Made by a program: the position numbers and the translations under genes. Positions 1 to 62,292 of a stretch of 62,292 nucleotides of DNA are shown piece by piece. The first letter of the stretch is position 1, and every line of letters starts with the position of its first letter. The notes beneath the pieces are model-generated. The model saw nothing but the letters and a program-made list of their open reading frames with translations, made no database searches and was not told where the DNA came from. Origin of the DNA: a virus; IMG/VR virus record IMGVR_UViG_3300047443_000063, positions 1 to 62,292 of that record, one strand, 5' to 3'.

Positions 1-24
1 TATTATGGCGCCCGCAACGCAAAC

Positions 25-112
25 GGAGGTGTGGCCGAGTGGTTTAAGGCAACGGTCTTGAAAACCGTCGACTGTAACAGGTCCATGAGTTCGAATCCCA
101 TCGCCTCCGCCA
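25..112 (+). tRNA. tRNA-Ser (anticodon UGA)
   Basis: Full cloverleaf with a long variable arm typical of tRNA-Ser. The acceptor stem GGAGGTG (25-31) pairs with CGCCTCC (102-108), the discriminator is G109 and CCA is encoded at 110-112. The seven-base anticodon loop CTTGAAA (57-63) gives anticodon TGA at 59-61. The prophage core repeat starts inside the anticodon loop, so the 3' half of this gene was supplied by the phage and the gene was restored on integration. Confidence 0.97.
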
Positions 113-113
113 T
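57..113 (+). repeat. attL core
   Basis: This segment is identical to 57687-57743 over 57 bp, starting in the anticodon loop and ending one base after CCA. The base before the core differs (T56 versus A57686), as does the base after it (A114 versus C57744). These differences define the exact repeat ends. Confidence 0.93.
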
Positions 114-126
114 ATTTGTACGTCAG

Positions 127-150
127 AGCCCTGATTATTCAGGGCTTTTT
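127..150 (+). terminator. Phage-borne copy of the tRNA terminator
   Basis: An 8-bp stem AGCCCTGA/TCAGGGCT with a TTAT loop is followed by a T run. A near-identical hairpin follows attR at 57755-57780. Because sequence after attL belongs to the phage, the phage brought both the tRNA 3' end and a replacement terminator. Confidence 0.85.
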
Positions 151-389
151 CGTTTCTGGGGTTTGCGTTTTCTTTCCGTCCCGAACTGATCGTTTCCGCA
201 TCTTTTCGGCCATTTCCGCAACTCCCTCTCTGAAACCTTCGGAAATCATTCCAGACTTCCTCGCCCTCTCCTCGGCGTCCAGCCGACCGTACATCCCCCA
301 AAATCCTACAGCTCGTCGCTCTCTCCTCGCCCGACCCTCATGCCTCGATTACTGTACATCCAGACAGTACACAGCAAAAGGCGCCTCCC

Positions 390-764
390 GTGGATCCCCT
401 CGACATCGAAGACACCAGCGACTGGCTTGGATGCCCGACCGAATTGGAAACCATCAAACACTATGCACGCATGCTGGAAAACGAGATCCAGGAACTAACC
501 CTGCAAGTACGAGCGGCCAGGGAAAATATATTCGGCCTGGTGCAAATGCATGCAGATGCGTCCGAGGAGTGCAGTCGACTTCGAACCGAGCTCAAGCAGC
601 TGAAAACAGAGCTTGCCGAAACAAGCAGGAAACACTCCGACCTTCTCAGTGCCTCGAACAGCATCCTGATGATGAAGGACCGGAAGTTGGCCGGTTACCA
701 GCAAAAACTTCAGGAACTGACCGGATACACCTACCCACAGTCGACGCCCCACCGACTAAGCTGA
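390..764 (+). CDS. Hypothetical coiled-coil phage protein
   Basis: A 124-residue protein starting at GTG 390, with a weak purine-rich stretch (AAAAGG) about 8 bases upstream. Residues 20-110 are almost wholly helical with heptad-like spacing of L, I and M (for example the segment around CSRLRTELKQLKTEL), so a coiled coil is likely. No catalytic motif is visible. It is the first gene inside attL and lies just before the broken SRAP gene. Function unknown. The GTG start and lack of a strong ribosome site leave some doubt about expression. Confidence 0.55.
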   Translation: MDPLDIEDTSDWLGCPTELETIKHYARMLENEIQELTLQVRAARENIFGLVQMHADASEECSRLRTELKQLKTELAETSRKHSDLLSASNSILMMKDRKLAGYQQKLQELTGYTYPQSTPHRLS

Positions 765-788
765 AATCGGCAATCCGAGGGCATGACC

Positions 789-1448
789 ATGTGCGGACGA
801 CTTTCCCAATACAGCGGCATTCACGACTTCGTCGCAGCGCTGAGCATGCCCAATGCACTGGTCAACAATGCCGGCGATCTTCCGTTCGAGCGTTACAACG
901 CCGCGCCTCTTCCACCAGTAAGGCGGTTATCTGCATGCCGACATGGTGCGCTGGGGCTGGCGGCCGCATTGGGCCAAGGACCGCGCCGCGCCGATCAATG
1001 CCCAGGTAAAGAAAGTCGCTCACGGACCGTTCTTCAGAGCGATCTGGCCACACCGGGCAACCATCGCGATCAACAACTGGTTCGAATGGGCCGATGAAGG
1101 TGGCCCGAAGAAACAGCCCTACCTGATCCGCCGAAAAGACCGGGCGCCAATCCTGTGCGCCGCGATCGGCCAATACCCAAGCGCCGAGTTTGGGCCGAGT
1201 GAATATGACGGCTTCGTGATCATTACCGCCGACAGTAAAGGCAGCATGGTGGACATTCACGATCGCCAGCCGGTGACGCTCACCCCGAGCTGGCCCGGAA
1301 ATGGCTGAATCCGGCTACACCGAGAGAACGCGCCAAGCAGATGGTGCTGTTGCAAGGAGAGCCTGCTGAGGCTTTCGGGTGGTTCAAGGTTGATCCGGCC
1401 ATGGGAAGTGTGGGGAACATAGGGGGCAATCCACTGCTTCCTCAGTGA
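789..1448 (+). pseudogene. SRAP (YedK/HMCES-type) gene, two frameshifts
   Basis: SRAP proteins crosslink to abasic sites in single-stranded DNA through the cysteine exposed after Met1. The reading begins MCGRLSQY at ATG 789 (GAGGG seven bases upstream), which puts Cys at position 2 as the chemistry needs. The frame shifts between about 912 and 930, continues as HADMVRWGWRP with INAQ, NNWFEW and the histidine of DIHDRQPV, then shifts again near 1285-1287 where one base is missing before the GAGCTG that would encode EL. The last frame runs to TGA at 1446. The catalytic residues are still readable across the three frames, so the decay looks recent, unless the breaks are sequencing errors. Confidence 0.85.
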
Positions 1449-1584
1449 GCGCTCCTATCACTATTTCAAGCCCTCGATGTATGCGAATAGCCAAAATCCA
1501 GTTTTTAGCTAAACTTCCAAAAATAATGTTCCACAATGGGCGTCTACTCAGGCTTTACCATTTTTAGCTACACATGGAGGTGTC

Positions 1585-2061
1585 ATGGAGTACGATCCGC
1601 GCGATTTCCACACAGAAGAATTTAAACAAATAAAATCAGAAATAGGAATTCTGCTTGCGCGAATAGAGACGCTATTTAAGTACGCCCTAATTGGAAGCAC
1701 CGCCATTTATTCTTGGACCCTTATCTCAGTAACAGGAACTAGTGAAAAAGGCGTCTGCTTAAAAATCGATAAAGACCTTCTGATATACATTACATCTCTA
1801 CCACCAATATTGGTCTTCTGCTTCGGAGTGCTTGCGATCTCCACATACTTACACATCAAAACAATGGCATCATATTTACGCACCATTGAGAACATTTTAG
1901 GGTACACATCGCTTGGCTGGGAAAAGCATTGGGCAAAAATCCCACCAACAATCACAATTGTACTTTCTATATTTTTTTTCACTCTCTTATTTTCAGAGAC
2001 AATTGCCAGCCACTCAATACATAGCATCTTAAGCGCACATGAAAACTGTACAAAGCCCTGA
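1585..2061 (+). CDS. Small membrane protein, three predicted helices (moron)
   Basis: A 158-residue protein with TGGAGG four bases before ATG 1585. It has three hydrophobic spans at roughly residues 32-50, 66-90 and 122-145. Its DNA is clearly more AT-rich than the neighbouring phage genes, with many AAA and ATA codons, which suggests a separate origin. It converges on the minus-strand lysis genes. Membrane proteins at prophage ends often act in superinfection exclusion, but nothing in this sequence identifies a specific role. Confidence 0.75.
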   Translation: MEYDPRDFHTEEFKQIKSEIGILLARIETLFKYALIGSTAIYSWTLISVTGTSEKGVCLKIDKDLLIYITSLPPILVFCFGVLAISTYLHIKTMASYLRTIENILGYTSLGWEKHWAKIPPTITIVLSIFFFTLLFSETIASHSIHSILSAHENCTKP

Positions 2062-2080
2062 TTACAAAGTTCTTTGTAAT
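2061..2080. repeat. Perfect inverted repeat between convergent genes
   Basis: The arms ATTACAAAG and CTTTGTAAT are separated by two bases. The repeat lies between the stop of the plus-strand membrane gene and the end of Rz on the minus strand. It may be a weak bidirectional terminator, though it lacks a T run. Confidence 0.45.
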
Positions 2081-2122
2081 GCCCAGGTCTTGAACTCCCT
2101 ACCGAGCGAGCGAACGGCCTCC

Positions 2123-2629
2123 CTATCTATCCACCTCTTTCACATACGCTTGACACGCAGCCAAGGCGATCAATCCTTGGTCACCGGCGTCGGTGATGGC
2201 GATAATTCGTTGAGCATGCGCTGGGTCAAGTTGGGCGCGCGCTCCTCCATGAACCACGTCGCTGGTTTCGGTACCGGCTGGCACTGAGCTGCCACCGGCT
2301 GGATCCTCGGCAAGGAGGACTGACAGCCGCAGATCAGAAGTGGCAAGGCGATCGCGCAGACGAGCCTGATTGGTTTGAGCATCGCTCAGTTCCTTGTAGT
2401 GGGTTTGTTCGCTGGCCGACAGGCGCTGCTCGAGGGCCAGCCGCTTGTCCTGATCGGCTCGCACCTGAGCGGCAGCTGCATTGCTGATGGCGTCCAGGTC
2501 GTCCTGATGCAGGCCTGCCTGCTCGGCGAGCTGCTTACCGTAGCGCCAGTCCTGAACCTGCCAAGCGGTGCCGGCGGCGATGAGCATCAGCGCCAGAACA
2601 CCGGCCGCCTTCCACACCACGGCGTTCAC
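2123..2629 (-). CDS. Rz: Rz-like inner-membrane spanin
   Basis: 168 residues from GTG 2629, whose GTGA overlaps the TGA of the endolysin gene, so translation is coupled. One N-terminal hydrophobic span (about residues 6-24) is followed by a long alanine/glutamine-rich periplasmic helix, the layout of i-spanins. Together with Rz1 it would bridge inner and outer membranes and fuse them in the last step of lysis. A separate gene (2170-2382) is nested within it in another frame, as in lambda Rz/Rz1. The ORF stays open upstream into the endolysin gene, but the coupled GTG is the sensible start. Confidence 0.85.
   Translation of the reverse strand: MNAVVWKAAGVLALMLIAAGTAWQVQDWRYGKQLAEQAGLHQDDLDAISNAAAAQVRADQDKRLALEQRLSASEQTHYKELSDAQTNQARLRDRLATSDLRLSVLLAEDPAGGSSVPAGTETSDVVHGGARAQLDPAHAQRIIAITDAGDQGLIALAACQAYVKEVDR
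2170..2382 (-). CDS. Rz1: Rz1-like outer-membrane spanin lipoprotein, nested in Rz
   Basis: 70 residues, entirely inside the Rz gene in another frame. A short signal peptide ends in a lipobox (LPLLICGC, lipidated Cys at residue 20), and the mature part is small and rich in proline and serine. This is the classic nested o-spanin design. Its partner is the C-terminal end of the i-spanin. Confidence 0.85.
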   Translation of the reverse strand: MLKPIRLVCAIALPLLICGCQSSLPRIQPVAAQCQPVPKPATWFMEERAPNLTQRMLNELSPSPTPVTKD

Positions 2630-3051
2630 GGCACATCCTTGAAGAAGGCGTGCCCGCCGAGCTTCAGCGTCTGCTTGGCCTTCGCCGCCCAGGCCGGAGC
2701 AGTCTTCATGGCGATCGCGTAATAGTGCGTGGCGCCGCCGGTGGGATCGGGCTCGGCACTGGACATCACCAGGTCGGCAGCCTTCTGCGCTTGGGCGAAC
2801 TGGCCGGCCGGGATCGGCTTCGCGCCACTCAAGTAGACGAAGTTCGGGTCGTTCGAATTCCAGCAGCTGAACTGGTACTTGGCTTGGCACACGCCGGCAT
2901 AGCCCTCCCCCCACCACGACTTCGTCTTGCCATCGTTTACACGGTTGCGAATGGTCCAGGCCACGGCGATCTGGCCGGCCAGGCTTTCGCCGCGCGCCTC
3001 ACCCCACAACGTGCGCGCGAGGATGTCGCGGTCTTTCTCGATTGCAGTCAT
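2626..3051 (-). CDS. Endolysin, SleB-type cell-wall hydrolase
   Basis: 141 residues. The N-terminal motif RTLWGEARGE carries the glutamate typical of the SleB/CwlJ (Hydrolase_2) lytic transglycosylase-like family, and the domain fills the protein. No signal peptide is seen, so export would need the holin genes at 28.7-29.3 kb, about 26 kb upstream in the same late transcript. The start is preceded by GGAG. The stop overlaps the Rz start. Finding the endolysin next to Rz but far from the holins is a split lysis cassette. Confidence 0.85.
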   Translation of the reverse strand: MTAIEKDRDILARTLWGEARGESLAGQIAVAWTIRNRVNDGKTKSWWGEGYAGVCQAKYQFSCWNSNDPNFVYLSGAKPIPAGQFAQAQKAADLVMSSAEPDPTGGATHYYAIAMKTAPAWAAKAKQTLKLGGHAFFKDVP

Positions 3052-3065
3052 TACTTTTCTCCAGG

Positions 3066-3091
3066 CAAAAAAATACCCGCTCAGTGGCGGG
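3066..3091 (-). terminator. Intercistronic hairpin with T run
   Basis: On the minus strand CCCGC and GCGGG flank a six-base loop, followed by TATTTTTTT. It lies between the tail-fibre chaperone gene and the endolysin gene. Confidence 0.7.
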
Positions 3092-3108
3092 CCTTCGATT
3101 GAGGTGGT

Positions 3109-3459
3109 TTATTCAGGTCGGGGCGGTCGATGGGATGAATCCGGGAAGTTTTCAGCGCCCTCTTTCCAGGCACGGACCTTGGTGCGATAGGAGAGCCATT
3201 GCACTCGGGTCCCCGGCATTGCACCCGCCTCCTCGCCGGTGGCTTCTTGCTCTTCCAGCGCCATCAGTTGGTTGGAGATTGTTTCGACCTCCTGATCGCG
3301 CCAAAGATTCTCGACGGCGACCATCTGGAAGCATTGTTCAGTAGCCAGGAAGCCGTCGTACACCCATTGAGGAATGTCCGCGCATAGCGTTTCGTCAGCA
3401 TCGAGCACCGTATCTTCCGACACGGCGCGCAACTCACCATTTTCCTTGATCGCGTACAT
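3109..3459 (-). CDS. Phage tail assembly chaperone-like protein
   Basis: 116 residues. Two starts are possible. ATG 3459 has GGAG at the right six-base spacing, while ATG 3465 overlaps the fibre-gene stop as ATGA but sits directly against the GGAG. The C-terminal half (QWLSYRTKVRAWKEGAENFPD, with the following PRP) matches the ending common to small tail-fibre chaperones (Phage_tail_APC type), which carry W..YR..L/V and FP signatures. It follows the fibre gene directly, where such chaperones usually lie. Confidence 0.65.
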   Translation of the reverse strand: MYAIKENGELRAVSEDTVLDADETLCADIPQWVYDGFLATEQCFQMVAVENLWRDQEVETISNQLMALEEQEATGEEAGAMPGTRVQWLSYRTKVRAWKEGAENFPDSSHRPPRPE

Positions 3460-3461
3460 GG

Positions 3462-4538
3462 TCATCTCCAAAACCTGTATCCGTTGGCCCTGAACTGAGC
3501 GACGTTGGCGTCACCCGCCGTTACCATGCAACTAAATGTGCCATCCGGATCCACAAGGATTTCCCCGGTAAAGCCTGTTGCCGGGCGCACAATTTCCCTG
3601 TGGCTTGTCACGGACACTGTGCCTACAGAGGGAAGGGAAATCCGGAGCGTGCCGGTGGTGTTCAGGTTCACCAGAATCCCTTTGACAGCCCAGGCGGTAT
3701 TGGGAGACATGGCTCTAGTGTTGACGGTAACGGGAACCGACGAGGCGGAGCTGAACAGCAAGAACGGCGAACCCGTTCCATCACCGATGTCGGCGTACAG
3801 CATCGAGTCGCCACGCTGATAGAACTTGACGAAGCCACCGGACGAGTTAATCAGTACCGAGCTAAGGTAGCGACGAGAGATATCCCCGCTCTTGATGCTT
3901 GCGGAATCAGTGTATTTAGATGGGGTGACCTGGTTGAGCTCGATAGCCAGCGCGCCGTTGCTCTCATATGCGTAGAGGTGATAGATCGACGATGCCGCCG
4001 GCATTTGCCCCGGAAGGCTGATATCCACACTGCTTTCAACCACTCGTCCTACGGATGGCAGATAAACAGCTCCAGGGCGAATAGTCATGCTGTTGCTGGA
4101 AGTCCACACCGCCTCAAGACCGCAGATGTAACCTCGCGAAGCATTGATCACCCCGAGAGCCGCACGAGCATCCAGCGCAGACTGTGCCCCCGTACCGCCC
4201 TTCTCCAGCGGCAGAACATCATAGTTGCCGGTGGTGCCGAGCGCGGCCATCTTGGGCCCGTATGAGTTGACCCAATCACGTACCTGGTCAGCCAGCAACT
4301 TCTGATAACCCTGCACCGGCATCACTGCATACGCCGCTCCGGTTGCGTTCGCGCCTTGGTAAGCTGGGAGGATCGAGATCACCAAGGCGCTGGCCACGTT
4401 CGCCACTTCGTACTGCCGGCCATCCGGGCCGATAAATGCATCACCGACTCGCGAATTTGCGGCAAAGTTTGTCCCAGTGCCGGTAACCGTGGTCGATCCG
4501 TTGTTAACGGCAACGGTTCCCGTTCTAAGCCATGGCAT
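3462..4538 (-). CDS. Tail fibre protein
   Basis: 358 residues. The N-terminal 110 residues contain the GTxxVxxGSxTVTGTGT(N/K)F motif found at the head of many tail-fibre and collar proteins, then LEKGGTGAxSALDARAALG, another fibre-junction signature. The rest is beta-rich with many S, T, G and V. It is placed after the J-type tip gene and before the chaperone, so it probably contacts the host receptor. The C-terminal part would set host range. Confidence 0.8.
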   Translation of the reverse strand: MPWLRTGTVAVNNGSTTVTGTGTNFAANSRVGDAFIGPDGRQYEVANVASALVISILPAYQGANATGAAYAVMPVQGYQKLLADQVRDWVNSYGPKMAALGTTGNYDVLPLEKGGTGAQSALDARAALGVINASRGYICGLEAVWTSSNSMTIRPGAVYLPSVGRVVESSVDISLPGQMPAASSIYHLYAYESNGALAIELNQVTPSKYTDSASIKSGDISRRYLSSVLINSSGGFVKFYQRGDSMLYADIGDGTGSPFLLFSSASSVPVTVNTRAMSPNTAWAVKGILVNLNTTGTLRISLPSVGTVSVTSHREIVRPATGFTGEILVDPDGTFSCMVTAGDANVAQFRANGYRFWR

Positions 4539-4561
4539 GGATTACTTCCTATTGAGAGGGT

Positions 4562-5239
4562 TTATACGACGATCTTTGCAAAGACGGCCGGCATGAAGAA
4601 GGCGAACGGGTTGCTGAATCCGTCAGTCACGGCGTATAGCGTCCCGGTTGTAAAGTCCCACAGGGTTTTAACCAGTCGTCCAGATCCAGCGCCGGTGACC
4701 ATCTTCATTCCGAAAGTGTTGATCAGCAGGTATTCGTTTTCTGGAAAGTTGAATGGAACCGTGTAGAAGTTTCGGGTGCTGGTAGTTTCTGACGTCTCGG
4801 ATCTAACGTATGTCCAGTTCTGGAACGATCGCGTGAACAGCGCGGTCGGGGTCCCTGAATCGAACAACAGCTTTGACGAGCCGTCCCATAGCCGTAGGCC
4901 GAAAGATGCAACCGGCTGTGCACCGAACGTTGCCGCAAAATAGCGGCCGTTGGGCTGATTACTGTTCACGTTATAGGCTCGGACGTAGAACCCGGTCCAG
5001 TTACCTGCCGACCCAATCACCTGCATGGCCGTAAGACCTGCACTCCCCCCGGTATCGGGCCGGCAGAAGACCAATGGCGGCTCCTGGCTGGTGATGACGC
5101 GAGGAAAAGAAGTGGACGAACCAAGCCCTGACTCCTGAGTCGGCGCATAGCGGCCGCTACAGATAACGTTGAGCCTCGCAAACTCTGAATCGATTACCAC
5201 CTGATTGCTGTTGTTACTGAAGGTCAGTCCATAACTCAT
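4562..5239 (-). CDS. Hypothetical tail-tip/fibre-associated protein
   Basis: 225 residues beginning MSYGLTF. The start ATG at 5239 overlaps the stop of the 107-residue gene before it as TAATG, giving tight coupling. It is rich in N, S, T, G and aromatic residues with a predicted all-beta character. Its first residues resemble those of the preceding protein (MAYGMRI), so the two may share an attachment segment. No domain is recognised. Its position between J and the fibre suggests a distal tail part. Confidence 0.65.
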   Translation of the reverse strand: MSYGLTFSNNSNQVVIDSEFARLNVICSGRYAPTQESGLGSSTSFPRVITSQEPPLVFCRPDTGGSAGLTAMQVIGSAGNWTGFYVRAYNVNSNQPNGRYFAATFGAQPVASFGLRLWDGSSKLLFDSGTPTALFTRSFQNWTYVRSETSETTSTRNFYTVPFNFPENEYLLINTFGMKMVTGAGSGRLVKTLWDFTTGTLYAVTDGFSNPFAFFMPAVFAKIVV

Positions 5240-5562
5240 TAGGCGAACCTGATAACCATCAAACGCATGGTCCCACTGGTGGAAAGACTGGCGGCAAAGG
5301 TGCGTGTGTAGTTGTAAACGCGCGCTATGCCTGAAACCATTTCCGTTTCAAATTGAAAAGCATTGTTTTCGTCATATGGCCCTACCGGTATCACGATCGC
5401 AACCGAGTTAGAGGCATCACTGCCCGCAACAGAGAAGTCCTGGTTCGCCTTCGTGTTGTTCGCAAAGGTGACCAGGGTCGACAGCACCACGCGCATCGTG
5501 AAGGAGTTCTCGTCGAGCTGGAGCGCCCCATCGCCACCCCAGATCCGCATTCCATAAGCCAT
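5239..5562 (-). CDS. Hypothetical tail-associated protein
   Basis: 107 residues starting MAYGMRIWG, directly after J (its ribosome site overlaps the J stop) and coupled to the next gene. Beta-rich, no cysteine, no known catalytic motif. Small proteins of this type follow J in several Pseudomonas lambda-like phages and are presumed to cap or decorate the tail tip. That role is inferred from position only. Confidence 0.65.
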   Translation of the reverse strand: MAYGMRIWGGDGALQLDENSFTMRVVLSTLVTFANNTKANQDFSVAGSDASNSVAIVIPVGPYDENNAFQFETEMVSGIARVYNYTRTFAASLSTSGTMRLMVIRFA

Positions 5563-5565
5563 TTA

Positions 5566-8500
5566 TCACCCCAGGTATCCAAGTCGCACACGCAGCACGT
5601 TGTTTGCGTCGTAGACCGAAACGTTCAGCGAGTTGATAACCAGCCGCCCCTGACTGGGGACAATGCCGTTGATTTCCAATGTCCCGTCCTTGTTGAGAAT
5701 CCAGCCCTGCTGGCCTGCGATGTAGTTGGTCGAGCTGATGTAACTGCCGATCTTCGCGTTAGTGATCGTCCCGTCCTTGATGAACGCCGAGTTCATGAAT
5801 ACTTGACCGCCAGTCACGGCGAACGGAGAAGACAGTGTGCCGTTGATGCCGTTGACCACCGCGAACGTATCCGCACTGACCAGGAAGGTGCTTTGCAACC
5901 CGGCCGGGCCATTCTCAATGCCGAGCCCTATACCGGCCGCGACGTACTGCCCCTGAGCGTTGACCTGCATCTTCACCGACCACATAGTGGTCAGCTTGCC
6001 GGCGGTGTCTGCATACGCCGTGGACGTCTGCTGGATAGCCGCCGTGTTCTGCCCTACAGAAACGCCGAGCTGCTCTACTTTTGTCGCTGTAGCCGAATTA
6101 GTGGTGGCCACCACCTCTTCCAGTTCAGTGATGTTCGCCGCGTTCTGACCAATCTGCGCGTCAAAGGTGGTCAATCGACGAGCGGTAGCCTCCTCATTCG
6201 TAGCGCGGACTTTGCTTTCTGTGGCTATCGCCGCGGTGCTGGCCCAGCCCTTGAGGGCGTCGGCCAAATCCCCTTCCCCGTTATCGTCTCGCGACGATGC
6301 CCGAAGCGCCTCGAACGCAGTCGCTTGGGCGGTGACCACGCCATCGAGTTCGGTTATCTCGGTGGTGTTGAACGCAACCTGCGAAGCCAGACCGTTTGCC
6401 GTTTCGATAGACTTGCCAATGTCTAGCCAGTAGGCCGGGTTCGGCGGCGGCGTGTTGAGCGGTACAACCCCGATCGCCTGATAGAGGCGCTGTCCCAGTC
6501 GGACCATGTCCTCGTCGACATAGGTCTTCTTCGGGTCGTAGAGCAGGATGTTGTCGAGCGCATCGATCTGCGCCTGAAGGCCTGGGATTTTCTCGATTTC
6601 GTCCAGCAGGTCCTGACCCAACTCCGATTTAGTGATCTTGCCGGCGATCATTTCCAGAATTGCTGTGGCGTCGGCGCTCGACTGCCCCTGTACGCCAATT
6701 CCCACCGGGTACCACGGACCGATATTGCCGATCCGGTCCACCAGGCGCGCCCAGAAATAGAAGGTCACGCCAGCGGCAAGGCCCAGCAACGAGAAGTCGC
6801 TCTGCGGGTACGACAAGTCCGTCAGCTTTGTTGCCGCCTCCAAACTGGTCGTTGGCCCGTACCAAATCTCGGTGCGCTGGGTGTCCTCGGCGCCGGCTGG
6901 GAAACCCCACTTCAGGTAGATGCCGAACAACAGCGGCGTAGCCGTCAGGTATGACACTGCCGGCGGCAGACCTTCCTTGCCCTTGAGCTGGGTGAGCATC
7001 GAGTTGCGCCAGATCGACGAGATATCGAAGGCACTCACCGCACGGACCCTGGCCAGATAGGCGCCGGCATAGATGCCCACCACGTCGACACTGGTCATCC
7101 CGGTGCGCTGCAGCTTGATCCAGTTGCCGCTGTCCTTGCGCCATTCCACGTCATAGGCAACCGCACCGTTCACCGCGGGCCAGGTGATGGTCATGGTGGC
7201 GACGGCGATGCCCTGCGAGACGACAGAGTTCGACGTGACGGTGACGCTGGCCGGCGCCGGAACAACGGTGATCGGGATCACGCTGATCGGCCGCTCTTCC
7301 AGTCGGGCGCCGGTGTCGATGTAAGCGAACTTGCTCGGCTCGTACTGCAGCGCGCTGATCTCGAAGTCGCCCTCGGCCGTGCGCCGGGTTCGCAGCACAC
7401 GATACAGCGGAATCGCCAGATCATCGGCGTCCAGCGCCCACTGCAATTGTGGTAGTGGTGCTTCGCTGTAACTGGTGGTCACGGTCACAGCGCGGTTGTT
7501 GACGCTCTGCACGGTGCGACCCTCAGCGCGCCCGCCCGGCAAGTTGATGATCAGCCGATCGCCAGCCTTGGCCTGGGTGTCACGATCGAGCATCACCACG
7601 CGACCCGCAACCGCAGAGATGCGACCGCCCACCTCTCGACCCGCCAGCAGCGAATCCGCCACCGGGATGATGTGGCCAGGGAGCGGAATCACCCCTTCCA
7701 TGCCGGTTTTGAACGAGACGGTGCGGTCCTGGTTGTTGCTGAGGATCGCCCACTTACCGCGGCGCTGGGCTTCGGATGCCCGGGTGCAGCCAATGGCGCT
7801 CAGCTCGGTTGGCTTATCGCCCAGGCGGCGCTGAAGATTCAGATCCGCGAACGGAATGACGTCGGTGTCATAGTTGTTAGCCGGGTTGTCGTAGCTGACC
7901 AGCGCTCGGGTGTAGCGGGTCTTCGCCGAGGCGCTGCCGTAGGAGAACTTCCCGTCGATGACGTTGGCCCGAGTGAACACGTAGTCGAAGTCCTGCGCGC
8001 GCGGCATGTCGGCTTGCATCACCAGTTGACCCTGGGCCCAGTAAGTCATGCCCCGGTAAATGCCGGCGATGTCTCGCAGCAACGACCAGGCGTCAGCCTT
8101 GCCCTGCAGGTTCATGTCGCACAGGAAACGCGGCTCGGTACCGCCGAGGCCGTTCGGAACAAGCTGATCGCAGTATTGAGCGATTCGGTACAGCTCCCAT
8201 TTGTCGACCATGAACGGCTTGATGCGCTTGCCCAAGCCGAATCGGTCTTCGGTGCAGATGCCGAACGTGATCCAGGCCGGGTTATTGGTCCAGGCCTGCT
8301 TCATGCTGCCGTCCCAGGTGCCAGTGTAGGTGCGTGCGATCGGGTCGTAGTTGCTCGGCACCTGCCAGCGGCGCGCCCGGCACTTCACTGTGACGGCAGG
8401 GATGTTGGTGAACTGCTCGGCGTCGAATTCGATGTAGAGCAGCGCGGTGTTCGGATAGCGCAGCTTGGCGTCGATGACTTCGGTGAAACCGGCGATCAAC

Positions 8501-9126
8501 ATGGTGTCGGCAATCTTGTTGCTGTTCTGGTTCGCCGTCAGGCGGCGCACGCGGATCTGCCAGCCGGTGGTGGCGTCCGGCAGATCGATCCGGCGTGAGC
8601 GCTCGTAGCGCGTGGTGGTCTTGCCGTCTACGGCGTCCACCGCCACCTGTTGATAGGCGCCGCCGTCGGTGGCCACGTCGATGGCGTACTCGATGCGGTA
8701 GCCAACAATGTTGCCTTCATCATCCTGGCGCTGGAGCGCTGGCCAGGCGAAACGCACGCGTACGGCCGACAGCTGAATGTTGGTGATCGAGCGCACCCAC
8801 GGGGAGTCGCTGCGCAGCTCGACGTTCAGTGAGGTCTCGTTTTCAACCGATGGGATACCCGGAATGTAGGTCTGGTCCACCGAGCCCGGGCGCCAGTCCC
8901 ACTTCACATTGGGGAAGTTGTAGTTGCCGCTCGCGTCCCGGATCGGGGTGTTGTCGAGGTAGATGTCGTAGTCGGTCGGGGCTTCGTCGAACTCACCCTC
9001 GCCCACGGCGATCAGCAGCTTGGCCAAGTTGGTCGAGCGCAGGCTGTCGCTGGCCTCGGTCGGCGACTTGGGCTTGCTGCTACCGCCCTTCTCGCCGTGG
9101 ATGTCGATCTTCTGTGCTGCGCCCAT
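5566..9126 (-). CDS. J: Tail tip host-specificity protein (lambda J-like)
   Basis: 1186 residues, close to lambda J. The N-terminal part carries the J-type hub (LAVGEGEFDEAPTDYDIYLDN then the segment with WRPGSVDQTYIPG), the middle contains fibronectin type III-like beta repeats (around residues 640-800), and the C-terminal 250 residues have the DUF1983-type helical repeats (TATKVEQLGVSVGQNTAAIQ) ending in a beta tip. It forms the central fibre at the tail end and recognises the receptor. The start ATG has GGAGGAAAGC upstream, right after a terminator-like hairpin. Confidence 0.93.
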   Translation of the reverse strand: MGAAQKIDIHGEKGGSSKPKSPTEASDSLRSTNLAKLLIAVGEGEFDEAPTDYDIYLDNTPIRDASGNYNFPNVKWDWRPGSVDQTYIPGIPSVENETSLNVELRSDSPWVRSITNIQLSAVRVRFAWPALQRQDDEGNIVGYRIEYAIDVATDGGAYQQVAVDAVDGKTTTRYERSRRIDLPDATTGWQIRVRRLTANQNSNKIADTMLIAGFTEVIDAKLRYPNTALLYIEFDAEQFTNIPAVTVKCRARRWQVPSNYDPIARTYTGTWDGSMKQAWTNNPAWITFGICTEDRFGLGKRIKPFMVDKWELYRIAQYCDQLVPNGLGGTEPRFLCDMNLQGKADAWSLLRDIAGIYRGMTYWAQGQLVMQADMPRAQDFDYVFTRANVIDGKFSYGSASAKTRYTRALVSYDNPANNYDTDVIPFADLNLQRRLGDKPTELSAIGCTRASEAQRRGKWAILSNNQDRTVSFKTGMEGVIPLPGHIIPVADSLLAGREVGGRISAVAGRVVMLDRDTQAKAGDRLIINLPGGRAEGRTVQSVNNRAVTVTTSYSEAPLPQLQWALDADDLAIPLYRVLRTRRTAEGDFEISALQYEPSKFAYIDTGARLEERPISVIPITVVPAPASVTVTSNSVVSQGIAVATMTITWPAVNGAVAYDVEWRKDSGNWIKLQRTGMTSVDVVGIYAGAYLARVRAVSAFDISSIWRNSMLTQLKGKEGLPPAVSYLTATPLLFGIYLKWGFPAGAEDTQRTEIWYGPTTSLEAATKLTDLSYPQSDFSLLGLAAGVTFYFWARLVDRIGNIGPWYPVGIGVQGQSSADATAILEMIAGKITKSELGQDLLDEIEKIPGLQAQIDALDNILLYDPKKTYVDEDMVRLGQRLYQAIGVVPLNTPPPNPAYWLDIGKSIETANGLASQVAFNTTEITELDGVVTAQATAFEALRASSRDDNGEGDLADALKGWASTAAIATESKVRATNEEATARRLTTFDAQIGQNAANITELEEVVATTNSATATKVEQLGVSVGQNTAAIQQTSTAYADTAGKLTTMWSVKMQVNAQGQYVAAGIGLGIENGPAGLQSTFLVSADTFAVVNGINGTLSSPFAVTGGQVFMNSAFIKDGTITNAKIGSYISSTNYIAGQQGWILNKDGTLEINGIVPSQGRLVINSLNVSVYDANNVLRVRLGYLG

Positions 9127-9141
9127 GCTTTCCTCCAGGCG

Positions 9142-9164
9142 AAAAAAAACCGCCTCATGGGCGG
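9142..9164 (-). terminator. Hairpin with T8 run between I and J
   Basis: On the minus strand CCGCC and GGCGG arms flank a five-base loop and are followed by eight T. It would lower J expression relative to upstream tail genes or end a moron transcript. Confidence 0.7.
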
Positions 9165-9183
9165 CCTGCTTGCTGCGTGCTGA

Positions 9184-9786
9184 TTACGCCTTGTCTTCGG
9201 CGTAGATCGAAGCGGAAATGATCATGCCGCCCCACCGGCGTTCGCCGATGCAGATCGGCACCGGGTTACCGCTGGCCGTGGTGTTCTTGGCGCTGCCGAA
9301 GGCATAGGACGGTGCATTCTCGGGTGATGCGCTTTGCTTTAAGCCTGAAGCTTGGGGGCTGAGCATCTGGATTACCCCACCGGCGACCATGCCGATGCCG
9401 GCAGCGATAAGAGGCGCGCCAAACGGAGTTGCCAAAAGGAATACGCCCGCAACTATCATTACCGCGCCCACAATGGTCTGGAGCAGGCCTGCGCGCTTGC
9501 TGCCGCTAATCACCGGAACGATTTTTAGCGTTCTTGTGCCGCCCAGGTCGAAGCCCTTTTCACCGACGTTTTTACCATTGCGGATAATGGCGAACCTCAT
9601 GCCCAAAAGGTCAAGACGGGCGACTTCCTCAACGAACCCTTCCACCGTTGCCCTCAGCGCCCTGAACACCTCCCATGCATTCCCGGTATCGAGCTGATAG
9701 TCCTTCTGGTGGAAGAACTTTTTCCCGAGCGGACCGGACAGCTCGATTGTCGTCATAGGTTGATAGTGGGGTGTAGCTGCTTGCAT
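9184..9786 (-). CDS. I: Tail assembly protein (lambda I-like)
   Basis: 200 residues. The N-terminal beta-grasp-like part is followed by a glycine/alanine-rich hydrophobic segment (about residues 105-145, VGAVMIVAGVFLLATPFGA), as in lambda gpI family proteins, and a C-terminal segment NPVPICIGERRWGG. It acts in assembling the tail tip with J, K and L but is not thought to be in the virion. In lambda I follows K directly; here 2 kb of accessory genes separate them. Confidence 0.9.
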   Translation of the reverse strand: MQAATPHYQPMTTIELSGPLGKKFFHQKDYQLDTGNAWEVFRALRATVEGFVEEVARLDLLGMRFAIIRNGKNVGEKGFDLGGTRTLKIVPVISGSKRAGLLQTIVGAVMIVAGVFLLATPFGAPLIAAGIGMVAGGVIQMLSPQASGLKQSASPENAPSYAFGSAKNTTASGNPVPICIGERRWGGMIISASIYAEDKA

Positions 9787-9804
9787 GGCTTTTCTCCAGA
9801 TAAT

Positions 9805-9826
9805 AAAAAAGCCACCCGAAGGCAGC
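9805..9826 (-). terminator. UUCG-loop hairpin with T6 run
   Basis: On the minus strand AGCTGCC TTCG GGTGGCT is followed by TTTTTTATT. It ends the lipoprotein genes (9844-10686) just before gene I, and marks the downstream edge of the moron insert. Confidence 0.75.
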
Positions 9827-9843
9827 TTTCAAAGTTCGCGACC

Positions 9844-10272
9844 TCAGCGGCCGCCGTAATCCACGTATGGCGCCAGGAAGAAACCGCTCATATCTCCACT
9901 GATACGAAACCGACTTTCAGTGCCCGGCTTGAGATTCGCGCTGATGGTTTTGATTGCCGCTCCAGCACAAAGTCCTGACTCGGCAAGTCCGGTACCCAGA
10001 TTCACAGCACCTGGCTCAACGTAAAAACTCGCACGCTGCCCCGGCCCTATCTTCGCGGCTCGCCGCCCTTCAATGTAAAAAACTAGATCGCACCCAGAGC
10101 CAACAAATCCACCATCCCTGATCACGGTAATGCGGGAGGTTGTACTCGCTGTTTTGCTTTGGAATGCATATAGCTCATCGCCCGGCACTGGGTCTGCATC
10201 CCGCGCAGACATTGGCGATGTCGAGCACCCCGCCAACAGCATCACAGCCACCGCCCCTATCAAAATCCGCAT
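9844..10272 (-). CDS. Putative lipoprotein (moron)
   Basis: 142 residues. The signal peptide MRILIGAVAVMLLAGC has a good lipobox (LLAGC, lipid at Cys16). The mature part has several paired cysteines and a beta-rich C-terminus, somewhat like DUF2846-type lipoproteins. It has its own GAGG ribosome site. It lies in the insert between tail genes K and I with a second lipoprotein. A surface lipoprotein made from a prophage could block superinfection, but that is inference. Confidence 0.75.
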   Translation of the reverse strand: MRILIGAVAVMLLAGCSTSPMSARDADPVPGDELYAFQSKTASTTSRITVIRDGGFVGSGCDLVFYIEGRRAAKIGPGQRASFYVEPGAVNLGTGLAESGLCAGAAIKTISANLKPGTESRFRISGDMSGFFLAPYVDYGGR

Positions 10273-10344
10273 GATTCTTCCTCGTCCTGAAAGCGAGCGA
10301 CTATAGCAGTCGCCTTATTCGCCGAGCAGCAAACATCCGCTGCA

Positions 10345-10686
10345 TCAGCGCTGGTCGATCTCAATCTTCTGAGTTGGATCAGAACTGTACTTTTGGCGTT
10401 TCAGCTGCGGATCGCCTGCGGCCATGCAGAAGAAAAATATCTCCGCCTCGCCGCAGCCACCGTGCAAAGCGCATTCACTCGCCTGCATATGGTCGAGTAG
10501 GATTTCCCTACCCTGGGATTCACAAAATACGTTCGCCTCTTTCAGAGCCTGGCCTTTCGCGGATGCAGGGCCGCCGAAAGGAACACGCGTAGAAATCGTG
10601 TAGGTGTCCGGTCCAACCTTTATTGGTCCACTGTCTGTGCACCCAGCCAGCAACGCAAAAGCCAACGCTCCTACGAAAAATTTCAT
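10345..10686 (-). CDS. Putative lipoprotein (moron)
   Basis: 113 residues from ATG 10686 (GGAG eight bases upstream). The signal peptide MKFFVGALAFALLAGC has a strong lipobox (LLAGC). The mature part contains four more cysteines after the lipid Cys (around residues 58, 77, 83 and 92), suggesting disulfides in the periplasm. No family recognised. It heads the short minus-strand lipoprotein pair and diverges from the plus-strand gene at 10828. Confidence 0.75.
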   Translation of the reverse strand: MKFFVGALAFALLAGCTDSGPIKVGPDTYTISTRVPFGGPASAKGQALKEANVFCESQGREILLDHMQASECALHGGCGEAEIFFFCMAAGDPQLKRQKYSSDPTQKIEIDQR

Positions 10687-10827
10687 GCAGGTCACTCCTG
10701 TGGAAAGGTGCCAACTGTATCCCGATGCTGTCCGAGCATCCAGCTTGGATGGATGAACAGTTGCACAGTGCCATACTTAACCATAGGTTCCGTCTGCGCA
10801 ACTTGCGCGATTTCAATAACCTACGAG

Positions 10828-11112
10828 ATGCAGAAAATGCCACCAGATGCAGATGAGCTTCGCCGCCGTACCGAAGAAGGCAAGAAGAATATGGAGTTTG
10901 TCGAGCTGATGGAGTCCATCAACTACGACATCATTGACCAAACCAGATCTGGTCAGTCCAGCACGGTTTACCCATTAGGTGAGAGCAAGGCCGAGTTCGC
11001 TGATGCAGTTTTAGAGCGCTTTTCCGAGTCAGAGGTAGACATTACCTTCGATGAGAATACCAACAAACTGCATATCAGCTGGGAATTGCCGGAATCTGAA
11101 GAGCAAGAATAA
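10828..11112 (+). CDS. Small acidic hypothetical protein (moron)
   Basis: 94 residues from ATG 10828; a later ATG at 10837 is also possible because no strong ribosome site separates them. The C-terminal half (SEVDITFDENTNKLHISWELP) is acidic and beta-rich. It lies on the plus strand inside a minus-strand structural operon, with the retropepsin-like gene 80 bp downstream, so the two may be expressed from a promoter active in the lysogen. Function unknown. Confidence 0.6.
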   Translation: MQKMPPDADELRRRTEEGKKNMEFVELMESINYDIIDQTRSGQSSTVYPLGESKAEFADAVLERFSESEVDITFDENTNKLHISWELPESEEQE

Positions 11113-11192
11113 ACAACGTTAATGGACTCCCCAGTCCTTTGCCTGCAAGCCCAAGGACTGGGATTGCGCCAATTTCGGCGCAGGTTGAAGCT

Positions 11193-11681
11193 ATGGAGAA
11201 AAATGTGAGCGCCTACGCCATACCGGATGGAGCTAAATTCGCACAAATCAGGTTTTTACGGAAAGACGGAAAGGCATACGACCGGCCACCTGGAAGACCA
11301 GTTGTCGTAGCAGTTCTAAGATACGATCCTGAGCACGGAGCGGGGCCAAGAACTCTTACCGGTCTCAAGCCTGCATATGCTTTGGTCGATACGGGAGCTG
11401 ACAATAACTACGCAACACCAAAATTGATTGCTGAGGCGGGCTGTCCGCAAATTGGAACTGCAAGGCTGCGAAACGGTGGAGGATGGACTGAGTCGACCCA
11501 GCACTTGGCACACATATTTCTACCGGAAACAGGAAATCAGTACGAGACAGACGTTTTTTCGTCAAATCTCGTAGACGATGACGACCACGGTGAGAGCCTG
11601 ATCATTGGTGTTCTGGTCATAAAGGCCGGAAGGCTAGTCATGGATTTCCAGGACAACATTTACCGTCTCTACGTCGCATGA
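11193..11681 (+). CDS. Retropepsin-like aspartic protease candidate (moron)
   Basis: 162 residues from ATG 11193. Residues 62-70 read YALVDTGAD, matching the (A/L)hhDTGA catalytic signature of single-domain retroviral-type aspartic proteases. A hydrophobic-hydrophobic-Gly segment follows at 136-143 (LIIGVLVI), like the ILG part of that fold. Such proteins work as dimers, each giving one aspartate. The gene is on the plus strand between tail genes K and I, against the direction of late transcription. Its substrate is unknown; it is presumed cytoplasmic because no signal peptide is seen. A non-enzymatic retropepsin fold is the main alternative. Confidence 0.7.
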   Translation: MEKNVSAYAIPDGAKFAQIRFLRKDGKAYDRPPGRPVVVAVLRYDPEHGAGPRTLTGLKPAYALVDTGADNNYATPKLIAEAGCPQIGTARLRNGGGWTESTQHLAHIFLPETGNQYETDVFSSNLVDDDDHGESLIIGVLVIKAGRLVMDFQDNIYRLYVA

Positions 11682-11847
11682 TCCAGCCCTTGCTGAGCTT
11701 TCATGCGTGATAAAGGCTCGCTCAATCCGCGCCGGCACAGCTTGATTAGGTATCCCCAAGGATCTCTTGCCTTCTTGTGGGAGCTCAGTCCTGATTGACC
11801 CCACTCGATTTTGTTCATCCATATGCAAAGCCCCCTCTCGGCTTAGT

Positions 11848-12618
11848 TCAGTGTGATGTTGGTAGCTGGAATTCTTTGTGCCTGAGGATCAGGCGTGTTC
11901 GGTCCAGCCAAGGCCCGCCGAAGACGATGATCTCGCTCGGGCGACCGTAGAGGTGATGTAGCAGGAAAGGACCAGGGCCGAAAGTCGCGGCATCCTCTCC
12001 CGTCAGCACCGGATCGGCGCCGAGAAATATCCCGGCATGGTTCGGGAAAACCGTCCGCCCCACTTCCATCACGACCATGTCGCCGCGCCGTGGCTGATCA
12101 ACCCGGTAGAACCCGGCCGCCTCATAGTTCGCCTCGTACAGACTTGCGTTGTCCGCACTCTCCCACCAGCCATCGGCGCGCTTAAAGGCTTCGAACTCAA
12201 TCCCCCATTCGCGCTTGTACCAGTCAGCACAGACCTGCCAGCAGTCCCAGGCGCCGTGTACGAACGGGCGCTTGAGCAGCGGCGTCTCGCCGGAAGGCAT
12301 GACCGTGCGCAGATCACCCTCTGGCCAACTCAGGATGTGCCACGGCATCGCGGTGGCTTCGCACATGGCTAGGTCGCGCGGTGAAGGCCGGCTGGTTGCG
12401 TCCGGGTGCGAATGGACGATGCCGATCACTTCACCGATGTCTTCGGCCGCGGCGTACTCCACCGGATCAATCCGGAATTCTTCGTTCGGTTCCGATGCGA
12501 TGTTTCGGCACGGGTAATACTGCTGTTTGCGCCCAATGCCCAGCAGCAGGCCGCAGCACTCGGCGGGATAACACTGCTCGGCGTGAGCCTGGATCGCGCT
12601 CAAGATGTGCTTACGCAT
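11848..12618 (-). CDS. K: Tail assembly protein (lambda K-like), JAMM plus NlpC/P60
   Basis: 256 residues with the two domains of lambda gpK. An N-terminal JAMM/MPN metalloprotease has the HSHPDATSRPSPRD motif (His, His, Asp zinc ligands) near residues 69-82. A C-terminal NlpC/P60 domain has Cys in GAWDCW (about 125) and His in NHAGIFLG (about 193). It probably trims a tail-tip component and cuts peptidoglycan cross-links for DNA entry. Start follows L by two bases. Confidence 0.93.
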   Translation of the reverse strand: MRKHILSAIQAHAEQCYPAECCGLLLGIGRKQQYYPCRNIASEPNEEFRIDPVEYAAAEDIGEVIGIVHSHPDATSRPSPRDLAMCEATAMPWHILSWPEGDLRTVMPSGETPLLKRPFVHGAWDCWQVCADWYKREWGIEFEAFKRADGWWESADNASLYEANYEAAGFYRVDQPRRGDMVVMEVGRTVFPNHAGIFLGADPVLTGEDAATFGPGPFLLHHLYGRPSEIIVFGGPWLDRTRLILRHKEFQLPTSH

Positions 12619-12620
12619 GG

Positions 12621-13370
12621 TCAGCTCCTAGCGATCAGGGAAACGGCGGGGAATCCACCAAACGGATATGCATTACCCTCGCCGAAGCGCGGGATGCATC
12701 CTCGGCCCAACGTGGCGTCGCATTCGTCCAGTTCAGGGTTGTCCGTTGGCACGCCGTCCTTCGTGACGTAGCCGCCGGTATAGCTGCAGTTCGGCCCGCG
12801 ATAGCCGCCGGTGAGACACCAGTGGCACAGCGTCGTAGCCTGACGCCCGATGGATTCGCCGCCGACATCGCCGGGGCTGGCAAGCTCCCAGCTGACTGTT
12901 TCCCCGTCCTCGTTCGTCTTCTGGTCGATGTACCAGACCTCAATCGTTTCTTGAGTCGGGTCTGCTGTCGGATTGCCGGCCGGGAAGTTCTGAGCATCGA
13001 GGTACGTGCCCAGCGTATGGCGCATCGTCAGCTTGAACTCAAGCAGATCGTCGAACGCCAAACAGAGCGCAGTGATGCGCCCGTTGACGTTACCGACCGA
13101 CAGCGTTGGCCGTACCGCTGTGCCATCGCCATTGGCCTCGATGCCGTCGATCTGCATTGGCCAAGCGCCGTACTCGTTGCCCTGGAACAAGATCGGCTTC
13201 GCAGGCAATTGGTCGGCATCGGCGCCGGCAGCTATCAGCTCCTCGGGCGTATGCGGGATGGCATGTCCATGGAAGCGCAGCACATCGGCGCCGTAATCCG
13301 AACCGTCCAGTTCAAAGAGCAGCACTTCGCTGCCAGGCTCAAGAGCCTGGATGTCACTGATCAGCCGCAT
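12621..13370 (-). CDS. L: Minor tail protein (lambda L-like), Fe-S
   Basis: 249 residues. The C-terminal part has four cysteines in the pattern CHWC...NCSY...CDATLGRGC, the set that binds the iron-sulfur cluster in lambda gpL. It sits between M and K in the exact lambda order. It helps to start the tail tip complex with J, I and K. Confidence 0.9.
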   Translation of the reverse strand: MRLISDIQALEPGSEVLLFELDGSDYGADVLRFHGHAIPHTPEELIAAGADADQLPAKPILFQGNEYGAWPMQIDGIEANGDGTAVRPTLSVGNVNGRITALCLAFDDLLEFKLTMRHTLGTYLDAQNFPAGNPTADPTQETIEVWYIDQKTNEDGETVSWELASPGDVGGESIGRQATTLCHWCLTGGYRGPNCSYTGGYVTKDGVPTDNPELDECDATLGRGCIPRFGEGNAYPFGGFPAVSLIARS

Positions 13371-13379
13371 GATTGCCCC

Positions 13380-13718
13380 TTATGGTTGGAAGGCACGGTC
13401 GAAAGTGGCCGTGAGCTTGAAAGCGCCGCCACCCATTGGTGTGGGTGCAGGGTTCTTACAGGTGAATAGTCCGAGCTGGCCGAGAGGCGTAGTCCAGAGG
13501 AACGCCTTTGCTCCAGCGTGCCTGTCAAAGAACGCCATGATCTCAAGCACTTTGGCTTTTTGGCCACTGTAGGAGATCGGGTAGGAGTCCTCTTTGTTGT
13601 TCGGCCCGTCGCCAACCTCCTGTTTGTAGCCGTCGCCGAACTGCGCAGTGCGAACCCGATATGTAATCTCGGGCGAACTACCACGCTCGGTCGGCCATGT
13701 GAATGTCTCGATCGCCAT
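13380..13718 (-). CDS. M: Minor tail protein (lambda M-like)
   Basis: 112 residues from ATG 13718 (GGGAGAT upstream); the open frame extends nine codons further but those overlap the tape-measure end. The body has TFTWPTERGSSPEITYRVRTAQFGDGYKQ split by Gly/Pro turns and the ending FKLTATFDRAF, matching the phage minor tail M family. It joins the tape-measure end to the tip. Note that the quoted motif is discontinuous in function; the key marks are WP, QFGDGY and the final aromatic. Confidence 0.88.
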   Translation of the reverse strand: MAIETFTWPTERGSSPEITYRVRTAQFGDGYKQEVGDGPNNKEDSYPISYSGQKAKVLEIMAFFDRHAGAKAFLWTTPLGQLGLFTCKNPAPTPMGGGAFKLTATFDRAFQP

Positions 13719-13720
13719 GG

Positions 13721-16700
13721 TTATCTCCCATTGATCTTCTTCCATATTTCACCGCCCGGCTGAAGCTCCTTTGCGATCGCTCTATCAACCACCGTCTGCG
13801 CAACTTGCTGCACGCCTTTCCCAAGGTCAGCCGAGGCCTGCTGGTTATTTGTGGCCGACTCGGAACCACCTGTTTGCACGGACACAGCTACTGGAAAGTT
13901 ATAGGTGCTTCCGCCTGTGCTTCCGTCACTGAGCGCAGCCACGCCAGGCCCTGCACCGGAAGTAAGCGGTGTGACGCTGCCGCCATTCGCGCCGGTCATG
14001 AGGAAGGACCTGCCGCCCTCGTTGTACAGTTCCGGCCCCAGTTCGTTGACCTCGTACAAGGAGTTCGGCGCGACCGGACCGCCGGCAGCTCTGTAGCCAG
14101 AGAAATCGACGTTGGTGTAGCCCGCCTGAGTAGATCCCGCCGAAGCTGATGCGCTGGAAGTGCCGCTGCCCACGAAATAGCTGGTCGCTGCCCCCACCAA
14201 GCTGCCCAGCAATGCCGAACTGGCTTGCCGAGTAGCGATGCGCGCCATATCGGCCAGAATCGATTTCGCAAAGTCCCCAAACGATGCCTTCCCGGTCATG
14301 GCGAAGTTGACGATCGAGTCTTCCATTGAGCTGAAGGCGTTGGTAAACAGGTTTCGAGTTTGACCGGCAATGTCTCGCGCCGAATCCAGGTAATTGGCCC
14401 AGGCCGATGTCGCGCCCTTGGTCCAGTCACCCTGCGCCGCTTCGACGTCGGCATAGTTCTGCCGGATCTGGTCGGTCGCTGCCTTGTTCGCGTCTGCGAG
14501 GGCTTGTGACTTCTGCTTGAACTCTTCCGGGTCCATGTTTCTGGATGGATCGGAGCGCTGGTTTTCCAGTTCCAGGGACTGTTGCACGAATCGGTCTTGC
14601 TGACTGTTCAGCTCGCCCGACAGCGCGTTCTGCTGATCCCCCTGGCCGACGCCATTGACCGCACGCTGACCTGCAAGCGCCAGAGCCTTCTGTTGCTGCC
14701 CAAGAGCTGCCACATATTGGCTGATCGCGTACGTCTGTTTGTCGAGGCGTCCTTTCTCGGCAGTGGCCAGCACCTCCTGTTGACTGTCGGCATCCTTCTG
14801 CGCCTTGACCATGGCTGTGCGTGCGTCAGCGATCTTCTGGTCGAGCTGAATGCGCTGTGCTGCCGTGGTGCTGGACTTGTTCTTCACGGCCTCCAGAGCC
14901 GCGATCTCGGCCTCGTACGCCGCGGTAACCTCGTCCCGCTCGTTGCCGATCAGGCCGTCTCGCTTTTGTGCGTACTCGGCCTGGGTGATAAGCCCGACTT
15001 TCTGTTCGGCATCCAGCTTTTTCTGAGCGTTGCTGTACTCGGCAACAATTGCCGTGAGTTGGTTTTTGGCATCGTTGAAGCCAGTCAGGTCGACACTGCC
15101 CGCCGCTGCCTTCGGATCCTTGAACTTGTCATTGATGTTCGCAATATTCTTGTCAACGACTGACTGATCAAGGCGTTTGTCGTTGGGGTCGGCCTTGCGA
15201 ATATCGTCGAGTTGCCGGCGGTACTCCTTAAGGGCATCCGCTCGCTTTTGCTCATTCGTCCAGGACGATTTTGTAAGTGCGTCGACCTTGGTCATCGCTG
15301 CAACAGCATCTTGCTGGACTTTCGCCTGCTCGCCTTCGTACTTCGCGATATCAGCTTCAGCAGCCTTCTGATCCTCCAGCATGTTGAGGCGATTGGTGTA
15401 GAAGTCGATCATCTCCAGCTTGTTCTGGAATACACCGACATCGCCAGACTGCGCCCGGGCCAGATCCCTCTGTGCCCGTTCAATATCAGCACCGATATCT
15501 GGACGGCCCAGGTTCTTCAGGCTGTCCGCTGCTCGTGCAACTGCGTTGTAACCCTTCTCCCAGAAGCTGAGGTTTTCGAGAATCTTCGGTGTGCGATCAT
15601 TGATCGCGTCAGCGTATTGCTCGGTCGCTAGTTTTACCGCGCCAGCATGGTCGCCCTGCTTTTCCAGTGCAGCAATTTGGGAGTAAACAGAAGCAGTCAG
15701 GTAGTGGTACTGCTCGTTCAGCTCAGCGGATGCCTTGACTGGGTCATCCGCCAGCTTCGAAAACTCAGCGATGGTTTCACTGATGGCTTTGCCCGTTGCT
15801 TCCTGCATCGATACGGCAGCCTGCGTGATGCCAGCGAAGCTCTCGCCAGCGATCTTGCCGTTACCCGCCAGCAGTGCGAGAACTTCAGCGGCCTGGCCTG
15901 TCGTACCGACGGTCGCGCTGACCTGACGCGCCATTTCACCAAGCTGTCCAGCGCTTAAGCCTGCAGAGTTACCGGTCAGCACTAGGCCCTTGCTATAAGC
16001 GTCCTGCTCTTCACTGCCCATGTGATAGGCGTAAGCCAACCCACCCACAGCCGCGGTGGCCAGCGCCAAAGGTGCGAGAGTGGCGAGCAGTCCAGCAGCT
16101 GAGGCGCCCGCGCCTGCGCCCAGCTGAGCCACGGCGCGAACGCCGCTACCCCAGTCGCCCGAGGACAGCGCATTACCAAGCTGAACGACGTTTTCCTGCG
16201 CCTGGCGGGTACCAAGTCTCAACTTATCGAAACCGGTCGCGGTCTTCTCCAGCGTCGCCCGGTCGCCACCAATCTTGGCCAGCGCCTCGTTGTAGCGGTT
16301 CGCGTCAACGACTCCAGCCTTATGAGCAGCCTCAAGCGCCTTTTCCTGCGCCTCCAGCTTGGCCAACTTCGCCGTCACCGGGTCGATGCCATTGACTGTG
16401 CGCTTCAGCGCCTCGATCTGGCGGTTTTCCGCATCAATCAGGCGCTGCTTCTGCGCGACTTCTTTCGCCTCAGCTTTATCGATCTTGTCGTAAGCCTTGC
16501 CGAGTCGATCCTGATAGGCCTCCTGCTGCTCAATCGTGACCAGGCCACCCTTGCGGGCGCGTTCAAGGAGTACTTCCGCCTGGGTCAGTCGCTCGATGCT
16601 GCCGATGTTGCCAGACATCGCCTTGTCGAGCTGGCTGATGATGGCGATTTCGCTGGTAGCGCTTGCGCCTGACTTTCGCCTTGCCTCGGACTGACGCTGC

Positions 16701-16918
16701 GTGGCGCCAGTCGATTTGTCGATCTCCTGAGCAACTTCACGCTCGGCCTGAACGATCTTCTTGCCCGTGTCGGCCAGTTCGGAGCCGGTTTTTCCGAGAT
16801 CGTCGATCGCCTTTTCAGCATCAGCGGCCGAATCGACCAGCTTGTCCAAATCGTCAGCAGCCTTGACCGCTTGCGACGAATTGACCTCGATGCCGAGGGA
16901 CGCGAAAGTGGTGCTCAT
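13721..16918 (-). CDS. H: Tape measure protein (lambda H-like)
   Basis: 1065 residues. Long alpha-helical stretches rich in A, Q, K, E and D fill residues 20-230 and 480-850. A glycine/alanine hydrophobic block at about 265-300 may cross the host membrane. The C-terminal segment (FGDFAKSILADMARIATRQASSALL and following Gly/Ser-rich region) is typical of lambda-type tape measures. Its length sets the tail length: about 0.15 nm per residue predicts a tail near 160 nm. It follows the G/GT chaperone genes as expected. Confidence 0.93.
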   Translation of the reverse strand: MSTTFASLGIEVNSSQAVKAADDLDKLVDSAADAEKAIDDLGKTGSELADTGKKIVQAEREVAQEIDKSTGATQRQSEARRKSGASATSEIAIISQLDKAMSGNIGSIERLTQAEVLLERARKGGLVTIEQQEAYQDRLGKAYDKIDKAEAKEVAQKQRLIDAENRQIEALKRTVNGIDPVTAKLAKLEAQEKALEAAHKAGVVDANRYNEALAKIGGDRATLEKTATGFDKLRLGTRQAQENVVQLGNALSSGDWGSGVRAVAQLGAGAGASAAGLLATLAPLALATAAVGGLAYAYHMGSEEQDAYSKGLVLTGNSAGLSAGQLGEMARQVSATVGTTGQAAEVLALLAGNGKIAGESFAGITQAAVSMQEATGKAISETIAEFSKLADDPVKASAELNEQYHYLTASVYSQIAALEKQGDHAGAVKLATEQYADAINDRTPKILENLSFWEKGYNAVARAADSLKNLGRPDIGADIERAQRDLARAQSGDVGVFQNKLEMIDFYTNRLNMLEDQKAAEADIAKYEGEQAKVQQDAVAAMTKVDALTKSSWTNEQKRADALKEYRRQLDDIRKADPNDKRLDQSVVDKNIANINDKFKDPKAAAGSVDLTGFNDAKNQLTAIVAEYSNAQKKLDAEQKVGLITQAEYAQKRDGLIGNERDEVTAAYEAEIAALEAVKNKSSTTAAQRIQLDQKIADARTAMVKAQKDADSQQEVLATAEKGRLDKQTYAISQYVAALGQQQKALALAGQRAVNGVGQGDQQNALSGELNSQQDRFVQQSLELENQRSDPSRNMDPEEFKQKSQALADANKAATDQIRQNYADVEAAQGDWTKGATSAWANYLDSARDIAGQTRNLFTNAFSSMEDSIVNFAMTGKASFGDFAKSILADMARIATRQASSALLGSLVGAATSYFVGSGTSSASASAGSTQAGYTNVDFSGYRAAGGPVAPNSLYEVNELGPELYNEGGRSFLMTGANGGSVTPLTSGAGPGVAALSDGSTGGSTYNFPVAVSVQTGGSESATNNQQASADLGKGVQQVAQTVVDRAIAKELQPGGEIWKKINGR

Positions 16919-17238
16919 TTACTGCCCCTCTGTTCCGCCATCACCCGCAGGGCTTCGGCTTCCATGATGCGGATATCCGGAAAAATGTCGGTGGCCTGGG
17001 CCCGAGTTAAGCCGAGGAAGCCAGCGACATCGCGAATTGACGTGTAATCCAGACCGGTAGCGCCGCACGCCCCTGTACGCCACTGGGTACTCATCGCCTC
17101 GAAGACCTGGAACGCCTGCCAGGTATCCGGCCAGACCTCACAGATTTCCTCGGGCAAATCCCGGAGAGAAAGCCCGAAGGCCGCCAGCGATTCAGCTGAA
17201 GGCCCGGGCTCGTACAGCTTGCGCGAGACGCTTAGGAG
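16915..17238 (-). CDS. T segment of the gpGT frameshift chaperone
   Basis: This reading frame has no good start of its own (the first candidate is TTG 17157), but stays open upstream exactly to the slippery heptamer at 17238-17244. A -1 shift there would fuse 107 residues onto gpG, giving a product of about 232 residues. The T part (EEICEVWPDTWQAFQVFEAM, FLGLTRAQATDIFPDIRIMEAEAL) resembles DUF1799/gpT-type sequences. GT chaperones bind tail tube subunits through T and the tape measure through G. The end overlaps the tape-measure start by four bases. Confidence 0.85.
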   Translation of the reverse strand, partial: LLSVSRKLYEPGPSAESLAAFGLSLRDLPEEICEVWPDTWQAFQVFEAMSTQWRTGACGATGLDYTSIRDVAGFLGLTRAQATDIFPDIRIMEAEALRVMAEQRGSK

Positions 17239-17612
17239 TTTCCCAGGCGCGCCTTACTGAACGCTTCTGAATAAGCCCCCAGTACCGCGCTTGGCGTGGC
17301 ACTGATTGAGCTGACCAGGATGCGGAGGTTTTCGTCGTTGAACTCTTCGTCGACATCCCAACCGGCGACGATTGCCTTGAGCTGTTCCACCTGGAGATCG
17401 ATCAGCAAGGTGGTGAACTGCTTCAGCCCCACCTCTTCCGATTTCAGCCCCAGTGCCTTATGACGCTCGCCCCAGTCGGCATAGAGGTCTGCCAACTCGG
17501 TTCGGTCGCGATACTTGAACTCGAACCCCACCTTCACGGGCTCGCCGCCGACCGTAGGAAGCATGACGTCGGCCTTGAAGGTCGGGTTCTGGGTAAGCGT
17601 GAACTTTGCCAT
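17232..17612 (-). CDS. Tail assembly chaperone (lambda G-like)
   Basis: 126 residues, lying between the tube protein and the tape measure, the invariant place for the G chaperone. The N-terminus is beta-rich (MAKFTLTQNPTFKADVMLP) and the rest helical. Translation normally ends at TAA 17234-17232, three codons after the slippery site, and a minority of ribosomes should shift into T. gpG coats the tape measure while the tube polymerises. Confidence 0.88.
   Translation of the reverse strand: MAKFTLTQNPTFKADVMLPTVGGEPVKVGFEFKYRDRTELADLYADWGERHKALGLKSEEVGLKQFTTLLIDLQVEQLKAIVAGWDVDEEFNDENLRILVSSISATPSAVLGAYSEAFSKARLGNS
17238..17244 (-). promoter_or_regulatory. -1 programmed frameshift heptamer
   Basis: On the minus strand the sequence is G GGA AAC in the gpG frame, a canonical X XXY YYZ slippery heptamer (lambda uses GGGAAAG). 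The gpG stop follows two codons later, and the -1 frame is open into T. About 27 bases downstream lies a strong potential stem: AGCCCGGGCC pairs with GGCC..CGGGCT with a two-base bulge. Confidence 0.88.
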
Positions 17613-17621
17613 GAGCCTTCC

Positions 17622-18278
17622 TTACGCCGCGGCGCTGTAACGGGTTGGGCGGCCGGTCAGCGCGATGCTGATGACGCGGGTCATCAAGTTGTTGCGCGAC
17701 ATGGTCGGGGTCGAGGTGATCGACACATAACCGTTGTAGATAATGCTGCTACCGCCCGGGAGGTTGAGGCGAAGGACTCGCGCTTGCTTGTCGTCGTCAG
17801 CAGCCTCGCAGACATCGACATAGGGCTTGGATGGGTCATCCGCCACGGTGATGTTCAGCGTGATCGGGTTCTTGGTGGTCGGCATCTGGCGATCGTCATC
17901 GTCAGCCAGGAAGCCATAGGTCAGGAACTGCTGGTCGCCGCCGCTGGATGCCAGTTCGGTAATCTGGGAGATCTCGACGAAGGATGTGATTTCGCGGACC
18001 GAGCCAATGCCGGAGCCTGCCGGGTACTGCTGAACGTTGGTGGTATTGATGCCGCCCAACGCAAAGGTGCCACTGGCGATATCTGCAACCCGAACGGCGC
18101 GGCCGTCCAATCGTGTCCAACCGGAATTGACCGCTATGATGTCGCCTTCGGCCAGGCCGTGGGCAGCAGCCGTGGCCACTGCTGGGTTCGCATTGGTCAG
18201 TGCAGTGAATGGGATTGCAGTGCCGTAGACGGAAGCAATTTCGAAAGTCGCGCCGTTGGGCATTTGAATGCCAGCCAT
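17622..18278 (-). CDS. V: Major tail tube protein (lambda V-like)
   Basis: 218 residues. The N-terminal half has AAHGLAEGDIIAVNSGWTRL split by short turns and FALGGINTTNVQQYP, a beta-sandwich common to lambda gpV-type tube proteins and their Phage_tail_3 relatives. It polymerises as hexamer rings around the tape measure. It precedes G in the transcript, in the lambda order V-G-T-H. Confidence 0.88.
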   Translation of the reverse strand: MAGIQMPNGATFEIASVYGTAIPFTALTNANPAVATAAAHGLAEGDIIAVNSGWTRLDGRAVRVADIASGTFALGGINTTNVQQYPAGSGIGSVREITSFVEISQITELASSGGDQQFLTYGFLADDDDRQMPTTKNPITLNITVADDPSKPYVDVCEAADDDKQARVLRLNLPGGSSIIYNGYVSITSTPTMSRNNLMTRVISIALTGRPTRYSAAA

Positions 18279-18303
18279 TGGTGTTTCCTCTTTTCAGAAA
18301 TGA

Positions 18304-18326
18304 CAAAACCCGCTCGATGGCGGGTT
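18304..18326 (-). terminator. Hairpin before the tube gene
   Basis: On the minus strand CCCGC CATCGA GCGGG is followed by TTTTG. It lies just upstream of the tube-protein ribosome site and may act as an mRNA-stabilising 5' hairpin or attenuator. Confidence 0.55.
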
Positions 18327-18348
18327 CTGGGTTTGCCCAATGGGCGGA

Positions 18349-18768
18349 TTAGGTTGTCGTATCGGCTCGATACTGGAAGGACACCGGCACGGTGAAGGTC
18401 GTGTCGTCTGGGATGCCGGGACCAGGGTCAACCGGCGTCATGATCACGACGGTCAGAGCGCCCTTGGTGTTCCGCTCGTAAAGCGGGAACAGCACGGCGA
18501 CCTGGTCGGCAATCACTCCGGCGTCACCGCGATACTTGCCCGATGGCGTCACGATGCTGACCTGAAACACTCCGGTGTATAGCCTGTGGTCGCCGCCGAG
18601 CGTGTTGCTCGTGGTGTCGCCCGGCAGCGTGAACGCCTTCAGGTAGGTGGCGCCGTCCACGGGCGTGTAAGCCTCGTTCTCGACGACGACCTTCAGCGGT
18701 ACCGGCAACGCTTTCGCCCAATTGATCAGCTTGGCCTCGTAGATCGAGGCAATTAGGTTATGGCTCAT
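18349..18768 (-). CDS. Tail terminator-like protein (lambda U position)
   Basis: 139 residues, of the length and position of phage tail terminators (lambda gpU, DUF4128-type). The mixed alpha/beta pattern begins with a helix (LIASIYEAKLINWAKAL) and contains the segment GVFQVSIVTPSGK. Such proteins cap the tail tube and join it to the head. The start overlaps the previous gene by four bases. Confidence 0.75.
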   Translation of the reverse strand: MSHNLIASIYEAKLINWAKALPVPLKVVVENEAYTPVDGATYLKAFTLPGDTTSNTLGGDHRLYTGVFQVSIVTPSGKYRGDAGVIADQVAVLFPLYERNTKGALTVVIMTPVDPGPGIPDDTTFTVPVSFQYRADTTT

Positions 18769-19418
18769 ACCTGGTTGTTCCTGATGGCTTCATCGACGAT
18801 CTGTTGAAAGCGGGCCAGAGTGATTCGGACCATTCCGCCGGGCGCTTGCTTGGAGTGGCCGTATTCAAGCGGCACGGCATACGGCAGGTTATTCACGATG
18901 TACGCGGTCTGGCCGATGGTCAGGGCCTGCACCTGGGTCATGAGCACCGCAACCGACACGTTGCCCGATGGGTCGATCTGATCAAGCACGCCGTCGGCCG
19001 GAGTATCGATAGAGAACTGCCAGTTCCCGCGGAATCGCCCTCCGACGTAGTCCTTTCCGGCGACCAGACCGTTCACGTTGAAGTTCTGGTCGCGCTCGGT
19101 CTTGGTCAGGGGCTTGGCGTACTTCACGCCGCGCTTCAGCTTGCCAGTCTTGGTGAAGTTTCTGTCAGTCAGATTGATGACCGTATTGCGCACTGCCACC
19201 TTGAAGTCATAGGCATCAGCCGCCGCGGTATTGGCCTGGCGATGGGCGACGTTGGCCGCCCAGATCTCAGGGTTACCCACCGGCGACATACGGATAACAC
19301 TGCTGCCGATCTCGATCACGATTTCGCGAAAGGTGGCATCGAGCCCTGACTTTGCTTGCTCGGCAAACTGGCGAATGTTCTCGGCGAAGCTTCCGTTGAG
19401 GCCCGCATACTTGCTCAC
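18765..19418 (-). CDS. HK97 gp10-like head-tail connector
   Basis: 217 residues. The family marks are an N-terminal helix, SPVGNPEIW (the conserved TPVDTG-like turn in this subgroup), GGRFRGNW, and a C-terminal PYAVPLEYGHSKQAPGGMVRITLARF, which is the strongly conserved YA..LE.G.S.QAP.GM motif of gp10/minor tail proteins. It completes the neck. ATGA-type overlaps join it to both neighbours. Confidence 0.88.
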   Translation of the reverse strand: MSKYAGLNGSFAENIRQFAEQAKSGLDATFREIVIEIGSSVIRMSPVGNPEIWAANVAHRQANTAAADAYDFKVAVRNTVINLTDRNFTKTGKLKRGVKYAKPLTKTERDQNFNVNGLVAGKDYVGGRFRGNWQFSIDTPADGVLDQIDPSGNVSVAVLMTQVQALTIGQTAYIVNNLPYAVPLEYGHSKQAPGGMVRITLARFQQIVDEAIRNNQV

Positions 19419-19783
19419 GATCGCACCTGCAGCTCGTACAGAATCGGCGTGCCTGCGGGGTTAATCTCTTTCAGCGGTGGAACGATTGACCAGGTGCGAC
19501 CTTGAACTATGACCTTATTCAGCAAGTCCGGTACCCACGCCAGCCCCTGCGCTGCGATCTTGAGCTTCTTGTCGCCCTGCTTGATGAGGCTGTTGTTCTG
19601 GAATTCTTGGCCGGTGAAGTCGAGCAGGATGCCTTGGGCGGTCTGCTCCGCGACGGTGTCAGGCGGTGCGGTACCGGTTTCCGGGTCGTACTCGCCGACG
19701 GTGGTCGCGCGAATGATCACGGGCTGGCCGAACTCTGTGATCATCTCCAGAGCCATTACGGCCATTTCGTCGTAGAAGGCCAT
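19415..19783 (-). CDS. Head-tail joining protein-like
   Basis: 122 residues, beta-rich, with an N-terminal helix MAFYDEMAVMALEMITEFG and a core VIIRATTVGEYDPETGT. Size, fold prediction and position between the gp6-like and gp10-like genes fit a head closure or stopper protein. No catalytic motif. Overlaps the next gene by four bases. Confidence 0.7.
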   Translation of the reverse strand: MAFYDEMAVMALEMITEFGQPVIIRATTVGEYDPETGTAPPDTVAEQTAQGILLDFTGQEFQNNSLIKQGDKKLKIAAQGLAWVPDLLNKVIVQGRTWSIVPPLKEINPAGTPILYELQVRS

Positions 19784-19800
19784 GGTGGTTCCAGATATGA

Positions 19801-19825
19801 AGAGCCCAGCGCGACGGCTGGGCTC
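19801..19825. terminator. Strong 10-bp hairpin
   Basis: AGAGCCCAGC and GCTGGGCTCT flank a six-base loop. The T run follows on the plus strand only, although all genes around are on the minus strand. It may therefore stop antisense transcription or protect the mRNA end. Confidence 0.65.
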
Positions 19826-19828
19826 TTT

Positions 19829-20053
19829 TTATAGTTTTAAGGGTTCTGAGCTGAGTAAGCCAGGCTTAGGGGGAAATGCTTTTCGTCTCTCCGCGAGCAG
19901 CAATGTCGCATAGTCTGCCGCCAATGTAGCTACATCGCTGCTTGCACTACCTGGCGTTACAAGTGCCGTTAACGCCGCACTTGCATACGCATCCCAAGCA
20001 TCTCTTTCGTCCTGCATTGAAAGCTTTCTGGTGATTCGATGTTCGGCAGACAT
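19829..20053 (-). CDS. Small hypothetical phage protein
   Basis: 74 residues, helical, rich in alanine (WDAYASAALTALV, VATLAADYATLLLAERRKAF). It lies between two connector genes and precedes a strong hairpin. Lacks a known domain. Small helical proteins at this site are found in related phages; role unknown. Confidence 0.6.
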   Translation of the reverse strand: MSAEHRITRKLSMQDERDAWDAYASAALTALVTPGSASSDVATLAADYATLLLAERRKAFPPKPGLLSSEPLKL

Positions 20054-20093
20054 ATCGAGCTCCTTATCGATGGAGCCCCGAGCCTACGCCGGA

Positions 20094-20594
20094 TTACGCT
20101 CGAACCGCAAACAAACCGCGCCGCTGAAGATAATCGGCAAACTGCGTGGAGCTCGGCCGATCAGGTGCCGCCGGCAACAGTCGGCCGCTGGTGTTGGAAA
20201 TTGTGGCGTACTCGCGAGTTACCGCGCCTTCGACACGCTCCAGCGTCACTGCACCTTTGCGCTTGTCGATCGGGTCGATGTCGTCGGTGTGAATCTCGGC
20301 AGCCAAAGCCATCTGGCCGTACTGGATGCGAGCCGGTAGGTAGTTGTCGGGCTTGATCTGGCAGTCCAGTTCAACCCCGCGGCGCGGCCAGGCCAGAGCC
20401 TGATCGCTGTCCATCTTGCGCCCCTTCCAAGTCATGCCATTCATCGCCAAGGCGGACCGGCGAAGCAGTGCTTCTTGCGTGGGCTCGTCCGCTGGAATGG
20501 TCACGCCGAACTTTACGGCGTACATGACCAGATCCGCGGCACTCGCGTAGCTTTCGGCGTCTGGCTTGCCGGTGCCGTCCTCGATGATGAGCAT
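20094..20594 (-). CDS. DnaT-like / gp6-like head-tail connector
   Basis: 166 residues. The pattern DAESYASAADLVMYAVKFG, then LRRSALAMNGMTWKGRK, ALAWPRRGVEL and ARIQYGQMALAAEI matches the phage protein family annotated as putative DnaT-like single-stranded DNA-binding. Despite that name, its constant place between coat and tail genes argues for a head-tail adaptor. Confidence 0.8.
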   Translation of the reverse strand: MLIIEDGTGKPDAESYASAADLVMYAVKFGVTIPADEPTQEALLRRSALAMNGMTWKGRKMDSDQALAWPRRGVELDCQIKPDNYLPARIQYGQMALAAEIHTDDIDPIDKRKGAVTLERVEGAVTREYATISNTSGRLLPAAPDRPSSTQFADYLQRRGLFAVRA

Positions 20595-20597
20595 GTG

Positions 20598-20945
20598 TTA
20601 CTCCGCTTCGTTCAGTCGCTTGGCTTCAGCATCCGCCAAGTCTTGGGTTTCAAATGGCTCGCCCACCTGTTTGCCGCCGGCACCGGTCACGATCCACTTA
20701 CCGTCAGCACCTTCAGCGGTGATCAACACCGGCTTCGTTACAGTCTTGGCGACTTTCTTCGGCTTCAGCGCCTTGACGGTTTCGACTTCCACTTCGGCGG
20801 CGTTGTAGGCATCGACCACAGCAGGCCAATCTCCAATCACGATCACCTTAGTGACGCCAGATTCGGCGCGCTCGAAGTATTGAGGGTTGCGATAACGCTT
20901 ATCCGGATCGAAGTCCGCCTTCTGCGTAGAGTAAGTCAGTTCCAT
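20598..20945 (-). CDS. Hypothetical head-region protein
   Basis: 115 residues from ATG 20945, chosen because GGAG is six bases upstream. The C-terminal segment (KWIVTGAGGKQVGEPFETQDLADAEAKRLN, read with its turns) looks like a small two-stranded domain followed by a helix. The middle has a lysine-rich linker. It follows the coat gene and could be a decoration or connector protein; no family is certain. Confidence 0.6.
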   Translation of the reverse strand: MELTYSTQKADFDPDKRYRNPQYFERAESGVTKVIVIGDWPAVVDAYNAAEVEVETVKALKPKKVAKTVTKPVLITAEGADGKWIVTGAGGKQVGEPFETQDLADAEAKRLNEAE

Positions 20946-20993
20946 TAGGTTCTCCAAAGCGGCCCACGAAGGGCCACTTAATGCAGGCGCGAA

Positions 20994-21941
20994 TTAAGGC
21001 GCGGAAAGATCGATCAGCACACCGGCAGTGACCTTGTCGCTGGTTGCGTACTTCGTCCAGTTGGCACCGGCACCGATTGCAGCCAGGTTCGGGTTCACAC
21101 CGCCGGTGGAATCCTTCCAGCTGTAGCCGAGCAGGTCCAGGTTGAAGGTGCCCTCGGCGCGGAAGCCCATCGCCAAGTTTTCCTGGTTGTCGATGTTGTA
21201 AGAACGGAAACCCGGTGCTTGAGACTCGGTGATTTTGATCGCGCCCGCCTGCAGGCCGAAGATGGTTTCCGCAGGGATTGTGTCCGATACCAGGACTGGC
21301 TTGCCCATGGTGCCTGGCTGGCCACCGTAGATGACCACGCCGGCTTCTTCGTACACCTTCTCGGTGATGGCCTGGTCAACCATGTCGAAGTAAGTGGCCG
21401 AGTCCATAGTCCACAGTGCAATACGGCCGAAGCGGTCACCGAATTTGCGCATGCCCTTGGTCAGAGCCTTCTTGCCGTCAGTGGCAAAGCTGGCAGTAGC
21501 GACCATGTTGGCATTCGCGCCGATGGCAGCTTTCAGAGCGGCCATTGCGTACTGGATGTAGCCTTCCAGCACCGCGTCGGCGTAATCCACACCCACCAAT
21601 TCAGAGAACTCTTCCGGCGAGCGTGCACGGCGTTTGAAGGCCTCTTCGGTAGTTTCGTAAGGGCCGTACTTGAACGGGACCTTCACACCAACCATTTCAC
21701 CGGAGCCAATCTTCTGGCCAGCGACAGCAGCAGTCGAGTTGACGTCACGGTGGGCAATGGCGCCGCCGAGCTTGTAGAAGGCACGCTTGCGCAGGTCGCC
21801 CTCGATCAGTTCGTTGTCCAGAATCAGCGCGCCGTTGGACGATGCGTTGAAAACGTCGATCACATCCTGGATGCGCTCCAGGTAAGCGGTTTGGGCAAGG
21901 TCGTTGTAAACGATCATGTCCGAGTTGACGGTAGTCGCCAT
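20994..21941 (-). CDS. Major capsid protein
   Basis: 315 residues, the size of phage coat proteins, directly after the scaffold. It has the N-arm and E-loop-like start (VYNDLAQTAYLERIQDVIDVFN), a conserved spine region (VKVPFKYGPYETTEEAFKRR) and a C-terminal Gly/Asn-rich beta region (LDLLGYSWKDSTGGVNPNLA). The HK97 fold is presumed. Strong GGAG ribosome site before the ATG fits high expression. Confidence 0.88.
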   Translation of the reverse strand: MATTVNSDMIVYNDLAQTAYLERIQDVIDVFNASSNGALILDNELIEGDLRKRAFYKLGGAIAHRDVNSTAAVAGQKIGSGEMVGVKVPFKYGPYETTEEAFKRRARSPEEFSELVGVDYADAVLEGYIQYAMAALKAAIGANANMVATASFATDGKKALTKGMRKFGDRFGRIALWTMDSATYFDMVDQAITEKVYEEAGVVIYGGQPGTMGKPVLVSDTIPAETIFGLQAGAIKITESQAPGFRSYNIDNQENLAMGFRAEGTFNLDLLGYSWKDSTGGVNPNLAAIGAGANWTKYATSDKVTAGVLIDLSAP

Positions 21942-21952
21942 GGGTTACTCCA

Positions 21953-22672
21953 TTATTTGGGCAATTTCAGGTAAGCGTCCTGGCCGTTCTTCGTGATGAA
22001 GTCACGCTTGGCCACAGACGTCATTTCGGAGCGTTTCAAAGCGGCCCCACCGCCATTTCCAGCACCTCCGGCCCCGCCGCCAGATGCCTTACTACCCGCG
22101 ATCAACGGCGCGAACGCCGTGTCGTTTGCGAATTCTGCTTTCAGCTCATCCAGCGTTGCCGCCGAGAGCTTGCCCTGCTGGTCGAGCACGACCACAACAG
22201 GCTTCCCGTCGCGCTGCTCGACGCTCAGACGGCGTTCGATGTGCGGCAACAGGGCTTTGGCGCTGCCCGGGATTGCCAGGGCGGACGCGATATCAGTAGC
22301 GGTGCGGCCAACAGTCAGATCCCGGATCTGAGTACTCAGCGTGCCGCGCTCTTGTTCCAGCATGCCGTTCAGCTCAGCTTCGCGGCGGTTGAATTTTTCG
22401 GTCCAGGAACGTTCGAGCTCTTCGACGTTGCCAGATTTGCGGGCAGCCTCTTCACGCTCCAGTCGAGCCTGGTCCTCGGCATCCTTGCGAGCTTTCTCTG
22501 CGGCTTTCTTCTCGCCGAGCAGCTCTTCAACCTTTGATTTCAGGCCGGATACGTCTTCTGGTTGTGGCAGGCCTTCAATACCGAGAACGTATTTGCCATC
22601 TTTCTCGACGTAGAGGGTTTTAACGGTGTCATCGACGCCATCCAGAGTGTCCAGCAGATACTTCAAGCCCAT
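21953..22672 (-). CDS. Capsid scaffold protein
   Basis: 239 residues. Residues 40-120 are a charged coiled coil (VEELLGEKKAAEKARKDAED and onwards). A flexible Gly/Ala linker (SGGGAGGAGNGGG, near 200-212) joins a basic C-terminal tail, the part that contacts coat in many scaffolds. Position just before the coat gene supports the call. No protease domain is seen. Confidence 0.85.
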   Translation of the reverse strand: MGLKYLLDTLDGVDDTVKTLYVEKDGKYVLGIEGLPQPEDVSGLKSKVEELLGEKKAAEKARKDAEDQARLEREEAARKSGNVEELERSWTEKFNRREAELNGMLEQERGTLSTQIRDLTVGRTATDIASALAIPGSAKALLPHIERRLSVEQRDGKPVVVVLDQQGKLSAATLDELKAEFANDTAFAPLIAGSKASGGGAGGAGNGGGAALKRSEMTSVAKRDFITKNGQDAYLKLPK

Positions 22673-22716
22673 TTGTTTGTCTCCCAGAGACGATTTGCAG
22701 GCCCTGCCCGCAGATA

Positions 22717-22742
22717 TGAAAAAGCCCGTCTTAGACGAGGCC
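22717..22742 (-). terminator. Hairpin terminator after the 22.8-kb moron (second)
   Basis: On the minus strand GCCTCGTC and GACGGGC arms pair around TTA-complement loop and are followed by TTTTTCAT. It is the second of two tandem hairpins before the scaffold gene. Confidence 0.7.
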
Positions 22743-22760
22743 TGTGTAAATCGTGGGTAT

Positions 22761-22787
22761 AAAAAAGCCCCGGCGCATGCCAGGGCT
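22761..22787 (-). terminator. Hairpin terminator after the 22.8-kb moron (first)
   Basis: On the minus strand AGCCCTGGC ATGC GCCGGGGCT is followed by TTTTTT. It lies 20 bases after the moron stop. With the hairpin at 22717 it makes a tandem terminator. Confidence 0.8.
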
Positions 22788-22806
22788 GTTTGTGAACTGA
22801 TTAGGC

Positions 22807-23214
22807 TTAGCCTAAAAGCCTCAGTTTAGAGAAGGTCTCTGCGGCGCTTGCAAGTGCAAGTGCGCCGTGGTCGATAAAATAAATATCACCCCTGTATAAA
22901 CCGTGACCGCTAATCGCTGCGATATAGCCGTAGTTGAACGCGAAAGATCTGATATCTTCGCTCACCTCATCCATAAACAACGAAGACGGCAGGGCAATAA
23001 TCCTGACCAAATCCCCGATAGCAAAAATCTTTGGGTTTTCTATGCCGAATGCGTCAACAAGACAGTCTACGTATGACGTTTTGTCGCTATCCGCAAGCGC
23101 CTGAAGAAGAGCTGCCTGTTGAGTGCTATCCCAACTTTGGCGTCCGTCCATGGTTAAAAGATGCGTGAACTTACGCAGATTTTCTACTTGAATGTATTGT
23201 TCACCCGTTTTCAT
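22807..23214 (-). CDS. Hypothetical protein inserted in head operon (moron)
   Basis: 135 residues from ATG 23214 (AAAGG upstream). It is less GC-rich than the head genes around it and is followed by two tandem terminators, the layout of a moron with its own transcription unit. The sequence is mixed alpha/beta with hydrophobic patches (ALPSSLFMDEVSEDIRSFAF, GLYRGDIYFIDHGALAL); no family recognised. It splits the minor head and scaffold genes. Confidence 0.65.
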   Translation of the reverse strand: MKTGEQYIQVENLRKFTHLLTMDGRQSWDSTQQAALLQALADSDKTSYVDCLVDAFGIENPKIFAIGDLVRIIALPSSLFMDEVSEDIRSFAFNYGYIAAISGHGLYRGDIYFIDHGALALASAAETFSKLRLLG

Positions 23215-23351
23215 GCGCGCCTTTCCTTTTGTGTGTTGGCACAAATCAAGATGAAGGCTCTATCCATGATTTTCAAGGTACCGGTACGCGATCAGCCTTG
23301 CGCATGCACCAGATGGGAGGACGCATCCTCATCCAGCGAGTTGACTTACTC

Positions 23352-24440
23352 TTATTTGATGCTGGCTCGCCCAAACGCCAGAGGCTCAAGCGCTTTCATC
23401 TGCAAAAGGGTCAGCGGTTTGAAATTGCGATCAAGCTGCAGCTCGGAGAATCGTTCGATACTCAAGCCGCCTTCACGGAACAGCTTGGCGCGGACCGGGC
23501 CGATAGCTCTGTCCTGAAACGCCGCCGGCTGCTGCTTGAGCCAGTCGTAATAGCTGAGGTCTGCCCTCACCTGCTGGGCGCCGCTGTCGCCGATGGATGC
23601 CCGCGTGGCGTCCTTGCCGAACAAAGCGCTGAAGCGGGTCACCGCGACGATGGTCGAACGGCAGTTGATGTGGATCGGCGGTCTTGGTCCCTCGGCGAGC
23701 TTGAACCGCTGCTTATCGAGCGTCCGGCACTGACTCGTGGTCTTCGTGTCCAGGGTGCTGACCCATTCCACCGCCTGCACGACGTCGGAGTTCTCTTTCA
23801 GCGTCTCCATGCGCGCCTGGGTGGCGACGTGCTGGACCGCAGTTCTCACAACGGCTCCGGCATTCCGGTTGGTCGTGGCCAGGATGCCGTCGTTGTACTG
23901 AAGCGCCTTGGTCCCACGGATGCTCTTGATGATCTGGAAGTTGGTTTGACCCTCGAAGAAGCCCTGCCGGATCGCGCCAGTGAGGCGTTGTCGCTCAGTT
24001 GAGGTGAAGCCATCAATGAACGACTTGAGCAGCTTCCCGCCATCCGCACCGCGCACGCTTAGCGGGTTGGTGAGGATGGCCGCCCTGATTGCTGTAGCAC
24101 CAGGCACCGCTGCATCGAACGAAACACCCACCGGCGCCGCCCGAGTCAGGCTGGTCGCTTCGAACTCGGCCTCGTAGTTCGCAATGTCGATCAGATCGAG
24201 GTTCAGCTTCTCGCTGTACCGGCCGAAGATGCCCAGCAACAGGCTATCCACCTCGCTGAGCAACCGTTCCAGCCGCTGGACGGTGTAGTCCGTCAGATCG
24301 GCCCGGGTCAGTCGCTCACGAATCGAGCGGTCGATTTCCTTGAGAAAAGGTCCGAACTTTGCGACCTCCCCTGACTTCAACTGCTCTAGGAAGACAGCGT
24401 GCCGGATAGTGGCATCAAGGATTGCTTGGTTTGCCGCCAT
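23352..24440 (-). CDS. Phage head morphogenesis protein (Mu gpF-like minor head)
   Basis: 362 residues. The C-terminal half has the minor-head signature VRTAVQHVATQARME, then VEWVSTLDTKTTSQCRTLDKQ (read as separate strands) and PPIHINCRSTIVAV, with the conserved D..T...C..L and P..H.NCRS elements. These proteins enter the prohead near the portal and may be injected. The gene overlaps the portal gene by 26 bases. Confidence 0.88.
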   Translation of the reverse strand: MAANQAILDATIRHAVFLEQLKSGEVAKFGPFLKEIDRSIRERLTRADLTDYTVQRLERLLSEVDSLLLGIFGRYSEKLNLDLIDIANYEAEFEATSLTRAAPVGVSFDAAVPGATAIRAAILTNPLSVRGADGGKLLKSFIDGFTSTERQRLTGAIRQGFFEGQTNFQIIKSIRGTKALQYNDGILATTNRNAGAVVRTAVQHVATQARMETLKENSDVVQAVEWVSTLDTKTTSQCRTLDKQRFKLAEGPRPPIHINCRSTIVAVTRFSALFGKDATRASIGDSGAQQVRADLSYYDWLKQQPAAFQDRAIGPVRAKLFREGGLSIERFSELQLDRNFKPLTLLQMKALEPLAFGRASIK

Positions 24441-25869
24441 TTGGTGTCACCTCATCCAGGCCAAGTCCGGTACTACTGGTTTCCAGCTCACCCCGGATAT
24501 CGTCGTCAGTCTTTTCAGGATCGATCACCCCGCGGTCACGCAGGTACTGCCAGAAGTCAGACTCAGGCAGCTTGCCGCCCTGCACTGCATTGAATAGGCC
24601 GGTGAGGATGGTTGCGTCGAGACTGATCTGACTGAAGTCCTGATTGAGCTTGTAGAGCGTTTCGCCGGAGGCGTTCACAAACTCGTCCATCCAAACCAGG
24701 CACTGCGAGTAGGCTTCGCTGACGTTGCTCACCACTAGCGACAGAACACTGTGTTCGGCTGCGCTGTCGTTGTCGGCCTGGGTGGCGGTCTTCACTGCGC
24801 TGCCACGCTCGATCAGTCGGGCACCGAGCGACACCATGTCCTCTTTCTTTCCGTCCATGGCTTCCTTGGCCACTGTGTTGGGCAGAGCCTGCATCATTCC
24901 GCAGGCGCCGCCTTGGGGAAGCAGCCATGGCGCGCGCGATCCGAGAAAAATGCCTTCCTTCTCCAGATGGTCGCGCCATTGATCGCTGAGGCCGGACATC
25001 CAAGGCTGAGGCTGGCCCACCAGGTAGGCCGCCTCTTCGTAGTCCGCACTGTTGCGGTAATGGCCGATATTGATTTCAGCCATGTCGTACAGCGGCGAAT
25101 CATCGATGCTGGTGTCGTTGTTCTCGCTTCCAAGGAACTGGAACGGGATGACCTTCCACTGCTGACCGGTGCCGTTCAATGGCGAGAAAGGCGCGGTGAC
25201 CATTGAGGTGGAGCTACTGCCCTCTTCCCATACTTCCTGCGTGTAGATGCCGGCCTCATCGAGGCGCAGCACCCGATATTGCACAACCTGCTCACTGCCG
25301 AAACCGTCATCGGTATCAATGTCGACTGTTTCGCGTAACACCACCAGGCTTAGCAAGTACTGGCCGCCGACCTTGCGTGTTTTCCAGTTGATGATCGCTT
25401 CTGCCGGGTAGCTGGCAACGCTCGCCCGGGCCCGGCCAGCCTGTTCGTCGGCCTTGCTTACAGTTCCAGATTTAACAGCAGCGTAATCCACCAGCAGCCC
25501 GTGACGACCGACTTCGAGCAGGTGCCCGATAACCGACTGCGACTGCTGGTAGATGCTCACGCCCTGCCCGTCGATGTCCTTCGACACGTAGTCGAGCGCG
25601 CCGGGAACGGTCAGCGTTGGCCAGGTGCGGAACACGGCACCCACCAAACTGTGCTTCGTCCGACCCGTGGCGTTGTAGAACACCGCGCGCTTCTTGTACG
25701 CGTCATAGCGCGCCTTGTTGTCTGGACTGTCATCAGAGGCGTTAGGTCGCGGCAAGTAGTGGTCACCAGCGTCCTTGATGGTCTCGGAGCCTTTGCAGAC
25801 GTCGCGCACCAAGCTCCAGCGGTTTTTCGCCGCGACGTACTCGGGGCGAGTGAAAGTGACGTCGCTCAT
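24415..25869 (-). CDS. Portal protein (DUF4055 type)
   Basis: 484 residues. The first 100 residues (KNRWSLVRDVCKGSETIKDAG, YLPRP, FYNATGRTKHSLVGAVFR) match the DUF4055 group, which fills the portal slot in phages lacking other portals. It should form the twelve-fold ring at the capsid vertex. Its ATG overlaps the terminase stop by one base. Confidence 0.88.
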   Translation of the reverse strand: MSDVTFTRPEYVAAKNRWSLVRDVCKGSETIKDAGDHYLPRPNASDDSPDNKARYDAYKKRAVFYNATGRTKHSLVGAVFRTWPTLTVPGALDYVSKDIDGQGVSIYQQSQSVIGHLLEVGRHGLLVDYAAVKSGTVSKADEQAGRARASVASYPAEAIINWKTRKVGGQYLLSLVVLRETVDIDTDDGFGSEQVVQYRVLRLDEAGIYTQEVWEEGSSSTSMVTAPFSPLNGTGQQWKVIPFQFLGSENNDTSIDDSPLYDMAEINIGHYRNSADYEEAAYLVGQPQPWMSGLSDQWRDHLEKEGIFLGSRAPWLLPQGGACGMMQALPNTVAKEAMDGKKEDMVSLGARLIERGSAVKTATQADNDSAAEHSVLSLVVSNVSEAYSQCLVWMDEFVNASGETLYKLNQDFSQISLDATILTGLFNAVQGGKLPESDFWQYLRDRGVIDPEKTDDDIRGELETSSTGLGLDEVTPNGGKPSNP

Positions 25870-27356
25870 TAGCGTGCGAATCCCATTTTGATAGAGGTGG
25901 CCGGCTTTCTAGCACTCTTCGCCACGGCGAAGTACCGGAATCCGTCGGAGCCGTGAGAGGTCCAGTCATGAAGCGGTTTGTCTTTCCAGCAGCCGCGCTT
26001 GTCGTCCCACTCTTTGCGGTAGTTCTCGATGCAGTTGATGCCCTCTTCGCACTTCGACTCATCGAACACGCAGAGCGGAAGGATCTCCCGCACCGCCTCA
26101 ATGCCGTCGTTGATGCCGATTTTCGGGACCACCTGGAACGTCATGCAGTATTTCTGACCGTCAATCTCATAGCCCTCTTGGGCCAGTTCTCGACGGGTCT
26201 TGGCATCGCTGCCGAACTCACGGTTGTCGATGTCGTGCGGCCCCCAGTGCTCGGAGTAGGTATAACCCTTGTCCTTGAGCACCTTCATGTAATGCCGCAG
26301 GCCTTCGCCTGAGTTCTCGTAGTAGTCGATGACGTGGTACTCGGTGCCGATCTGGCGCACGAACCAGATGGCCGTGGAGTCGCCGACGCCGATGTCCCAG
26401 AACGTCATCACCGGCTGATGGCTGTTGTTCGGGATCACACCAATGCGCTGTTGCGCATACAGCTTGGTGAGCTGCTGGGCGTAATACGCGCCTTCTACCG
26501 ACTGCTGGAAGGCCTCGACTGGTATCGACGGGTATTCCCGCTTCATGTCGTCGCCGAGCGTCTTCTCCTTGGCTGCATACCAGGCGCGCTGGCCGTCATT
26601 GGTAACGATCCCGTGCTTGGCCGTCAGCTCATTAAAGTAGTCGGTCAGGCGCTGCGGGATGACCACGTCGGTCGGGTCAAGCGAGTAGGCCTTGTTCTTC
26701 CACCAGCTGAAGAAGAAAAACTTCCAGTCCAGCAGGCCCAGGGGAACACCAGCCAGTTGCTGACGCTCAGCGCTCTGCGAGTAATCGAAGAAGTAGCCGG
26801 CCCGGCCTTCCGCCGTCGATTCAATCGTGACGAAGCAGTCGGTGGCCACGGCCTCAAAGGCACCGGTGACAATCTCGCGGGCCTTGTGTGGAAACTTGGC
26901 GCAGATCTTCCCGAACTCGGACACGTGCAAGTAACGCAGTGTGCCGCCCCGGAACGAGGTGCTGACATAAAGCGAACCGCCCTTGCTGAACACCAACTCA
27001 CCAGCAGCATCGTTGCTGGCCGGGTTCGCGGCGCGGATCTCAGCCGGCAGGTTGTCGTAGGCGTACTTCACCTTCTCGCGGAACAGGCGCTTGGCATCGT
27101 TCAGGGTGTGAGCGATCAATGCGCACTTGGCCGACTCGAACAGAGCCGCGTCAAGCTGGATGATGCAGCACTCAGTCGTGAAGCCGAGTTGCCGAGCCTT
27201 CAGGATGATGTTGCGCGTGTGCATCCCGTCGAAGTATTCAATCTGCTCGTCCGTCATCCGGAAGCGGACCTTCTTGCCCTGCTTATCCGTGATGAAGTAG
27301 AGATTGTTCAGGCGCCAACGCTTGTCCCGGAGCAGCTTCAGGTGCTCGGGCTTCAT
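25869..27356 (-). CDS. Terminase large subunit
   Basis: 495 residues. The N-terminal ATPase has a variant Walker A (ILKARQLGFTT, about 51-61), and the C-terminal nuclease has FWDIGVGDSTAIWF with the first acidic residue and GPHDIDNREFGSDAKTRRE typical of RNase H-like terminase nucleases. It pumps DNA into the prohead and cuts concatemers. The packaging type (cos or headful) cannot be told from the sequence. Confidence 0.92.
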   Translation of the reverse strand: MKPEHLKLLRDKRWRLNNLYFITDKQGKKVRFRMTDEQIEYFDGMHTRNIILKARQLGFTTECCIIQLDAALFESAKCALIAHTLNDAKRLFREKVKYAYDNLPAEIRAANPASNDAAGELVFSKGGSLYVSTSFRGGTLRYLHVSEFGKICAKFPHKAREIVTGAFEAVATDCFVTIESTAEGRAGYFFDYSQSAERQQLAGVPLGLLDWKFFFFSWWKNKAYSLDPTDVVIPQRLTDYFNELTAKHGIVTNDGQRAWYAAKEKTLGDDMKREYPSIPVEAFQQSVEGAYYAQQLTKLYAQQRIGVIPNNSHQPVMTFWDIGVGDSTAIWFVRQIGTEYHVIDYYENSGEGLRHYMKVLKDKGYTYSEHWGPHDIDNREFGSDAKTRRELAQEGYEIDGQKYCMTFQVVPKIGINDGIEAVREILPLCVFDESKCEEGINCIENYRKEWDDKRGCWKDKPLHDWTSHGSDGFRYFAVAKSARKPATSIKMGFAR

Positions 27357-27357
27357 G

Positions 27358-27879
27358 TCAGGCTTCCTTCGATAGATCGTCCATCAGTGCGGCCAGGTCG
27401 CTGACAGTCTTGTCGCCTGCCTCCGTGTCGAGGTTATAGGCCTGACGCTCACCCTTGATCACCTTGAGCTGAGCATCGACACCAGCGTTCAGGGAACGAG
27501 CGAAGTCGCCAGCATTGTCTGCAGTCACTTCCATGTCAGAAAGGACCTCGCTGAGCTTGTCAGCAATGCCTCGCCACTGAGCCAGTCCGACTCGGTGAGC
27601 GAGGATGACAGCCGCAGCTTGATCAGATGCCTCATCGATAATCTCGGCATCGGTAACCACTTTCGACTGGTTACCTTTACTGGTTACCGCCGTGGTTACT
27701 TTCTGCTTGGTTGCCGCGCGAACCTGATCAGTCAGGTCTCGCTTCCAGTCTTCTTTCTTGGCCCGCTTGAGGATGGTCGCGTGGTTTACGCCGTGCGACT
27801 CGCCTATGGCGCGGACTGAAAGCAATCCAGCCCGGTAGGCGCGTTCGATTGCCTCCCAGTCGGGTTGCTTGACTGTCAT
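27358..27879 (-). CDS. Terminase small subunit-like DNA-binding protein
   Basis: 173 residues from ATG 27879 (GGAG seven bases upstream). The N-terminal helix-turn-helix (WEAIERAYRAGLLSVRAIGE then HATILKRAKKEDWKRD) is like those in phage terminase small subunits and DUF1804-type proteins. It ends one base before the large subunit gene. It should recognise the packaging site, probably near this gene. Confidence 0.8.
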   Translation of the reverse strand: MTVKQPDWEAIERAYRAGLLSVRAIGESHGVNHATILKRAKKEDWKRDLTDQVRAATKQKVTTAVTSKGNQSKVVTDAEIIDEASDQAAAVILAHRVGLAQWRGIADKLSEVLSDMEVTADNAGDFARSLNAGVDAQLKVIKGERQAYNLDTEAGDKTVSDLAALMDDLSKEA

Positions 27880-27897
27880 GCATTTACTCCAGATGCG

Positions 27898-27919
27898 AAA
27901 AACCCCGCACATGGCGGGG
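27898..27919 (-). terminator. Hairpin before terminase operon
   Basis: On the minus strand CCCCGC CATGT GCGGGG is followed by TTTTT. It lies between the YodC-like gene and the small terminase and would lower read-through unless Q-type antitermination acts. Confidence 0.75.
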
Positions 27920-27940
27920 CCTTGCTGTCCTGTTCAAAAA

Positions 27941-28153
27941 TCAGATTGATGTGATCGAGAAATCATCGGCGGAGACCTTTTCAAGTACCGCCACATCAAA
28001 AACCTTCTGCATCGGTTTTGTACCATCAAACCAGCTGCATTTAGCGCCATTCTCTGTACCGGCGCTCATCAAGTAATCACCAGTGTTTTCGACCGACATC
28101 TGTGGGCCACCACTTTTCAGCCTAACAACATCACCCTTAACGATACCCGACAT
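27941..28153 (-). CDS. YodC-like DUF2158 protein
   Basis: 70 residues. The start MSGIVKGDVVRLKSGGPQMSV (read as a unit around GDVVRLKSGGP.M.V) is the hallmark of the YodC/DUF2158 family of tiny beta-barrel proteins, and CSWFDG matches the family's W-F turn. Function is unknown in the family. The DNA is somewhat AT-rich, with a terminator after it, so it could be a moron. Confidence 0.85.
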   Translation of the reverse strand: MSGIVKGDVVRLKSGGPQMSVENTGDYLMSAGTENGAKCSWFDGTKPMQKVFDVAVLEKVSADDFSITSI

Positions 28154-28261
28154 ATCACAACTCCTTGACTGATTGAATATCCATCATGGGGTGTGCATGA
28201 TGTCATTTCAATAGCGCAATTACTCCCCCGCCAGACATCATCACTTCACCATCCTGGCTGT

Positions 28262-28429
28262 CTAGCTGTGAGCCTGCCCATGCAGTAGCGCGACGATGAA
28301 GCCCTGAGGCAGTCCGGCAACCTTGGCGGCGTCGATCGCTTTGGCGATGGCGCTATCCAGGTCGACGATGGCTTTGTTGATGTCAGGGCTCAGCGGCAAT
28401 GCGTGACGGGGGCGCGTGACGTTGGTCAT
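28262..28429 (-). CDS. Small protein coupled to acb2
   Basis: 55 residues, starting at ATG 28429, which overlaps the acb2 stop as TGATG. It reads as LPLSPDINKAIVDLDSAIAK then AGLPQGFIVALLHG, a compact two-helix protein. Similar short proteins with the GLPQGFIV..LHG ending seem to accompany Acb2-type genes in other phages, as far as I recall. No function is known. The tight coupling suggests the two are made together. Confidence 0.75.
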   Translation of the reverse strand: MTNVTRPRHALPLSPDINKAIVDLDSAIAKAIDAAKVAGLPQGFIVALLHGQAHS

Positions 28430-28659
28430 CAGCTGAATGGATCAGCAGGCTTGGCGATCGAGCGCACGAACCACATGAAGCTCTGCTGCAGGTTTGTTTT
28501 CGCCAGTGCCAACAGTCGCGGATCAACGCCTTCGATCTTGCCGATCTGCTTGAACAGTTCACCCGCATCAGCCTCCAGAGCCTTGATGGAGTTCATGCCA
28601 TCAATTTCGGATTGGCTCAGGTCGCGGTACCCGGTGATCTTCTTGTGCTGGTTATCCAT
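28429..28659 (-). CDS. acb2: Acb2/Tad1-hairpin family anti-CBASS protein
   Basis: 76 residues from ATG 28659, chosen because GAGGGT is at good spacing (an ATG at 28665 is too close). The sequence has the family signature QHKKITGYRDLS..EID.MN.IK near the N-terminus and LALAKTNLQQSFMWFVRSIAKP at the C-terminus (two antiparallel helices). Acb2 proteins form small helical hexamers that bind cyclic di- and trinucleotides and so block CBASS effectors. It belongs to the late transcript between holins and terminase. Activity here is inferred from family membership. Confidence 0.85.
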   Translation of the reverse strand: MDNQHKKITGYRDLSQSEIDGMNSIKALEADAGELFKQIGKIEGVDPRLLALAKTNLQQSFMWFVRSIAKPADPFS

Positions 28660-28718
28660 GGTCATACCCTCGTCGCGTGTCGCGACACAATTTGATGATT
28701 CGCGAAACGTGTCGCGAC

Positions 28719-28979
28719 TTAGGCGGATGCTTCAAAGATGTGGACGCGCCGGGCCCAGGCATACACCACGATCCCTGCATGGATCATCACGGTGTAAGGG
28801 CTCACGAACTGACCCAGTATCGCTGCAGCGAAGTCGCCGAACGTGCCAATGCCGACCAGGTAGAACGAGATGCTTAGCAGCGGCTGTTCGATCGGACGCA
28901 CTCGACGCAGGTAGTCGACAACGGCCACAACGACCAAGACGCACAGGAATGCGTCAATGCCTCCCAAGACAGGATTCAT
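28719..28979 (-). CDS. Putative holin, three membrane helices
   Basis: 86 residues with three hydrophobic spans (about 8-24, 34-56 and 60-78) and a short charged tail. It follows another small membrane protein by two bases at the head of the late operon. The topology fits a class I holin, which would control timing of lysis. Which of the two small membrane proteins is the holin and which an antiholin or accessory protein is unclear. Confidence 0.7.
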   Translation of the reverse strand: MNPVLGGIDAFLCVLVVVAVVDYLRRVRPIEQPLLSISFYLVGIGTFGDFAAAILGQFVSPYTVMIHAGIVVYAWARRVHIFEASA

Positions 28980-28981
28980 GA

Positions 28982-29293
28982 TCAGACACCTCCGACAACT
29001 CCGAACCGTCCCGCCAGCGCCTTGAGGCCGGGAATGATGTTCATCGCCAGCAGACCAATAAGAAAGGCAACGCCGTTTTGGGTGTCGCCGTCTGGCGGTA
29101 GGCCGAAGTAGTGAACGGCAAGAGGCGTGGTAAAGATCGCCGACAGGAAGCCGGTGGCCACCGCCCAGAATGCCTGCTTACGTGTCAGCCCCTGTAATAG
29201 GGTCAGCGACAAACAGGCGCCCGCGAAACCAGCCACAGCTACGCCGTACTTCGCAACAAGCGCAGCCGCAGCTGTAGATGCTGGTTCAGCCAT
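28982..29293 (-). CDS. Putative holin
   Basis: 103 residues with an N-terminal alanine-rich amphipathic stretch and three hydrophobic spans (about 17-35, 42-58 and 74-90), ending GRFGVVGGV. It matches the general form of phage holins with a short periplasmic N-terminus. First gene after the terminator at 29393-29420. It would release the SleB-type endolysin encoded 26 kb downstream. Confidence 0.72.
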   Translation of the reverse strand: MAEPASTAAAALVAKYGVAVAGFAGACLSLTLLQGLTRKQAFWAVATGFLSAIFTTPLAVHYFGLPPDGDTQNGVAFLIGLLAMNIIPGLKALAGRFGVVGGV

Positions 29294-29392
29294 TTGGGTA
29301 CTCCAAAATTAAATAAACTTGACGCGACGACCAAGTCTGAATTGAGAGATAAGCTAGACGCTCAATATGCCCTCACTCCGATTTGTATATGA

Positions 29393-29420
29393 GAAAAAAT
29401 GCCCGCTTTGGGCGGGCATA
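29393..29420 (-). terminator. Terminator after the tyrosinase-like moron
   Basis: On the minus strand ATGCCCGC CCAAA GCGGGCAT is followed by TTTTTT. It isolates the 29467-30216 gene from the holin genes. Confidence 0.85.
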
Positions 29421-29466
29421 AATTAAATATTTATTACAGCAAATTATTAAACTTAAGTTTGTTTGA

Positions 29467-30216
29467 TCATTTCAGCCAACGGCGATCAAACCGCAGCAGT
29501 GTATCTACGGCATCAATTGCATTATTGAGGATTTCTAGATCTGGCGCTGTATGTACCATAGCGTGAGCACCATGCATACCTGTGGGCTCTTTCGGCGAAA
29601 GGTCTGGCGTCTCACCGTGAGCGCGTTGCCATGCTGCATAACGCTCATCAATCCAGCCATGCAGTTGATAAAAAATAATATTCCGGTGAGCAGTGGATGG
29701 GCTTCCCATACTGAACTCACTTGCTAATCCTTGGACTTTTTCTATTGCACTTACCGCCCCGTGAGACGCATCATGCAGTCCAGCGCCAGACTCAGCATTG
29801 TTGTCCGGACTTGGCTCAATATACCCGCCAACATCCGAAAGCGTACCGGATACACTCAGGTCTGAAACCCCATTGAGACCATCGGCAACCGAAAGATGAT
29901 AAGTATTTTCTATAAATACCCGAACATCATCTCGAATTGTCGGCCATGGCTCATAAACTACGTTGGCTTCAGGGAGTTGCTCAAGAAGCCATTTATATTC
30001 CCGCATCATCTCACGATGAAATGTTAAAAACTCTGCCCCTGCTCCTGGTTCATCTCGAAATTTCAACGCAGGAAACATTTTTCTAGCTTTCTTCCATGCG
30101 GTTTTATGTTCAGGTTTTTTTATTTCAGCCTCTCGAACTCGGGCGAGATGCCAAAAAGGATGATGGGAATCAAACTGTTGTTTAACGGCGGAAAGTAGTG
30201 GCTCTGGAAGTTCCAT
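29467..30216 (-). CDS. Tyrosinase-like protein candidate (moron)
   Basis: 249 residues, no signal peptide. The histidine pattern is suggestive of type-3 copper proteins. Residues 63-70 (FLTFHREM) look like the F..WHR element of the CuA site. H148 and H152 (LHDASH) have the H-x3-H spacing of CuB, and H185 in IFYQLHGWIDERYAAWQ resembles the FxLHHxxVDRLWxxWQ element that gives the third CuB ligand. However, the CuA histidine expected about eight residues before H67 is missing, so it may bind only one copper or none. It is first after the putative late promoter and terminator and has its own terminator, which is moron layout. Confidence 0.7.
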   Translation of the reverse strand: MELPEPLLSAVKQQFDSHHPFWHLARVREAEIKKPEHKTAWKKARKMFPALKFRDEPGAGAEFLTFHREMMREYKWLLEQLPEANVVYEPWPTIRDDVRVFIENTYHLSVADGLNGVSDLSVSGTLSDVGGYIEPSPDNNAESGAGLHDASHGAVSAIEKVQGLASEFSMGSPSTAHRNIIFYQLHGWIDERYAAWQRAHGETPDLSPKEPTGMHGAHAMVHTAPDLEILNNAIDAVDTLLRFDRRWLK

Positions 30217-30424
30217 GGCTTGCTCCTATCGTTTCGGTTATGCGTGAGCTGGAGTCAAAGGCCGCTAGCTACCTCAACCAAGCAAACTGAATCGACCACA
30301 AGCAAGTGACATTCGACTCGATGCCCTTTTGCCAGTCCAAGCAGAAAGACATGACGACCAAATTGAGCAGAAGGCCCAGACACGCAACCTAACGATAGGT
30401 GCAAAAAATTATTTCCAACGTAAT
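30217..30424. other. Leader region without a gene
   Basis: No ORF with a ribosome site is seen on either strand. It is moderately AT-rich near 30400-30425. It holds the upstream region of the tyrosinase-like gene, and any promoter for that gene alone would be here; no clear one is visible. Confidence 0.5.
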
Positions 30425-30453
30425 AAAAAACCCGGCTCGACGGCCGGGTTTTT
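30425..30453. terminator. Bidirectional terminator, tR'-like
   Basis: The stem CCCGGC/GCCGGG with a six-base loop is flanked by A6 on one side and T5 on the other. It lies 35-60 bases downstream of the predicted late promoter start on the minus strand, where a Q-controlled terminator would be expected. Confidence 0.85.
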
Positions 30454-30493
30454 ATGATCTCGTTGCGGCAGTGGTAAGTTGCGCACTATGGGA

Positions 30494-30522
30494 AAAGTAC
30501 GCATAAATTCCCGTCACGTCAA
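30494..30522 (-). promoter_or_regulatory. Candidate late promoter (PR'-like)
   Basis: On the minus strand TTGACG (30522-30517), 17 bases, then TACTTT (30499-30494). It starts six bases after the stop of the Q-position gene and reads into the terminator at 30453-30425, then the late genes. Confidence 0.5.
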
Positions 30523-30527
30523 TATGT

Positions 30528-31205
30528 TTATGCCGCCTCTTCTTCTTTTTCCGCGTGAATAACCTGCCAAACTGGTTGCTGAGCCTGGATATCCACTTCC
30601 TTGATCACTTCTTTCAGGGATTCCCACAGGTCCAGCCAATCGCGCGTCCAGTTCTTCGGATCGATAGTCACGCCGAAGAAGGTCTTCATCTCGGCGGCGA
30701 CCCGGGCCGGCCCCCACTCTGCCGCCCCGACCACCTCGCCCTTGTAGGATTGCAGCGCCAGGGTCACCAGGTACTGCGCCTTCACGCGCTTGGCCGAAGT
30801 GAGGTCTGGCAACTTGGCCTGGGCGGTGATCAGTAGCACGGCGTTCATGACGTGGCGCATGGTCATTGCTGGGTGGTACAGGTAGTGCCCGAACTGCTGC
30901 ACCTGAAACGGAAGAGTGTCGATGGCGCGCAATACCTTGCCGATGGTGGCCAGGTGCGCGGCGCGGGCGGTGGATCGACCAATCGGCGTGCGGCGAGTCT
31001 CGCTGATGCTGATTTTCTGCCGAACAATCTGAATGCGTTCTTCCTTGTCATCGCCCAGGGCGGCAAACACGGCCTCGTGGCGGCGCATCCGGTTGCCGGT
31101 CTTCACCGGCGCCGATTCAGCCTTGTCGATTGCCACGGCACTGATCGACGCGTTCGATTCGTGCTGCGACTCAGTCCATACCTGTCTTGCGTTGATCAGC
31201 TTCAT
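30528..31205 (-). CDS. Protein in antiterminator Q position
   Basis: 225 residues, last gene of the early minus-strand operon, right after NinG as Q is in lambda, and just before a promoter-terminator pair. The protein is basic in the middle (RRTPIGRSTARAAHLATIGK) and helical, without a recognised domain; the lambda Q sequence is not obviously similar. The role as late antiterminator is inferred from position and the DNA downstream. It overlaps the NinG stop by four bases. Confidence 0.6.
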   Translation of the reverse strand: MKLINARQVWTESQHESNASISAVAIDKAESAPVKTGNRMRRHEAVFAALGDDKEERIQIVRQKISISETRRTPIGRSTARAAHLATIGKVLRAIDTLPFQVQQFGHYLYHPAMTMRHVMNAVLLITAQAKLPDLTSAKRVKAQYLVTLALQSYKGEVVGAAEWGPARVAAEMKTFFGVTIDPKNWTRDWLDLWESLKEVIKEVDIQAQQPVWQVIHAEKEEEAA

Positions 31206-31786
31206 GCTGCTTCCCTCTTCAATTCTCTGGTCTTTGCCTGATATTCGGCCTTGATGGTTTTCAGTTCTTCGATGGTGTAGCGCTGGGGCTCATGAGGCCC
31301 TTCAAGCCACTCGACACGTTCAAGGCCGATGCGCTTCACCAGCTCGATACGGTAATTCACGATGTCGCCGGATTTATGGTTGTTGCACGGCGCGCACTGC
31401 TTCCAGACATTGAGCGGATCGAAGCGCAGCTCAGGGTTCGCTCCCACAGTACGGTAGTGCCCGGCGTGGTATTGACCTTCGTGGTGACGACCGCAGCTCA
31501 CGCACGGCAGCGCGGCGTCACGCAGGCGAATCCATTCGTTGAATACAACCTGCGTTTCCCGCATGTGATCGGCCCGGCTCTTAAGTTTCTCTTTGCGGGC
31601 CTTGATCTCTTTGCGCTCGACCTGGGCCAGCGACTTGCGGGCCATCTCCCGGTTGACGTCCTTGATCGCAAGGCCGCAGGCCCAGCTGCACACCTTTTGC
31701 GCGGTGGAGAATGACGGCTTGAAGCTCACCCCGCAGGCCGGGTTCTTGCACTTCTTCGCCTTTACTTCCTTGAGGGCGATTCTCAT
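31202..31786 (-). CDS. ninG: NinG (Rap) recombination protein
   Basis: 194 residues. An N-terminal zinc-binding part (CKNPACGVSFKP and KVCSWACG) is followed by the NinG core with CVSCGRHHEGQYHAGHYRT and FDPLNVWKQCAPCNNHKSGD, an HNH-like cysteine/histidine set. NinG/Rap proteins are Holliday-junction or D-loop endonucleases helping phage recombination. ATGA-type overlaps on both sides. Confidence 0.92.
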   Translation of the reverse strand: MRIALKEVKAKKCKNPACGVSFKPSFSTAQKVCSWACGLAIKDVNREMARKSLAQVERKEIKARKEKLKSRADHMRETQVVFNEWIRLRDAALPCVSCGRHHEGQYHAGHYRTVGANPELRFDPLNVWKQCAPCNNHKSGDIVNYRIELVKRIGLERVEWLEGPHEPQRYTIEELKTIKAEYQAKTRELKREAA

Positions 31787-32370
31787 GCGTAACTCCCCAA
31801 CTGATCGGCAGCAGAAAGCGCGTCAGCTTCATTCTCAAAGTGTGCCGACAGCACCAACCGCCAGCAGGCGCTGAAGACGTCGCGGTAAAGTGGCTCGAAA
31901 GCGGTGTCATCCATGTTTGCCCAACTGATCGACTTGGCCTCTTTGCGGATTCCCTCAGGCGTGTGCACCAGGTGGAAATGGCCGGCCTCGATCGTCACCC
32001 ACTCACGAAAGGCTTCGCGGCTCTTGTCCACTGCGGGGAAACGCTCAGCGCGTGCTGACTCAAGGCCGGTGATGTAAGCCGCGACCGCATGCGAGAGCTG
32101 CCCCGGTTTTCCGCTTTGCGCCTCGAAGAACTTGGCCAGCCCTCGGATGCCGCGCATTTCCTGGCGCGGAATCAGGCCGCCGACTGGCTCCCAGTACTCC
32201 CAAGCAAGATCGAGCATCGAGAAGAACTTGCCGTGGAACTTGCCGTTGCGCATGCGGGTAAATTTTCCGTGAATGATCTGGCCTGCCTTCCACTTCTGGA
32301 CGGTTTCACGGTCGGCCTCGGTAGCTGGAACAAGGCCCTGGGCGGTACGAATCAATGCAAGCTCAGCCAT
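31783..32370 (-). CDS. DUF1367 protein
   Basis: 195 residues. The family marks are the N-terminal KWKAGQIIHGKFTRMRN (DUF1367 K..G......R..R), then FFSMLDLAWEYWEP, and the late segment SISWANMDDTAFEPLYRDVF. DUF1367 proteins are common in the NinB/NinG region of lambda-like phages, with a proposed recombination role but no proven activity. Confidence 0.88.
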   Translation of the reverse strand: MAELALIRTAQGLVPATEADRETVQKWKAGQIIHGKFTRMRNGKFHGKFFSMLDLAWEYWEPVGGLIPRQEMRGIRGLAKFFEAQSGKPGQLSHAVAAYITGLESARAERFPAVDKSREAFREWVTIEAGHFHLVHTPEGIRKEAKSISWANMDDTAFEPLYRDVFSACWRLVLSAHFENEADALSAADQLGSYA

Positions 32371-32380
32371 GACACTCCCC

Positions 32381-32881
32381 CTACAGGCTTTTCAGCAGCG
32401 ACTGGAGTTGCTTCAGCTTGTCGACGGCTTCGGCATTGCCTTCACGCTCTGCCTCAACGGAAAGCGCCACCTCTTCGATGCGGCCGGCCAGCGCCTTCAT
32501 GCGCTTGCCGATATCGTCAGCCAGGCTGACCACTTCACCTGACAGCGCGGCCAGTGCATCCAAAGCGCCGGCCTCAGGTTTCTTGATCGAAATGGTCTGC
32601 TTGACTACCTGGGTCACGGCTTGCTCCTTCTTGGGTTTGGGGGTAACTGCGTCACGTTGAAATTTTCCGCCTATCGGCTCCCGGATCAGGCCGGCATCCT
32701 TGAGTTCGCCCAACGCGCGGCGTATGGCATAGGGTGATGCACCGGTTGCCTTGGCTGTCGATACAGCGCCGTGGATTTCGTGATTGCTCCAGCTCGTTTG
32801 GATCGGGACGTAGCCAAAGACCTTTTGGGCGATTGAGGACTGGCCGGCAAGGATCTGCTGCTGTCTGGATTCGTTCATCAC
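32381..32881 (-). CDS. Winged-helix-like plus coiled-coil protein
   Basis: 166 residues. Residues 30-75 (VSTAKATGASPYAIRRALGE then LKDAGLIREP) read as a winged helix-turn-helix, and residues 110-165 as a coiled coil (ALAGRIEEVALSVEAEREGN). It follows the DnaC-like gene with a four-base overlap. It may help replication initiation or regulation; not assigned. Confidence 0.7.
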   Translation of the reverse strand: MMNESRQQQILAGQSSIAQKVFGYVPIQTSWSNHEIHGAVSTAKATGASPYAIRRALGELKDAGLIREPIGGKFQRDAVTPKPKKEQAVTQVVKQTISIKKPEAGALDALAALSGEVVSLADDIGKRMKALAGRIEEVALSVEAEREGNAEAVDKLKQLQSLLKSL

Positions 32882-33705
32882 GCCCCCTCCCCATTGCCGC
32901 GCTGCGACTCCCAGTTGAACAAGATCAGCTTGCCGCCGTTCTCGCGCAGGCGGTCCACCACGCGGTCGCCCATGTACGTCGGCAGATCGTCCCGGCCACG
33001 GTTGGAGATCACGATCGTCGGCTTCATGGCTTCGTAACGGGAGTTGATCAGCTCGAACATCACAGTCCGCTCGAACTCCGTGGCGTTCTGCACACCAACT
33101 TCGTCAAGGATCAGCAGGTCCGGTGCCGCGAAGAGCTGGTAGGCCTGCACCTCGTTGTGCGCGGTGTCGCGGTCGAACGATGCCTTAACGTGACGGATCA
33201 CGGCGCCGGCGGTGACGTAGAGCGCGGTCAGGCCGAATTCACGCATGACGTGGTTGCCGATAGCGGCGGCCAGGTGAGTCTTGCCGGTGCCGACGTTGCC
33301 CAGCAGCATCAGGCTGCGGCCGCGCTGGGCGTGCGCCGGGAAGCTCTCGGCGTACTCGGTGCAGATGGCCAGAGCGCTCTTCTGCCCATGACTGCCGGCG
33401 CGGAAATTGGTGAAGCTACGCTCAGCGAAGCGTGGCGGGATGCAGGACCGGCCAACCCGAGATTCGATAGCGCGCCGAGCGTTCTCGCGAGTCAACGCTT
33501 CCTGCTCGATGCGATCAGACTCAGCACGTTTCTCATCGGCGCAGCGCTGGCAACCAGACCACACCGCCGAGCGAGCCTTGCCCAGGCCGGTCAGGAAGTC
33601 GGTGAATTCGCCGTGGGTTGGGCACTGACGCTTCTGCGACTCCAGGATTTGGCCGAACGCGCCGATCACGCTCACGATGTTAGATGCGATACGAGCCATC
33701 GGCAT
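32878..33705 (-). CDS. DnaC-like helicase loader ATPase
   Basis: 275 residues. An N-terminal cysteine pair (CPTHGEF...GCQRCADEK) may hold zinc. The AAA+ core has Walker A GNVGTGKTHL (about 138-147), Walker B LLILDEVG and arginine-finger region DRVVDRLRE. It belongs to the DnaC/IstB replication group and should load the host DnaB onto the phage origin together with the DUF1376 protein whose gene it overlaps. Confidence 0.92.
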   Translation of the reverse strand: MPMARIASNIVSVIGAFGQILESQKRQCPTHGEFTDFLTGLGKARSAVWSGCQRCADEKRAESDRIEQEALTRENARRAIESRVGRSCIPPRFAERSFTNFRAGSHGQKSALAICTEYAESFPAHAQRGRSLMLLGNVGTGKTHLAAAIGNHVMREFGLTALYVTAGAVIRHVKASFDRDTAHNEVQAYQLFAAPDLLILDEVGVQNATEFERTVMFELINSRYEAMKPTIVISNRGRDDLPTYMGDRVVDRLRENGGKLILFNWESQRGNGEGA

Positions 33706-34438
33706 TCACCTCGAGGTTGGCAGCATGGTCAATCTGGTCCAGCTCGGTGTGGCGGGACTTACCGGGGAACTGGTGCACGTTACTGGCGACCTTGACCTCG
33801 TCCTCCCAGCGCTTGCCGTTCAGCCAGGTGGTTGGCAGTGGGATGTATTTGCCACTTTCCTTGAGCCAGTCAGCGGAAACGACCTGCACAGACAGGCCTT
33901 TGACGATCAGAGCGAACAAGACTTCAGTGACCTTCAGCTTCGTCCACGCCTTCTGCGCCTTGGCCTTGTCCTGCTTGCGCGGGTAGAGCGCCCAGAACTT
34001 CGGGAACAAGTCATCCACCGTCGCTTGCGACGTAGGCTTTTGATCTATTGGTTCTTGGTTAATGGTTAGTGGTTCTTGGTTAGGTGCCGGTTCGTTCACG
34101 CTTGGTGCACGCTTCGTGCGTTTTGCTGCTTCGCGATTTGCAGCTATCTCCTTATTTTTCAGCGATATGGCGTGATAAGCGTCGATTTCATCCTGAATAC
34201 GGAGCTGCACATAACGACCATCAATGAGATCGAAAAACTTGCGCAAAACAAGCTCAACTGCGTCGATTTCTTCCTTGTTTCTGGCCCAGCACCAGTCGAT
34301 TGCTTCTTCCATCGTGGGAAAGCGTTCACGGTCGTAGCACGCATCGAGCAAGAGCGTGTACGCACCGTGCTCAAGCATGGTCAAACGACCTGCCTTCTTG
34401 TGGTAGTCGCCAATGTTTCGCTTGAAGTAATGCATCAT
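33680..34438 (-). CDS. Replication protein with DUF1376 (YdaU-like) domain
   Basis: 252 residues from ATG 34438 (a run of upstream codons overlaps the preceding gene). The N-terminus HYFKRNIGDYHKKAGRLTMLEHGAY (with YF...IGDY and L...E.GAY) is the DUF1376 mark. The centre has the repeated NQEP motif encoded by direct DNA repeats (34049-34082), and the C-terminal FPKFWALYPRKQDKAKAQKAW segment is common to phage replication proteins. It acts like lambda O with an origin inside its gene. Confidence 0.9.
   Translation of the reverse strand: MMHYFKRNIGDYHKKAGRLTMLEHGAYTLLLDACYDRERFPTMEEAIDWCWARNKEEIDAVELVLRKFFDLIDGRYVQLRIQDEIDAYHAISLKNKEIAANREAAKRTKRAPSVNEPAPNQEPLTINQEPIDQKPTSQATVDDLFPKFWALYPRKQDKAKAQKAWTKLKVTEVLFALIVKGLSVQVVSADWLKESGKYIPLPTTWLNGKRWEDEVKVASNVHQFPGKSRHTELDQIDHAANLEVNADGSYRI
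34049..34082. repeat. Iteron-like direct repeats in replication gene
   Basis: TGGTTCTTGGTTA occurs at 34049-34061 and 34070-34082, exactly 21 bp apart (two helical turns), with TGGTTA also in between. They lie in an AT-rich stretch within the DUF1376 gene, like lambda's origin iterons within O. Confidence 0.6.
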
Positions 34439-34767
34439 GCGACCCCCAGGGTGCATTCGGTGGCGTCGTAACGCTCGACAGCGCGAACGGCCAGCTTGAG
34501 CTTGCGCTTGGCTGTGTTAGCGGCTTGGCGGGCGTTGCAGCGAGCGATATAGAGGTGGCGAGTCGCTTCGATGACCGGAAGAAACTCTTCGATTTCAGGA
34601 TTGATTGGGCGACGATCTTCGAATGGGCGGCCATGTTCTTCGAAGAAATCGACATAGCCTTGATCCAGGCAACGCTGGGCTTCGGCCAGATCGTCGATGG
34701 CGCGCTGATGGGCCATTGCACGGTCAGCAACGCGCAGGACGAGCTGAAGGCGTTCGGTGGTAATCAC
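34435..34767 (-). CDS. Hypothetical early protein
   Basis: 110 residues, helical and rich in A, R and E; residues 75-110 (RCNARQAANTAKRKLKLAVRA) look basic and amphipathic. Coupled by four-base overlaps to Rha/KilAC upstream and DUF1376 downstream. No domain recognised. Position suggests a small replication accessory. Confidence 0.65.
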   Translation of the reverse strand: MITTERLQLVLRVADRAMAHQRAIDDLAEAQRCLDQGYVDFFEEHGRPFEDRRPINPEIEEFLPVIEATRHLYIARCNARQAANTAKRKLKLAVRAVERYDATECTLGVA

Positions 34768-35570
34768 AGCGCACCTCCGAGCAGATCGGCATCACGGCGC
34801 ACCCACAGAGCCTGCAGCTTCGTCAGGCCTTTACCGGTTACCCGTGGAGTGGAAACAGTCGTCTTTCCGTTCTCGGGATGCTCGAAGGTGCTGAGCTTCG
34901 CGGTGAGGTAGCCGGATTCGATCAGGCCTTGCATCGGTTCGTTTTTGCGGAGGGTGACCCAGCGGCGCTGACGGAGGAATGCCATCAAGCGGTTCTGGCC
35001 GGTGCCGATCAGCTTCGCGGCCTCGGCCACCGAGTAGGTTTCGTGGGTGACGGTTACTGCGTCGAAGAAAGCGGTCTTCGGCGCATCGGCGGCGACCTTC
35101 TGCTCGAGCATCAGGTTTTCGTGGGAAAGCTCGGTGTTGTCCGTTTCCAGGGCGACGACCTTCTTCACGTTGTCCGTGAGCAAGGCCAGCAAGGTGCGCG
35201 GATCGTTCAGGGCGGCGGCGAAGTCGAAGGTCGGATTGGCCGAAAGCTCTTCCAGTTCCTGCCAGCGATCTACCAGTGCGGCAGTGAATTCAGGGCTCAA
35301 CTGGGCGACGACGATAAAGCTGTCTCGCTTGCAGATTTGGTAGACGGCAACCATCTGGCCGATGTGGTTTTTAACTTCCCCCAATGGGGGAAGTTGAATG
35401 GTTCCTCGCTCCGCAAGGCGTTCGATCGACTGCTTCACCTTGTCGTGCCGGGAACCGACTAGATCCGCGACCTCTTGCGAGGACATCGTGGTCCGCGACA
35501 CGTTTTCGGAATTAACAAAACGTGTCGCGACATGGTTCGGAGTATTGCTTGAATTGGGCTGGCTCTGCAT
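34764..35570 (-). CDS. Rha-type regulator with KilAC domain
   Basis: 268 residues from ATG 35570 with GAGG six bases upstream (the GTG 35582 overlaps that site). The N-terminal Rha domain has MSSQEVADLVGSRHDKVKQS and the later RDSFIVVAQLSPEFTAALV part. The C-terminal half has TYSVAEAAKLIGTGQNRLMA and FLRQRRWVT, the phage antirepressor KilAC domain. Such proteins can disturb repressor action or act on early gene expression. It follows the CII-like gene. Confidence 0.85.
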   Translation of the reverse strand: MQSQPNSSNTPNHVATRFVNSENVSRTTMSSQEVADLVGSRHDKVKQSIERLAERGTIQLPPLGEVKNHIGQMVAVYQICKRDSFIVVAQLSPEFTAALVDRWQELEELSANPTFDFAAALNDPRTLLALLTDNVKKVVALETDNTELSHENLMLEQKVAADAPKTAFFDAVTVTHETYSVAEAAKLIGTGQNRLMAFLRQRRWVTLRKNEPMQGLIESGYLTAKLSTFEHPENGKTTVSTPRVTGKGLTKLQALWVRRDADLLGGAL

Positions 35571-35635
35571 AATCGGCCTCACAAAGTGTTATCGAATCAG
35601 CCGACCTCGTACGTCGGCTTTTTTGTGTCTGAAAT

Positions 35636-36058
35636 TCAGGCGACCTTTACCGACGCATCCATCACGTCCAGGCTCTGGCGAACATGGTTGATTTCTTGGC
35701 GGATCAGGGACTTCTCGAAAGTGCTGACGTGGTTATCGTCGAGCGCTTGGTGAACAGCGATGGTCAGGTCAGCCACTTCCTTGCCGACGTTGATCAGTGA
35801 CCTGGTCAGAGCCTGCGGCTCCGGTGCGGCCTTCGATACCAGGTCGAAACCGAATTCATTCGCCAGCGCCACTAATGGGCGCATGTCGCCGGTGTGCAGC
35901 AAGATCCCGAACAGATGCTCCACGGTCAGGTGATGAGCATCGTTGTCCGGGTTGGCGCGCTGAAGCAGACCAACGTGCGGAACGCCCATTTTTGCCGCCA
36001 GTGCCTTTGCCTCGTTATCCAAAACAGCGCTCTGGCATGCCCGCAGAAAATCTTCCAT
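35636..36058 (-). CDS. CII-like phage regulator (CP76 family)
   Basis: 140 residues from ATG 36058 (GAGG eight bases upstream). The N-terminal part (MEDFLRACQSAVLDNEAKAL, ALAAKMGVPHVGLLQRANPD, HHLTVEHLFGILLHTGDM) is the phage regulatory CII / CP76 domain, similar to P2-type and D3-type regulators. Presumably it sets the lysis-lysogeny choice. It is the fourth gene of the cro operon. Confidence 0.82.
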   Translation of the reverse strand: MEDFLRACQSAVLDNEAKALAAKMGVPHVGLLQRANPDNDAHHLTVEHLFGILLHTGDMRPLVALANEFGFDLVSKAAPEPQALTRSLINVGKEVADLTIAVHQALDDNHVSTFEKSLIRQEINHVRQSLDVMDASVKVA

Positions 36059-36245
36059 TCGTAAATCCTCGGCTCTGTTTCCGTGGTGGCGATACGCCAA
36101 CAAGGCAATAATTCGTTCATCAACTGATCAAGGACGAATCCATGACCTTCTTTTCTTCCGGTCCCGAAACAGGGACCAGCACCAAACTTGAAACCCGTTA
36201 CCGGCCTACCCTTCTCTCTCTGAGGTCCCTAATAAGGGCTGTGAA

Positions 36246-36437
36246 TCACCGCTTTGGCGGGAAGGCAACCACGTTGCTTTCGGGTGGTGCGCTGTCGCAG
36301 ATCGCTTTTTTGAGCCCTGGCATCGCCAGTCGCAAAAGCTCGGAAGCCAATGCGTCCGGGGTGATTCCGATCTCCGACGCCCATCGCGCCAGTTCTTCTG
36401 TTGCGCCCTTCCTGAGTTCAACTACTGCACTGGGCAT
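36246..36437 (-). CDS. Small hypothetical protein, RHH-like
   Basis: 63 residues, with AAGGGGG four bases before ATG. The sequence AVVELRKGATEELARWASEI has a strand followed by helices as in ribbon-helix-helix proteins, with ELLRLAMPGL as second helix. Gene length and place next to another RHH-like gene support a small DNA-binding role, not proven. Confidence 0.6.
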   Translation of the reverse strand: MPSAVVELRKGATEELARWASEIGITPDALASELLRLAMPGLKKAICDSAPPESNVVAFPPKR

Positions 36438-36458
36438 GAATCCCCCTTTTCGGCCTTC

Positions 36459-36662
36459 TCAAGCGCGTCTTTTTTCCAGTTCAAACGGCAACTCTCCGAG
36501 CGTCCGCCTGACCTCAAGCGCGGCCTCGATGATTTCTCGGCTAAGCACGCTGTGTTGCAGCTTCATGTCGCGGGCTACGTCCTTCAGTTCCTGAAAGACT
36601 TCGTCATCGAGGCGCACCTTCACCTGGTGCTCGTGCCGGTGCGCTTTATCGTCGTAGGCCAT
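36459..36662 (-). CDS. Arc-like ribbon-helix-helix protein
   Basis: 67 residues. A short strand QVKVRLDDEVFQELKDVARD is followed by the turn and helix LQHSVLSREIIEAALEVRR, the pattern of Arc/MetJ-type RHH repressors. Located just after cro in the early operon, it may tune early transcription. Confidence 0.72.
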   Translation of the reverse strand: MAYDDKAHRHEHQVKVRLDDEVFQELKDVARDMKLQHSVLSREIIEAALEVRRTLGELPFELEKRRA

Positions 36663-36697
36663 AGGTTCACTTCCGCTTTCGGTGTGACTGGACTGGG

Positions 36698-36901
36698 TTA
36701 GGCGGCGGACTGCTTGTTGTGATGCGCAGGAAATGGCTTCAACTCCTGAGCCTCAAACGAGCCATCAGCACGCTCGGTTACATAAACCTCGCGATCCGCC
36801 CTCAAGGCCTTGCTGATACCGCCTTGGCTCATGCGAAGCGCTGCTGCGGCTTTGATCTGCCCAACCTTCGCGACAAATTCTTTAAGTGGTGTGCGTTGCA
36901 T
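36698..36901 (-). CDS. cro: Cro-like repressor
   Basis: 67 residues, first gene leftward from the cI-cro operator region. The helix-turn-helix is FVAKVGQIKAAAALRMSQGG then ISKALRADREVYV, like Cro proteins of lambda-type phages. It should bind the three operator sites at 36932-36995 and shut off cI. AGGAG lies before the ATG. Confidence 0.85.
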   Translation of the reverse strand: MQRTPLKEFVAKVGQIKAAAALRMSQGGISKALRADREVYVTERADGSFEAQELKPFPAHHNKQSAA

Positions 36902-36929
36902 ACGAATTCTCCTGCGCGATGCATGCGCA

Positions 36930-36958
36930 AGTATTACCTGCGGTCTTTATTAAGTCAA
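36930..36958 (-). promoter_or_regulatory. PR promoter for cro
   Basis: On the minus strand TTGACT (36958-36953), a 17-base spacer, then AATACT (36935-36930). Two operator-like sites (36932-36948 and 36956-36972) overlap the -10 and -35, so CI binding would block it. Confidence 0.8.
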
Positions 36959-36995
36959 TATCGGCGGTCTTGGCGTGTTAATACCTGAAGTAATA
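36932..36995. promoter_or_regulatory. Three CI/Cro operator-like sites (OR-type)
   Basis: Three 17-bp sites: TATTACCTGCGGTCTTT (36932), CAATATCGGCGGTCTTG (36956) and TAATACCTGAAGTAATA (36979), starting 24 and 23 bp apart. The third is close to a perfect palindrome of TATTAC-N5-GTAATA. Spacing matches a lambda-like OR with three sites. Confidence 0.75.
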
Positions 36996-36999
36996 CAGT
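36971..36999 (+). promoter_or_regulatory. PRM-like promoter for cI, leaderless transcript predicted
   Basis: TACAGT (36994-36999) is a fair -10 whose start site would fall at or next to the cI ATG at 37006. The -35 (TGGCGT) is poor, as expected for a promoter that needs activation by CI bound at the adjacent operator. No Shine-Dalgarno is present before the ATG. Confidence 0.5.
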
Positions 37000-37005
37000 C
37001 AGCGA

Positions 37006-37728
37006 ATGAATAAACCGACCAAAAAACGCTCGCTCAGTGACATCGAAAAGGCTGAGTGCGAAGCGTTAAATGCCATTTACAAGGCAAAAAAGAAGGCCCT
37101 GGGGATCAGTCAGGAAAAAATCGCGATCGAGGGCTTGAAGGCGAATAGCCAGAGCGCTGCCAGCCATTATTTGACTGGGCGAAATGCTCTTAATATTGAG
37201 GCGGCGGCAGTTTTTGCCCGTTACCTTCAGGTTCCGGTTTCAGACTTCAGCGAGCGCCTGGCTAAGGAAATCAGGGGGATTTCTGATTCGTCCGAATCCA
37301 ATGTGGGCGAAGCCCGCCAGCCTGTTGAGTCCTACCGTTATCCAGTAATCAGCTGGGTAGCCGCCGGCGCCTGGGCCGAAGCCGTGGAACCCTACCCGGC
37401 CGGCTTCTCTGATCGCTACGAGTTTTCCGAGTACGACTCGAAGGGGGCCGCGTTTTGGCTGGAGGTCAAAGGGGACTCGATGACCTCGCCTGTCGGCCAA
37501 AGCGTTACGGAAGGCACGCTGATTCTGGTGGACACGGAGGCTGAAGCAGCGCCCGGGAAGCTGGTGATCGCCAAGCTGCCGGATAGCAATGAGGCGACGT
37601 TCAAGAAGCTGGTCAATGATGGCGGGAAGCTTTTCCTGAAACCGCTGAATCCAGCCTGGCGAATCGAACCGTTCAATGAGGACTGTCGGATCGTTGGTGT
37701 TGTGGTTCGCGCGCTGCAGAAGTTTTAG
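37006..37728 (+). CDS. cI: CI-like repressor (HTH plus S24 peptidase)
   Basis: 240 residues. The N-terminal helix-turn-helix (ALGISQEKIAIEGLKANSQS, AASHYLTG) is followed by a hinge and an S24/LexA-type domain with cleavage pair Ala-Gly in ISWVAAGAWAE (about 118-119), nucleophile Ser in VKGDSMTSP (about 160) and Lys in NEATFKKL (about 201). RecA-stimulated self-cleavage would trigger induction. It lacks a Shine-Dalgarno, see PRM. Confidence 0.92.
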   Translation: MNKPTKKRSLSDIEKAECEALNAIYKAKKKALGISQEKIAIEGLKANSQSAASHYLTGRNALNIEAAAVFARYLQVPVSDFSERLAKEIRGISDSSESNVGEARQPVESYRYPVISWVAAGAWAEAVEPYPAGFSDRYEFSEYDSKGAAFWLEVKGDSMTSPVGQSVTEGTLILVDTEAEAAPGKLVIAKLPDSNEATFKKLVNDGGKLFLKPLNPAWRIEPFNEDCRIVGVVVRALQKF

Positions 37729-37876
37729 GGCTATGGCCCAGCAGCAGATCGCGATTCTGGGCCACGTGTTCTAGTGGGGCATGTTCGCGCGGTGAGCCAG
37801 CCAAAAATGGCAAAGCATCTGTGGTTTGATCCAATTTTTTCGGCCTTCGACCGTATAGCACAGGGAAGTCAGGTAG

Positions 37877-38620
37877 ATGCCTGAAATCATCAACGCCATT
37901 GAAATAGTGCGACAAAGCCATCAGGGATATTCAATAAAGCCCTTCATTGTCCGCGCTGATGATGGGCATTCGTATTTTGTCAAAGGACTATCAAAATCGG
38001 GTGGTCCAGCCCTCATTTCAGAGGTTCTTGGGGCGGAGCTTGGTAGGAGCCTTGAACTCCCAATTCCGCCATGGCGCCTCATGCACGTACCTTCTGAGCT
38101 CATAGGCTTCAGCGCCATACCCAATGTTGATGACCTTGGTGGAGGGCTAGCGTTTGCATCCAGAGCAGTAGAAAACGCCTCCGACTTTACACTGAGCAAC
38201 ATAAACACCACTTCGGCTGAACTGAGGAGAAGGGTTCTGCTCTTCGATTGGTGGGTTCGGAACGAAGATCGCTGCCTAGGGCCCATGGGCGGAAACGTGA
38301 ATCTAATCTTGGATGCTCAGGGCTCCTTGAACGTCATCGATCACAACCTGGCGTTTGACAGAACCTTCAATTGCGATGACTTTATAGAAAACCATGTATT
38401 TCGAGATAGTCGTGCGGATTTCAGGGATTACGTCACCCGTCAGGAATACTCGCAATTGCTTAACGAAGCGGTCTTAAACTGGGGTACGATCACTGCCCTT
38501 CTGCCGGATGAATGGATTTACCGAGACAGCGACCACATTGACGAGACCGAGCCTACATTGGCTGACCGTCTAGAAATTCTAGAAGTGTTCAAGGAAGAGC
38601 GGTTCTGGGGACCCCTATGA
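37877..38620 (+). CDS. HipA-like kinase (HipA_2 type)
   Basis: 247 residues. A kinase core without the HipA N-terminal lobe extension: the phosphate-binding side has YFVKGLSKSGG (lysine about 36), the catalytic loop is LLFDWWVRNEDR...GGNVNLI, and the metal-binding DFG-equivalent is VIDHNLAF. This is the single-gene HipA_2 family rather than classic HipA with HipB. The stop overlaps the start of the DUF3037 gene as ATGA. It lies downstream of cI in the same direction, with a 148-bp gap, so it is likely expressed in the lysogen. Substrate unknown. Confidence 0.85.
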   Translation: MPEIINAIEIVRQSHQGYSIKPFIVRADDGHSYFVKGLSKSGGPALISEVLGAELGRSLELPIPPWRLMHVPSELIGFSAIPNVDDLGGGLAFASRAVENASDFTLSNINTTSAELRRRVLLFDWWVRNEDRCLGPMGGNVNLILDAQGSLNVIDHNLAFDRTFNCDDFIENHVFRDSRADFRDYVTRQEYSQLLNEAVLNWGTITALLPDEWIYRDSDHIDETEPTLADRLEILEVFKEERFWGPL

Positions 38621-39453
38621 AATACATCTGTAACTACTCAATTCTCAGGTTCTTGCCTTACCCTGAAACAGGTGAATTCGTAAATATTGGTATCGTGCTG
38701 ATCGCCAATAATGGCGACTTTCGCTTCAAAATCGAGCAGAAACGGCAGCGGGTTACGAATTTCTTTCCGAGCCTCGAATCTAAGATTTTTCAGCGGGCTC
38801 GCCGCGAGATGAACGCAGAGCTTGCAAGGCTCAGTGGCTTTTTCACGCAAAACCGTGGCGACCTCGGAGCTCTATTGAGCACCTTCAAGCATCTCATCCA
38901 TCCGCGAGAAACGATGATGCGATTCAGCGATCCTGGAACGATGGCGACTGATAACGCCGACGTTGCGCTGAACACTTTGTTTGACCATTACGTCAATCAC
39001 AGCTTCGCTACTAAGGAGTATCAGGAAACAGTTCTTGAAAAGCAGCTTGGCAAGCTTTTGACAGACTCCCATCTGCGACAGCGATACAGTGAGCGGAAAT
39101 TAGGCACCACCGAGTACCCGGTAAAGTTTCCGTTTGTACTGTGTCAGGGACAGATGCCCGTCCAGGCCATCAAGCCAATCCATCTTGGCCATGACGAGCC
39201 GTCAAAAATCTTGGAGCATGGAGACGCATGGATTTCCAAAGTTAGACGACTGAGTGGGAAACATCAGCTCGCAGAGGACACGCTTTTCATTGCGGGACCA
39301 CCGGAATCTGGAAAACCAAAATTGTTGAAGGCTTACAGAGAAATATCCGAGGAGCTTAAGGCGTTTGAGGGAGTCCGTGTAATCAGCTATGCCGAAGATC
39401 GGGACGAGCTTTTGAAGCAGATAAAGCAAGGCATCCCCACAACGCTGCAGTAA
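38617..39453 (+). CDS. DUF3037 protein, partner of HipA-like kinase
   Basis: 278 residues, starting inside the kinase stop codon (ATGA). The N-terminus (YSILRFLPYPETGEFVNIGI and VLIANNG) is the DUF3037 signature, followed by helical regions. DUF3037 and HipA_2 genes are repeatedly adjacent in bacteria, so they probably form one functional unit such as toxin-antitoxin or phage exclusion. A strong terminator follows at once. Confidence 0.85.
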   Translation: MKYICNYSILRFLPYPETGEFVNIGIVLIANNGDFRFKIEQKRQRVTNFFPSLESKIFQRARREMNAELARLSGFFTQNRGDLGALLSTFKHLIHPRETMMRFSDPGTMATDNADVALNTLFDHYVNHSFATKEYQETVLEKQLGKLLTDSHLRQRYSERKLGTTEYPVKFPFVLCQGQMPVQAIKPIHLGHDEPSKILEHGDAWISKVRRLSGKHQLAEDTLFIAGPPESGKPKLLKAYREISEELKAFEGVRVISYAEDRDELLKQIKQGIPTTLQ

Positions 39454-39457
39454 AAAG

Positions 39458-39482
39458 AGCCCGGCCCAGCGCCGGGCTTTTT
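39458..39482 (+). terminator. Terminator of the cI / HipA-DUF3037 side
   Basis: AGCCCGGC CCAGC GCCGGGCT then TTTTT, six bases after the DUF3037 stop. Confidence 0.9.
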
Positions 39483-39575
39483 CATTCTGCCCTTCGTCGC
39501 GCCACTATTGAGCTGTCACATTGCGTGACTGCACACTGGCCAAGCTGACGGATCGGCACCCCAGGTGTTACAGAG

Positions 39576-39598
39576 AGCCCGCCGCCCGCGGGCTTTTT
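39576..39598 (+). terminator. Second terminator, bounding a ~90-bp geneless segment
   Basis: AGCCCGC, five-base loop, GCGGGCT then TTTT. Only 93 bases separate it from the terminator before it, with no coding frame of note, so a small RNA may be made there. Confidence 0.75.
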
Positions 39599-39637
39599 GT
39601 CGTCTGTGCGCCCAATACCCCGAAGGAGGAGTGAACC

Positions 39638-39859
39638 ATGGCCCACCCAAAACTGTTTCCAGCTGTGCTGGCCAGCCTTCAATTGAATCAAATGATGATC
39701 GGCGAGGCCTTCGAGGAAATCGCAGCCTGGCTAGAAAAGGAAGGCGCGACAGAGACAGCGCAGAAGCTCAGGGTCCGTGTTGGTGATCTAAGATTCAATG
39801 CGGAAACCATGGATAAAGCGATTATTGAGCTGCTCAAGACGGATGAGAGCGTGCATTGA
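39638..39859 (+). CDS. Small helical protein (microgene 1)
   Basis: 73 residues with GGAGGAG before the ATG. It is helical: EEIAAWLEKEGATETAQKLR and VRVGDLRFNAETMDKAIIEL. The pattern of E.GA.E....VR..L..NA..I is shared with the next microgene, so the two are likely paralogs. Flanked by terminators. Function unknown. Confidence 0.7.
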   Translation: MAHPKLFPAVLASLQLNQMMIGEAFEEIAAWLEKEGATETAQKLRVRVGDLRFNAETMDKAIIELLKTDESVH

Positions 39860-39954
39860 AAGTCACATGAGCCCTACCTATGCCGGGCTTTCTCCTTTCC
39901 CTCCTCCGCTGCTACGCTGCTACGCTTTCAGCTCCCTCGAACGGAGTAGAAGCC

Positions 39955-40173
39955 ATGCCTACCCCCGAATATTCTCTTCCTGATGTCCTTGAGCGCATGC
40001 ATGAAAATCAACACGCCCTGGAGGCGGCCATTATGGAGCTGACGTTGCTGGTTGAGAGCCAGGGAGCGATCGAGATCGGCGGTAATGTCCGCGGAGCACT
40101 GGACACGATCCGTGAGAACGCCGGGCATATCAACCAAGGCTTGGCCAGGCTGAAAACTCAAAGACAGGACTGA
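39955..40173 (+). CDS. Small helical protein (microgene 2)
   Basis: 72 residues from ATG 39955, with ACGGAG upstream; the open frame extends farther but has no good start. It resembles microgene 1 in the order of its helices (ESQGAIEIGGNVRGALDTIR, ENAGHINQGLARLK). A terminator follows at 40212. Function unknown. Confidence 0.7.
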   Translation: MPTPEYSLPDVLERMHENQHALEAAIMELTLLVESQGAIEIGGNVRGALDTIRENAGHINQGLARLKTQRQD

Positions 40174-40211
40174 TCGAGGCGACTTCCTTCTGATATACGC
40201 AACAGAGTACG

Positions 40212-40236
40212 AGCCCGCCAAGCGCGGGCTTTTTTG
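40212..40236 (+). terminator. Terminator after microgene 2
   Basis: AGCCCGC, loop CAAGC, GCGGGCT then TTTTTT. Confidence 0.9.
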
Positions 40237-40287
40237 TGTCCGGAAAAATGCGCCCCCTCCTCCCCCGTACCAGATAGAACATGTCTC

Positions 40288-40328
40288 TTGCCAAAATATG
40301 GCAGGAACAATACTGTATGTATATCCAG
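40288..40328 (+). promoter_or_regulatory. LexA box and promoter of the DUF1654 gene
   Basis: CTGTATGTATATCCAG (40313-40328) is a CTG-N10-CAG palindrome with an AT-rich centre, a good match to the Pseudomonas LexA box. It overlaps a TTGCCA/17/TACTGT promoter (40288-40316), and ends 20 bases before the ATG. Confidence 0.78.
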
Positions 40329-40347
40329 TATAAGCAAGGAGCATCCC

Positions 40348-40599
40348 ATGCCGAAAATCGCGTCACCCGTATTACAAGCCAGAGACTCATATGAATTGGT
40401 TGGCCGTCGCATCCAGCGCCTGATAGCCGCGCCTGGCGTTCAGAAGGTCCAGGCTATCACCGTCACCAGACTCGAAGCAGAACCCGCTGAAGCATGGCAG
40501 CAAGTCCTTCAGGAGATTGAAGAGACCAGTGGTGTAAGCATGGAGCGCCTTGAGAGCGGCGCGGTAAGAATCGGGTGGCGAGAGTACTGCGAAGCCTGA
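40348..40599 (+). CDS. DUF1654 protein under LexA control
   Basis: 83 residues from ATG 40348 (AAGGAG upstream). The pattern SYELVGRRIQRLIAAPGVQK, then AITVTRLEAEPAEAWQQVLQ and EIEETSGVSMERLESG..RIGW matches DUF1654, a family nearly limited to Pseudomonas and its phages. The LexA box predicts expression on DNA damage, at prophage induction. A terminator follows at once, so it is a single-gene unit. Function unknown. Confidence 0.85.
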   Translation: MPKIASPVLQARDSYELVGRRIQRLIAAPGVQKVQAITVTRLEAEPAEAWQQVLQEIEETSGVSMERLESGAVRIGWREYCEA

Positions 40600-40603
40600 A
40601 ATG

Positions 40604-40628
40604 AGCCCGCCACTGAGCGGGCTTTTTA
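40604..40628 (+). terminator. Terminator after DUF1654 gene
   Basis: AGCCCGC CACTGA GCGGGCT followed by TTTTATT. It borders the first operator copy of the PL region. Confidence 0.9.
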
Positions 40629-40687
40629 TTACCTGCGAATTATTTTATTACCTGCGGTCTTGACGAATAATATTATCGCTAGTAATG
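40627..40687. promoter_or_regulatory. Three CI/Cro operator-like sites (OL-type)
   Basis: 17-bp sites begin at 40627 (TATTACCTGCGAATTAT), 40646 (TATTACCTGCGGTCTTG) and 40671 (TATTATCGCTAGTAATG). The second shares 16 of its bases in a row with the OR site at 36932. The third is a clear TATTA-N-GTAAT palindrome. Confidence 0.75.
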
Positions 40688-40688
40688 T
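40660..40688 (+). promoter_or_regulatory. PL promoter of the rightward early operon
   Basis: TTGACG (40660-40665), exactly 17 bases, then TAATGT (40683-40688). Operator copies overlap both the -35 and the -10, so it should be silent in the lysogen. It would drive all plus-strand genes up to integrase. Confidence 0.85.
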
Positions 40689-40748
40689 TTACTCCATCGC
40701 AACCCAGTCCCCACATCGGGACCGGCAGCGAAGGGTCGAGACGCCCGC

Positions 40749-40760
40749 CGCTCTTTAACA
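40749..40760 (+). promoter_or_regulatory. boxA antitermination element
   Basis: CGCTCTTTAACA, the consensus boxA bound by NusB/S10, lies about 55 bases after the predicted PL start. It suggests nut-type antitermination of this long operon. No convincing boxB hairpin is seen beside it. The rest of 40690-41026 has no supported gene. Confidence 0.8.
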
Positions 40761-41026
40761 GCTCAGGATCCTCGCCATCGACTACCCCGGGTTTCAGCCG
40801 GTAAGTGCGAGCAACAAATAGTTGATGCCATGCCAGCTCTGGAACTGGCCGTGCTCACCAGATGTGAGTACGCGAAACCACGCAAGCCAGCCGTACCAGC
40901 ACCGAACACGAAATGTGCGACGACGGCCAGAGATATGAATCCGGCGATGCGCGTGGTGGAGAAACGGAATTTTTCACTGATGCACCTGGTGACGGGTGCA
41001 TTGGGAAAACAACCGAGGGGAAGACG

Positions 41027-41314
41027 ATGACAAGAGAACAATACGAGCAGGGGCTTATTGATTGCTGCATCGGAAGGCTTTACTGCGAACTCGCCAAAGA
41101 CCTGAGCGATGCCGAACTGACCCGCTGCTTGGCTCCTTGTGTTGCCGGCCACAACTTGGTCCCCCTGATGCAGCGCTACCGCGATCAGGGTGGAGATATC
41201 CCACCCAAGACGCTGGATCGCCACGATGCGGAACTACTGCAACTGATGGGCAGAAATCTGCCGTACTGGGCGACCCTACCTATGCCGACTCAGCGAGAAC
41301 TGTTTGCAGCATGA
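41027..41314 (+). CDS. Hypothetical early protein
   Basis: 95 residues from ATG 41027 (GAGGGG six bases upstream). It contains cysteine-containing stretches LIDCCIGRLYCELAKDLSDA and LTRCLAPCVAGHNLVPLMQR; four of five cysteines could bind metal. First gene after the boxA leader. Not recognised. Confidence 0.65.
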   Translation: MTREQYEQGLIDCCIGRLYCELAKDLSDAELTRCLAPCVAGHNLVPLMQRYRDQGGDIPPKTLDRHDAELLQLMGRNLPYWATLPMPTQRELFAA

Positions 41315-41382
41315 CAATTTCACTGGCTGGCCTTGGCGACAGGGCCAGACGGGAAATCAACCGATCAAGCACGGAGCACCAA

Positions 41383-42165
41383 ATGAGCGAACAAACACTT
41401 CAAGCGCTGCTGGCCGAGCGCGTCACCGCCTACGCCGCATCCGACCGGCCGCGCGAGCTGATCGACGAAGGCATTGAAAAGATGTTCAAGTCCGTCGTAG
41501 AGGATGCATTCCGCTCCTACGGCGACTTCTCAGGCCAGATCAAGGAAGCGGTAAAGGCGGCCCTACCGGCGAACGTTTCCGACATGTTCGAGCTGCAGCG
41601 TTACAACGCCCTCATCGCCAACGCACTGCGTCAGCGCTGGGAAGAGGCAGCCATGAGCTCGGTAATACTGGAGCACGCCGACAAGTCCATAACCGAGGTG
41701 CTTTCGGCCGATGGCTTGCTGACTGGCGAGGTTTCGCTGAAAGCACTGCTCGAAGAGTTCATTGATGCGCACAAGGATCAGGCAGCCGAAGAGCGCTGGA
41801 GCAGTCCTGAAATCCTCATGGAAGAAAGCAGCTCTTATTCTTCCGAATTCCTGTACATCGCGTTCGATCCTGAGCCTGAAAATAGCAGCGATAGACGTAT
41901 CTACGGCCATAACAAGCGCGGTATCCACGGCTTGAAGCATTCACTCCACGTTCACATCAAAGGCACTCGCGAGACTGGCGACCGGTTCCGCCCTAAAGAG
42001 CAGTTTGGCGAAGTGATGAGCGCCAAGCTCGACGACAACAAAGTGGCAATCAACATGCGAATCCACACGAAGTGGGAGCGCATGCTCGCGTCCCTGTACT
42101 TCGGCAACGCCATTCTGGTGATCGACTGCGATCCAGACGACTTCTCCTACGGATTCGATGACTGA
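41383..42165 (+). CDS. Hypothetical early protein
   Basis: 260 residues from ATG 41383 (GGAG six bases upstream). N-terminal part helical, C-terminal part beta-rich and acidic (FLYIAFDPEPENSSDRRIYG then VIDCDPDDFSYGFDD). No domain recognised; it resembles proteins of unknown role in the early region of other Pseudomonas phages by general layout only. Confidence 0.65.
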   Translation: MSEQTLQALLAERVTAYAASDRPRELIDEGIEKMFKSVVEDAFRSYGDFSGQIKEAVKAALPANVSDMFELQRYNALIANALRQRWEEAAMSSVILEHADKSITEVLSADGLLTGEVSLKALLEEFIDAHKDQAAEERWSSPEILMEESSSYSSEFLYIAFDPEPENSSDRRIYGHNKRGIHGLKHSLHVHIKGTRETGDRFRPKEQFGEVMSAKLDDNKVAINMRIHTKWERMLASLYFGNAILVIDCDPDDFSYGFDD

Positions 42166-42219
42166 CCAACCAGCGCCACGACAGCCTGTCGTTAACTGCC
42201 CGATCCTCTCTATGAGAGC

Positions 42220-42345
42220 GCATCGGAGTGTGATCTGGCGTGTGACTGGTTTGCACACCTGGCTAAAAAGAACGTTGCGCTGGGTGCAACCGGCGCTTCT
42301 GACTGGAGGGTAGCCAGCCCCTCTCGCCAGATCACACCCCGATGC
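42220..42345. ncRNA. Structured RNA candidate 1 (multi-branch)
   Basis: Arms 42220-42240 and 42325-42345 pair over 21 bp with one mismatch. Inside are a TGTG/CACA hairpin (42241-42257), a CTGGCTA/TAGCCAG stem (42259-42265 with 42311-42317), and within it a GTTGC/GCAAC hairpin (42274-42290). The segment has no coding frame with a ribosome site. It is written from the sequence only, and either strand could be the active one. Confidence 0.6.
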
Positions 42346-42439
42346 GGACGAAACTGCGGCCTATAACCGCCCACCTGCATCACCGCAAAAAAAAAGCAGA
42401 TGAATGCGCAGGCTGATGCGCAGCTTTTCGGGAAGCGAA

Positions 42440-42503
42440 CTGACGGTGTAGAGCCTGGCTGTAAGACAAGGCTTGTAAATAACCGGTAAGCCAGGACCGT
42501 CAG
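42440..42503. ncRNA. Structured RNA candidate 2
   Basis: CTGACGGT (42440-42447) pairs with ACCGTCAG (42496-42503), and CCTGGCT (42454-42460) with AGCCAGG (42489-42495). The inner stem core CTGGCT is shared with candidate 1. A UUCG-loop hairpin CCTC TTCG GAGG follows at 42528-42539. Confidence 0.55.
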
Positions 42504-42703
42504 ATAAATTTGGTGGACAACCATATCCCTCTTCGGAGGTGGAGCCTAAGCCAAACATAGTTCAGGCCGGGATCAGCTCCGGTCATCTGCACCCTCTTCC
42601 CCTCCGGCAACACCCGCATGCACTCCCCTCCGCGCCCAACGGCAACCAGCGGAATGGATGAGTGCATCCGAGTTTTGTTGAATCAACCACAGAGGTATTT
42701 GCG

Positions 42704-42955
42704 ATGCGCCCAGTTATGACTCGAATCGGCAATTCCCGCTCCGGCTTCAAGAGCGCTGGTAAAGCGCTGTTCCATCACTGGGGTGTAGACACGATTGAAG
42801 CTGATACCGGCTTTGGAAACTACACCGTGGCGGTCGTCGAGTATCCGGACGGCCGTGTCGACATTTTCCCCCCTGCGAACATTTTGTTCCTCGATGTGCA
42901 GGATCAGGGTCAGGCGGTCATCGACACCTTCACCGGCGAAGCGAAAGTCGCTTAA
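42704..42955 (+). CDS. Hypothetical early protein
   Basis: 83 residues from ATG 42704 (GAGG eight bases upstream). Beta-rich: YTVAVVEYPDGRVDIFPPAN and ILFLDVQDQG, with an N-terminal basic part (TRIGNSRSGFKSAGKA). No known domain. First of a run of very small, translationally coupled genes. Confidence 0.65.
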   Translation: MRPVMTRIGNSRSGFKSAGKALFHHWGVDTIEADTGFGNYTVAVVEYPDGRVDIFPPANILFLDVQDQGQAVIDTFTGEAKVA

Positions 42956-42976
42956 CCCGCCACTCTGGAGGCGACC

Positions 42977-43225
42977 ATGGCTACCAGCTATGCAGACAGT
43001 GCGCAGGCCCGAGACTGGGACAAGCGCTACGACGCTTGGGGACGCGAGAAGAAATCGCAGCCTGAAGAATTCCACGACTACGAAGCCGCCGAGTTGATGC
43101 GTACCCAGGCGGTGGCTGATCGGGCAGTACGACTGGTGGAAGAGCGCAAAAGCCTGAAGCGCCGTGTTGCCGCCACCATGGCGCAGATGGAAATGGTCTG
43201 CCCGCCAAAAGGAGGCGCAGCGTGA
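42977..43225 (+). CDS. Small hypothetical early protein
   Basis: 82 residues, good GGAG site. Charged helices (EFHDYEAAELMRTQAVADRA, VRLVEERKSLKRRVAATMAQ) suggest a coiled coil. Its end overlaps the next start as GTGA. Unknown function. Confidence 0.65.
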   Translation: MATSYADSAQARDWDKRYDAWGREKKSQPEEFHDYEAAELMRTQAVADRAVRLVEERKSLKRRVAATMAQMEMVCPPKGGAA

Positions 43226-43455
43226 GTACTCAACAACGCGACCATCAGACGGCAGTCACCTGGATCGAAGGCGAGATCAACAACATGATCCGCGATTTGG
43301 GCCAGCCAAACGCCAGCTCGGCGGCGACATCGGCAATCACTCTGGCCTACCTGCTGCGCGTCATCGACGACGGCGAGCAGCGTCACTACAGGACGCGCAT
43401 CGACCAGATCTACGCCACCTATAACGAATCGATCCGGCAAGGAGCTGCAGCATGA
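43222..43455 (+). CDS. Small hypothetical early protein
   Basis: 77 residues from GTG 43222, coupled on both sides by four-base overlaps. Helical (TWIEGEINNMIRDLGQ, AITLAYLLRVIDDGEQRHYR). Not recognised. Confidence 0.65.
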   Translation: MSTQQRDHQTAVTWIEGEINNMIRDLGQPNASSAATSAITLAYLLRVIDDGEQRHYRTRIDQIYATYNESIRQGAAA

Positions 43456-43646
43456 CGACCCCACCAGTTAAATCACTAGTCGACGAGCAGCTCGATGAGA
43501 TCGAATCGAAGCCGGTCCTGCTGGGTTTCGGCCTGCCGTTCAACGAGGTGATTGGCAAGTCTCGCGAAGCTCTGGTCGCCAGCCTACCGCGCCGTCTGGC
43601 GGCAACCATGAAAGGCGGCCGGATCGCGGTGAGGGTTCGGCCATGA
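43452..43646 (+). CDS. Small hypothetical early protein
   Basis: 64 residues, coupled to both neighbours by ATGA. The second half (LPRRLAATMKGGRIAVRVRP) is basic. Not recognised. Confidence 0.6.
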   Translation: MTTPPVKSLVDEQLDEIESKPVLLGFGLPFNEVIGKSREALVASLPRRLAATMKGGRIAVRVRP

Positions 43647-43759
43647 CCTCCTGCCAACGCGCAAAGCGCTTTTGGTTCTGGCGCGGCTCAGCCATAGCCC
43701 TGCTCTTCTTCACCGCCTGGATGCTGGCAAGCGCCTACTCCGGACAGATCACCCAATAA
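43643..43759 (+). CDS. Tiny membrane protein
   Basis: 38 residues, starting at ATG 43643 overlapping the upstream TGA. A basic N-terminus (CQRAKRFWFWRG) is followed by one clear hydrophobic span (AIALLFFTAWMLASAY). Single-helix membrane peptides are common in early phage operons; role unknown. Translational coupling is the main support. Confidence 0.6.
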   Translation: MTSCQRAKRFWFWRGSAIALLFFTAWMLASAYSGQITQ

Positions 43760-43801
43760 CACACACCTTCATCGCTGCGCACCGCGCCGCAAGGAACTGT
43801 C

Positions 43802-44923
43802 ATGTCCGCAAATACTAAACAAGCACAAGAATCGCTCGAAATGAGCGAAACCGACGACGTACAGAAATCTGTGCTTCCTGCGGTTGCCGTCACCGACATC
43901 GCCGAATATCGGCCGCACGAGGAACAGATCGTTCGTCTGGAGACCACTTACGCGAAGCTGGTCGTTGACTGCTCGACCAGCGAAGGTTTGGCGAATGCGA
44001 AGGAAGTTCGCGTTGATATCCGCGACGTGCGCTACGCCCTGGCGAACACCACCAAGACGGCGCTCGTTCCATATCAACAGAAAGTCAAAGATGCCCAGGC
44101 TCGCGTCAACCAGGTTAAGGAGTTTGGCGAGGCCCTGAAGGATCGAGTCTTGGCAATCGAGGCGCCTGTTGACGAAGCAATCAAGGCCGAGGAAAAACGC
44201 GTAGCTGATGCCAAAGCCGAGCGCGAGCGTGTCGAGGCTGAACGTGTCGAAGCTATCCGGACGAAGATTACCCGCTTCAGTTCTGTCGCTGCTGCATATG
44301 CAAGCCGCAGCGCTGCTGATGTCGCAAGCGTCCTGCAAAGCGTCAAGGAGTCGGTGATTCTGCCCGAAGAATATGCCGAGTTCGAAGCTGAAGGCACCAT
44401 CGCTCGCGACAACGCTATTGAGCAGCTTGAAACGCTACACAGGTCTGCCGTTGAACGAGAAGAGGCTGCCGCCAAGCTGCTGGCCCAGCAGAAAGAACTT
44501 GATGAGCTGCGCGAGAAGCAGCGCATCGCCGATGAGAACGCGGAGAAGGAACGCCAACGGATCGCAGCAGAAGATCGCCAGCGCATTGCAGATCAGCAAG
44601 CAGAATTGAACCGGCAGCGCGAGCAACTGCAACGCGATCAAGACGCTCAGCGCCTAAAGGACGAGCAGAACCAACGCGACCAGGAAGAACTGGCTCGCCT
44701 ACGCGCACAAGCTGCCGCACCGGCACCACTAACTGCCGTGACTCCGGCTCTGGTTGCAGAGAAGGTTGAAATCGCCCCCATCAGCACACATGCGGTCGCC
44801 GCTGAATCGGACGATGTGACCACGACCGCGCCATCGGTTGACGACATTGTCGAGGTTGTAGCCCTGGGCTTCGACGTGGACCTCGACACTGCTCGCGCTT
44901 GGCTCCGCGCCATTCGCTTCTAA
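43802..44923 (+). CDS. Large coiled-coil protein next to RecT
   Basis: 373 residues. Residues 120-160 and 210-300 are highly charged coiled coils (EKERQRIAAEDRQRIADQQA and onwards), the linker 300-340 is Ala/Pro/Thr-rich, and the C-terminal 35 residues form a small helical domain (VEVVALGFDVDLDTARAWLR). Genes of this form often stand just before recT/exonuclease in phage operons; a role in recombination or DNA-end handling is a guess from position. Confidence 0.75.
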   Translation: MSANTKQAQESLEMSETDDVQKSVLPAVAVTDIAEYRPHEEQIVRLETTYAKLVVDCSTSEGLANAKEVRVDIRDVRYALANTTKTALVPYQQKVKDAQARVNQVKEFGEALKDRVLAIEAPVDEAIKAEEKRVADAKAERERVEAERVEAIRTKITRFSSVAAAYASRSAADVASVLQSVKESVILPEEYAEFEAEGTIARDNAIEQLETLHRSAVEREEAAAKLLAQQKELDELREKQRIADENAEKERQRIAAEDRQRIADQQAELNRQREQLQRDQDAQRLKDEQNQRDQEELARLRAQAAAPAPLTAVTPALVAEKVEIAPISTHAVAAESDDVTTTAPSVDDIVEVVALGFDVDLDTARAWLRAIRF

Positions 44924-44976
44924 CCACCCTTTCCATCTAAAGGTCGACCCACTTCTTGTCGGCCACGGAGAGTGCA

Positions 44977-45966
44977 ATGACCGATTCAGACACCCAAGCA
45001 CCAACTGGCCTCGCCACGTATCACGACCCATCGCACAACGCGGCAGCGCTCATTCTCGACCCAGGCACCATGAAGTCGATGAGCGACCTTGCGCTGATGA
45101 TGTCGAAGGGCGTGACAACAGTCCCCAAGCATCTGAAGGGTAATCAAGCTGACTGCATGGCGGTAGTGCTACAAGCAATGCAGTGGCAGATGAACCCATT
45201 CGCTGTTGCGCAGAAGACGTTCATCGTCAACGGCGGCGCATTGAGCTATGAGGCGCAGCTCGTCAACGCAGTGATCACCGCCAAGGCACCCGTCAAGGGT
45301 CGCTTGAACTTCGAGTGGTTCGGCACCTGGGAAAACGTCATCGGGAAGATGCGCGAAGTCACCAGCAAGACCAAGAAGGACGAGGACACTGGCGAGTTCA
45401 AGAAGTACCGTGTTCCGGCCTGGAGCTTTGACGACGAGAAGGGTCTTGGGATCAGGGTCTGGGCAACCTTCAAAGGCGAAGACGAGCCACGCATTCTGGA
45501 ACTTCTGCTCACCCAGGTCCGCACTCGAAACTCTACGCTTTGGGCGGAAGATCCCAAGCAGCAGATTGCTTACTTGGTGACTAAAAAATGGGCGCGACTC
45601 TTCTGCCCTGACGTCATCCTCGGCGTCTATACACCCGATGAATTCGAAGACTCGTACGGCGGCGAAATCGATATTACCCCTGCGAAGCAGGCTTCAAACA
45701 CCGCCGCCGCTGCTGGTGTGTCGTTCGGCCCGAAATCCCCGTCGCCGGAAATCGACGGAGTATTCGCAGACCTTTTGGTCGTCGCGAAGCGGCAGGACAT
45801 CGAAGCCTATGCGACAGCCTGGGCAGGTCTCAAGCCTAAGCAGCGCGCAGCGATCGGCCTGGAATGCCACGAAGCGCTAAAGAACATGGCGGCAACCGTT
45901 GATGGCGACTTTACCGATATGAGTGGCAACAACGACGGCCTGTCTCAAGTCGAGGAAGCGGCGTAG
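44977..45966 (+). CDS. recT: RecT-family single-strand annealing protein
   Basis: 329 residues from ATG 44977 (GGAG six bases upstream). The core has KGVTTVPKHLKGNQADCMAV, then MQWQMNPFAVAQKTFIVNGG, LSYEAQLVNAVI and KKWARLFCPDVILGVYTPDE, all characteristic RecT/RedB-superfamily segments. It anneals single strands made by the exonuclease next door (45966). The stop TAG shares its final G with the GTG of that gene. Confidence 0.92.
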   Translation: MTDSDTQAPTGLATYHDPSHNAAALILDPGTMKSMSDLALMMSKGVTTVPKHLKGNQADCMAVVLQAMQWQMNPFAVAQKTFIVNGGALSYEAQLVNAVITAKAPVKGRLNFEWFGTWENVIGKMREVTSKTKKDEDTGEFKKYRVPAWSFDDEKGLGIRVWATFKGEDEPRILELLLTQVRTRNSTLWAEDPKQQIAYLVTKKWARLFCPDVILGVYTPDEFEDSYGGEIDITPAKQASNTAAAAGVSFGPKSPSPEIDGVFADLLVVAKRQDIEAYATAWAGLKPKQRAAIGLECHEALKNMAATVDGDFTDMSGNNDGLSQVEEAA

Positions 45967-46628
45967 TGAGAACGGAACTTCAGGGCACTGAAAAGTGGCA
46001 TGCAGACCGATCTGGCCGAGTGACAGCCAGTCGGTTTAAAGACGTGATGGCCTGGGGGAAGCCTGACAAAAATGGGAAACGCGAGCCTATGGGTGCACGG
46101 ACCTCATACATGCGCGAACTGTGTTTCGAGCGACTGGCAAAGAAGTCCAAGCACAACGTCAGCAGCGCTTCCATGAAGTGGGGTCACACCGAAGAACAGA
46201 AGGCTCAGGACGCCTACGAGATGTTGACCGGCAACATCGTCATACCGTCAGAGTTCATCGTCCACCCGAAGTACGACTGGCTCGGTTGCTCGCCAGACGG
46301 CCTGATCAACGATGACGGGGGCACCGAGTCGAAGTGCCCATTCAATGAGGCGATTCACGTCAAGACCTGGCTCGAAGGCATGCCCGAGGAACACATGCCG
46401 CAGGTCCAGGGCTGCATGTTTGTCACAGGCCGGAAATGGTGGGACTTCCTATCGTTCGATTCTCGCCAAGACGAAGAGTGTCAGCTCTACATCGAGACGA
46501 TTCAGCGCGACGAAGACTACATCGCCAACCTGCACATAGAGCTGGTCCAGTTCAACCTGGAACTTAATCGCATGGTTGATGAGGTCGCGGACAAAGCCAG
46601 GGCGCAAGCCCATCGTTTAGGAGCCTGA
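45966..46628 (+). CDS. YqaJ-like viral recombinase / exonuclease
   Basis: 220 residues from GTG 45966, directly joined to recT. The YqaJ domain has the N-terminal WHADRSGRVTASRFKDVMAW, then SSASMKWGHTEEQKAQDAYE, the metal-site stretch LGCSPDGLI..DGGTESKCPF (D...E.K) and the QVQGCMFVTGRKWWDF helix. Together with RecT it forms a two-protein SynExo, like lambda Red. Confidence 0.92.
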   Translation: MRTELQGTEKWHADRSGRVTASRFKDVMAWGKPDKNGKREPMGARTSYMRELCFERLAKKSKHNVSSASMKWGHTEEQKAQDAYEMLTGNIVIPSEFIVHPKYDWLGCSPDGLINDDGGTESKCPFNEAIHVKTWLEGMPEEHMPQVQGCMFVTGRKWWDFLSFDSRQDEECQLYIETIQRDEDYIANLHIELVQFNLELNRMVDEVADKARAQAHRLGA

Positions 46629-46630
46629 TC

Positions 46631-46873
46631 ATGATCAGCAATCACCTCAACTTGGTCGAGCAGCAGCGGCAGAATGCGGAATCAATTTCCAACCGGATCG
46701 CCGAATTCCTGGCCGCTGGTGGGCAAATCGCCCAATTGAAAAGCCCGCCACGCAACCCGCTGCCACCTCCCCGCTCACAGAAAATCGACCCTGGCACGAT
46801 CCTCAAGAGAAAGCCCAAGGCGTTGACGGCCGCTGATCGAAAGGCTCTCCGGTTAATGGCGGACTCACTATGA
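46631..46873 (+). CDS. Small hypothetical protein
   Basis: 80 residues (AGGAG before ATG). N-terminal helix, a proline-rich middle (SPPRNPLPPPRS) and a basic C-terminal helix (LTAADRKALRLMADSL). The end overlaps the next gene as ATGA. Not recognised. Confidence 0.65.
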   Translation: MISNHLNLVEQQRQNAESISNRIAEFLAAGGQIAQLKSPPRNPLPPPRSQKIDPGTILKRKPKALTAADRKALRLMADSL

Positions 46874-47331
46874 GTAAAAGGAAACCGCATAACCTCAAGG
46901 CCCGCATCGACCGATCGTGCCGGGCGCTGCTGGCCACCAACCACGTCGCCGTGGTGAACATCGACCCCAGCGGTCACCAGGGCATGATCAATTACAAGTC
47001 GCTCAAGAACATCGCGCCGGGAAAGATTGGCCAGGCAGTGTGCGGTGTACCTCACCGCTGGACGATCTATCTCAGCGTCCTTTGTATCGATGCCCGCGGT
47101 GACCGCTACAGCAAGTCGATTGAGGTGGCGCCCGATGGCGTCTACCTCTCCGACCACTTGGAAGACGTGATCGAGCATTGCTACAAGCAGCTGCGCGACT
47201 CAGCAAACCAAAACCAATTGGTCGCCTCAGGCTGGATTGCCATTCCCGAATCGCTTTCGCTCGACGAGTCTCAAGCAGCGCGGATTTTTGAAGCGGTTGG
47301 CGCCTGGAATCAGCGGAAAGTCGCAGCATGA
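46870..47331 (+). CDS. Hypothetical early protein
   Basis: 153 residues. The N-terminal basic segment and a beta-rich middle (WTIYLSVLCIDARGDRYSKS, IEVAPDGVYLSDHL) suggest a compact alpha/beta protein. Coupled to both neighbours. Not recognised. Confidence 0.65.
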   Translation: MSKRKPHNLKARIDRSCRALLATNHVAVVNIDPSGHQGMINYKSLKNIAPGKIGQAVCGVPHRWTIYLSVLCIDARGDRYSKSIEVAPDGVYLSDHLEDVIEHCYKQLRDSANQNQLVASGWIAIPESLSLDESQAARIFEAVGAWNQRKVAA

Positions 47332-47549
47332 GACGAATCAATAAATTGGTCAGCGCTCGGCGCAGACCTGCATGGCTGGCATTGCCGGCCAGTGGCATAG
47401 ATGAGGTTGACCATGGCGACGGATGGAAAAGCGCGATCCGCCAAAGCTGCAAAAAAGCGCCTGACAACGAAAGAGGTGGAGTTGCGGCACACGGTTCGAT
47501 GCGGCATCAAGCAGATGCTGGGCGACCTCATGCGCTGGAACGAAATTAG
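47328..47549 (+). CDS. Possible overlapping small protein
   Basis: 73 residues starting in the ATGA of the previous stop. The first 35 residues (KLVSARRRPAWLALPASGID) look protein-like, but from 47413 on it overlaps the better-supported next gene in another frame by 137 bases. It may be real with a long overlap, or the ATG may be only a chance coupling. Confidence 0.3.
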   Translation: MRRINKLVSARRRPAWLALPASGIDEVDHGDGWKSAIRQSCKKAPDNERGGVAAHGSMRHQADAGRPHALERN

Positions 47550-47892
47550 CGAGATGGGCGAGGCTTTGCAGTTGCTGATACTGAATGCCGTCCCTGAAAG
47601 TGCTTTGCTATATCGAGACACCAATATTCCACTGCTGCCAACCGAGATGATTCGGCACCACGCACGGCAAGGGATTCAGGACAGGCTTGATGATCTGGCC
47701 GGCCAGATGTTTGGGGCCAGTCATAAGCATGTGATCGAACTGTTGATTCTGTGCGCTCACGACGCCGGGCCGGAAGGCTCCGACAACTATCTACGTATTC
47801 CGCGACACGAAATCACGATTAGTGAAAACGTGTCGCGGAAATTGGAGTTCGCTTACAAACGCGAAGAGTTGCGCATCAGCTTAGATGGGTAA
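47413..47892 (+). CDS. Hypothetical early protein
   Basis: 159 residues from ATG 47413 (GAGG six bases upstream). Helical, with segments LRHTVRCGIKQMLGDLMRWN and LILCAHDAGPEGSDNYLRI. No domain recognised. It ends before a minus-strand moron. Confidence 0.65.
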   Translation: MATDGKARSAKAAKKRLTTKEVELRHTVRCGIKQMLGDLMRWNEISEMGEALQLLILNAVPESALLYRDTNIPLLPTEMIRHHARQGIQDRLDDLAGQMFGASHKHVIELLILCAHDAGPEGSDNYLRIPRHEITISENVSRKLEFAYKREELRISLDG

Positions 47893-47919
47893 ACCTGTGA
47901 CGAATTAACCCCGGGTGAT

Positions 47920-48360
47920 TCAGGATTTGACGGCTATCGGTGCTTCAATCACGGCACGAAGAATAGAGGTTATTATTTTATAGCTGTAATAACGATCATT
48001 AGCGTCGAGAAGCGTTTCGCCATCCGCCCCCAAGATAATTCCATTTCGATCGACATGGAAACGATCAAGCTCTAACTGCCCACCACCCAACTGACTAATA
48101 AGTAGCACCACCTCTGCGTAACCCGATTTCTCTAAGGTTATATGGCTTAACTGAAGCGTAAATGCTTTGTCCAGAACCTTTCCTTCAATGCGTTTCTGAT
48201 CTGCAACAAGACTCACCTCAACGAGGTTGGCGAAATACTGCTTCGACAGCTCCTGCCAGTGCTCCACCAGATCCAATAGCTTTTCCGATGCATAGTCCCA
48301 ATCACGCTTTACGGTGGCGAGAAGGACCGGAAATTCTTCAGGGTTACGAGTGAAATCCAT
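47920..48360 (-). CDS. Hypothetical AT-rich reverse-strand gene (moron)
   Basis: 146 residues from ATG 48360 (GGAG upstream). It is on the minus strand in the middle of a plus-strand operon and more AT-rich than its neighbours, both moron traits. The N-terminal half is helical, and the second is a beta-strand-rich part ([40 protein letters not shown]). No family recognised. Candidate accessory or defence gene by context. Confidence 0.65.
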
Positions 48361-48493
48361 TACATCTTCTCCGTTCAATAATCCATTGATGGGCCAATCA
48401 AGCCCCCTCTTTGTAGCTCACACGACATTAAATTGCCACCACCCCGCTGCCGCATCCGTTCACGGAGGGCGGCGCCTACCCGAGGTATTCGCA

Positions 48494-49501
48494 ATGCCCG
48501 TTCTCCACAGCGTAATCCACAAGATCGACAAAAAGCCTGACGGTAATCCGGCCATCCTGCACCGCAGCGCCGGCGAGTTGGTCGAGAGTCAGGCCCGCGA
48601 CGAGCTGATTCAACAGTTCAACGAAAGCTATAACGCTAAGCCCGGTAAAGGCTGGGGGTTCTTCCATGCTGAATCAGGCGCCCACCCATTCAGCGGTTGG
48701 CTCGGTAATTACATGTCCGGCGCAGAAGACTTCATGGACTTCAGCAATCTCGCTGTCGAGCACCTGGTAAAACTGATGGAAGAGTCAAATCTATCAGTCG
48801 GTGGGAACGCGCTTTTCTGTCATTACCTGCAAGGCATGACCGATTACCTGGTCATCGCTCTGGTCCAGGAAACAGAAGCGGTAATCATGACTGAACACCT
48901 GGCACTACAGCCCATCCGGCGCCTGGACATCGACAGCATCTTCCTCGCGGCGCGGATCAATCTGTCCGAATGGAAAAACAATCCAGCTTCGAAGCAATAC
49001 GTCTCTTTCCTCAAAGCCAAGAAGGGTCGCCGCGTCACCGAGTACTTCCGCGACTTCATCGGTTGCCAGGAAGGGGTCGATGGCCCGGGCGAAACCCGAA
49101 CCTTGCTGAAAGCGTTCAGTGACTTCGTTGAAAGCGAGGACCTGGGCGAAGATGCCGCCCGCGAGAAGACCGAAACACTGGTCAGCTATGCGATGTCCCA
49201 GGCCAAGCTGGGCGAGCCGATCACGCTCGACGAACTGTCCGAAGTGCTCGACGACGACCAGCCACTGGCGTTTTCAGAGTTCGTTCAGGGCAAGGGCTAC
49301 GGCCTTTCAGCTTCAATCCCGCCGGACAAGAAGACCCTGAATAAATTCCGGCGCTTCACCGGCCGTATTGACGGCCTGTCGATCAGCTTCGAGCAGCATC
49401 TGCTCGGCTCCAAGGTCAAGTTCGACGAAGCCGACGGCACGCTGACGCTTAGCCAGCTGCCAACCCAGCTCACTGACCAACTGAAGCGCGCAGCCGCCTG
49501 A
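48494..49501 (+). CDS. Phage NdpA/YejK nucleoid-associated protein
   Basis: 335 residues from ATG 48494. The start [15 protein letters not shown], the segment [20 protein letters not shown] and [20 protein letters not shown] with [20 protein letters not shown] mark the YejK/NdpA family, of typical length (335 residues). Host NdpA binds the nucleoid. A phage copy may displace it, compact phage DNA or alter host transcription; no direct evidence here. Confidence 0.9.
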
Positions 49502-49557
49502 CACCCACCGTAAAGCCGCACTCTGGACGGAGGGCGGCGCCTGACTGGAAATCACTT

Positions 49558-50622
49558 ATGACCCCCTCCCACCAGATACTGGTCGGCGACTGCATCGATA
49601 TGATGCGGACTCTGCCCGACCAGTCAGTGCAGTGCTGCGTGACCAGCCCGCCCTACTTCGGGTTGCGGGATTACGGTGTCGACGGGCAGATTGGCCTGGA
49701 ACAAACACCAGCCGAGTTCATCGAGCGCTTGGTCGAAGTCTTCCGGGAAGTGCGTCGAATACTCCGCGACGACGGCACGGCCTGGGTGAACATGGGTGAC
49801 AGCTACGCAGCACGCTCAACTGGGAATTTGTCGTTTCGCCGTGATAGAGCTGCCGTCTCGCCTGATCGCGCACCGCTGTCAGAAGGGATCAAAGTCAAGG
49901 ACATGATGGGCATGCCCTGGCGTCTCGCCTTCGCTCTGCAGGATGACGGTTGGTTTTTGCGGCAAGACATCATCTGGCACAAACCGAACCCGATGCCGGA
50001 GAGCGTACGGGACCGGTGCACAAAGTCACACGAGTACATATTTCTGCTGAGCAAATCCTCGAAATACTACTTCGACCAGGGCGCGATCCTCGAACCCTGC
50101 TCGCCGAACACCCACAACCGACTTTCACAAGACGTCCTCGCACAGATTGGCAGTGACCGGGCCAACGGCGGGGCCAAGAGCAACGGCAACATGAAGGCAG
50201 TGGCCAGAAAGTCAAACGGGGTAGGCTGGGGGCACGGCACTGACGGTGAGGAACGCGGCCGGGGCCGGATCAAAGACAACGAGTCGATGAATTCGGCCCT
50301 TGCGGTGATGCCGAGCGAGCGAAACAAGCGCACAGTTTGGATGGTTCCGACGCACAGCTTCAAGGGAGCTCACTTCGCGACGTTCCCACCAGACCTGATC
50401 AGACCATGCGTGTTGGCTGGTGCGCCGCGTGGAGGTGTCGTGCTGGACCCATTCGGCGGCGCCGGTACCACAGCAGTGGTCGCCATGCAGGAAGGTCGCA
50501 AGTCAGTCCTCTGCGAACTAAATCCGGACTACGCCGCGATGGCCGAGCGAAGGATCGCGGCGGCCTGGCTCAACGGCGCGGCGCAGATGGACGTGTTTCA
50601 CGATTCTGCGCCTGCCGCCTGA
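49558..50622 (+). CDS. Site-specific DNA methyltransferase (N4/N6, beta type)
   Basis: 354 residues. Motif IV is TSPPYFGL near residue 27 and motif I (SAM site) DPFGGAGTT near 297, so the order is IV-TRD-I, the beta class. ILVGDCIDMMRTLPD before motif IV is typical. Between them lies a ~150-residue target-recognition part. TSPPY is found in N4-cytosine and some N6-adenine enzymes; which base cannot be told. No restriction partner is present, so it probably protects phage DNA. Confidence 0.92.
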   Translation: MTPSHQILVGDCIDMMRTLPDQSVQCCVTSPPYFGLRDYGVDGQIGLEQTPAEFIERLVEVFREVRRILRDDGTAWVNMGDSYAARSTGNLSFRRDRAAVSPDRAPLSEGIKVKDMMGMPWRLAFALQDDGWFLRQDIIWHKPNPMPESVRDRCTKSHEYIFLLSKSSKYYFDQGAILEPCSPNTHNRLSQDVLAQIGSDRANGGAKSNGNMKAVARKSNGVGWGHGTDGEERGRGRIKDNESMNSALAVMPSERNKRTVWMVPTHSFKGAHFATFPPDLIRPCVLAGAPRGGVVLDPFGGAGTTAVVAMQEGRKSVLCELNPDYAAMAERRIAAAWLNGAAQMDVFHDSAPAA

Positions 50623-50633
50623 CCCGCCCTCAC

Positions 50634-51347
50634 CTATTGCGCTGGGGCTTGTGAATTTGCGGCCAGAGATGTTTCGGCCAAAAGCTCCAAATCCTTGATA
50701 AGTGTATTGGCCATTTCAACTACACCCCGAGCTTGTGAAAAGGTTGGTTGATAGTCCCCATGATTTAGTTTGTTTCGGTATGCCGCATAGAACCCAGCTA
50801 ACAAATTTCGATACGCGATTTTTTCGTCCTGCGGCAGTACGACCGGGTTAGAACCAAGACCTCTTGTGAAGATGTCGTTAACCAAATTCTCCCCATCTGT
50901 TCCATCAGGAATTACAAATATCCGTCGAAGACGAGAAGAAAGCACTGGAAACGTTGCTCTAATCACTGAAGCGTAGTCCCCAATCTCGAAAAGCCTTGAT
51001 GTAGCTTGAGCAAGGCGAGAGTCTAAATGATCCGGGGTGGAGGCTTGCAGTAACAAGAAGTCGGCAAACGCTGGAAGATCGCGATAAACAATATCGATTG
51101 CGTCACTCTTGCTGAACACTTTCTCACCGCGACCCAAATTCCGCTCCATAAAGGTCATATGGCGGCCTAAGGCGCGGCAGTTGTCCCATCCGGGGTCTGT
51201 TGCTTCCACCAATGGCTGAATACGGCCGGCAAAAATCTGGAAGCGCCTTAACAGGCTCGGCTCATCCTCGTCATCCCAATTCTGAAGGATTTCCAGTGCC
51301 CCCTTGTATGCCTGGTGATACTCATTGAGCTGACTAATTCCGACCAT
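50634..51347 (-). CDS. HEPN/Ymh-type protein between methyltransferases (moron)
   Basis: 237 residues on the minus strand between two plus-strand methyltransferase genes, with GGGAGG before ATG. The C-terminal 110 residues (DGENLVNDIF, EKIAYRNLLAGFYAAYRNKL, then NH) look like the TIGR02391/Ymh family, and R191-N-K-L-N-H196 fits the R-x4-6-H catalytic motif of HEPN ribonucleases. More AT-rich than neighbours. Such proteins are often abortive-infection or toxin effectors. Activity is not shown; a non-catalytic HEPN is possible. Confidence 0.7.
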   Translation of the reverse strand: MVGISQLNEYHQAYKGALEILQNWDDEDEPSLLRRFQIFAGRIQPLVEATDPGWDNCRALGRHMTFMERNLGRGEKVFSKSDAIDIVYRDLPAFADFLLLQASTPDHLDSRLAQATSRLFEIGDYASVIRATFPVLSSRLRRIFVIPDGTDGENLVNDIFTRGLGSNPVVLPQDEKIAYRNLLAGFYAAYRNKLNHGDYQPTFSQARGVVEMANTLIKDLELLAETSLAANSQAPAQ

Positions 51348-51430
51348 AGAACCTCCCGAATCCGGCGCTATGCCGGGCCATCAACCAATAGCCCACAAAC
51401 TCACATCACGCCAGCCGGCGAGGATCCCCT

Positions 51431-53488
51431 ATGTCCGCACAACAGAAGAAACACCCCTTCGATTTCAAAACGCAATACGGACTTGGCTTCAGCACTCAGG
51501 ACGATGAGATCGTTGTCGACTTCTTCTGCGGTGGTGGCGGCGCCGGTACCGGGCTGGAGATGGGCCTGGGCCGTGCGGTGAATGTCGCGAAGAACCACAG
51601 TCCGCAGGCGATCAGCATGCACACCGTCAATCACCCGGGTGCTGTGCATTACACCACCGACGTGTTCGACGGTGATCCAGATACGGAGTGCGGCGGTAAG
51701 GCCGTTGGCTGGTTCCACATGTCGCCGGACTGCACGCATCACAGCCAGGCCGCCGGTGGCCAGCCGCGCAAGCGCGAGATTCGCAACCTGTCGTGGATTG
51801 GCCTGAAGTGGGCCGGCAAGAAGAAGCCTCGCGTCATCAGCCTGGAGAATGTGAAACAGATCCTCCAGTGGGGGCCGCTGATCGCCAAGCGCTGCAAGGC
51901 CACTGGCCGCGTCGTGAAGTTGGGCGGCGGTGTCGCCGCACCTGGTGAGGTGGTTCCGGTCCACCAGCAGTTTCTGGTGCCCGACCCCAAGCGCCGTGGG
52001 CAGACCTGGGCCACGTTCGTTGCCGAGCTGAAGCACCTGGGCTACGACGTTGAGTGGCAAGTGCTGAAGGCTTGCGACTTCGGCGCGCCGACCAGCCGCG
52101 AACGCCTGTTCATGATTGCCCGCTGCGACGGCGAGCCGATTGTCTGGCCAGCACCGACCCACGCCAAGCACCCAGTCAAAGGCCAACAGAAGTGGCGCAC
52201 CGCCGCCGAGTGCATCGACTGGACGATCCCGAGCAAAAGCATTTTCGACCGAGCGAAGCCGCTGGCTCCGGCAACCTTGCGCCGGATCGCCAAGGGCATG
52301 AAGAAATTCGTCATTGATGCCGCTGACCCATTTATCGTGCCAATCGCGAACTGGTCCGGTGAAAGCGTCCAGTCAGCGCACGACCCGCTGCGCACGGTGA
52401 CTTCGTGGCCTCGCGGCGGATCGTTCGCCATGGCCAGTCCGATCATCGCACCAGCCACGCACCAGGGCAGCGATCGAATCAACGACCCGGCCGCCCCTCT
52501 GCCGACGGTGACCTGCGCGAATCGCGGTGAGCTGACACTGATCAGCCCTACCTTGATACAAACCGGATACGGCGAGCGTGCCGGCCAAGAGCCGCGAGTG
52601 CCTGGGCTGGACCAGCCGCTGGGCACAGTGGTCGCTGGCGGCGTGAAGCACGCACTCGCCGCCGCGCACCTGGTGAAGTTCCGATTTACTGATGAAGGCA
52701 AGGCACTCAACGAGCCTTTGCCGACCATCACAAGCGGCGGCAACTACCAGCGCCCGGCCGGGGCCGCTCATGCAATGGGTATCTCGACGGTGTTCATGGC
52801 CCAGATGAATGGCGGCTTCAATACCACCGATGCCAAGAGCATCGAAGACCCGATGACCACCGTAACCAACACCGGCAGCCAGCAGCAACTGGTTACGGCG
52901 AACCTGGTGCATCTGCGCGGCAACTGCGATGCGCGGGACGCGGCTGATCCACTGCACACTATCAGTGCCGGCGGCACTCACCACGGGTTGGTCACCGCAT
53001 TCATGGAGCGCCAGTTCGGTGCCAGCGTGGGCCAGGCCGTCGATGAGCCAGCGCCGACCATCACGGCGGGCGGCGGCGGCAAAAGCTCGCTGGTTGAGTT
53101 TCAGCTTTCGCCAGAGGTTGAAGCCGGGGCACTCCGCGTAGCGGCATTCCTTATCAGCTACTACGGCACCGAGAACGTGAGCGGTGCCAACGCGCCAGCA
53201 CCAACGATCACCACCAAGGATCGGCTCGGATTGGTGACCGTCACCATCAAGGGAACGCCATACGTCATCGTCGACATCTGCCTGCGGATGCTGCAACCGG
53301 CCGAGTTGTACAAGGCACAGGGCTTCCCCGCCGACTACATCATCAGCCATGGCGCCGACGGCAAGCCGTTCACCAAGACCCAGCAGGTGCACATGTGCGG
53401 GAACAGCGTCAGCCCTCCACCGATGGCAGCGCTGGCGCGAGCCAACGATCCGTGGCAGGTTGCCGAAAGGCAGTCGAAGGCGGCTTAA
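51431..53488 (+). CDS. C5-cytosine DNA methyltransferase with internal repeats
   Basis: 685 residues, long for the family. Motif I is VVDFFCGGGGAGTGL (about 28-42). The catalytic loop is SPDCTHHS (Cys about 101) rather than the usual PCQ, known in some phage enzymes. Motif VI is SLENVKQI, motif VIII TSRERLFMIAR, motif X GNSVSPPP near the C-terminus. Residues 310-600 hold about eight imperfect repeats with a P..T(V/I)T core (see finding). It probably protects phage DNA from host restriction. Confidence 0.9.
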   Translation: MSAQQKKHPFDFKTQYGLGFSTQDDEIVVDFFCGGGGAGTGLEMGLGRAVNVAKNHSPQAISMHTVNHPGAVHYTTDVFDGDPDTECGGKAVGWFHMSPDCTHHSQAAGGQPRKREIRNLSWIGLKWAGKKKPRVISLENVKQILQWGPLIAKRCKATGRVVKLGGGVAAPGEVVPVHQQFLVPDPKRRGQTWATFVAELKHLGYDVEWQVLKACDFGAPTSRERLFMIARCDGEPIVWPAPTHAKHPVKGQQKWRTAAECIDWTIPSKSIFDRAKPLAPATLRRIAKGMKKFVIDAADPFIVPIANWSGESVQSAHDPLRTVTSWPRGGSFAMASPIIAPATHQGSDRINDPAAPLPTVTCANRGELTLISPTLIQTGYGERAGQEPRVPGLDQPLGTVVAGGVKHALAAAHLVKFRFTDEGKALNEPLPTITSGGNYQRPAGAAHAMGISTVFMAQMNGGFNTTDAKSIEDPMTTVTNTGSQQQLVTANLVHLRGNCDARDAADPLHTISAGGTHHGLVTAFMERQFGASVGQAVDEPAPTITAGGGGKSSLVEFQLSPEVEAGALRVAAFLISYYGTENVSGANAPAPTITTKDRLGLVTVTIKGTPYVIVDICLRMLQPAELYKAQGFPADYIISHGADGKPFTKTQQVHMCGNSVSPPPMAALARANDPWQVAERQSKAA

Positions 53489-53772
53489 TCGTCCTTTGAG
53501 CTGACGTGATCACAATAACCACAATAGCCTCCGTTGTGATAAGCCGCGTACTGCTCTGACCACGGTATTGAACTTGAGCATCGTTCGCAGCTTTCGGATG
53601 AAAACTCATCAAGGACATGTGTTTCGAACACTTCAAGCTGCCGAGGGCTTAGGGAGTCAATGCCCTCAGCAATCACTTTCTTCGCTATACCCTCAGCAGC
53701 ACCTTCCAAATGACCATTGCTTACGACTTCCGATACAAACTCAGTGAAGCCGTCATCATCTTTATCGTGCAT
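53485..53772 (-). CDS. Small zinc-ribbon-like protein
   Basis: 95 residues from ATG 53772 (GAGGG seven bases upstream), on the minus strand, its end overlapping the methyltransferase end by four bases. The N-terminal half is helical and acidic (FVSEVVSNGHLEGAAEGIAK, IDSLSPRQLEVFETHVLDEF) and the C-terminal half carries CERC and CGYC pairs, so a zinc ribbon is likely. Proteins of this form occur in enterobacterial genomes too, to my recollection. Function unknown. Confidence 0.72.
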   Translation of the reverse strand: MHDKDDDGFTEFVSEVVSNGHLEGAAEGIAKKVIAEGIDSLSPRQLEVFETHVLDEFSSESCERCSSSIPWSEQYAAYHNGGYCGYCDHVSSKDD

Positions 53773-53862
53773 ATCCAAACCCTCAGCTATTGATTGATTA
53801 AAAATAGCTGATCTTTATAGCCCTTCCCAATTTCTTGATTCGTCACCCGGCGAGGTATCCCC

Positions 53863-54354
53863 ATGCCCACAGAAAACCAAATCACCCAGCCGAAATCCGA
53901 AGTGAAGCGTTTCCGATTCCAGGGCGCTGCGGGCGATTACGTCTACTCCGGCGACTTCGACCGCATGACAGCCGAGCGTGACGCCCTGCAGGAGCGCCTG
54001 AACGTGGCTGATCAGCGAAACGATGACAGCGATGGTTCCTGCGAGTGGAGCCAGGAGAACGATAGCGGCATCTGGAACAGCGGCTGCGGTGTGACCTGGT
54101 CATTCCACGATGACGGGCCGACAGAGAACGGCATGCATTTCTGCCATTCATGCGGGAAGACGCTGGTTGTTGAATCTGCTGAAGCAGAACCGGTTGAGGC
54201 TGAAGACTGGCGCATGAACCCCTGCAAGCAAGGTCATCGTGATGTCGGCGCAGCCGGCGGCGTAGCGCACTGCTACAAGTGCGACGAGAAGATTGTTGCA
54301 CCCACCACGCAAGAAGCTTTCGAGCGTTGGAACGCGACTCACCCCAAGCAGTAA
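53863..54354 (+). CDS. Zinc-ribbon protein with Lar-like C-terminus
   Basis: 163 residues (GAGG before ATG). Cysteine pair CHSC at about 93-96, and the C-terminal 45 residues (MNPCKQGHRDVG..HCYKCDEK..TTQEAFERWN) resemble the restriction-alleviation Lar family (C..C, then C..C, then A..WN). The helical N-terminal 50 residues include a coiled coil. Anti-restriction is plausible given the two methyltransferases nearby, but unproven. Confidence 0.65.
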   Translation: MPTENQITQPKSEVKRFRFQGAAGDYVYSGDFDRMTAERDALQERLNVADQRNDDSDGSCEWSQENDSGIWNSGCGVTWSFHDDGPTENGMHFCHSCGKTLVVESAEAEPVEAEDWRMNPCKQGHRDVGAAGGVAHCYKCDEKIVAPTTQEAFERWNATHPKQ

Positions 54355-54401
54355 CTCCCTCCCCCATCTAAGTCAGCCGCTATAGCGGCAAAGGAACAGT
54401 C

Positions 54402-54734
54402 ATGCCTGAAGAAACTGTTTTGATTGATTCGCTTCCGGTCCATCGCGATGCAAATGGTTGGTGGTCGCACCCTGAATACCTCTCGGAGTTCGACGACGAA
54501 ATTACCGAAGAGCAGTTCACCGATTGGTGCAAGCGCCGCCAGGTGGAAACGAAGATCACCTACATGGAGGGCGACGTGCCCGTCGATGTGTTCGACGCCT
54601 ACATGGATGACGGCCAGGTTGATTGCTCGGCGTGGGAGATTCAGCACCCCGCCGAACCTGACTGGTTCATTCTCTCGATTCACGACGCCGAAGATGGCCC
54701 TGTCTGTGTTTGGGGCCGGAAGGTGACGCCATGA
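54402..54734 (+). CDS. Acidic hypothetical protein
   Basis: 110 residues, very acidic (many D and E), beta-rich, AAGGAA before ATG. The end overlaps the ASCH gene as ATGA. Small acidic phage proteins can act as DNA mimics, but no family is recognised and that idea is only a possibility. Confidence 0.65.
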   Translation: MPEETVLIDSLPVHRDANGWWSHPEYLSEFDDEITEEQFTDWCKRRQVETKITYMEGDVPVDVFDAYMDDGQVDCSAWEIQHPAEPDWFILSIHDAEDGPVCVWGRKVTP

Positions 54735-55123
54735 AGGCACTTTCAATTCGCCAGCCTTGGGCCTGGCTGATCATCCACGGCGGGAAGGACATCGAGAACC
54801 GCTCCTGGCACACCAAGCACCGGGGCCGCTTCCTAGTACATGCATCGCAGGGGCTGACGCGGGCCGAGTACGCCAATGCCCACGCCTTCGCCCTCGATCG
54901 CGGGCTGCTCCTGACACCGTTCGAGTTGCCACCGTTCGAAGAGCTGCAGCGCGGCGGAATCATTGGCTCCGTCGTGTTGGCCGATAGCCGCGATACGAGC
55001 AAGTCGCCCTGGTACATGGGAGAAAAAGCTTTCCTCCTGGCGGACCCGAAGCCTTTGCCGTTCGTACGGTTCAAGGGGCGGCTCAACTTCTTCGATGTGC
55101 CTGACAAACTGGTGACACCATGA
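54731..55123 (+). CDS. ASCH-domain protein
   Basis: 130 residues from ATG 54731. The start MKALSIRQPWAWLIIHGGKD, IENRSWHTKHRGRFLVHAS and GGIIGSVVLAD are the PUA-like ASCH fold. Such phage proteins may bind RNA or modified nucleotides; some have amidohydrolase activity. Target unknown here. Confidence 0.88.
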   Translation: MKALSIRQPWAWLIIHGGKDIENRSWHTKHRGRFLVHASQGLTRAEYANAHAFALDRGLLLTPFELPPFEELQRGGIIGSVVLADSRDTSKSPWYMGEKAFLLADPKPLPFVRFKGRLNFFDVPDKLVTP

Positions 55124-55173
55124 TCGCCCTCGCCTGGTTCGCCTACGTGTACTGCTACAAGGGGCCGAAGTGA
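55120..55173 (+). CDS. Possible 17-residue peptide
   Basis: The ATG at 55120 overlaps the ASCH stop (ATGA) and its TGA overlaps the next ATG (TGATG). The peptide is hydrophobic with a basic end (LAWFAYVYCYKGPK). It may be a real micropeptide or just a coupling leader. Confidence 0.35.
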   Translation: MIALAWFAYVYCYKGPK

Positions 55174-55376
55174 TGATCGCATCCAATAAAAATTGCCACG
55201 CCTGCAAGCACCTTGAGTGGGTGGATGGGGACGACAACAGCGGCTGGGACTGCAACAAGCGGCATGAGGAGATGTACGAACAGGGTCGCGAGGACGAGCT
55301 ACTTCAAAACCTCGAGCGCGAACCTTATCGCCACCAGTACAAGCGCTGCTTCGAAGCCAAGGTATCTCTGCGATGA
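55173..55376 (+). CDS. Small cysteine-containing protein
   Basis: 67 residues. Cysteines in CHACKHLEW...DCNK and a late CFEA could hold metal. Coupled to both neighbours. No family certain. Confidence 0.6.
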   Translation: MIASNKNCHACKHLEWVDGDDNSGWDCNKRHEEMYEQGREDELLQNLEREPYRHQYKRCFEAKVSLR

Positions 55377-55690
55377 GCCGAATGGTCAGAATCCGCACCG
55401 AGGAACTGGCCGGCCCGGCGCTCGACTGGGCGATCAACGCAATTGAGGGCGAGCAACAGCCCGCCGCCGGGCAGCTTCAACTCTTCGCCCGGCCCGACGC
55501 CGAGCAATTGATTGAGAAGTACGGTATTTGGATCGAGGTCGGCCATCGTTACCCATGGCTGGCCGACCTTACCAACGATCCATTCAACCGCCAGCCCGGC
55601 GAAACCCGAACCATTGCGGCGTTCCGCGCAGTGGTCTTCGCCAAGCACGGCGCCAAGGTCAGCATCCCCGCTGACCTCATCCAGCTCTAA
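55373..55690 (+). CDS. NinX-like DUF2591 protein
   Basis: 105 residues from the ATGA overlap at 55373. The N-terminal TEELAGPALDWAINAIEGEQ and the end TIAAFRAVVFAKHGAKVSIP resemble phage DUF2591/NinX proteins (...LDWAVA...; a.cra.v..k.G..v.VP). Located in the early operon. Function unknown in the family. Confidence 0.75.
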   Translation: MSRMVRIRTEELAGPALDWAINAIEGEQQPAAGQLQLFARPDAEQLIEKYGIWIEVGHRYPWLADLTNDPFNRQPGETRTIAAFRAVVFAKHGAKVSIPADLIQL

Positions 55691-55743
55691 ACCCAACTCT
55701 TACAACTCACAGCCTGCCGGTGAACGGCGGGCGAGGAATCCGC

Positions 55744-56202
55744 ATGCCTGAACAAAGACGAGAATTTCGGGAGGCTGCTATCGAAGCGATCTCGGAAATG
55801 GCCCAGCACCTTCCGCTTGATTGCGAACTGCTGGTCGTGGTCTGCCGTCCCGGCAAGAAGGACTTCGACCTGGTGCTGCCGTCGCCCGAGGCGAACCTGA
55901 ATAACGCGCTCGACGCGCTGCGCCGCCAGGGCCTGAGCATCGACGGCGATAACGCCTACAAGCGCGACCTGTGCGATTCGATTGTCGGAGCCCTGGCATT
56001 CGGCTCGCAGAACCGGAACCCGCCACCGGCTGGACATTGGGGGTACTGGGATATCGGTCGGGCTGAGGCTGCCACCAAGGAAGAGTTGCTGGAAAGCCTC
56101 ACCAATCTTGTCGGCCTGGCCAAACTCGGCGCTGCGCACCTCGGCAAGTACCACGCAGCCCTTGCGCACGCAGAAGCTGTGATCGCCAAAGCCACCCAAT
56201 AA
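55744..56202 (+). CDS. Hypothetical early protein
   Basis: 152 residues from ATG 55744 (GAGG upstream). The N-terminal region is helical (REFREAAIEAISEMAQHLPL), and the whole has mixed alpha/beta character with two short cysteine positions. Not recognised. Confidence 0.65.
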   Translation: MPEQRREFREAAIEAISEMAQHLPLDCELLVVVCRPGKKDFDLVLPSPEANLNNALDALRRQGLSIDGDNAYKRDLCDSIVGALAFGSQNRNPPPAGHWGYWDIGRAEAATKEELLESLTNLVGLAKLGAAHLGKYHAALAHAEAVIAKATQ

Positions 56203-56238
56203 CCACCTTCTGCCGCCACGCGCGGCACGGAGCAATTT

Positions 56239-56475
56239 ATGGAAATTCAAACTGAAACTCTTGCTGAAGAAGAGCTGGCCGCCATCACCGGCTACCAGCG
56301 GCCATCGCTACAACTCGGCTGGCTCAATCAAAACGGCTGGAAATACGTTCTGACCGGTGCCCGTCGCCCGGTTGTGGGGCGGGTCTACGCCCGAATGAAG
56401 CTGTCAGGCGTCAGGCCATCGGCAGAAAACGTTGCGGCCGAAGCCTGGTCGCTGGACTTGTCACGTGTGGGGTAA
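56239..56475 (+). CDS. DUF4224 protein, likely excisionase
   Basis: 78 residues with GGAG six bases before ATG. The sequence EEELAAITGYQRPSLQLGWL then NQNGWKYVLTGARRPVVGRV matches DUF4224, a small winged-helix-like domain (L...T.....Q..WL...G). The gene sits directly upstream of integrase by three bases, the usual place of a recombination directionality factor. Excisionase function is inferred. Confidence 0.78.
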   Translation: MEIQTETLAEEELAAITGYQRPSLQLGWLNQNGWKYVLTGARRPVVGRVYARMKLSGVRPSAENVAAEAWSLDLSRVG

Positions 56476-56478
56476 GGA

Positions 56479-57546
56479 ATGCGCCCAAGAAAGGCAGCAA
56501 ACAGGGACCTGCCGCCTCGGATGATCCGGCGGGTCAGGACTATGAAAGGTGGTGCGGAATGGGTTGGGTATTACTACGACGGGAGGGATGACGCGGGGAA
56601 GAGGAAAGAAATCCCTCTGGGTGGGGACTTAGATATCGCCAAGGCGGAATGGGCAAAACTGGACTGCAAGCCGGTCCCGCAAAAAAATACGGTGCTGGGG
56701 AAGGTTTTCGACCGGTACGAGGCGGAGATCATCCCTGGGAAAAAGCCAAGAACGCAGAAGGACAACCTACTTTCGCTTACGCAACTCAGGAAAGCCTTCA
56801 GCGACGCGCCTATCAATGCTGTAACGCCGCAGGCGATCGCGCAGTATCGCGACAAACGGACCGGCAAGGTCCGGGCGAATCGAGAGATCTCGTTGCTATC
56901 ACACATCTACAACATCGCCAGGGAATGGGGCATCACTGACAAGGAAAACCCTGCCGCAGGGGTTCGCAAGAACAAAGAGACACCGCGTGACTTCTACGCC
57001 GACGCCACGATCTGGAACGCCGTCTACGGCGCCGCAGTGTCAGAGCTCAAAGACGCCATGGATCTGGCTTACCTCACCGGCCAGCGCCCTGCTGACGTTC
57101 TATCCATGCGCGCCACAGACGTGATCGACAGCTTCCTACAGGTTGCCCAGGGCAAGACCTCGAAGAAACTCCGCATCCGGCTCGACGCCGGGGAGATCAT
57201 CAACGGCCTGGGCGAACTGATTGAAAGGTTGCTTGAGCAGCGGAAGGCGCGCGCGGTCCGGAACCCGTACTTGATCGTCACGGAGGACGGGCGGCGGGTG
57301 ACTGCGCCAATGCTTCGCCTGCGGTTCGACGATGCACGCAATGTGGCGATCGTCAAAGCTCTGGAAAACGAAGACTCGCAGCTCGCCGCAAACATCCGGC
57401 AGTTCCAGTTCCGGGATATCCGGCCGAAGGCAGCCAGTGAGATCGATGACTTAGGACACGCAAGTCGCCTGCTTGGCCACACCGACAAGCGCATCACAGA
57501 GACGGTTTACCGACGCGTCGGCGAGATCGTAAAACCGACTCGATAA
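56479..57546 (+). CDS. int: Tyrosine recombinase (phage integrase)
   Basis: 355 residues. The N-terminal part (MRPRKAANRDLPPRM...GAEWVGYYYDG) is the arm-binding domain. Catalytic residues: Arg in LTGQRPADVL, Lys in AQGKTSKKL, R-D-I-R in FQFRDIRPKAAS (Arg replaces the first His of HxxR as in some phage integrases), His in LLGHTDKRIT and Tyr in VYRR. It recombines the tRNA-Ser core. The end lies 140 bases before attR. Confidence 0.95.
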   Translation: MRPRKAANRDLPPRMIRRVRTMKGGAEWVGYYYDGRDDAGKRKEIPLGGDLDIAKAEWAKLDCKPVPQKNTVLGKVFDRYEAEIIPGKKPRTQKDNLLSLTQLRKAFSDAPINAVTPQAIAQYRDKRTGKVRANREISLLSHIYNIAREWGITDKENPAAGVRKNKETPRDFYADATIWNAVYGAAVSELKDAMDLAYLTGQRPADVLSMRATDVIDSFLQVAQGKTSKKLRIRLDAGEIINGLGELIERLLEQRKARAVRNPYLIVTEDGRRVTAPMLRLRFDDARNVAIVKALENEDSQLAANIRQFQFRDIRPKAASEIDDLGHASRLLGHTDKRITETVYRRVGEIVKPTR

Positions 57547-57686
57547 GCCCCCCGAAAACGGCTAATTTCGTTTCCGCAAGTAAACCACCGCCCCTTGATT
57601 CTAGCGGGCTCCAGAGCATCGAAGAATGCTCACTTGCGGAAACAGATACAAGCTAACCTATTGAATTACAACAATTAATCTTCGGA

Positions 57687-57743
57687 CTTGAAAACCGTCG
57701 ACTGTAACAGGTCCATGAGTTCGAATCCCATCGCCTCCGCCAT
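57687..57743 (+). repeat. attR core
   Basis: Exact copy of 57-113, the 3' half of tRNA-Ser from the anticodon loop through CCA. The bases before 57687 belong to the phage and do not restore the anticodon stem (CGGAC instead of CGGTC), so this copy is not a tRNA gene. Confidence 0.93.
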
Positions 57744-57754
57744 CTTATGTACGA

Positions 57755-57780
57755 CAAAGCCCTGATTATTCAGGGCTTTG
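57755..57780 (+). terminator. Original host terminator of tRNA-Ser
   Basis: CAAAGCCCTGA TTAT TCAGGGCTTTG is an 11-bp stem. It matches the phage copy at 127-150 in core sequence. Similarity between the two flanks continues to about CGTTTCTGGGGTTT. Confidence 0.8.
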
Positions 57781-58560
57781 TCGTTTCTGGGGTTTGGCAA
57801 AACTTGCCAGCCCACACTTCAGCCCACACCTTGGATGAAGTATTGCTTTTCGAGCAGCGGCCAATTTTTCGGAAGCTAAATTGGGCAACCGGGATGAATT
57901 TCGTGTTCAAGCGATTTCAGGGAGCCCCGTGTATACGAGTCTAGGTTCGCGGCCCTGATTTATTCGCCCTCCGCCAAGAGTGGCGATTCAAACCACCACT
58001 ATTGCGTTCGCAGAGTTTTGGCTTGGTAACCTGGGTTACTTCGATACCGATCTCGATTCCTTCGATTTTGAGCAGATCCAGAATGACTGATCGAGCGTAT
58101 GAGGCCGCATGTACTGGTTGGTGGTCAAGGCGGCCGGACTCAGACTTACCCAGGTAGCGGGTGTCACCGCAGGCACCGTACACAGCTATCTGAGCGGCGA
58201 CGGTGGAAGGTGAATGCCGTACGCCTGGGTCGACCGCGCTGTTGCCCGCCCAACAGTGATGCTGAACCGCTATTGACTGAGCAACACTTGGCCGCTGCGA
58301 GGGGCGTTCCCCGCTGATATCGGCCTGCCAAGGCCAGCCAAAGGCGACTCACCCGGCACTGGCGGCCAGACAAAACCTTAAGCTAATAACTAAAAAGTAT
58401 TTACTGGATATTTTTTAGATCATTTACATTTAATTCATGGATACGGCAGTGTTGCCCGGTAAACAGAAGCGCCATTGTTGTTCAGGCAGCAGTCGCTCAA
58501 CAGTTAGCTGCCCGGGCAACAGCAGCCGAGATAACAAGTTAATCCATCTTATTGTTTTTA
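57781..58560. other. Degraded host intergenic region
   Basis: No intact gene. A 34-residue plus-strand frame (58109-58213) reads VAGVTAGTVHSYLSGD, like a fragment of a LacI-type helix-turn-helix, so a regulator gene probably decayed here. An inverted repeat GTTGCCCGG (58451-58459) / CCGGGCAAC (58512-58520) may be a binding site for the enhancer protein of the following sigma-54 promoter. Confidence 0.55.
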
Positions 58561-58576
58561 ATAGTTATTTTAACCT

Positions 58577-58592
58577 TGGAACATCTCTTGCT
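58577..58592 (+). promoter_or_regulatory. Sigma-54 promoter of the msuE operon
   Basis: TGGAACATCTCTTGCT has GG and GC separated by exactly ten bases as sigma-54 promoters require. It lies 43 bases before the msuE ATG. The downstream operon ends with a sigma-54 activator gene, which fits. Confidence 0.8.
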
Positions 58593-58634
58593 CTGATGGC
58601 TGCACATCCCGCAACTCGAACAGGAACAGACCCC

Positions 58635-59198
58635 ATGAGCACCCCACTTAAAGTCGTCGCCGTTTCCGGTGGAACCTATCGTCCGTCGCGCACCCTGGTG
58701 CTGGTCCAGGCCATCGTTGCCGAGCTGAGCCAGTACCTGCCAATCGAAAGCCGCATCATCGAACTGGGCGACATTGTCCGCCCGCTGGGCAGCGCCATGT
58801 CCCGTCAGGAGCTGCCGGAAACCGTTGAGTACGAGTTGAGTGCGATTGAGTCGGCGGACCTGCTGGTTGTGGCCGCACCCGTCTACCGTGGCGCCTACCC
58901 GGGCCAGTTTAAGCACCTGTTCGACCTGATTGGCCAGGACGCATTGATCGACACCCCGGTGTTGCTGGCCGCCACCGGTGGCAGCGACCGGCATGCGCTG
59001 GTAATCGATCATCAGTTGCGCCCGCTGTTCAGCTTCTTCCAGTCGGTGACCCTGCCCCTTGGCGTGTATGCCTCGGAGGCCGATTTCATGAATTACCAGA
59101 TCAGCAGCGAAGCGCTGAAAACACGCATCCGCCTGGCAGTCGAACGGGCCGCACCGCTGTTCACCGCCAATGCCGCCGACTTGCGGAAAACAGCCTGA
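58635..59198 (+). CDS. msuE: FMN reductase, MsuE-type
   Basis: 187 residues from ATG 58635 (the frame is open farther up but lacks a ribosome site there). The flavodoxin-like start KVVAVSGGTYRPSRTLVLVQ and the core LLVVAAPVYRGAYPGQFKHL are typical of NADPH-dependent FMN reductases MsuE/SsuE. It supplies FMNH2 to two-component monooxygenases that release sulfite from methanesulfonate and similar sulfur sources. First gene after the sigma-54 promoter. Confidence 0.88.
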   Translation: MSTPLKVVAVSGGTYRPSRTLVLVQAIVAELSQYLPIESRIIELGDIVRPLGSAMSRQELPETVEYELSAIESADLLVVAAPVYRGAYPGQFKHLFDLIGQDALIDTPVLLAATGGSDRHALVIDHQLRPLFSFFQSVTLPLGVYASEADFMNYQISSEALKTRIRLAVERAAPLFTANAADLRKTA

Positions 59199-59208
59199 GG
59201 AACAGCCT

Positions 59209-60396
59209 GTGACCGCTATCCATACATCCAGACTTGAAACCCCGCTGCAGATCGCCCGGACGCTCGCCGCCGAGTTTTCCCGAACCGCCGCCGAACGCGA
59301 CCATCTGGGCGGCACGCCGAAAGCCGAGCGCGACGAGTTGCGCCGCTGCGGTCTGCTGGCGATGAAAATTGACCAGCAATACGGTGGCCTTGGCGCCAGC
59401 TGGAGCGACACCCTGGAAGTGGTGCGCGAGTTCGCCAGGGTCGACAGCTCGATCGCCCATGTGTTCGGCTTCCAGCACTTGATGCTGGCCACGGTACGGC
59501 TGTTTTCCCGGCCCGAACAGTGGCAGCCCTGGTTCGAACAGACCGCGCGCAACAACTGGTTCTGGGGTAATGCCCTTAACCCGTTGGACACCCGCACCCT
59601 GTCAAAAAAATTTGCCGGCTATCGCGAGTTTTCCGGGCGCAAGAGTTTCTGCTCCGGCGCCTCCGATTCGGAAATGCTGATTGCCTCGGCGCTGGATGAA
59701 TCCACCAGCGGCAAGCTGTTGATCGCCGCCATTCCCAGTCATCGCACCGGCATCACCTTGCACGGCGACTGGGACAACATCGGCCAACGGCAGACCGACA
59801 GCGGCAGCGCCACCTTCGAACGGGTGCGCGTGGAAGAGAATGAACTGCTGCTAGATCCCGGCCCGCTGAGCACGCCCTTTGCCTGCCTGCGCCCGCTGAT
59901 CGCCCAACTGACCTTCGTCAATATCTTCCTCGGCATTGCCGAGGGCGCGTTCGAAGAGGCCCGCAATTACACCCTCAAGGAAACGCGCCCCTGGATCAAG
60001 GCCAACGTCAGCCAGGCCAATCAGGACCCCTATGTCCTGCGCCATTATGGCGAATTCTGGGTCGGGCTGGAAAGCGTGCGCCTGCTCGCAGAACGCGCCA
60101 ACGCCCTGCTCGACCAAGCCTGGAGCAAGGAGCACCGGCTCGGCGCCGAGGAGCGTGGCCAACTGGCCTTGGCCATTGCCACCGCCAAGGTCGCCGCCAC
60201 CCGCACCGGCCTGGACCTGACCAGCAGCCTGTTTGAAGTGACTGGCGCCCGCGCCACCCATGCCGCGCTGCGCCTTGATCGTCACTGGCGCAACCTGCGC
60301 ACCCAGACCCTGCACGACCCCGTGGACTACAAGCTCCATGAACTGGGTGACTGGGCGCTCAACAAGACGCTACCCACTCCGTCCTTTTACTCATAG
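59209..60396 (+). CDS. DszC/SfnC-type FMNH2-dependent monooxygenase
   Basis: 395 residues from GTG 59209 (GAGG upstream). An acyl-CoA-dehydrogenase fold: DQQYGGLGASWSDTLEVVRE and the middle beta domain with SGRKSFCSGASDSEMLIASA, but without a catalytic Glu context of true dehydrogenases; this subfamily includes DszC, SfnC and MsuC oxygenases. It would use FMNH2 from MsuE on a sulfinate or sulfone. Exact substrate cannot be decided from the sequence. Confidence 0.85.
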   Translation: MTAIHTSRLETPLQIARTLAAEFSRTAAERDHLGGTPKAERDELRRCGLLAMKIDQQYGGLGASWSDTLEVVREFARVDSSIAHVFGFQHLMLATVRLFSRPEQWQPWFEQTARNNWFWGNALNPLDTRTLSKKFAGYREFSGRKSFCSGASDSEMLIASALDESTSGKLLIAAIPSHRTGITLHGDWDNIGQRQTDSGSATFERVRVEENELLLDPGPLSTPFACLRPLIAQLTFVNIFLGIAEGAFEEARNYTLKETRPWIKANVSQANQDPYVLRHYGEFWVGLESVRLLAERANALLDQAWSKEHRLGAEERGQLALAIATAKVAATRTGLDLTSSLFEVTGARATHAALRLDRHWRNLRTQTLHDPVDYKLHELGDWALNKTLPTPSFYS

Positions 60397-60404
60397 GCCC
60401 CACC

Positions 60405-61508
60405 ATGCAACTACTCACGCTGCCGCCCTCACCAGCCCTGGCCACCTCGATACGCGCCACTGCGCAAGTCTTCGAAGACCCGAAATCACAGGCGCTGCTG
60501 GCGCACCTGCAACAGGTCGCGCCCAGTGACGCCAGCGTGTTGATCATCGGCGAAACCGGGACCGGCAAGGAACTGGTGGCCCGTCATCTGCACAACCTCA
60601 GCGCCCGTCGCAACAAGCCGTTTATCGCGGTCAACTGCGGCGCGTTTTCCGAAAGCCTGGTGGAGGCCGAACTGTTCGGCCACGAAAAAGGCGCCTTCAC
60701 CGGCGCCCTGAGCGCCAAGGCCGGCTGGTTCGAGGAAGCCAACGGCGGCACGCTGTTCCTCGACGAGATCGGTGACTTGCCGATGCCGATCCAGGTCAAG
60801 TTGCTGCGGGTGCTGCAGGAGCGTGAAGTGGTTCGCCTGGGTTCACGCAAAAGCATCCCCATCGATGTACGGGTGCTGGCTGCGACCAACGTGCAGCTGG
60901 AAAAAGCCATCAACGCCGGGCACTTTCGCGAAGACCTCTATTACCGGCTGAACGTGGTCAGCCTGGAGCTCAGCCCGCTGCGCGAGCGACCGGGCGACAT
61001 CCTGCCGCTGATCCGCCACTTCATCGCCGAGTACAGTCGTCGGCTGGGTTATGGCGAAGTGGTGCTGGATACCGAAGCCGAACAGAAGCTGGTGAATTAC
61101 TCATGGCCGGGCAATATTCGCGAGCTGGAAAACGTCATTCACCACACCCTGTTGATCTGCCGTAACAATCTGATCCGTGTCCAGGACCTGCACCTGTCCA
61201 ACCTGCGTATTGAACGCCAGGACGCCAGCAATACCGTCCAGGACGACAGTGCCGACGCCCTGTTGCAGCAAGCCTTCCAGAAGCTGTTCGAGGAAGAAAG
61301 CGGCGCCCTCCACGAGCGGGTCGAGGAAGCGCTGCTGCGCGCGGCCTATCGCTTCAGCCACTACAACCAGGTACACACCGCCAGCCTGCTGGGGCTGAGT
61401 CGCAACATCACCCGCGCGATGCTGATCAAGGTCGGTGAGCTGGTGGTGAACAAACGCCGCCCGGCACAAGACGCCCGGACGGTCAAAGTGGTCAACCTGT
61501 CGATCTGA
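60405..61508 (+). CDS. SfnR-type sigma-54 activator
   Basis: 367 residues. The AAA+ core has Walker A GETGTGKE (about 50-57), the GAFTGA loop that contacts sigma-54, Walker [12 protein letters not shown] and the sensor regions. There is no N-terminal receiver domain, a feature of SfnR regulators, so control is by expression level, for example through sulfur limitation. A C-terminal Fis-like HTH ([18 protein letters not shown]) binds DNA. It probably activates the promoter at 58577 and others for sulfone use. Confidence 0.88.
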
Positions 61509-61521
61509 CGGGTGCTAGCGG

Positions 61522-62292
61522 TCAAGCAGCAGCTCCTTTACCCGCTGTCCCGCCTCCCAGATAGAAGTCCTGAATATCACTGCGCGCGGCCAACTGCCCG
61601 GTCGTGCCTTCGCTGACGACCCGGCCGCTTTCCAGCACGTAGCCGTACTGGGCGTAACGCAGAGCCAGGTTGATGTTCTGCTCGGCAATCAGGAAGCTCA
61701 CGCCGTCGCGCCGATTGAGCTGATGGATGATCTCGAAGATCTCCTCGACGATCTGCGGTGCCAGGCCCATCGAAGGTTCGTCCAGCAACACCAGCTGTGG
61801 CCGGGCCATCAGCGCCCGCCCGAGCGCAACCATCTGCTGTTCACCGCCGGAGGTGTAGCCGGCCAGGCTTTTGCGCCGTAGCTTGAGGCGCGGAAACTGG
61901 CTGTAGATACGTTCCAGATCGGCCTTCAGTTGCCCGCGGGACACCTGACGCGCAAAGGCACCCGTCAGCAGGTTTTCCTCCACTGTCAGTTGGGCAAAGC
62001 AATGCCGGCCTTCCAGTACCTGCACCAGGCCGCTGGCAACCAGGCTATGGGGCGTGCTGCGGGTGACATCCTCGCCTCGATAAATAATCCGCCCCTGCAC
62101 CACCTCGCCCCGCTCGGCCCTCACCAGATTGGCGGCGGCCTTCAAGGTGGTGCTTTTGCCAGCACCGTTGGCCCCCAGCAACACCACGATCTGTCCTTGC
62201 GGCACCGCCAGGGATACCCCGCGTACGGCGAGGATTGCCTGTTCGTACAGGACTTCAATCGCGTCGATCTGCAAGATCGGTACTTGGTTCAT
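61522..62292 (-). CDS. LivF-type ABC transporter ATPase
   Basis: 256 residues from ATG at the window edge (complete if that is the real start). Walker A GANGAGKST, signature SGGEQQMVALGRALM (with unusual S-G-G-E), Walker B LVLLDEPSMGL and the C-terminal IAEQN loop, all in the pattern of branched-chain amino acid type importers (LivF, UrtE). The partner genes would be upstream of it, outside the window. The substrate is unknown. It converges with the sfnR-like gene. Confidence 0.88.
   Translation of the reverse strand: MNQVPILQIDAIEVLYEQAILAVRGVSLAVPQGQIVVLLGANGAGKSTTLKAAANLVRAERGEVVQGRIIYRGEDVTRSTPHSLVASGLVQVLEGRHCFAQLTVEENLLTGAFARQVSRGQLKADLERIYSQFPRLKLRRKSLAGYTSGGEQQMVALGRALMARPQLVLLDEPSMGLAPQIVEEIFEIIHQLNRRDGVSFLIAEQNINLALRYAQYGYVLESGRVVSEGTTGQLAARSDIQDFYLGGGTAGKGAAA

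What the first reader, a model, noticed from the sequence alone, without database searches (positions are those of the whole stretch)
37877..39453. HipA_2-type kinase with DUF3037 partner next to cI
A kinase without a HipB-like antitoxin is translationally coupled (ATGA) to a DUF3037 protein and ends in a strong terminator. The unit lies beside cI in the same orientation, the usual slot of lysogen-expressed exclusion genes. HipA_2 and DUF3037 are known as neighbours, but their role is not established to my knowledge. This may be a two-gene defence or toxin-antitoxin module carried by the prophage.
Basis: partly seen in the sequence, partly recalled or inferred. Interest (0 to 1): 0.8.

Follow-up and report, generated by a model that had tools for sequence, protein, structure and literature searches.

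The report
HipAD defence pair beside prophage repressor
A prophage in a Pseudomonas-type chromosome carries, right behind its repressor gene, a kinase toxin and its antitoxin partner (the HipAD system, recently shown in E. coli to block phages), so this is a distant new member of a known defence system rather than an unknown one.

Summary
At 37877-38620 (+) lies an intact HipA_2 kinase gene, overlapping by ATGA a DUF3037 gene (38617-39453), followed by a strong terminator and preceded on the same strand by an S24 CI repressor. The prophage (57 to 57743) has a 57-bp tRNA-Ser att repeat. The statement that the pair's role is not established is out of date. PADLOC lists the pair as PDC-M66. In Retron-Sda1 the kinase is required for defence and deleting the DUF3037 gene is toxic (PMC12548924). 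DS-6, renamed HipAD, loses defence when the kinase is mutated (PMC13092281). GenBank phage PhiR5_1 carries annotated hipA-hipD in the same slot behind cI. The window copy is 31% (HipA) and 29% (HipD) identical to it, keeps every invariant kinase residue and is under strong purifying selection. Among 39 phage loci (some near-duplicates), all have the ATGA overlap and 36 have a repressor upstream on the same strand, often of unrelated type. The window also carries a fossil of another repressor's last codons between cI and hipA, evidence that cI was swapped while hipAD stayed. Best reading: a lysogen-expressed HipAD toxin-antitoxin that aborts superinfection. Trigger and kinase target are unknown. 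Interest is modest.

The parts
37006..37728 (+). CI-type repressor (HTH + Peptidase_S24), first gene of the presumed lysogenic transcript
   Evidence: Pfam PF00717 E 5.7e-26; PHROG 4 repressor E 8.6e-44
37733..37795 (+). Repressor-gene fossil: last ~20 codons plus stop of a different repressor type (reads MAQQQIAILGHVF*WGMFAR*, one internal stop)
   Evidence: 15 of 17 codons match the end of the repressor preceding hipA in L005, tblastn E 2e-8; the same fossil, open, in L022
37796..37876 (+). hipAD leader; the last ~30 nt with the ribosome-binding site are shared with L005, L022, L006 and L015; no sigma-70-type promoter found
37877..38620 (+). hipA: HipA_2 kinase, presumed toxin/effector; invariant K36, E49, D131 (NED), N140, N142, D155 (VIDH)
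   Evidence: Pfam PF20613 E 1.9e-68; PADLOC PDC-M66A E 9.7e-11; alignment of 27; AF2 model pLDDT 88 with kinase-fold matches
38617..39453 (+). hipD: DUF3037 protein, presumed antitoxin/regulator, ATGA overlap with hipA
   Evidence: Pfam PF11236 E 1.2e-21; PADLOC PDC-M66B E 1.5e-20 over residues 6-273
39454..39482 (+). intrinsic terminator ending the cI-hipA-hipD unit
   Evidence: -20.5 kcal/mol, z -4.3; same hairpin follows hipD in many relatives
36698..36901 (-). Cro, divergent early gene marking the immunity switch
   Evidence: Pfam PF09048 E 1.4e-21

Best explanation
This is a HipAD system: a type II-like toxin-antitoxin pair used by a prophage for defence. HipA (HipA_2 kinase) is the toxin and HipD (DUF3037) is the partner that holds it inactive. 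In the lysogen the pair is probably made from the cI transcript that runs through hipA and hipD to the terminator, with translation of the two coupled by the ATGA overlap. When another phage infects, HipD's restraint is lifted, the kinase phosphorylates an essential host or phage factor, and infection is aborted, which protects the prophage's host population. Shown here: both genes, intact kinase residues, operon anatomy, terminator, purifying selection, and the same slot in many phages. Shown elsewhere for homologues: kinase needed for defence, partner deletion toxic, catalytic mutant loses defence. Inferred: function of this copy, read-through from cI, trigger and phosphorylation target.
For: HMM matches to HipA_2 and DUF3037 and to both PADLOC PDC-M66 components over nearly full length. 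PMC12548924: in Retron-Sda1, HipA deletion eliminates defence against Bas51 and DUF3037 deletion is toxic, independent of the retron. PMC13092281: DS-6/HipAD loses defence when a catalytic residue is mutated; HipA-HipD interaction predicted by AlphaFold3. PhiR5_1 (PV340545) has cI-hipA-hipD-kil with the same overlap and orientation, and 284 of 5426 complete E. coli genomes carry a close copy of that pair; the one inspected sits beside an S24 repressor. All 39 phage loci have the ATGA overlap and 36 have a repressor upstream on the same strand, 33 of them within 600 nt. dN/dS against L005 is 0.06 (hipA) and 0.04 (hipD).
Against: Identity to the annotated E. coli pair is only about 30%, so phage specificity and even the use could differ. 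HipD here has no detectable DUF1829 domain, which DS-6B is said to have. No expression or phage-plating data exist for this copy. The Brenes and Laub paper that named HipAD could not be read.
Confidence: 0.8

Rival explanations
1. HipAD mainly stabilises the prophage (addiction): loss of the prophage leaves stable HipA kinase without fresh HipD and stops growth of cured cells; phage defence is a side effect.
For: Toxin-antitoxin behaviour of the homologue; carriage on mobile elements, 20 plasmid records and prophages.
Against: An integrated prophage is already stably inherited; homologues were found by defence assays; in phages the pair keeps to the repressor slot typical of exclusion genes.
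Confidence: 0.12
2. The pair regulates the prophage's own lysogeny decision: the kinase or the possibly DNA-binding HipD modulates the neighbouring repressor.
For: Constant adjacency to repressor genes in phages; AlphaFold3 in PMC13092281 predicted HipD-DNA contact; another Pseudomonas prophage kinase module controls lysogeny as well as defence (PMC11341870, abstract).
Against: The same pair sits beside repressors only ~25% identical to each other and in chromosomes with no repressor detected upstream, so specific control of one repressor is unlikely.
Confidence: 0.05
3. The cassette is a decaying passenger without function in this phage.
For: A Salmonella phage (SW-37) has a disrupted hipA with an intact hipD, so decay does occur.
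Against: In the window both ORFs are intact, all invariant residues are kept and dN/dS is about 0.05.
Confidence: 0.03

Closest known systems
HipAD of Escherichia phage PhiR5_1 (PV340545) and of E. coli lambdoid prophages; DS-6 in PMC13092281, named after Brenes and Laub 2025
   Same: Gene order, ATGA overlap, both families, position right behind cI on the same strand
   Different: Window proteins are about 31% (HipA) and 29% (HipD) identical; Pseudomonas-type phage; different genes follow; no DUF1829 match; not shown here that PhiR5_1 and DS-6 are the same sequence
PDC-M66 (PADLOC) / the HipA-DUF3037 unit of Retron-Sda1 (PMC12548924)
   Same: Both components match over nearly full length
   Different: No Rfam retron RNA in the window and no reverse transcriptase gene among its neighbours; here it is repressor-linked in a prophage
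E. coli HipBA
   Same: HipA-like kinase toxin, two-gene toxin-antitoxin logic
   Different: No HipB-like HTH antitoxin; antitoxin second and unrelated; HipA_2 instead of the HipA_C families
Lambda RexAB and P. putida RexABpp
   Same: Two-gene exclusion unit downstream of CI, presumably on the repressor transcript (PMC12894663)
   Different: Unrelated proteins; no membrane effector

Membership tests
HipAD / PDC-M66 | HipA_2-type kinase matching the system's own model | tested here: met
   PF20613 E 1.9e-68; PDC-M66A E 9.7e-11 over residues 5-222
HipAD / PDC-M66 | DUF3037 partner encoded directly downstream in an operon | tested here: met
   PF11236 E 1.2e-21; PDC-M66B E 1.5e-20 over residues 6-273; ATGA overlap
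HipAD / PDC-M66 | intact kinase active site | tested here: met
   K36, E49, D131, N140, N142 and D155 are invariant in 27 sequences including PhiR5_1 HipA; kinase-fold matches of the model
HipAD / PDC-M66 | DUF1829 region in HipD (reported for DS-6B; probably not defining) | tested here: not met
   No PF08862 match at E 10. PhiR5_1 HipD, annotated as HipD, and four of the other relatives scanned also show DUF3037 as the only family over its cut-off, so this feature does not define the family
HipAD / PDC-M66 | kinase toxic without HipD, and defence against phage | not testable with these tools
   Needs expression; shown for homologues only
HipBA | HipB-like HTH antitoxin and HipA_C kinase family | tested here: not met
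   No HTH family in HipD and no HipA_C match at E 0.01
RexAB-type exclusion | RexA/RexB homologues with a membrane protein | tested here: not met
   Proteins are HipA_2 and DUF3037; only position and two-gene layout are shared

The most novel reading that the evidence does not exclude
In temperate phages HipAD is specifically a repressor-coupled module: it has no conserved promoter of its own, is fed by read-through from whatever CI gene lies upstream, and stays in place while CI genes of unrelated specificity are exchanged, so toxin-antitoxin dose follows lysogenic state and the system could respond to loss of the repressor transcript or to rival immunity types. HipD's C-terminal half may be a catalytically dead PD-(D/E)XK-like domain that senses phage DNA.
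Probability: 0.15. Interest if true: 0.55.

Novelty: new member of a known kind. Interest (0 to 1): 0.3.

Why it matters
It extends a defence toxin-antitoxin system validated in E. coli to a divergent branch (about 30% identity) common in Pseudomonas-type temperate phages. It also shows that in phages the pair keeps one slot, directly behind the repressor, across many immunity types. That gives a ready panel of natural variants for finding the trigger and the kinase target, which are unknown.

Tried and rejected
(1) Sequence search of the PDB found no convincing relative of either protein. (2) HipD model against PDB: no match at E <= 0.001; several weak matches are PD-(D/E)XK nucleases (BstEII, SfsA, EcoO109I, EndoMS, Cdn1, Card1, Cap4, PaqCI, Shedu; E 0.009-0.35). 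Suggestive only, model pTM 0.57, no active-site test possible. (3) DUF1829 in HipD: none. (4) A dedicated hipAD promoter: the scan found no sigma-70-type site between cI and hipA, and beyond the last ~30-40 nt the leader is poorly conserved outside the fossil. (5) Repressor fossil as a signature specific to hipAD: rejected by a control, since phages MR13 and Aurca01 without hipAD also carry short repressor tails just after cI. (6) HipBA membership: rejected. (7) Reading Brenes and Laub 2025: not held. (8) A first scripted scan for fossils timed out and was replaced by tblastn.

Full report
OBSERVATION. The window is a virus record of 62,292 bases, held as a record of its own. Two overlapping ORFs lie at 37877-38620 (247 aa) and 38617-39453 (278 aa) on the + strand, joined by ATGA. 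They match HipA_2 (E 1.9e-68) and DUF3037 (E 1.2e-21). Upstream on the same strand is a CI repressor (37006-37728), with Cro divergent. A hairpin of -20.5 kcal/mol (z -4.3) with a U tract closes the unit. A 57-bp repeat of the tRNA-Ser 3' end at 57-113 and 57687-57743, with an integrase at 56479-57546, marks the prophage ends; chromosomal genes follow (FMN reductase, acyl-CoA dehydrogenase, sigma-54 activator). The structural genes are most like those of Pseudomonas phages phiAH14a, PseuP_222 and Medea1, so the host is probably a Pseudomonas.

WHAT IT IS. PMC12548924 (PLoS Biol 2025): within the Retron-Sda1 operon, deletion of the HipA kinase eliminates defence against Bas51, deletion of DUF3037 is toxic, and reverse transcriptase and ncRNA are dispensable; the authors conclude a stand-alone system of kinase toxin and DUF3037 neutraliser. 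PMC13092281 (Science 2026): DS-6, renamed HipAD after Brenes and Laub 2025 (Cell Host Microbe; not held), loses defence when a catalytic residue of the kinase is mutated. Escherichia phage PhiR5_1 carries genes annotated HipA toxin and HipD antitoxin directly behind cI, same orientation, same 4-nt overlap. Close copies of that pair occur in 284 of 5426 complete E. coli genomes, and in the one inspected it again sits beside an S24 repressor in a lambdoid prophage. The window pair is therefore a distant member of HipAD: 31% and 29% identical to PhiR5_1.

IS IT INTACT? In 27 kinases K36, E49, D131 (the NED loop), N140, N142 and D155 (the VIDH Asp) are invariant. The AF2 model (pLDDT 88) matches PI4KII-alpha and H. 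pylori CtkA by Foldseek at modest scores, which fits the HipA/PI-kinase-like group. Against L005, dN is 0.049 and dS 0.78 for hipA, and dN 0.057 and dS 1.28 for hipD: strong purifying selection on both.

SETTING. Among 39 phage loci examined (the window; some are near-duplicates), all have the ATGA overlap and 36 have a repressor upstream on the same strand, 33 of them within 600 nt. SW-37 has an HTH protein there instead, and no repressor was found in the two closely related loci L019 and L020. The repressors are often unrelated while HipA is nearly the same: window and L005 share 90% of HipA but 25% of CI; L007 and L008 95% and 28%; L033 and L036 95% and 27%. Phages with a related cI-cro region but without hipAD (MR13, Aurca01, Medea1, E220) have other small genes or a gap in the slot. 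In bacterial genomes the pair also occurs without a detected repressor: 71 of 80 DUF3037 loci have the kinase upstream, but only 7 have a repressor hit upstream with the simple profile used, which will miss some. So hipAD is a general module that in phages occupies one slot.

A FOSSIL AT THE JOINT. Between CI and hipA the window holds, at 37733-37795, the last codons and stop of a different repressor type: MAQQQIAILGHVF*WGMFAR*, against ...QQISILGHVFWWGMFAR* at the end of the repressor of L005 (tblastn E 2e-8). L022, with the window's CI type, holds the same fossil without the internal stop; L011 and L006 hold fossils of yet other types. The simplest history is that hipAD arrived or resided behind an L005-type repressor, and the repressor gene was later replaced with the joint near its 3' end. 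A control shows that short repressor tails also follow cI in MR13 and Aurca01, which lack hipAD, so repressor exchange at this point is general in these phages and not caused by hipAD.

MECHANISM. Most likely: HipA kinase is held by HipD in the lysogen; infection by another phage lifts the restraint; the kinase stops growth or phage production. Toxin, neutraliser and kinase requirement are shown for homologues. The trigger, the target and activity of this copy are inferred or unknown. Transcription from the repressor promoter is inferred from adjacency, absence of a terminator or promoter-like site in the gap, weak conservation of the gap and the closing terminator. HipD's C-terminal half gives only weak PD-(D/E)XK-like fold matches.

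VERDICT. A real, intact, probably functional HipAD toxin-antitoxin defence unit; a new member of a known kind. Interest is modest because the system and its prophage location are already published.

Noticed in passing
window 37733-37795: Fossil of the C-terminal codons and stop of a heterologous repressor between cI and hipA; similar fossils in L022, L011 and L006, and short ones in phages without hipAD (MR13, Aurca01).
   Followed up: yes
window 57-113 and 57687-57743: 57-bp perfect repeat of the tRNA-Ser(TGA) 3' end: attL/attR of the prophage; window bases beyond 57743 are host chromosome (FMN reductase, acyl-CoA dehydrogenase, sigma-54 activator).
   Followed up: yes
window 48314-49501: Prophage-encoded NA37/YejK nucleoid-associated protein (E 1.8e-79); a YejK domain is among those newly validated in anti-phage defence in PMC13092281, so this may be a second defence gene.
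   Followed up: no
window 49558-50622 and 51431-53488: Two phage DNA methyltransferases (N6/N4 type and C5-cytosine type); no neighbouring endonuclease was sought in detail.
   Followed up: no
L003 4894-5630 (Salmonella phage SW-37): hipA is split into two ORFs while hipD is intact: the pattern expected if the antitoxin may outlive the toxin.
   Followed up: partly
HipD model (window 38617-39453): Foldseek's weak matches repeatedly include PD-(D/E)XK nucleases (E 0.009-0.35); a possibly inactive nuclease-like or DNA-binding domain.
   Followed up: partly
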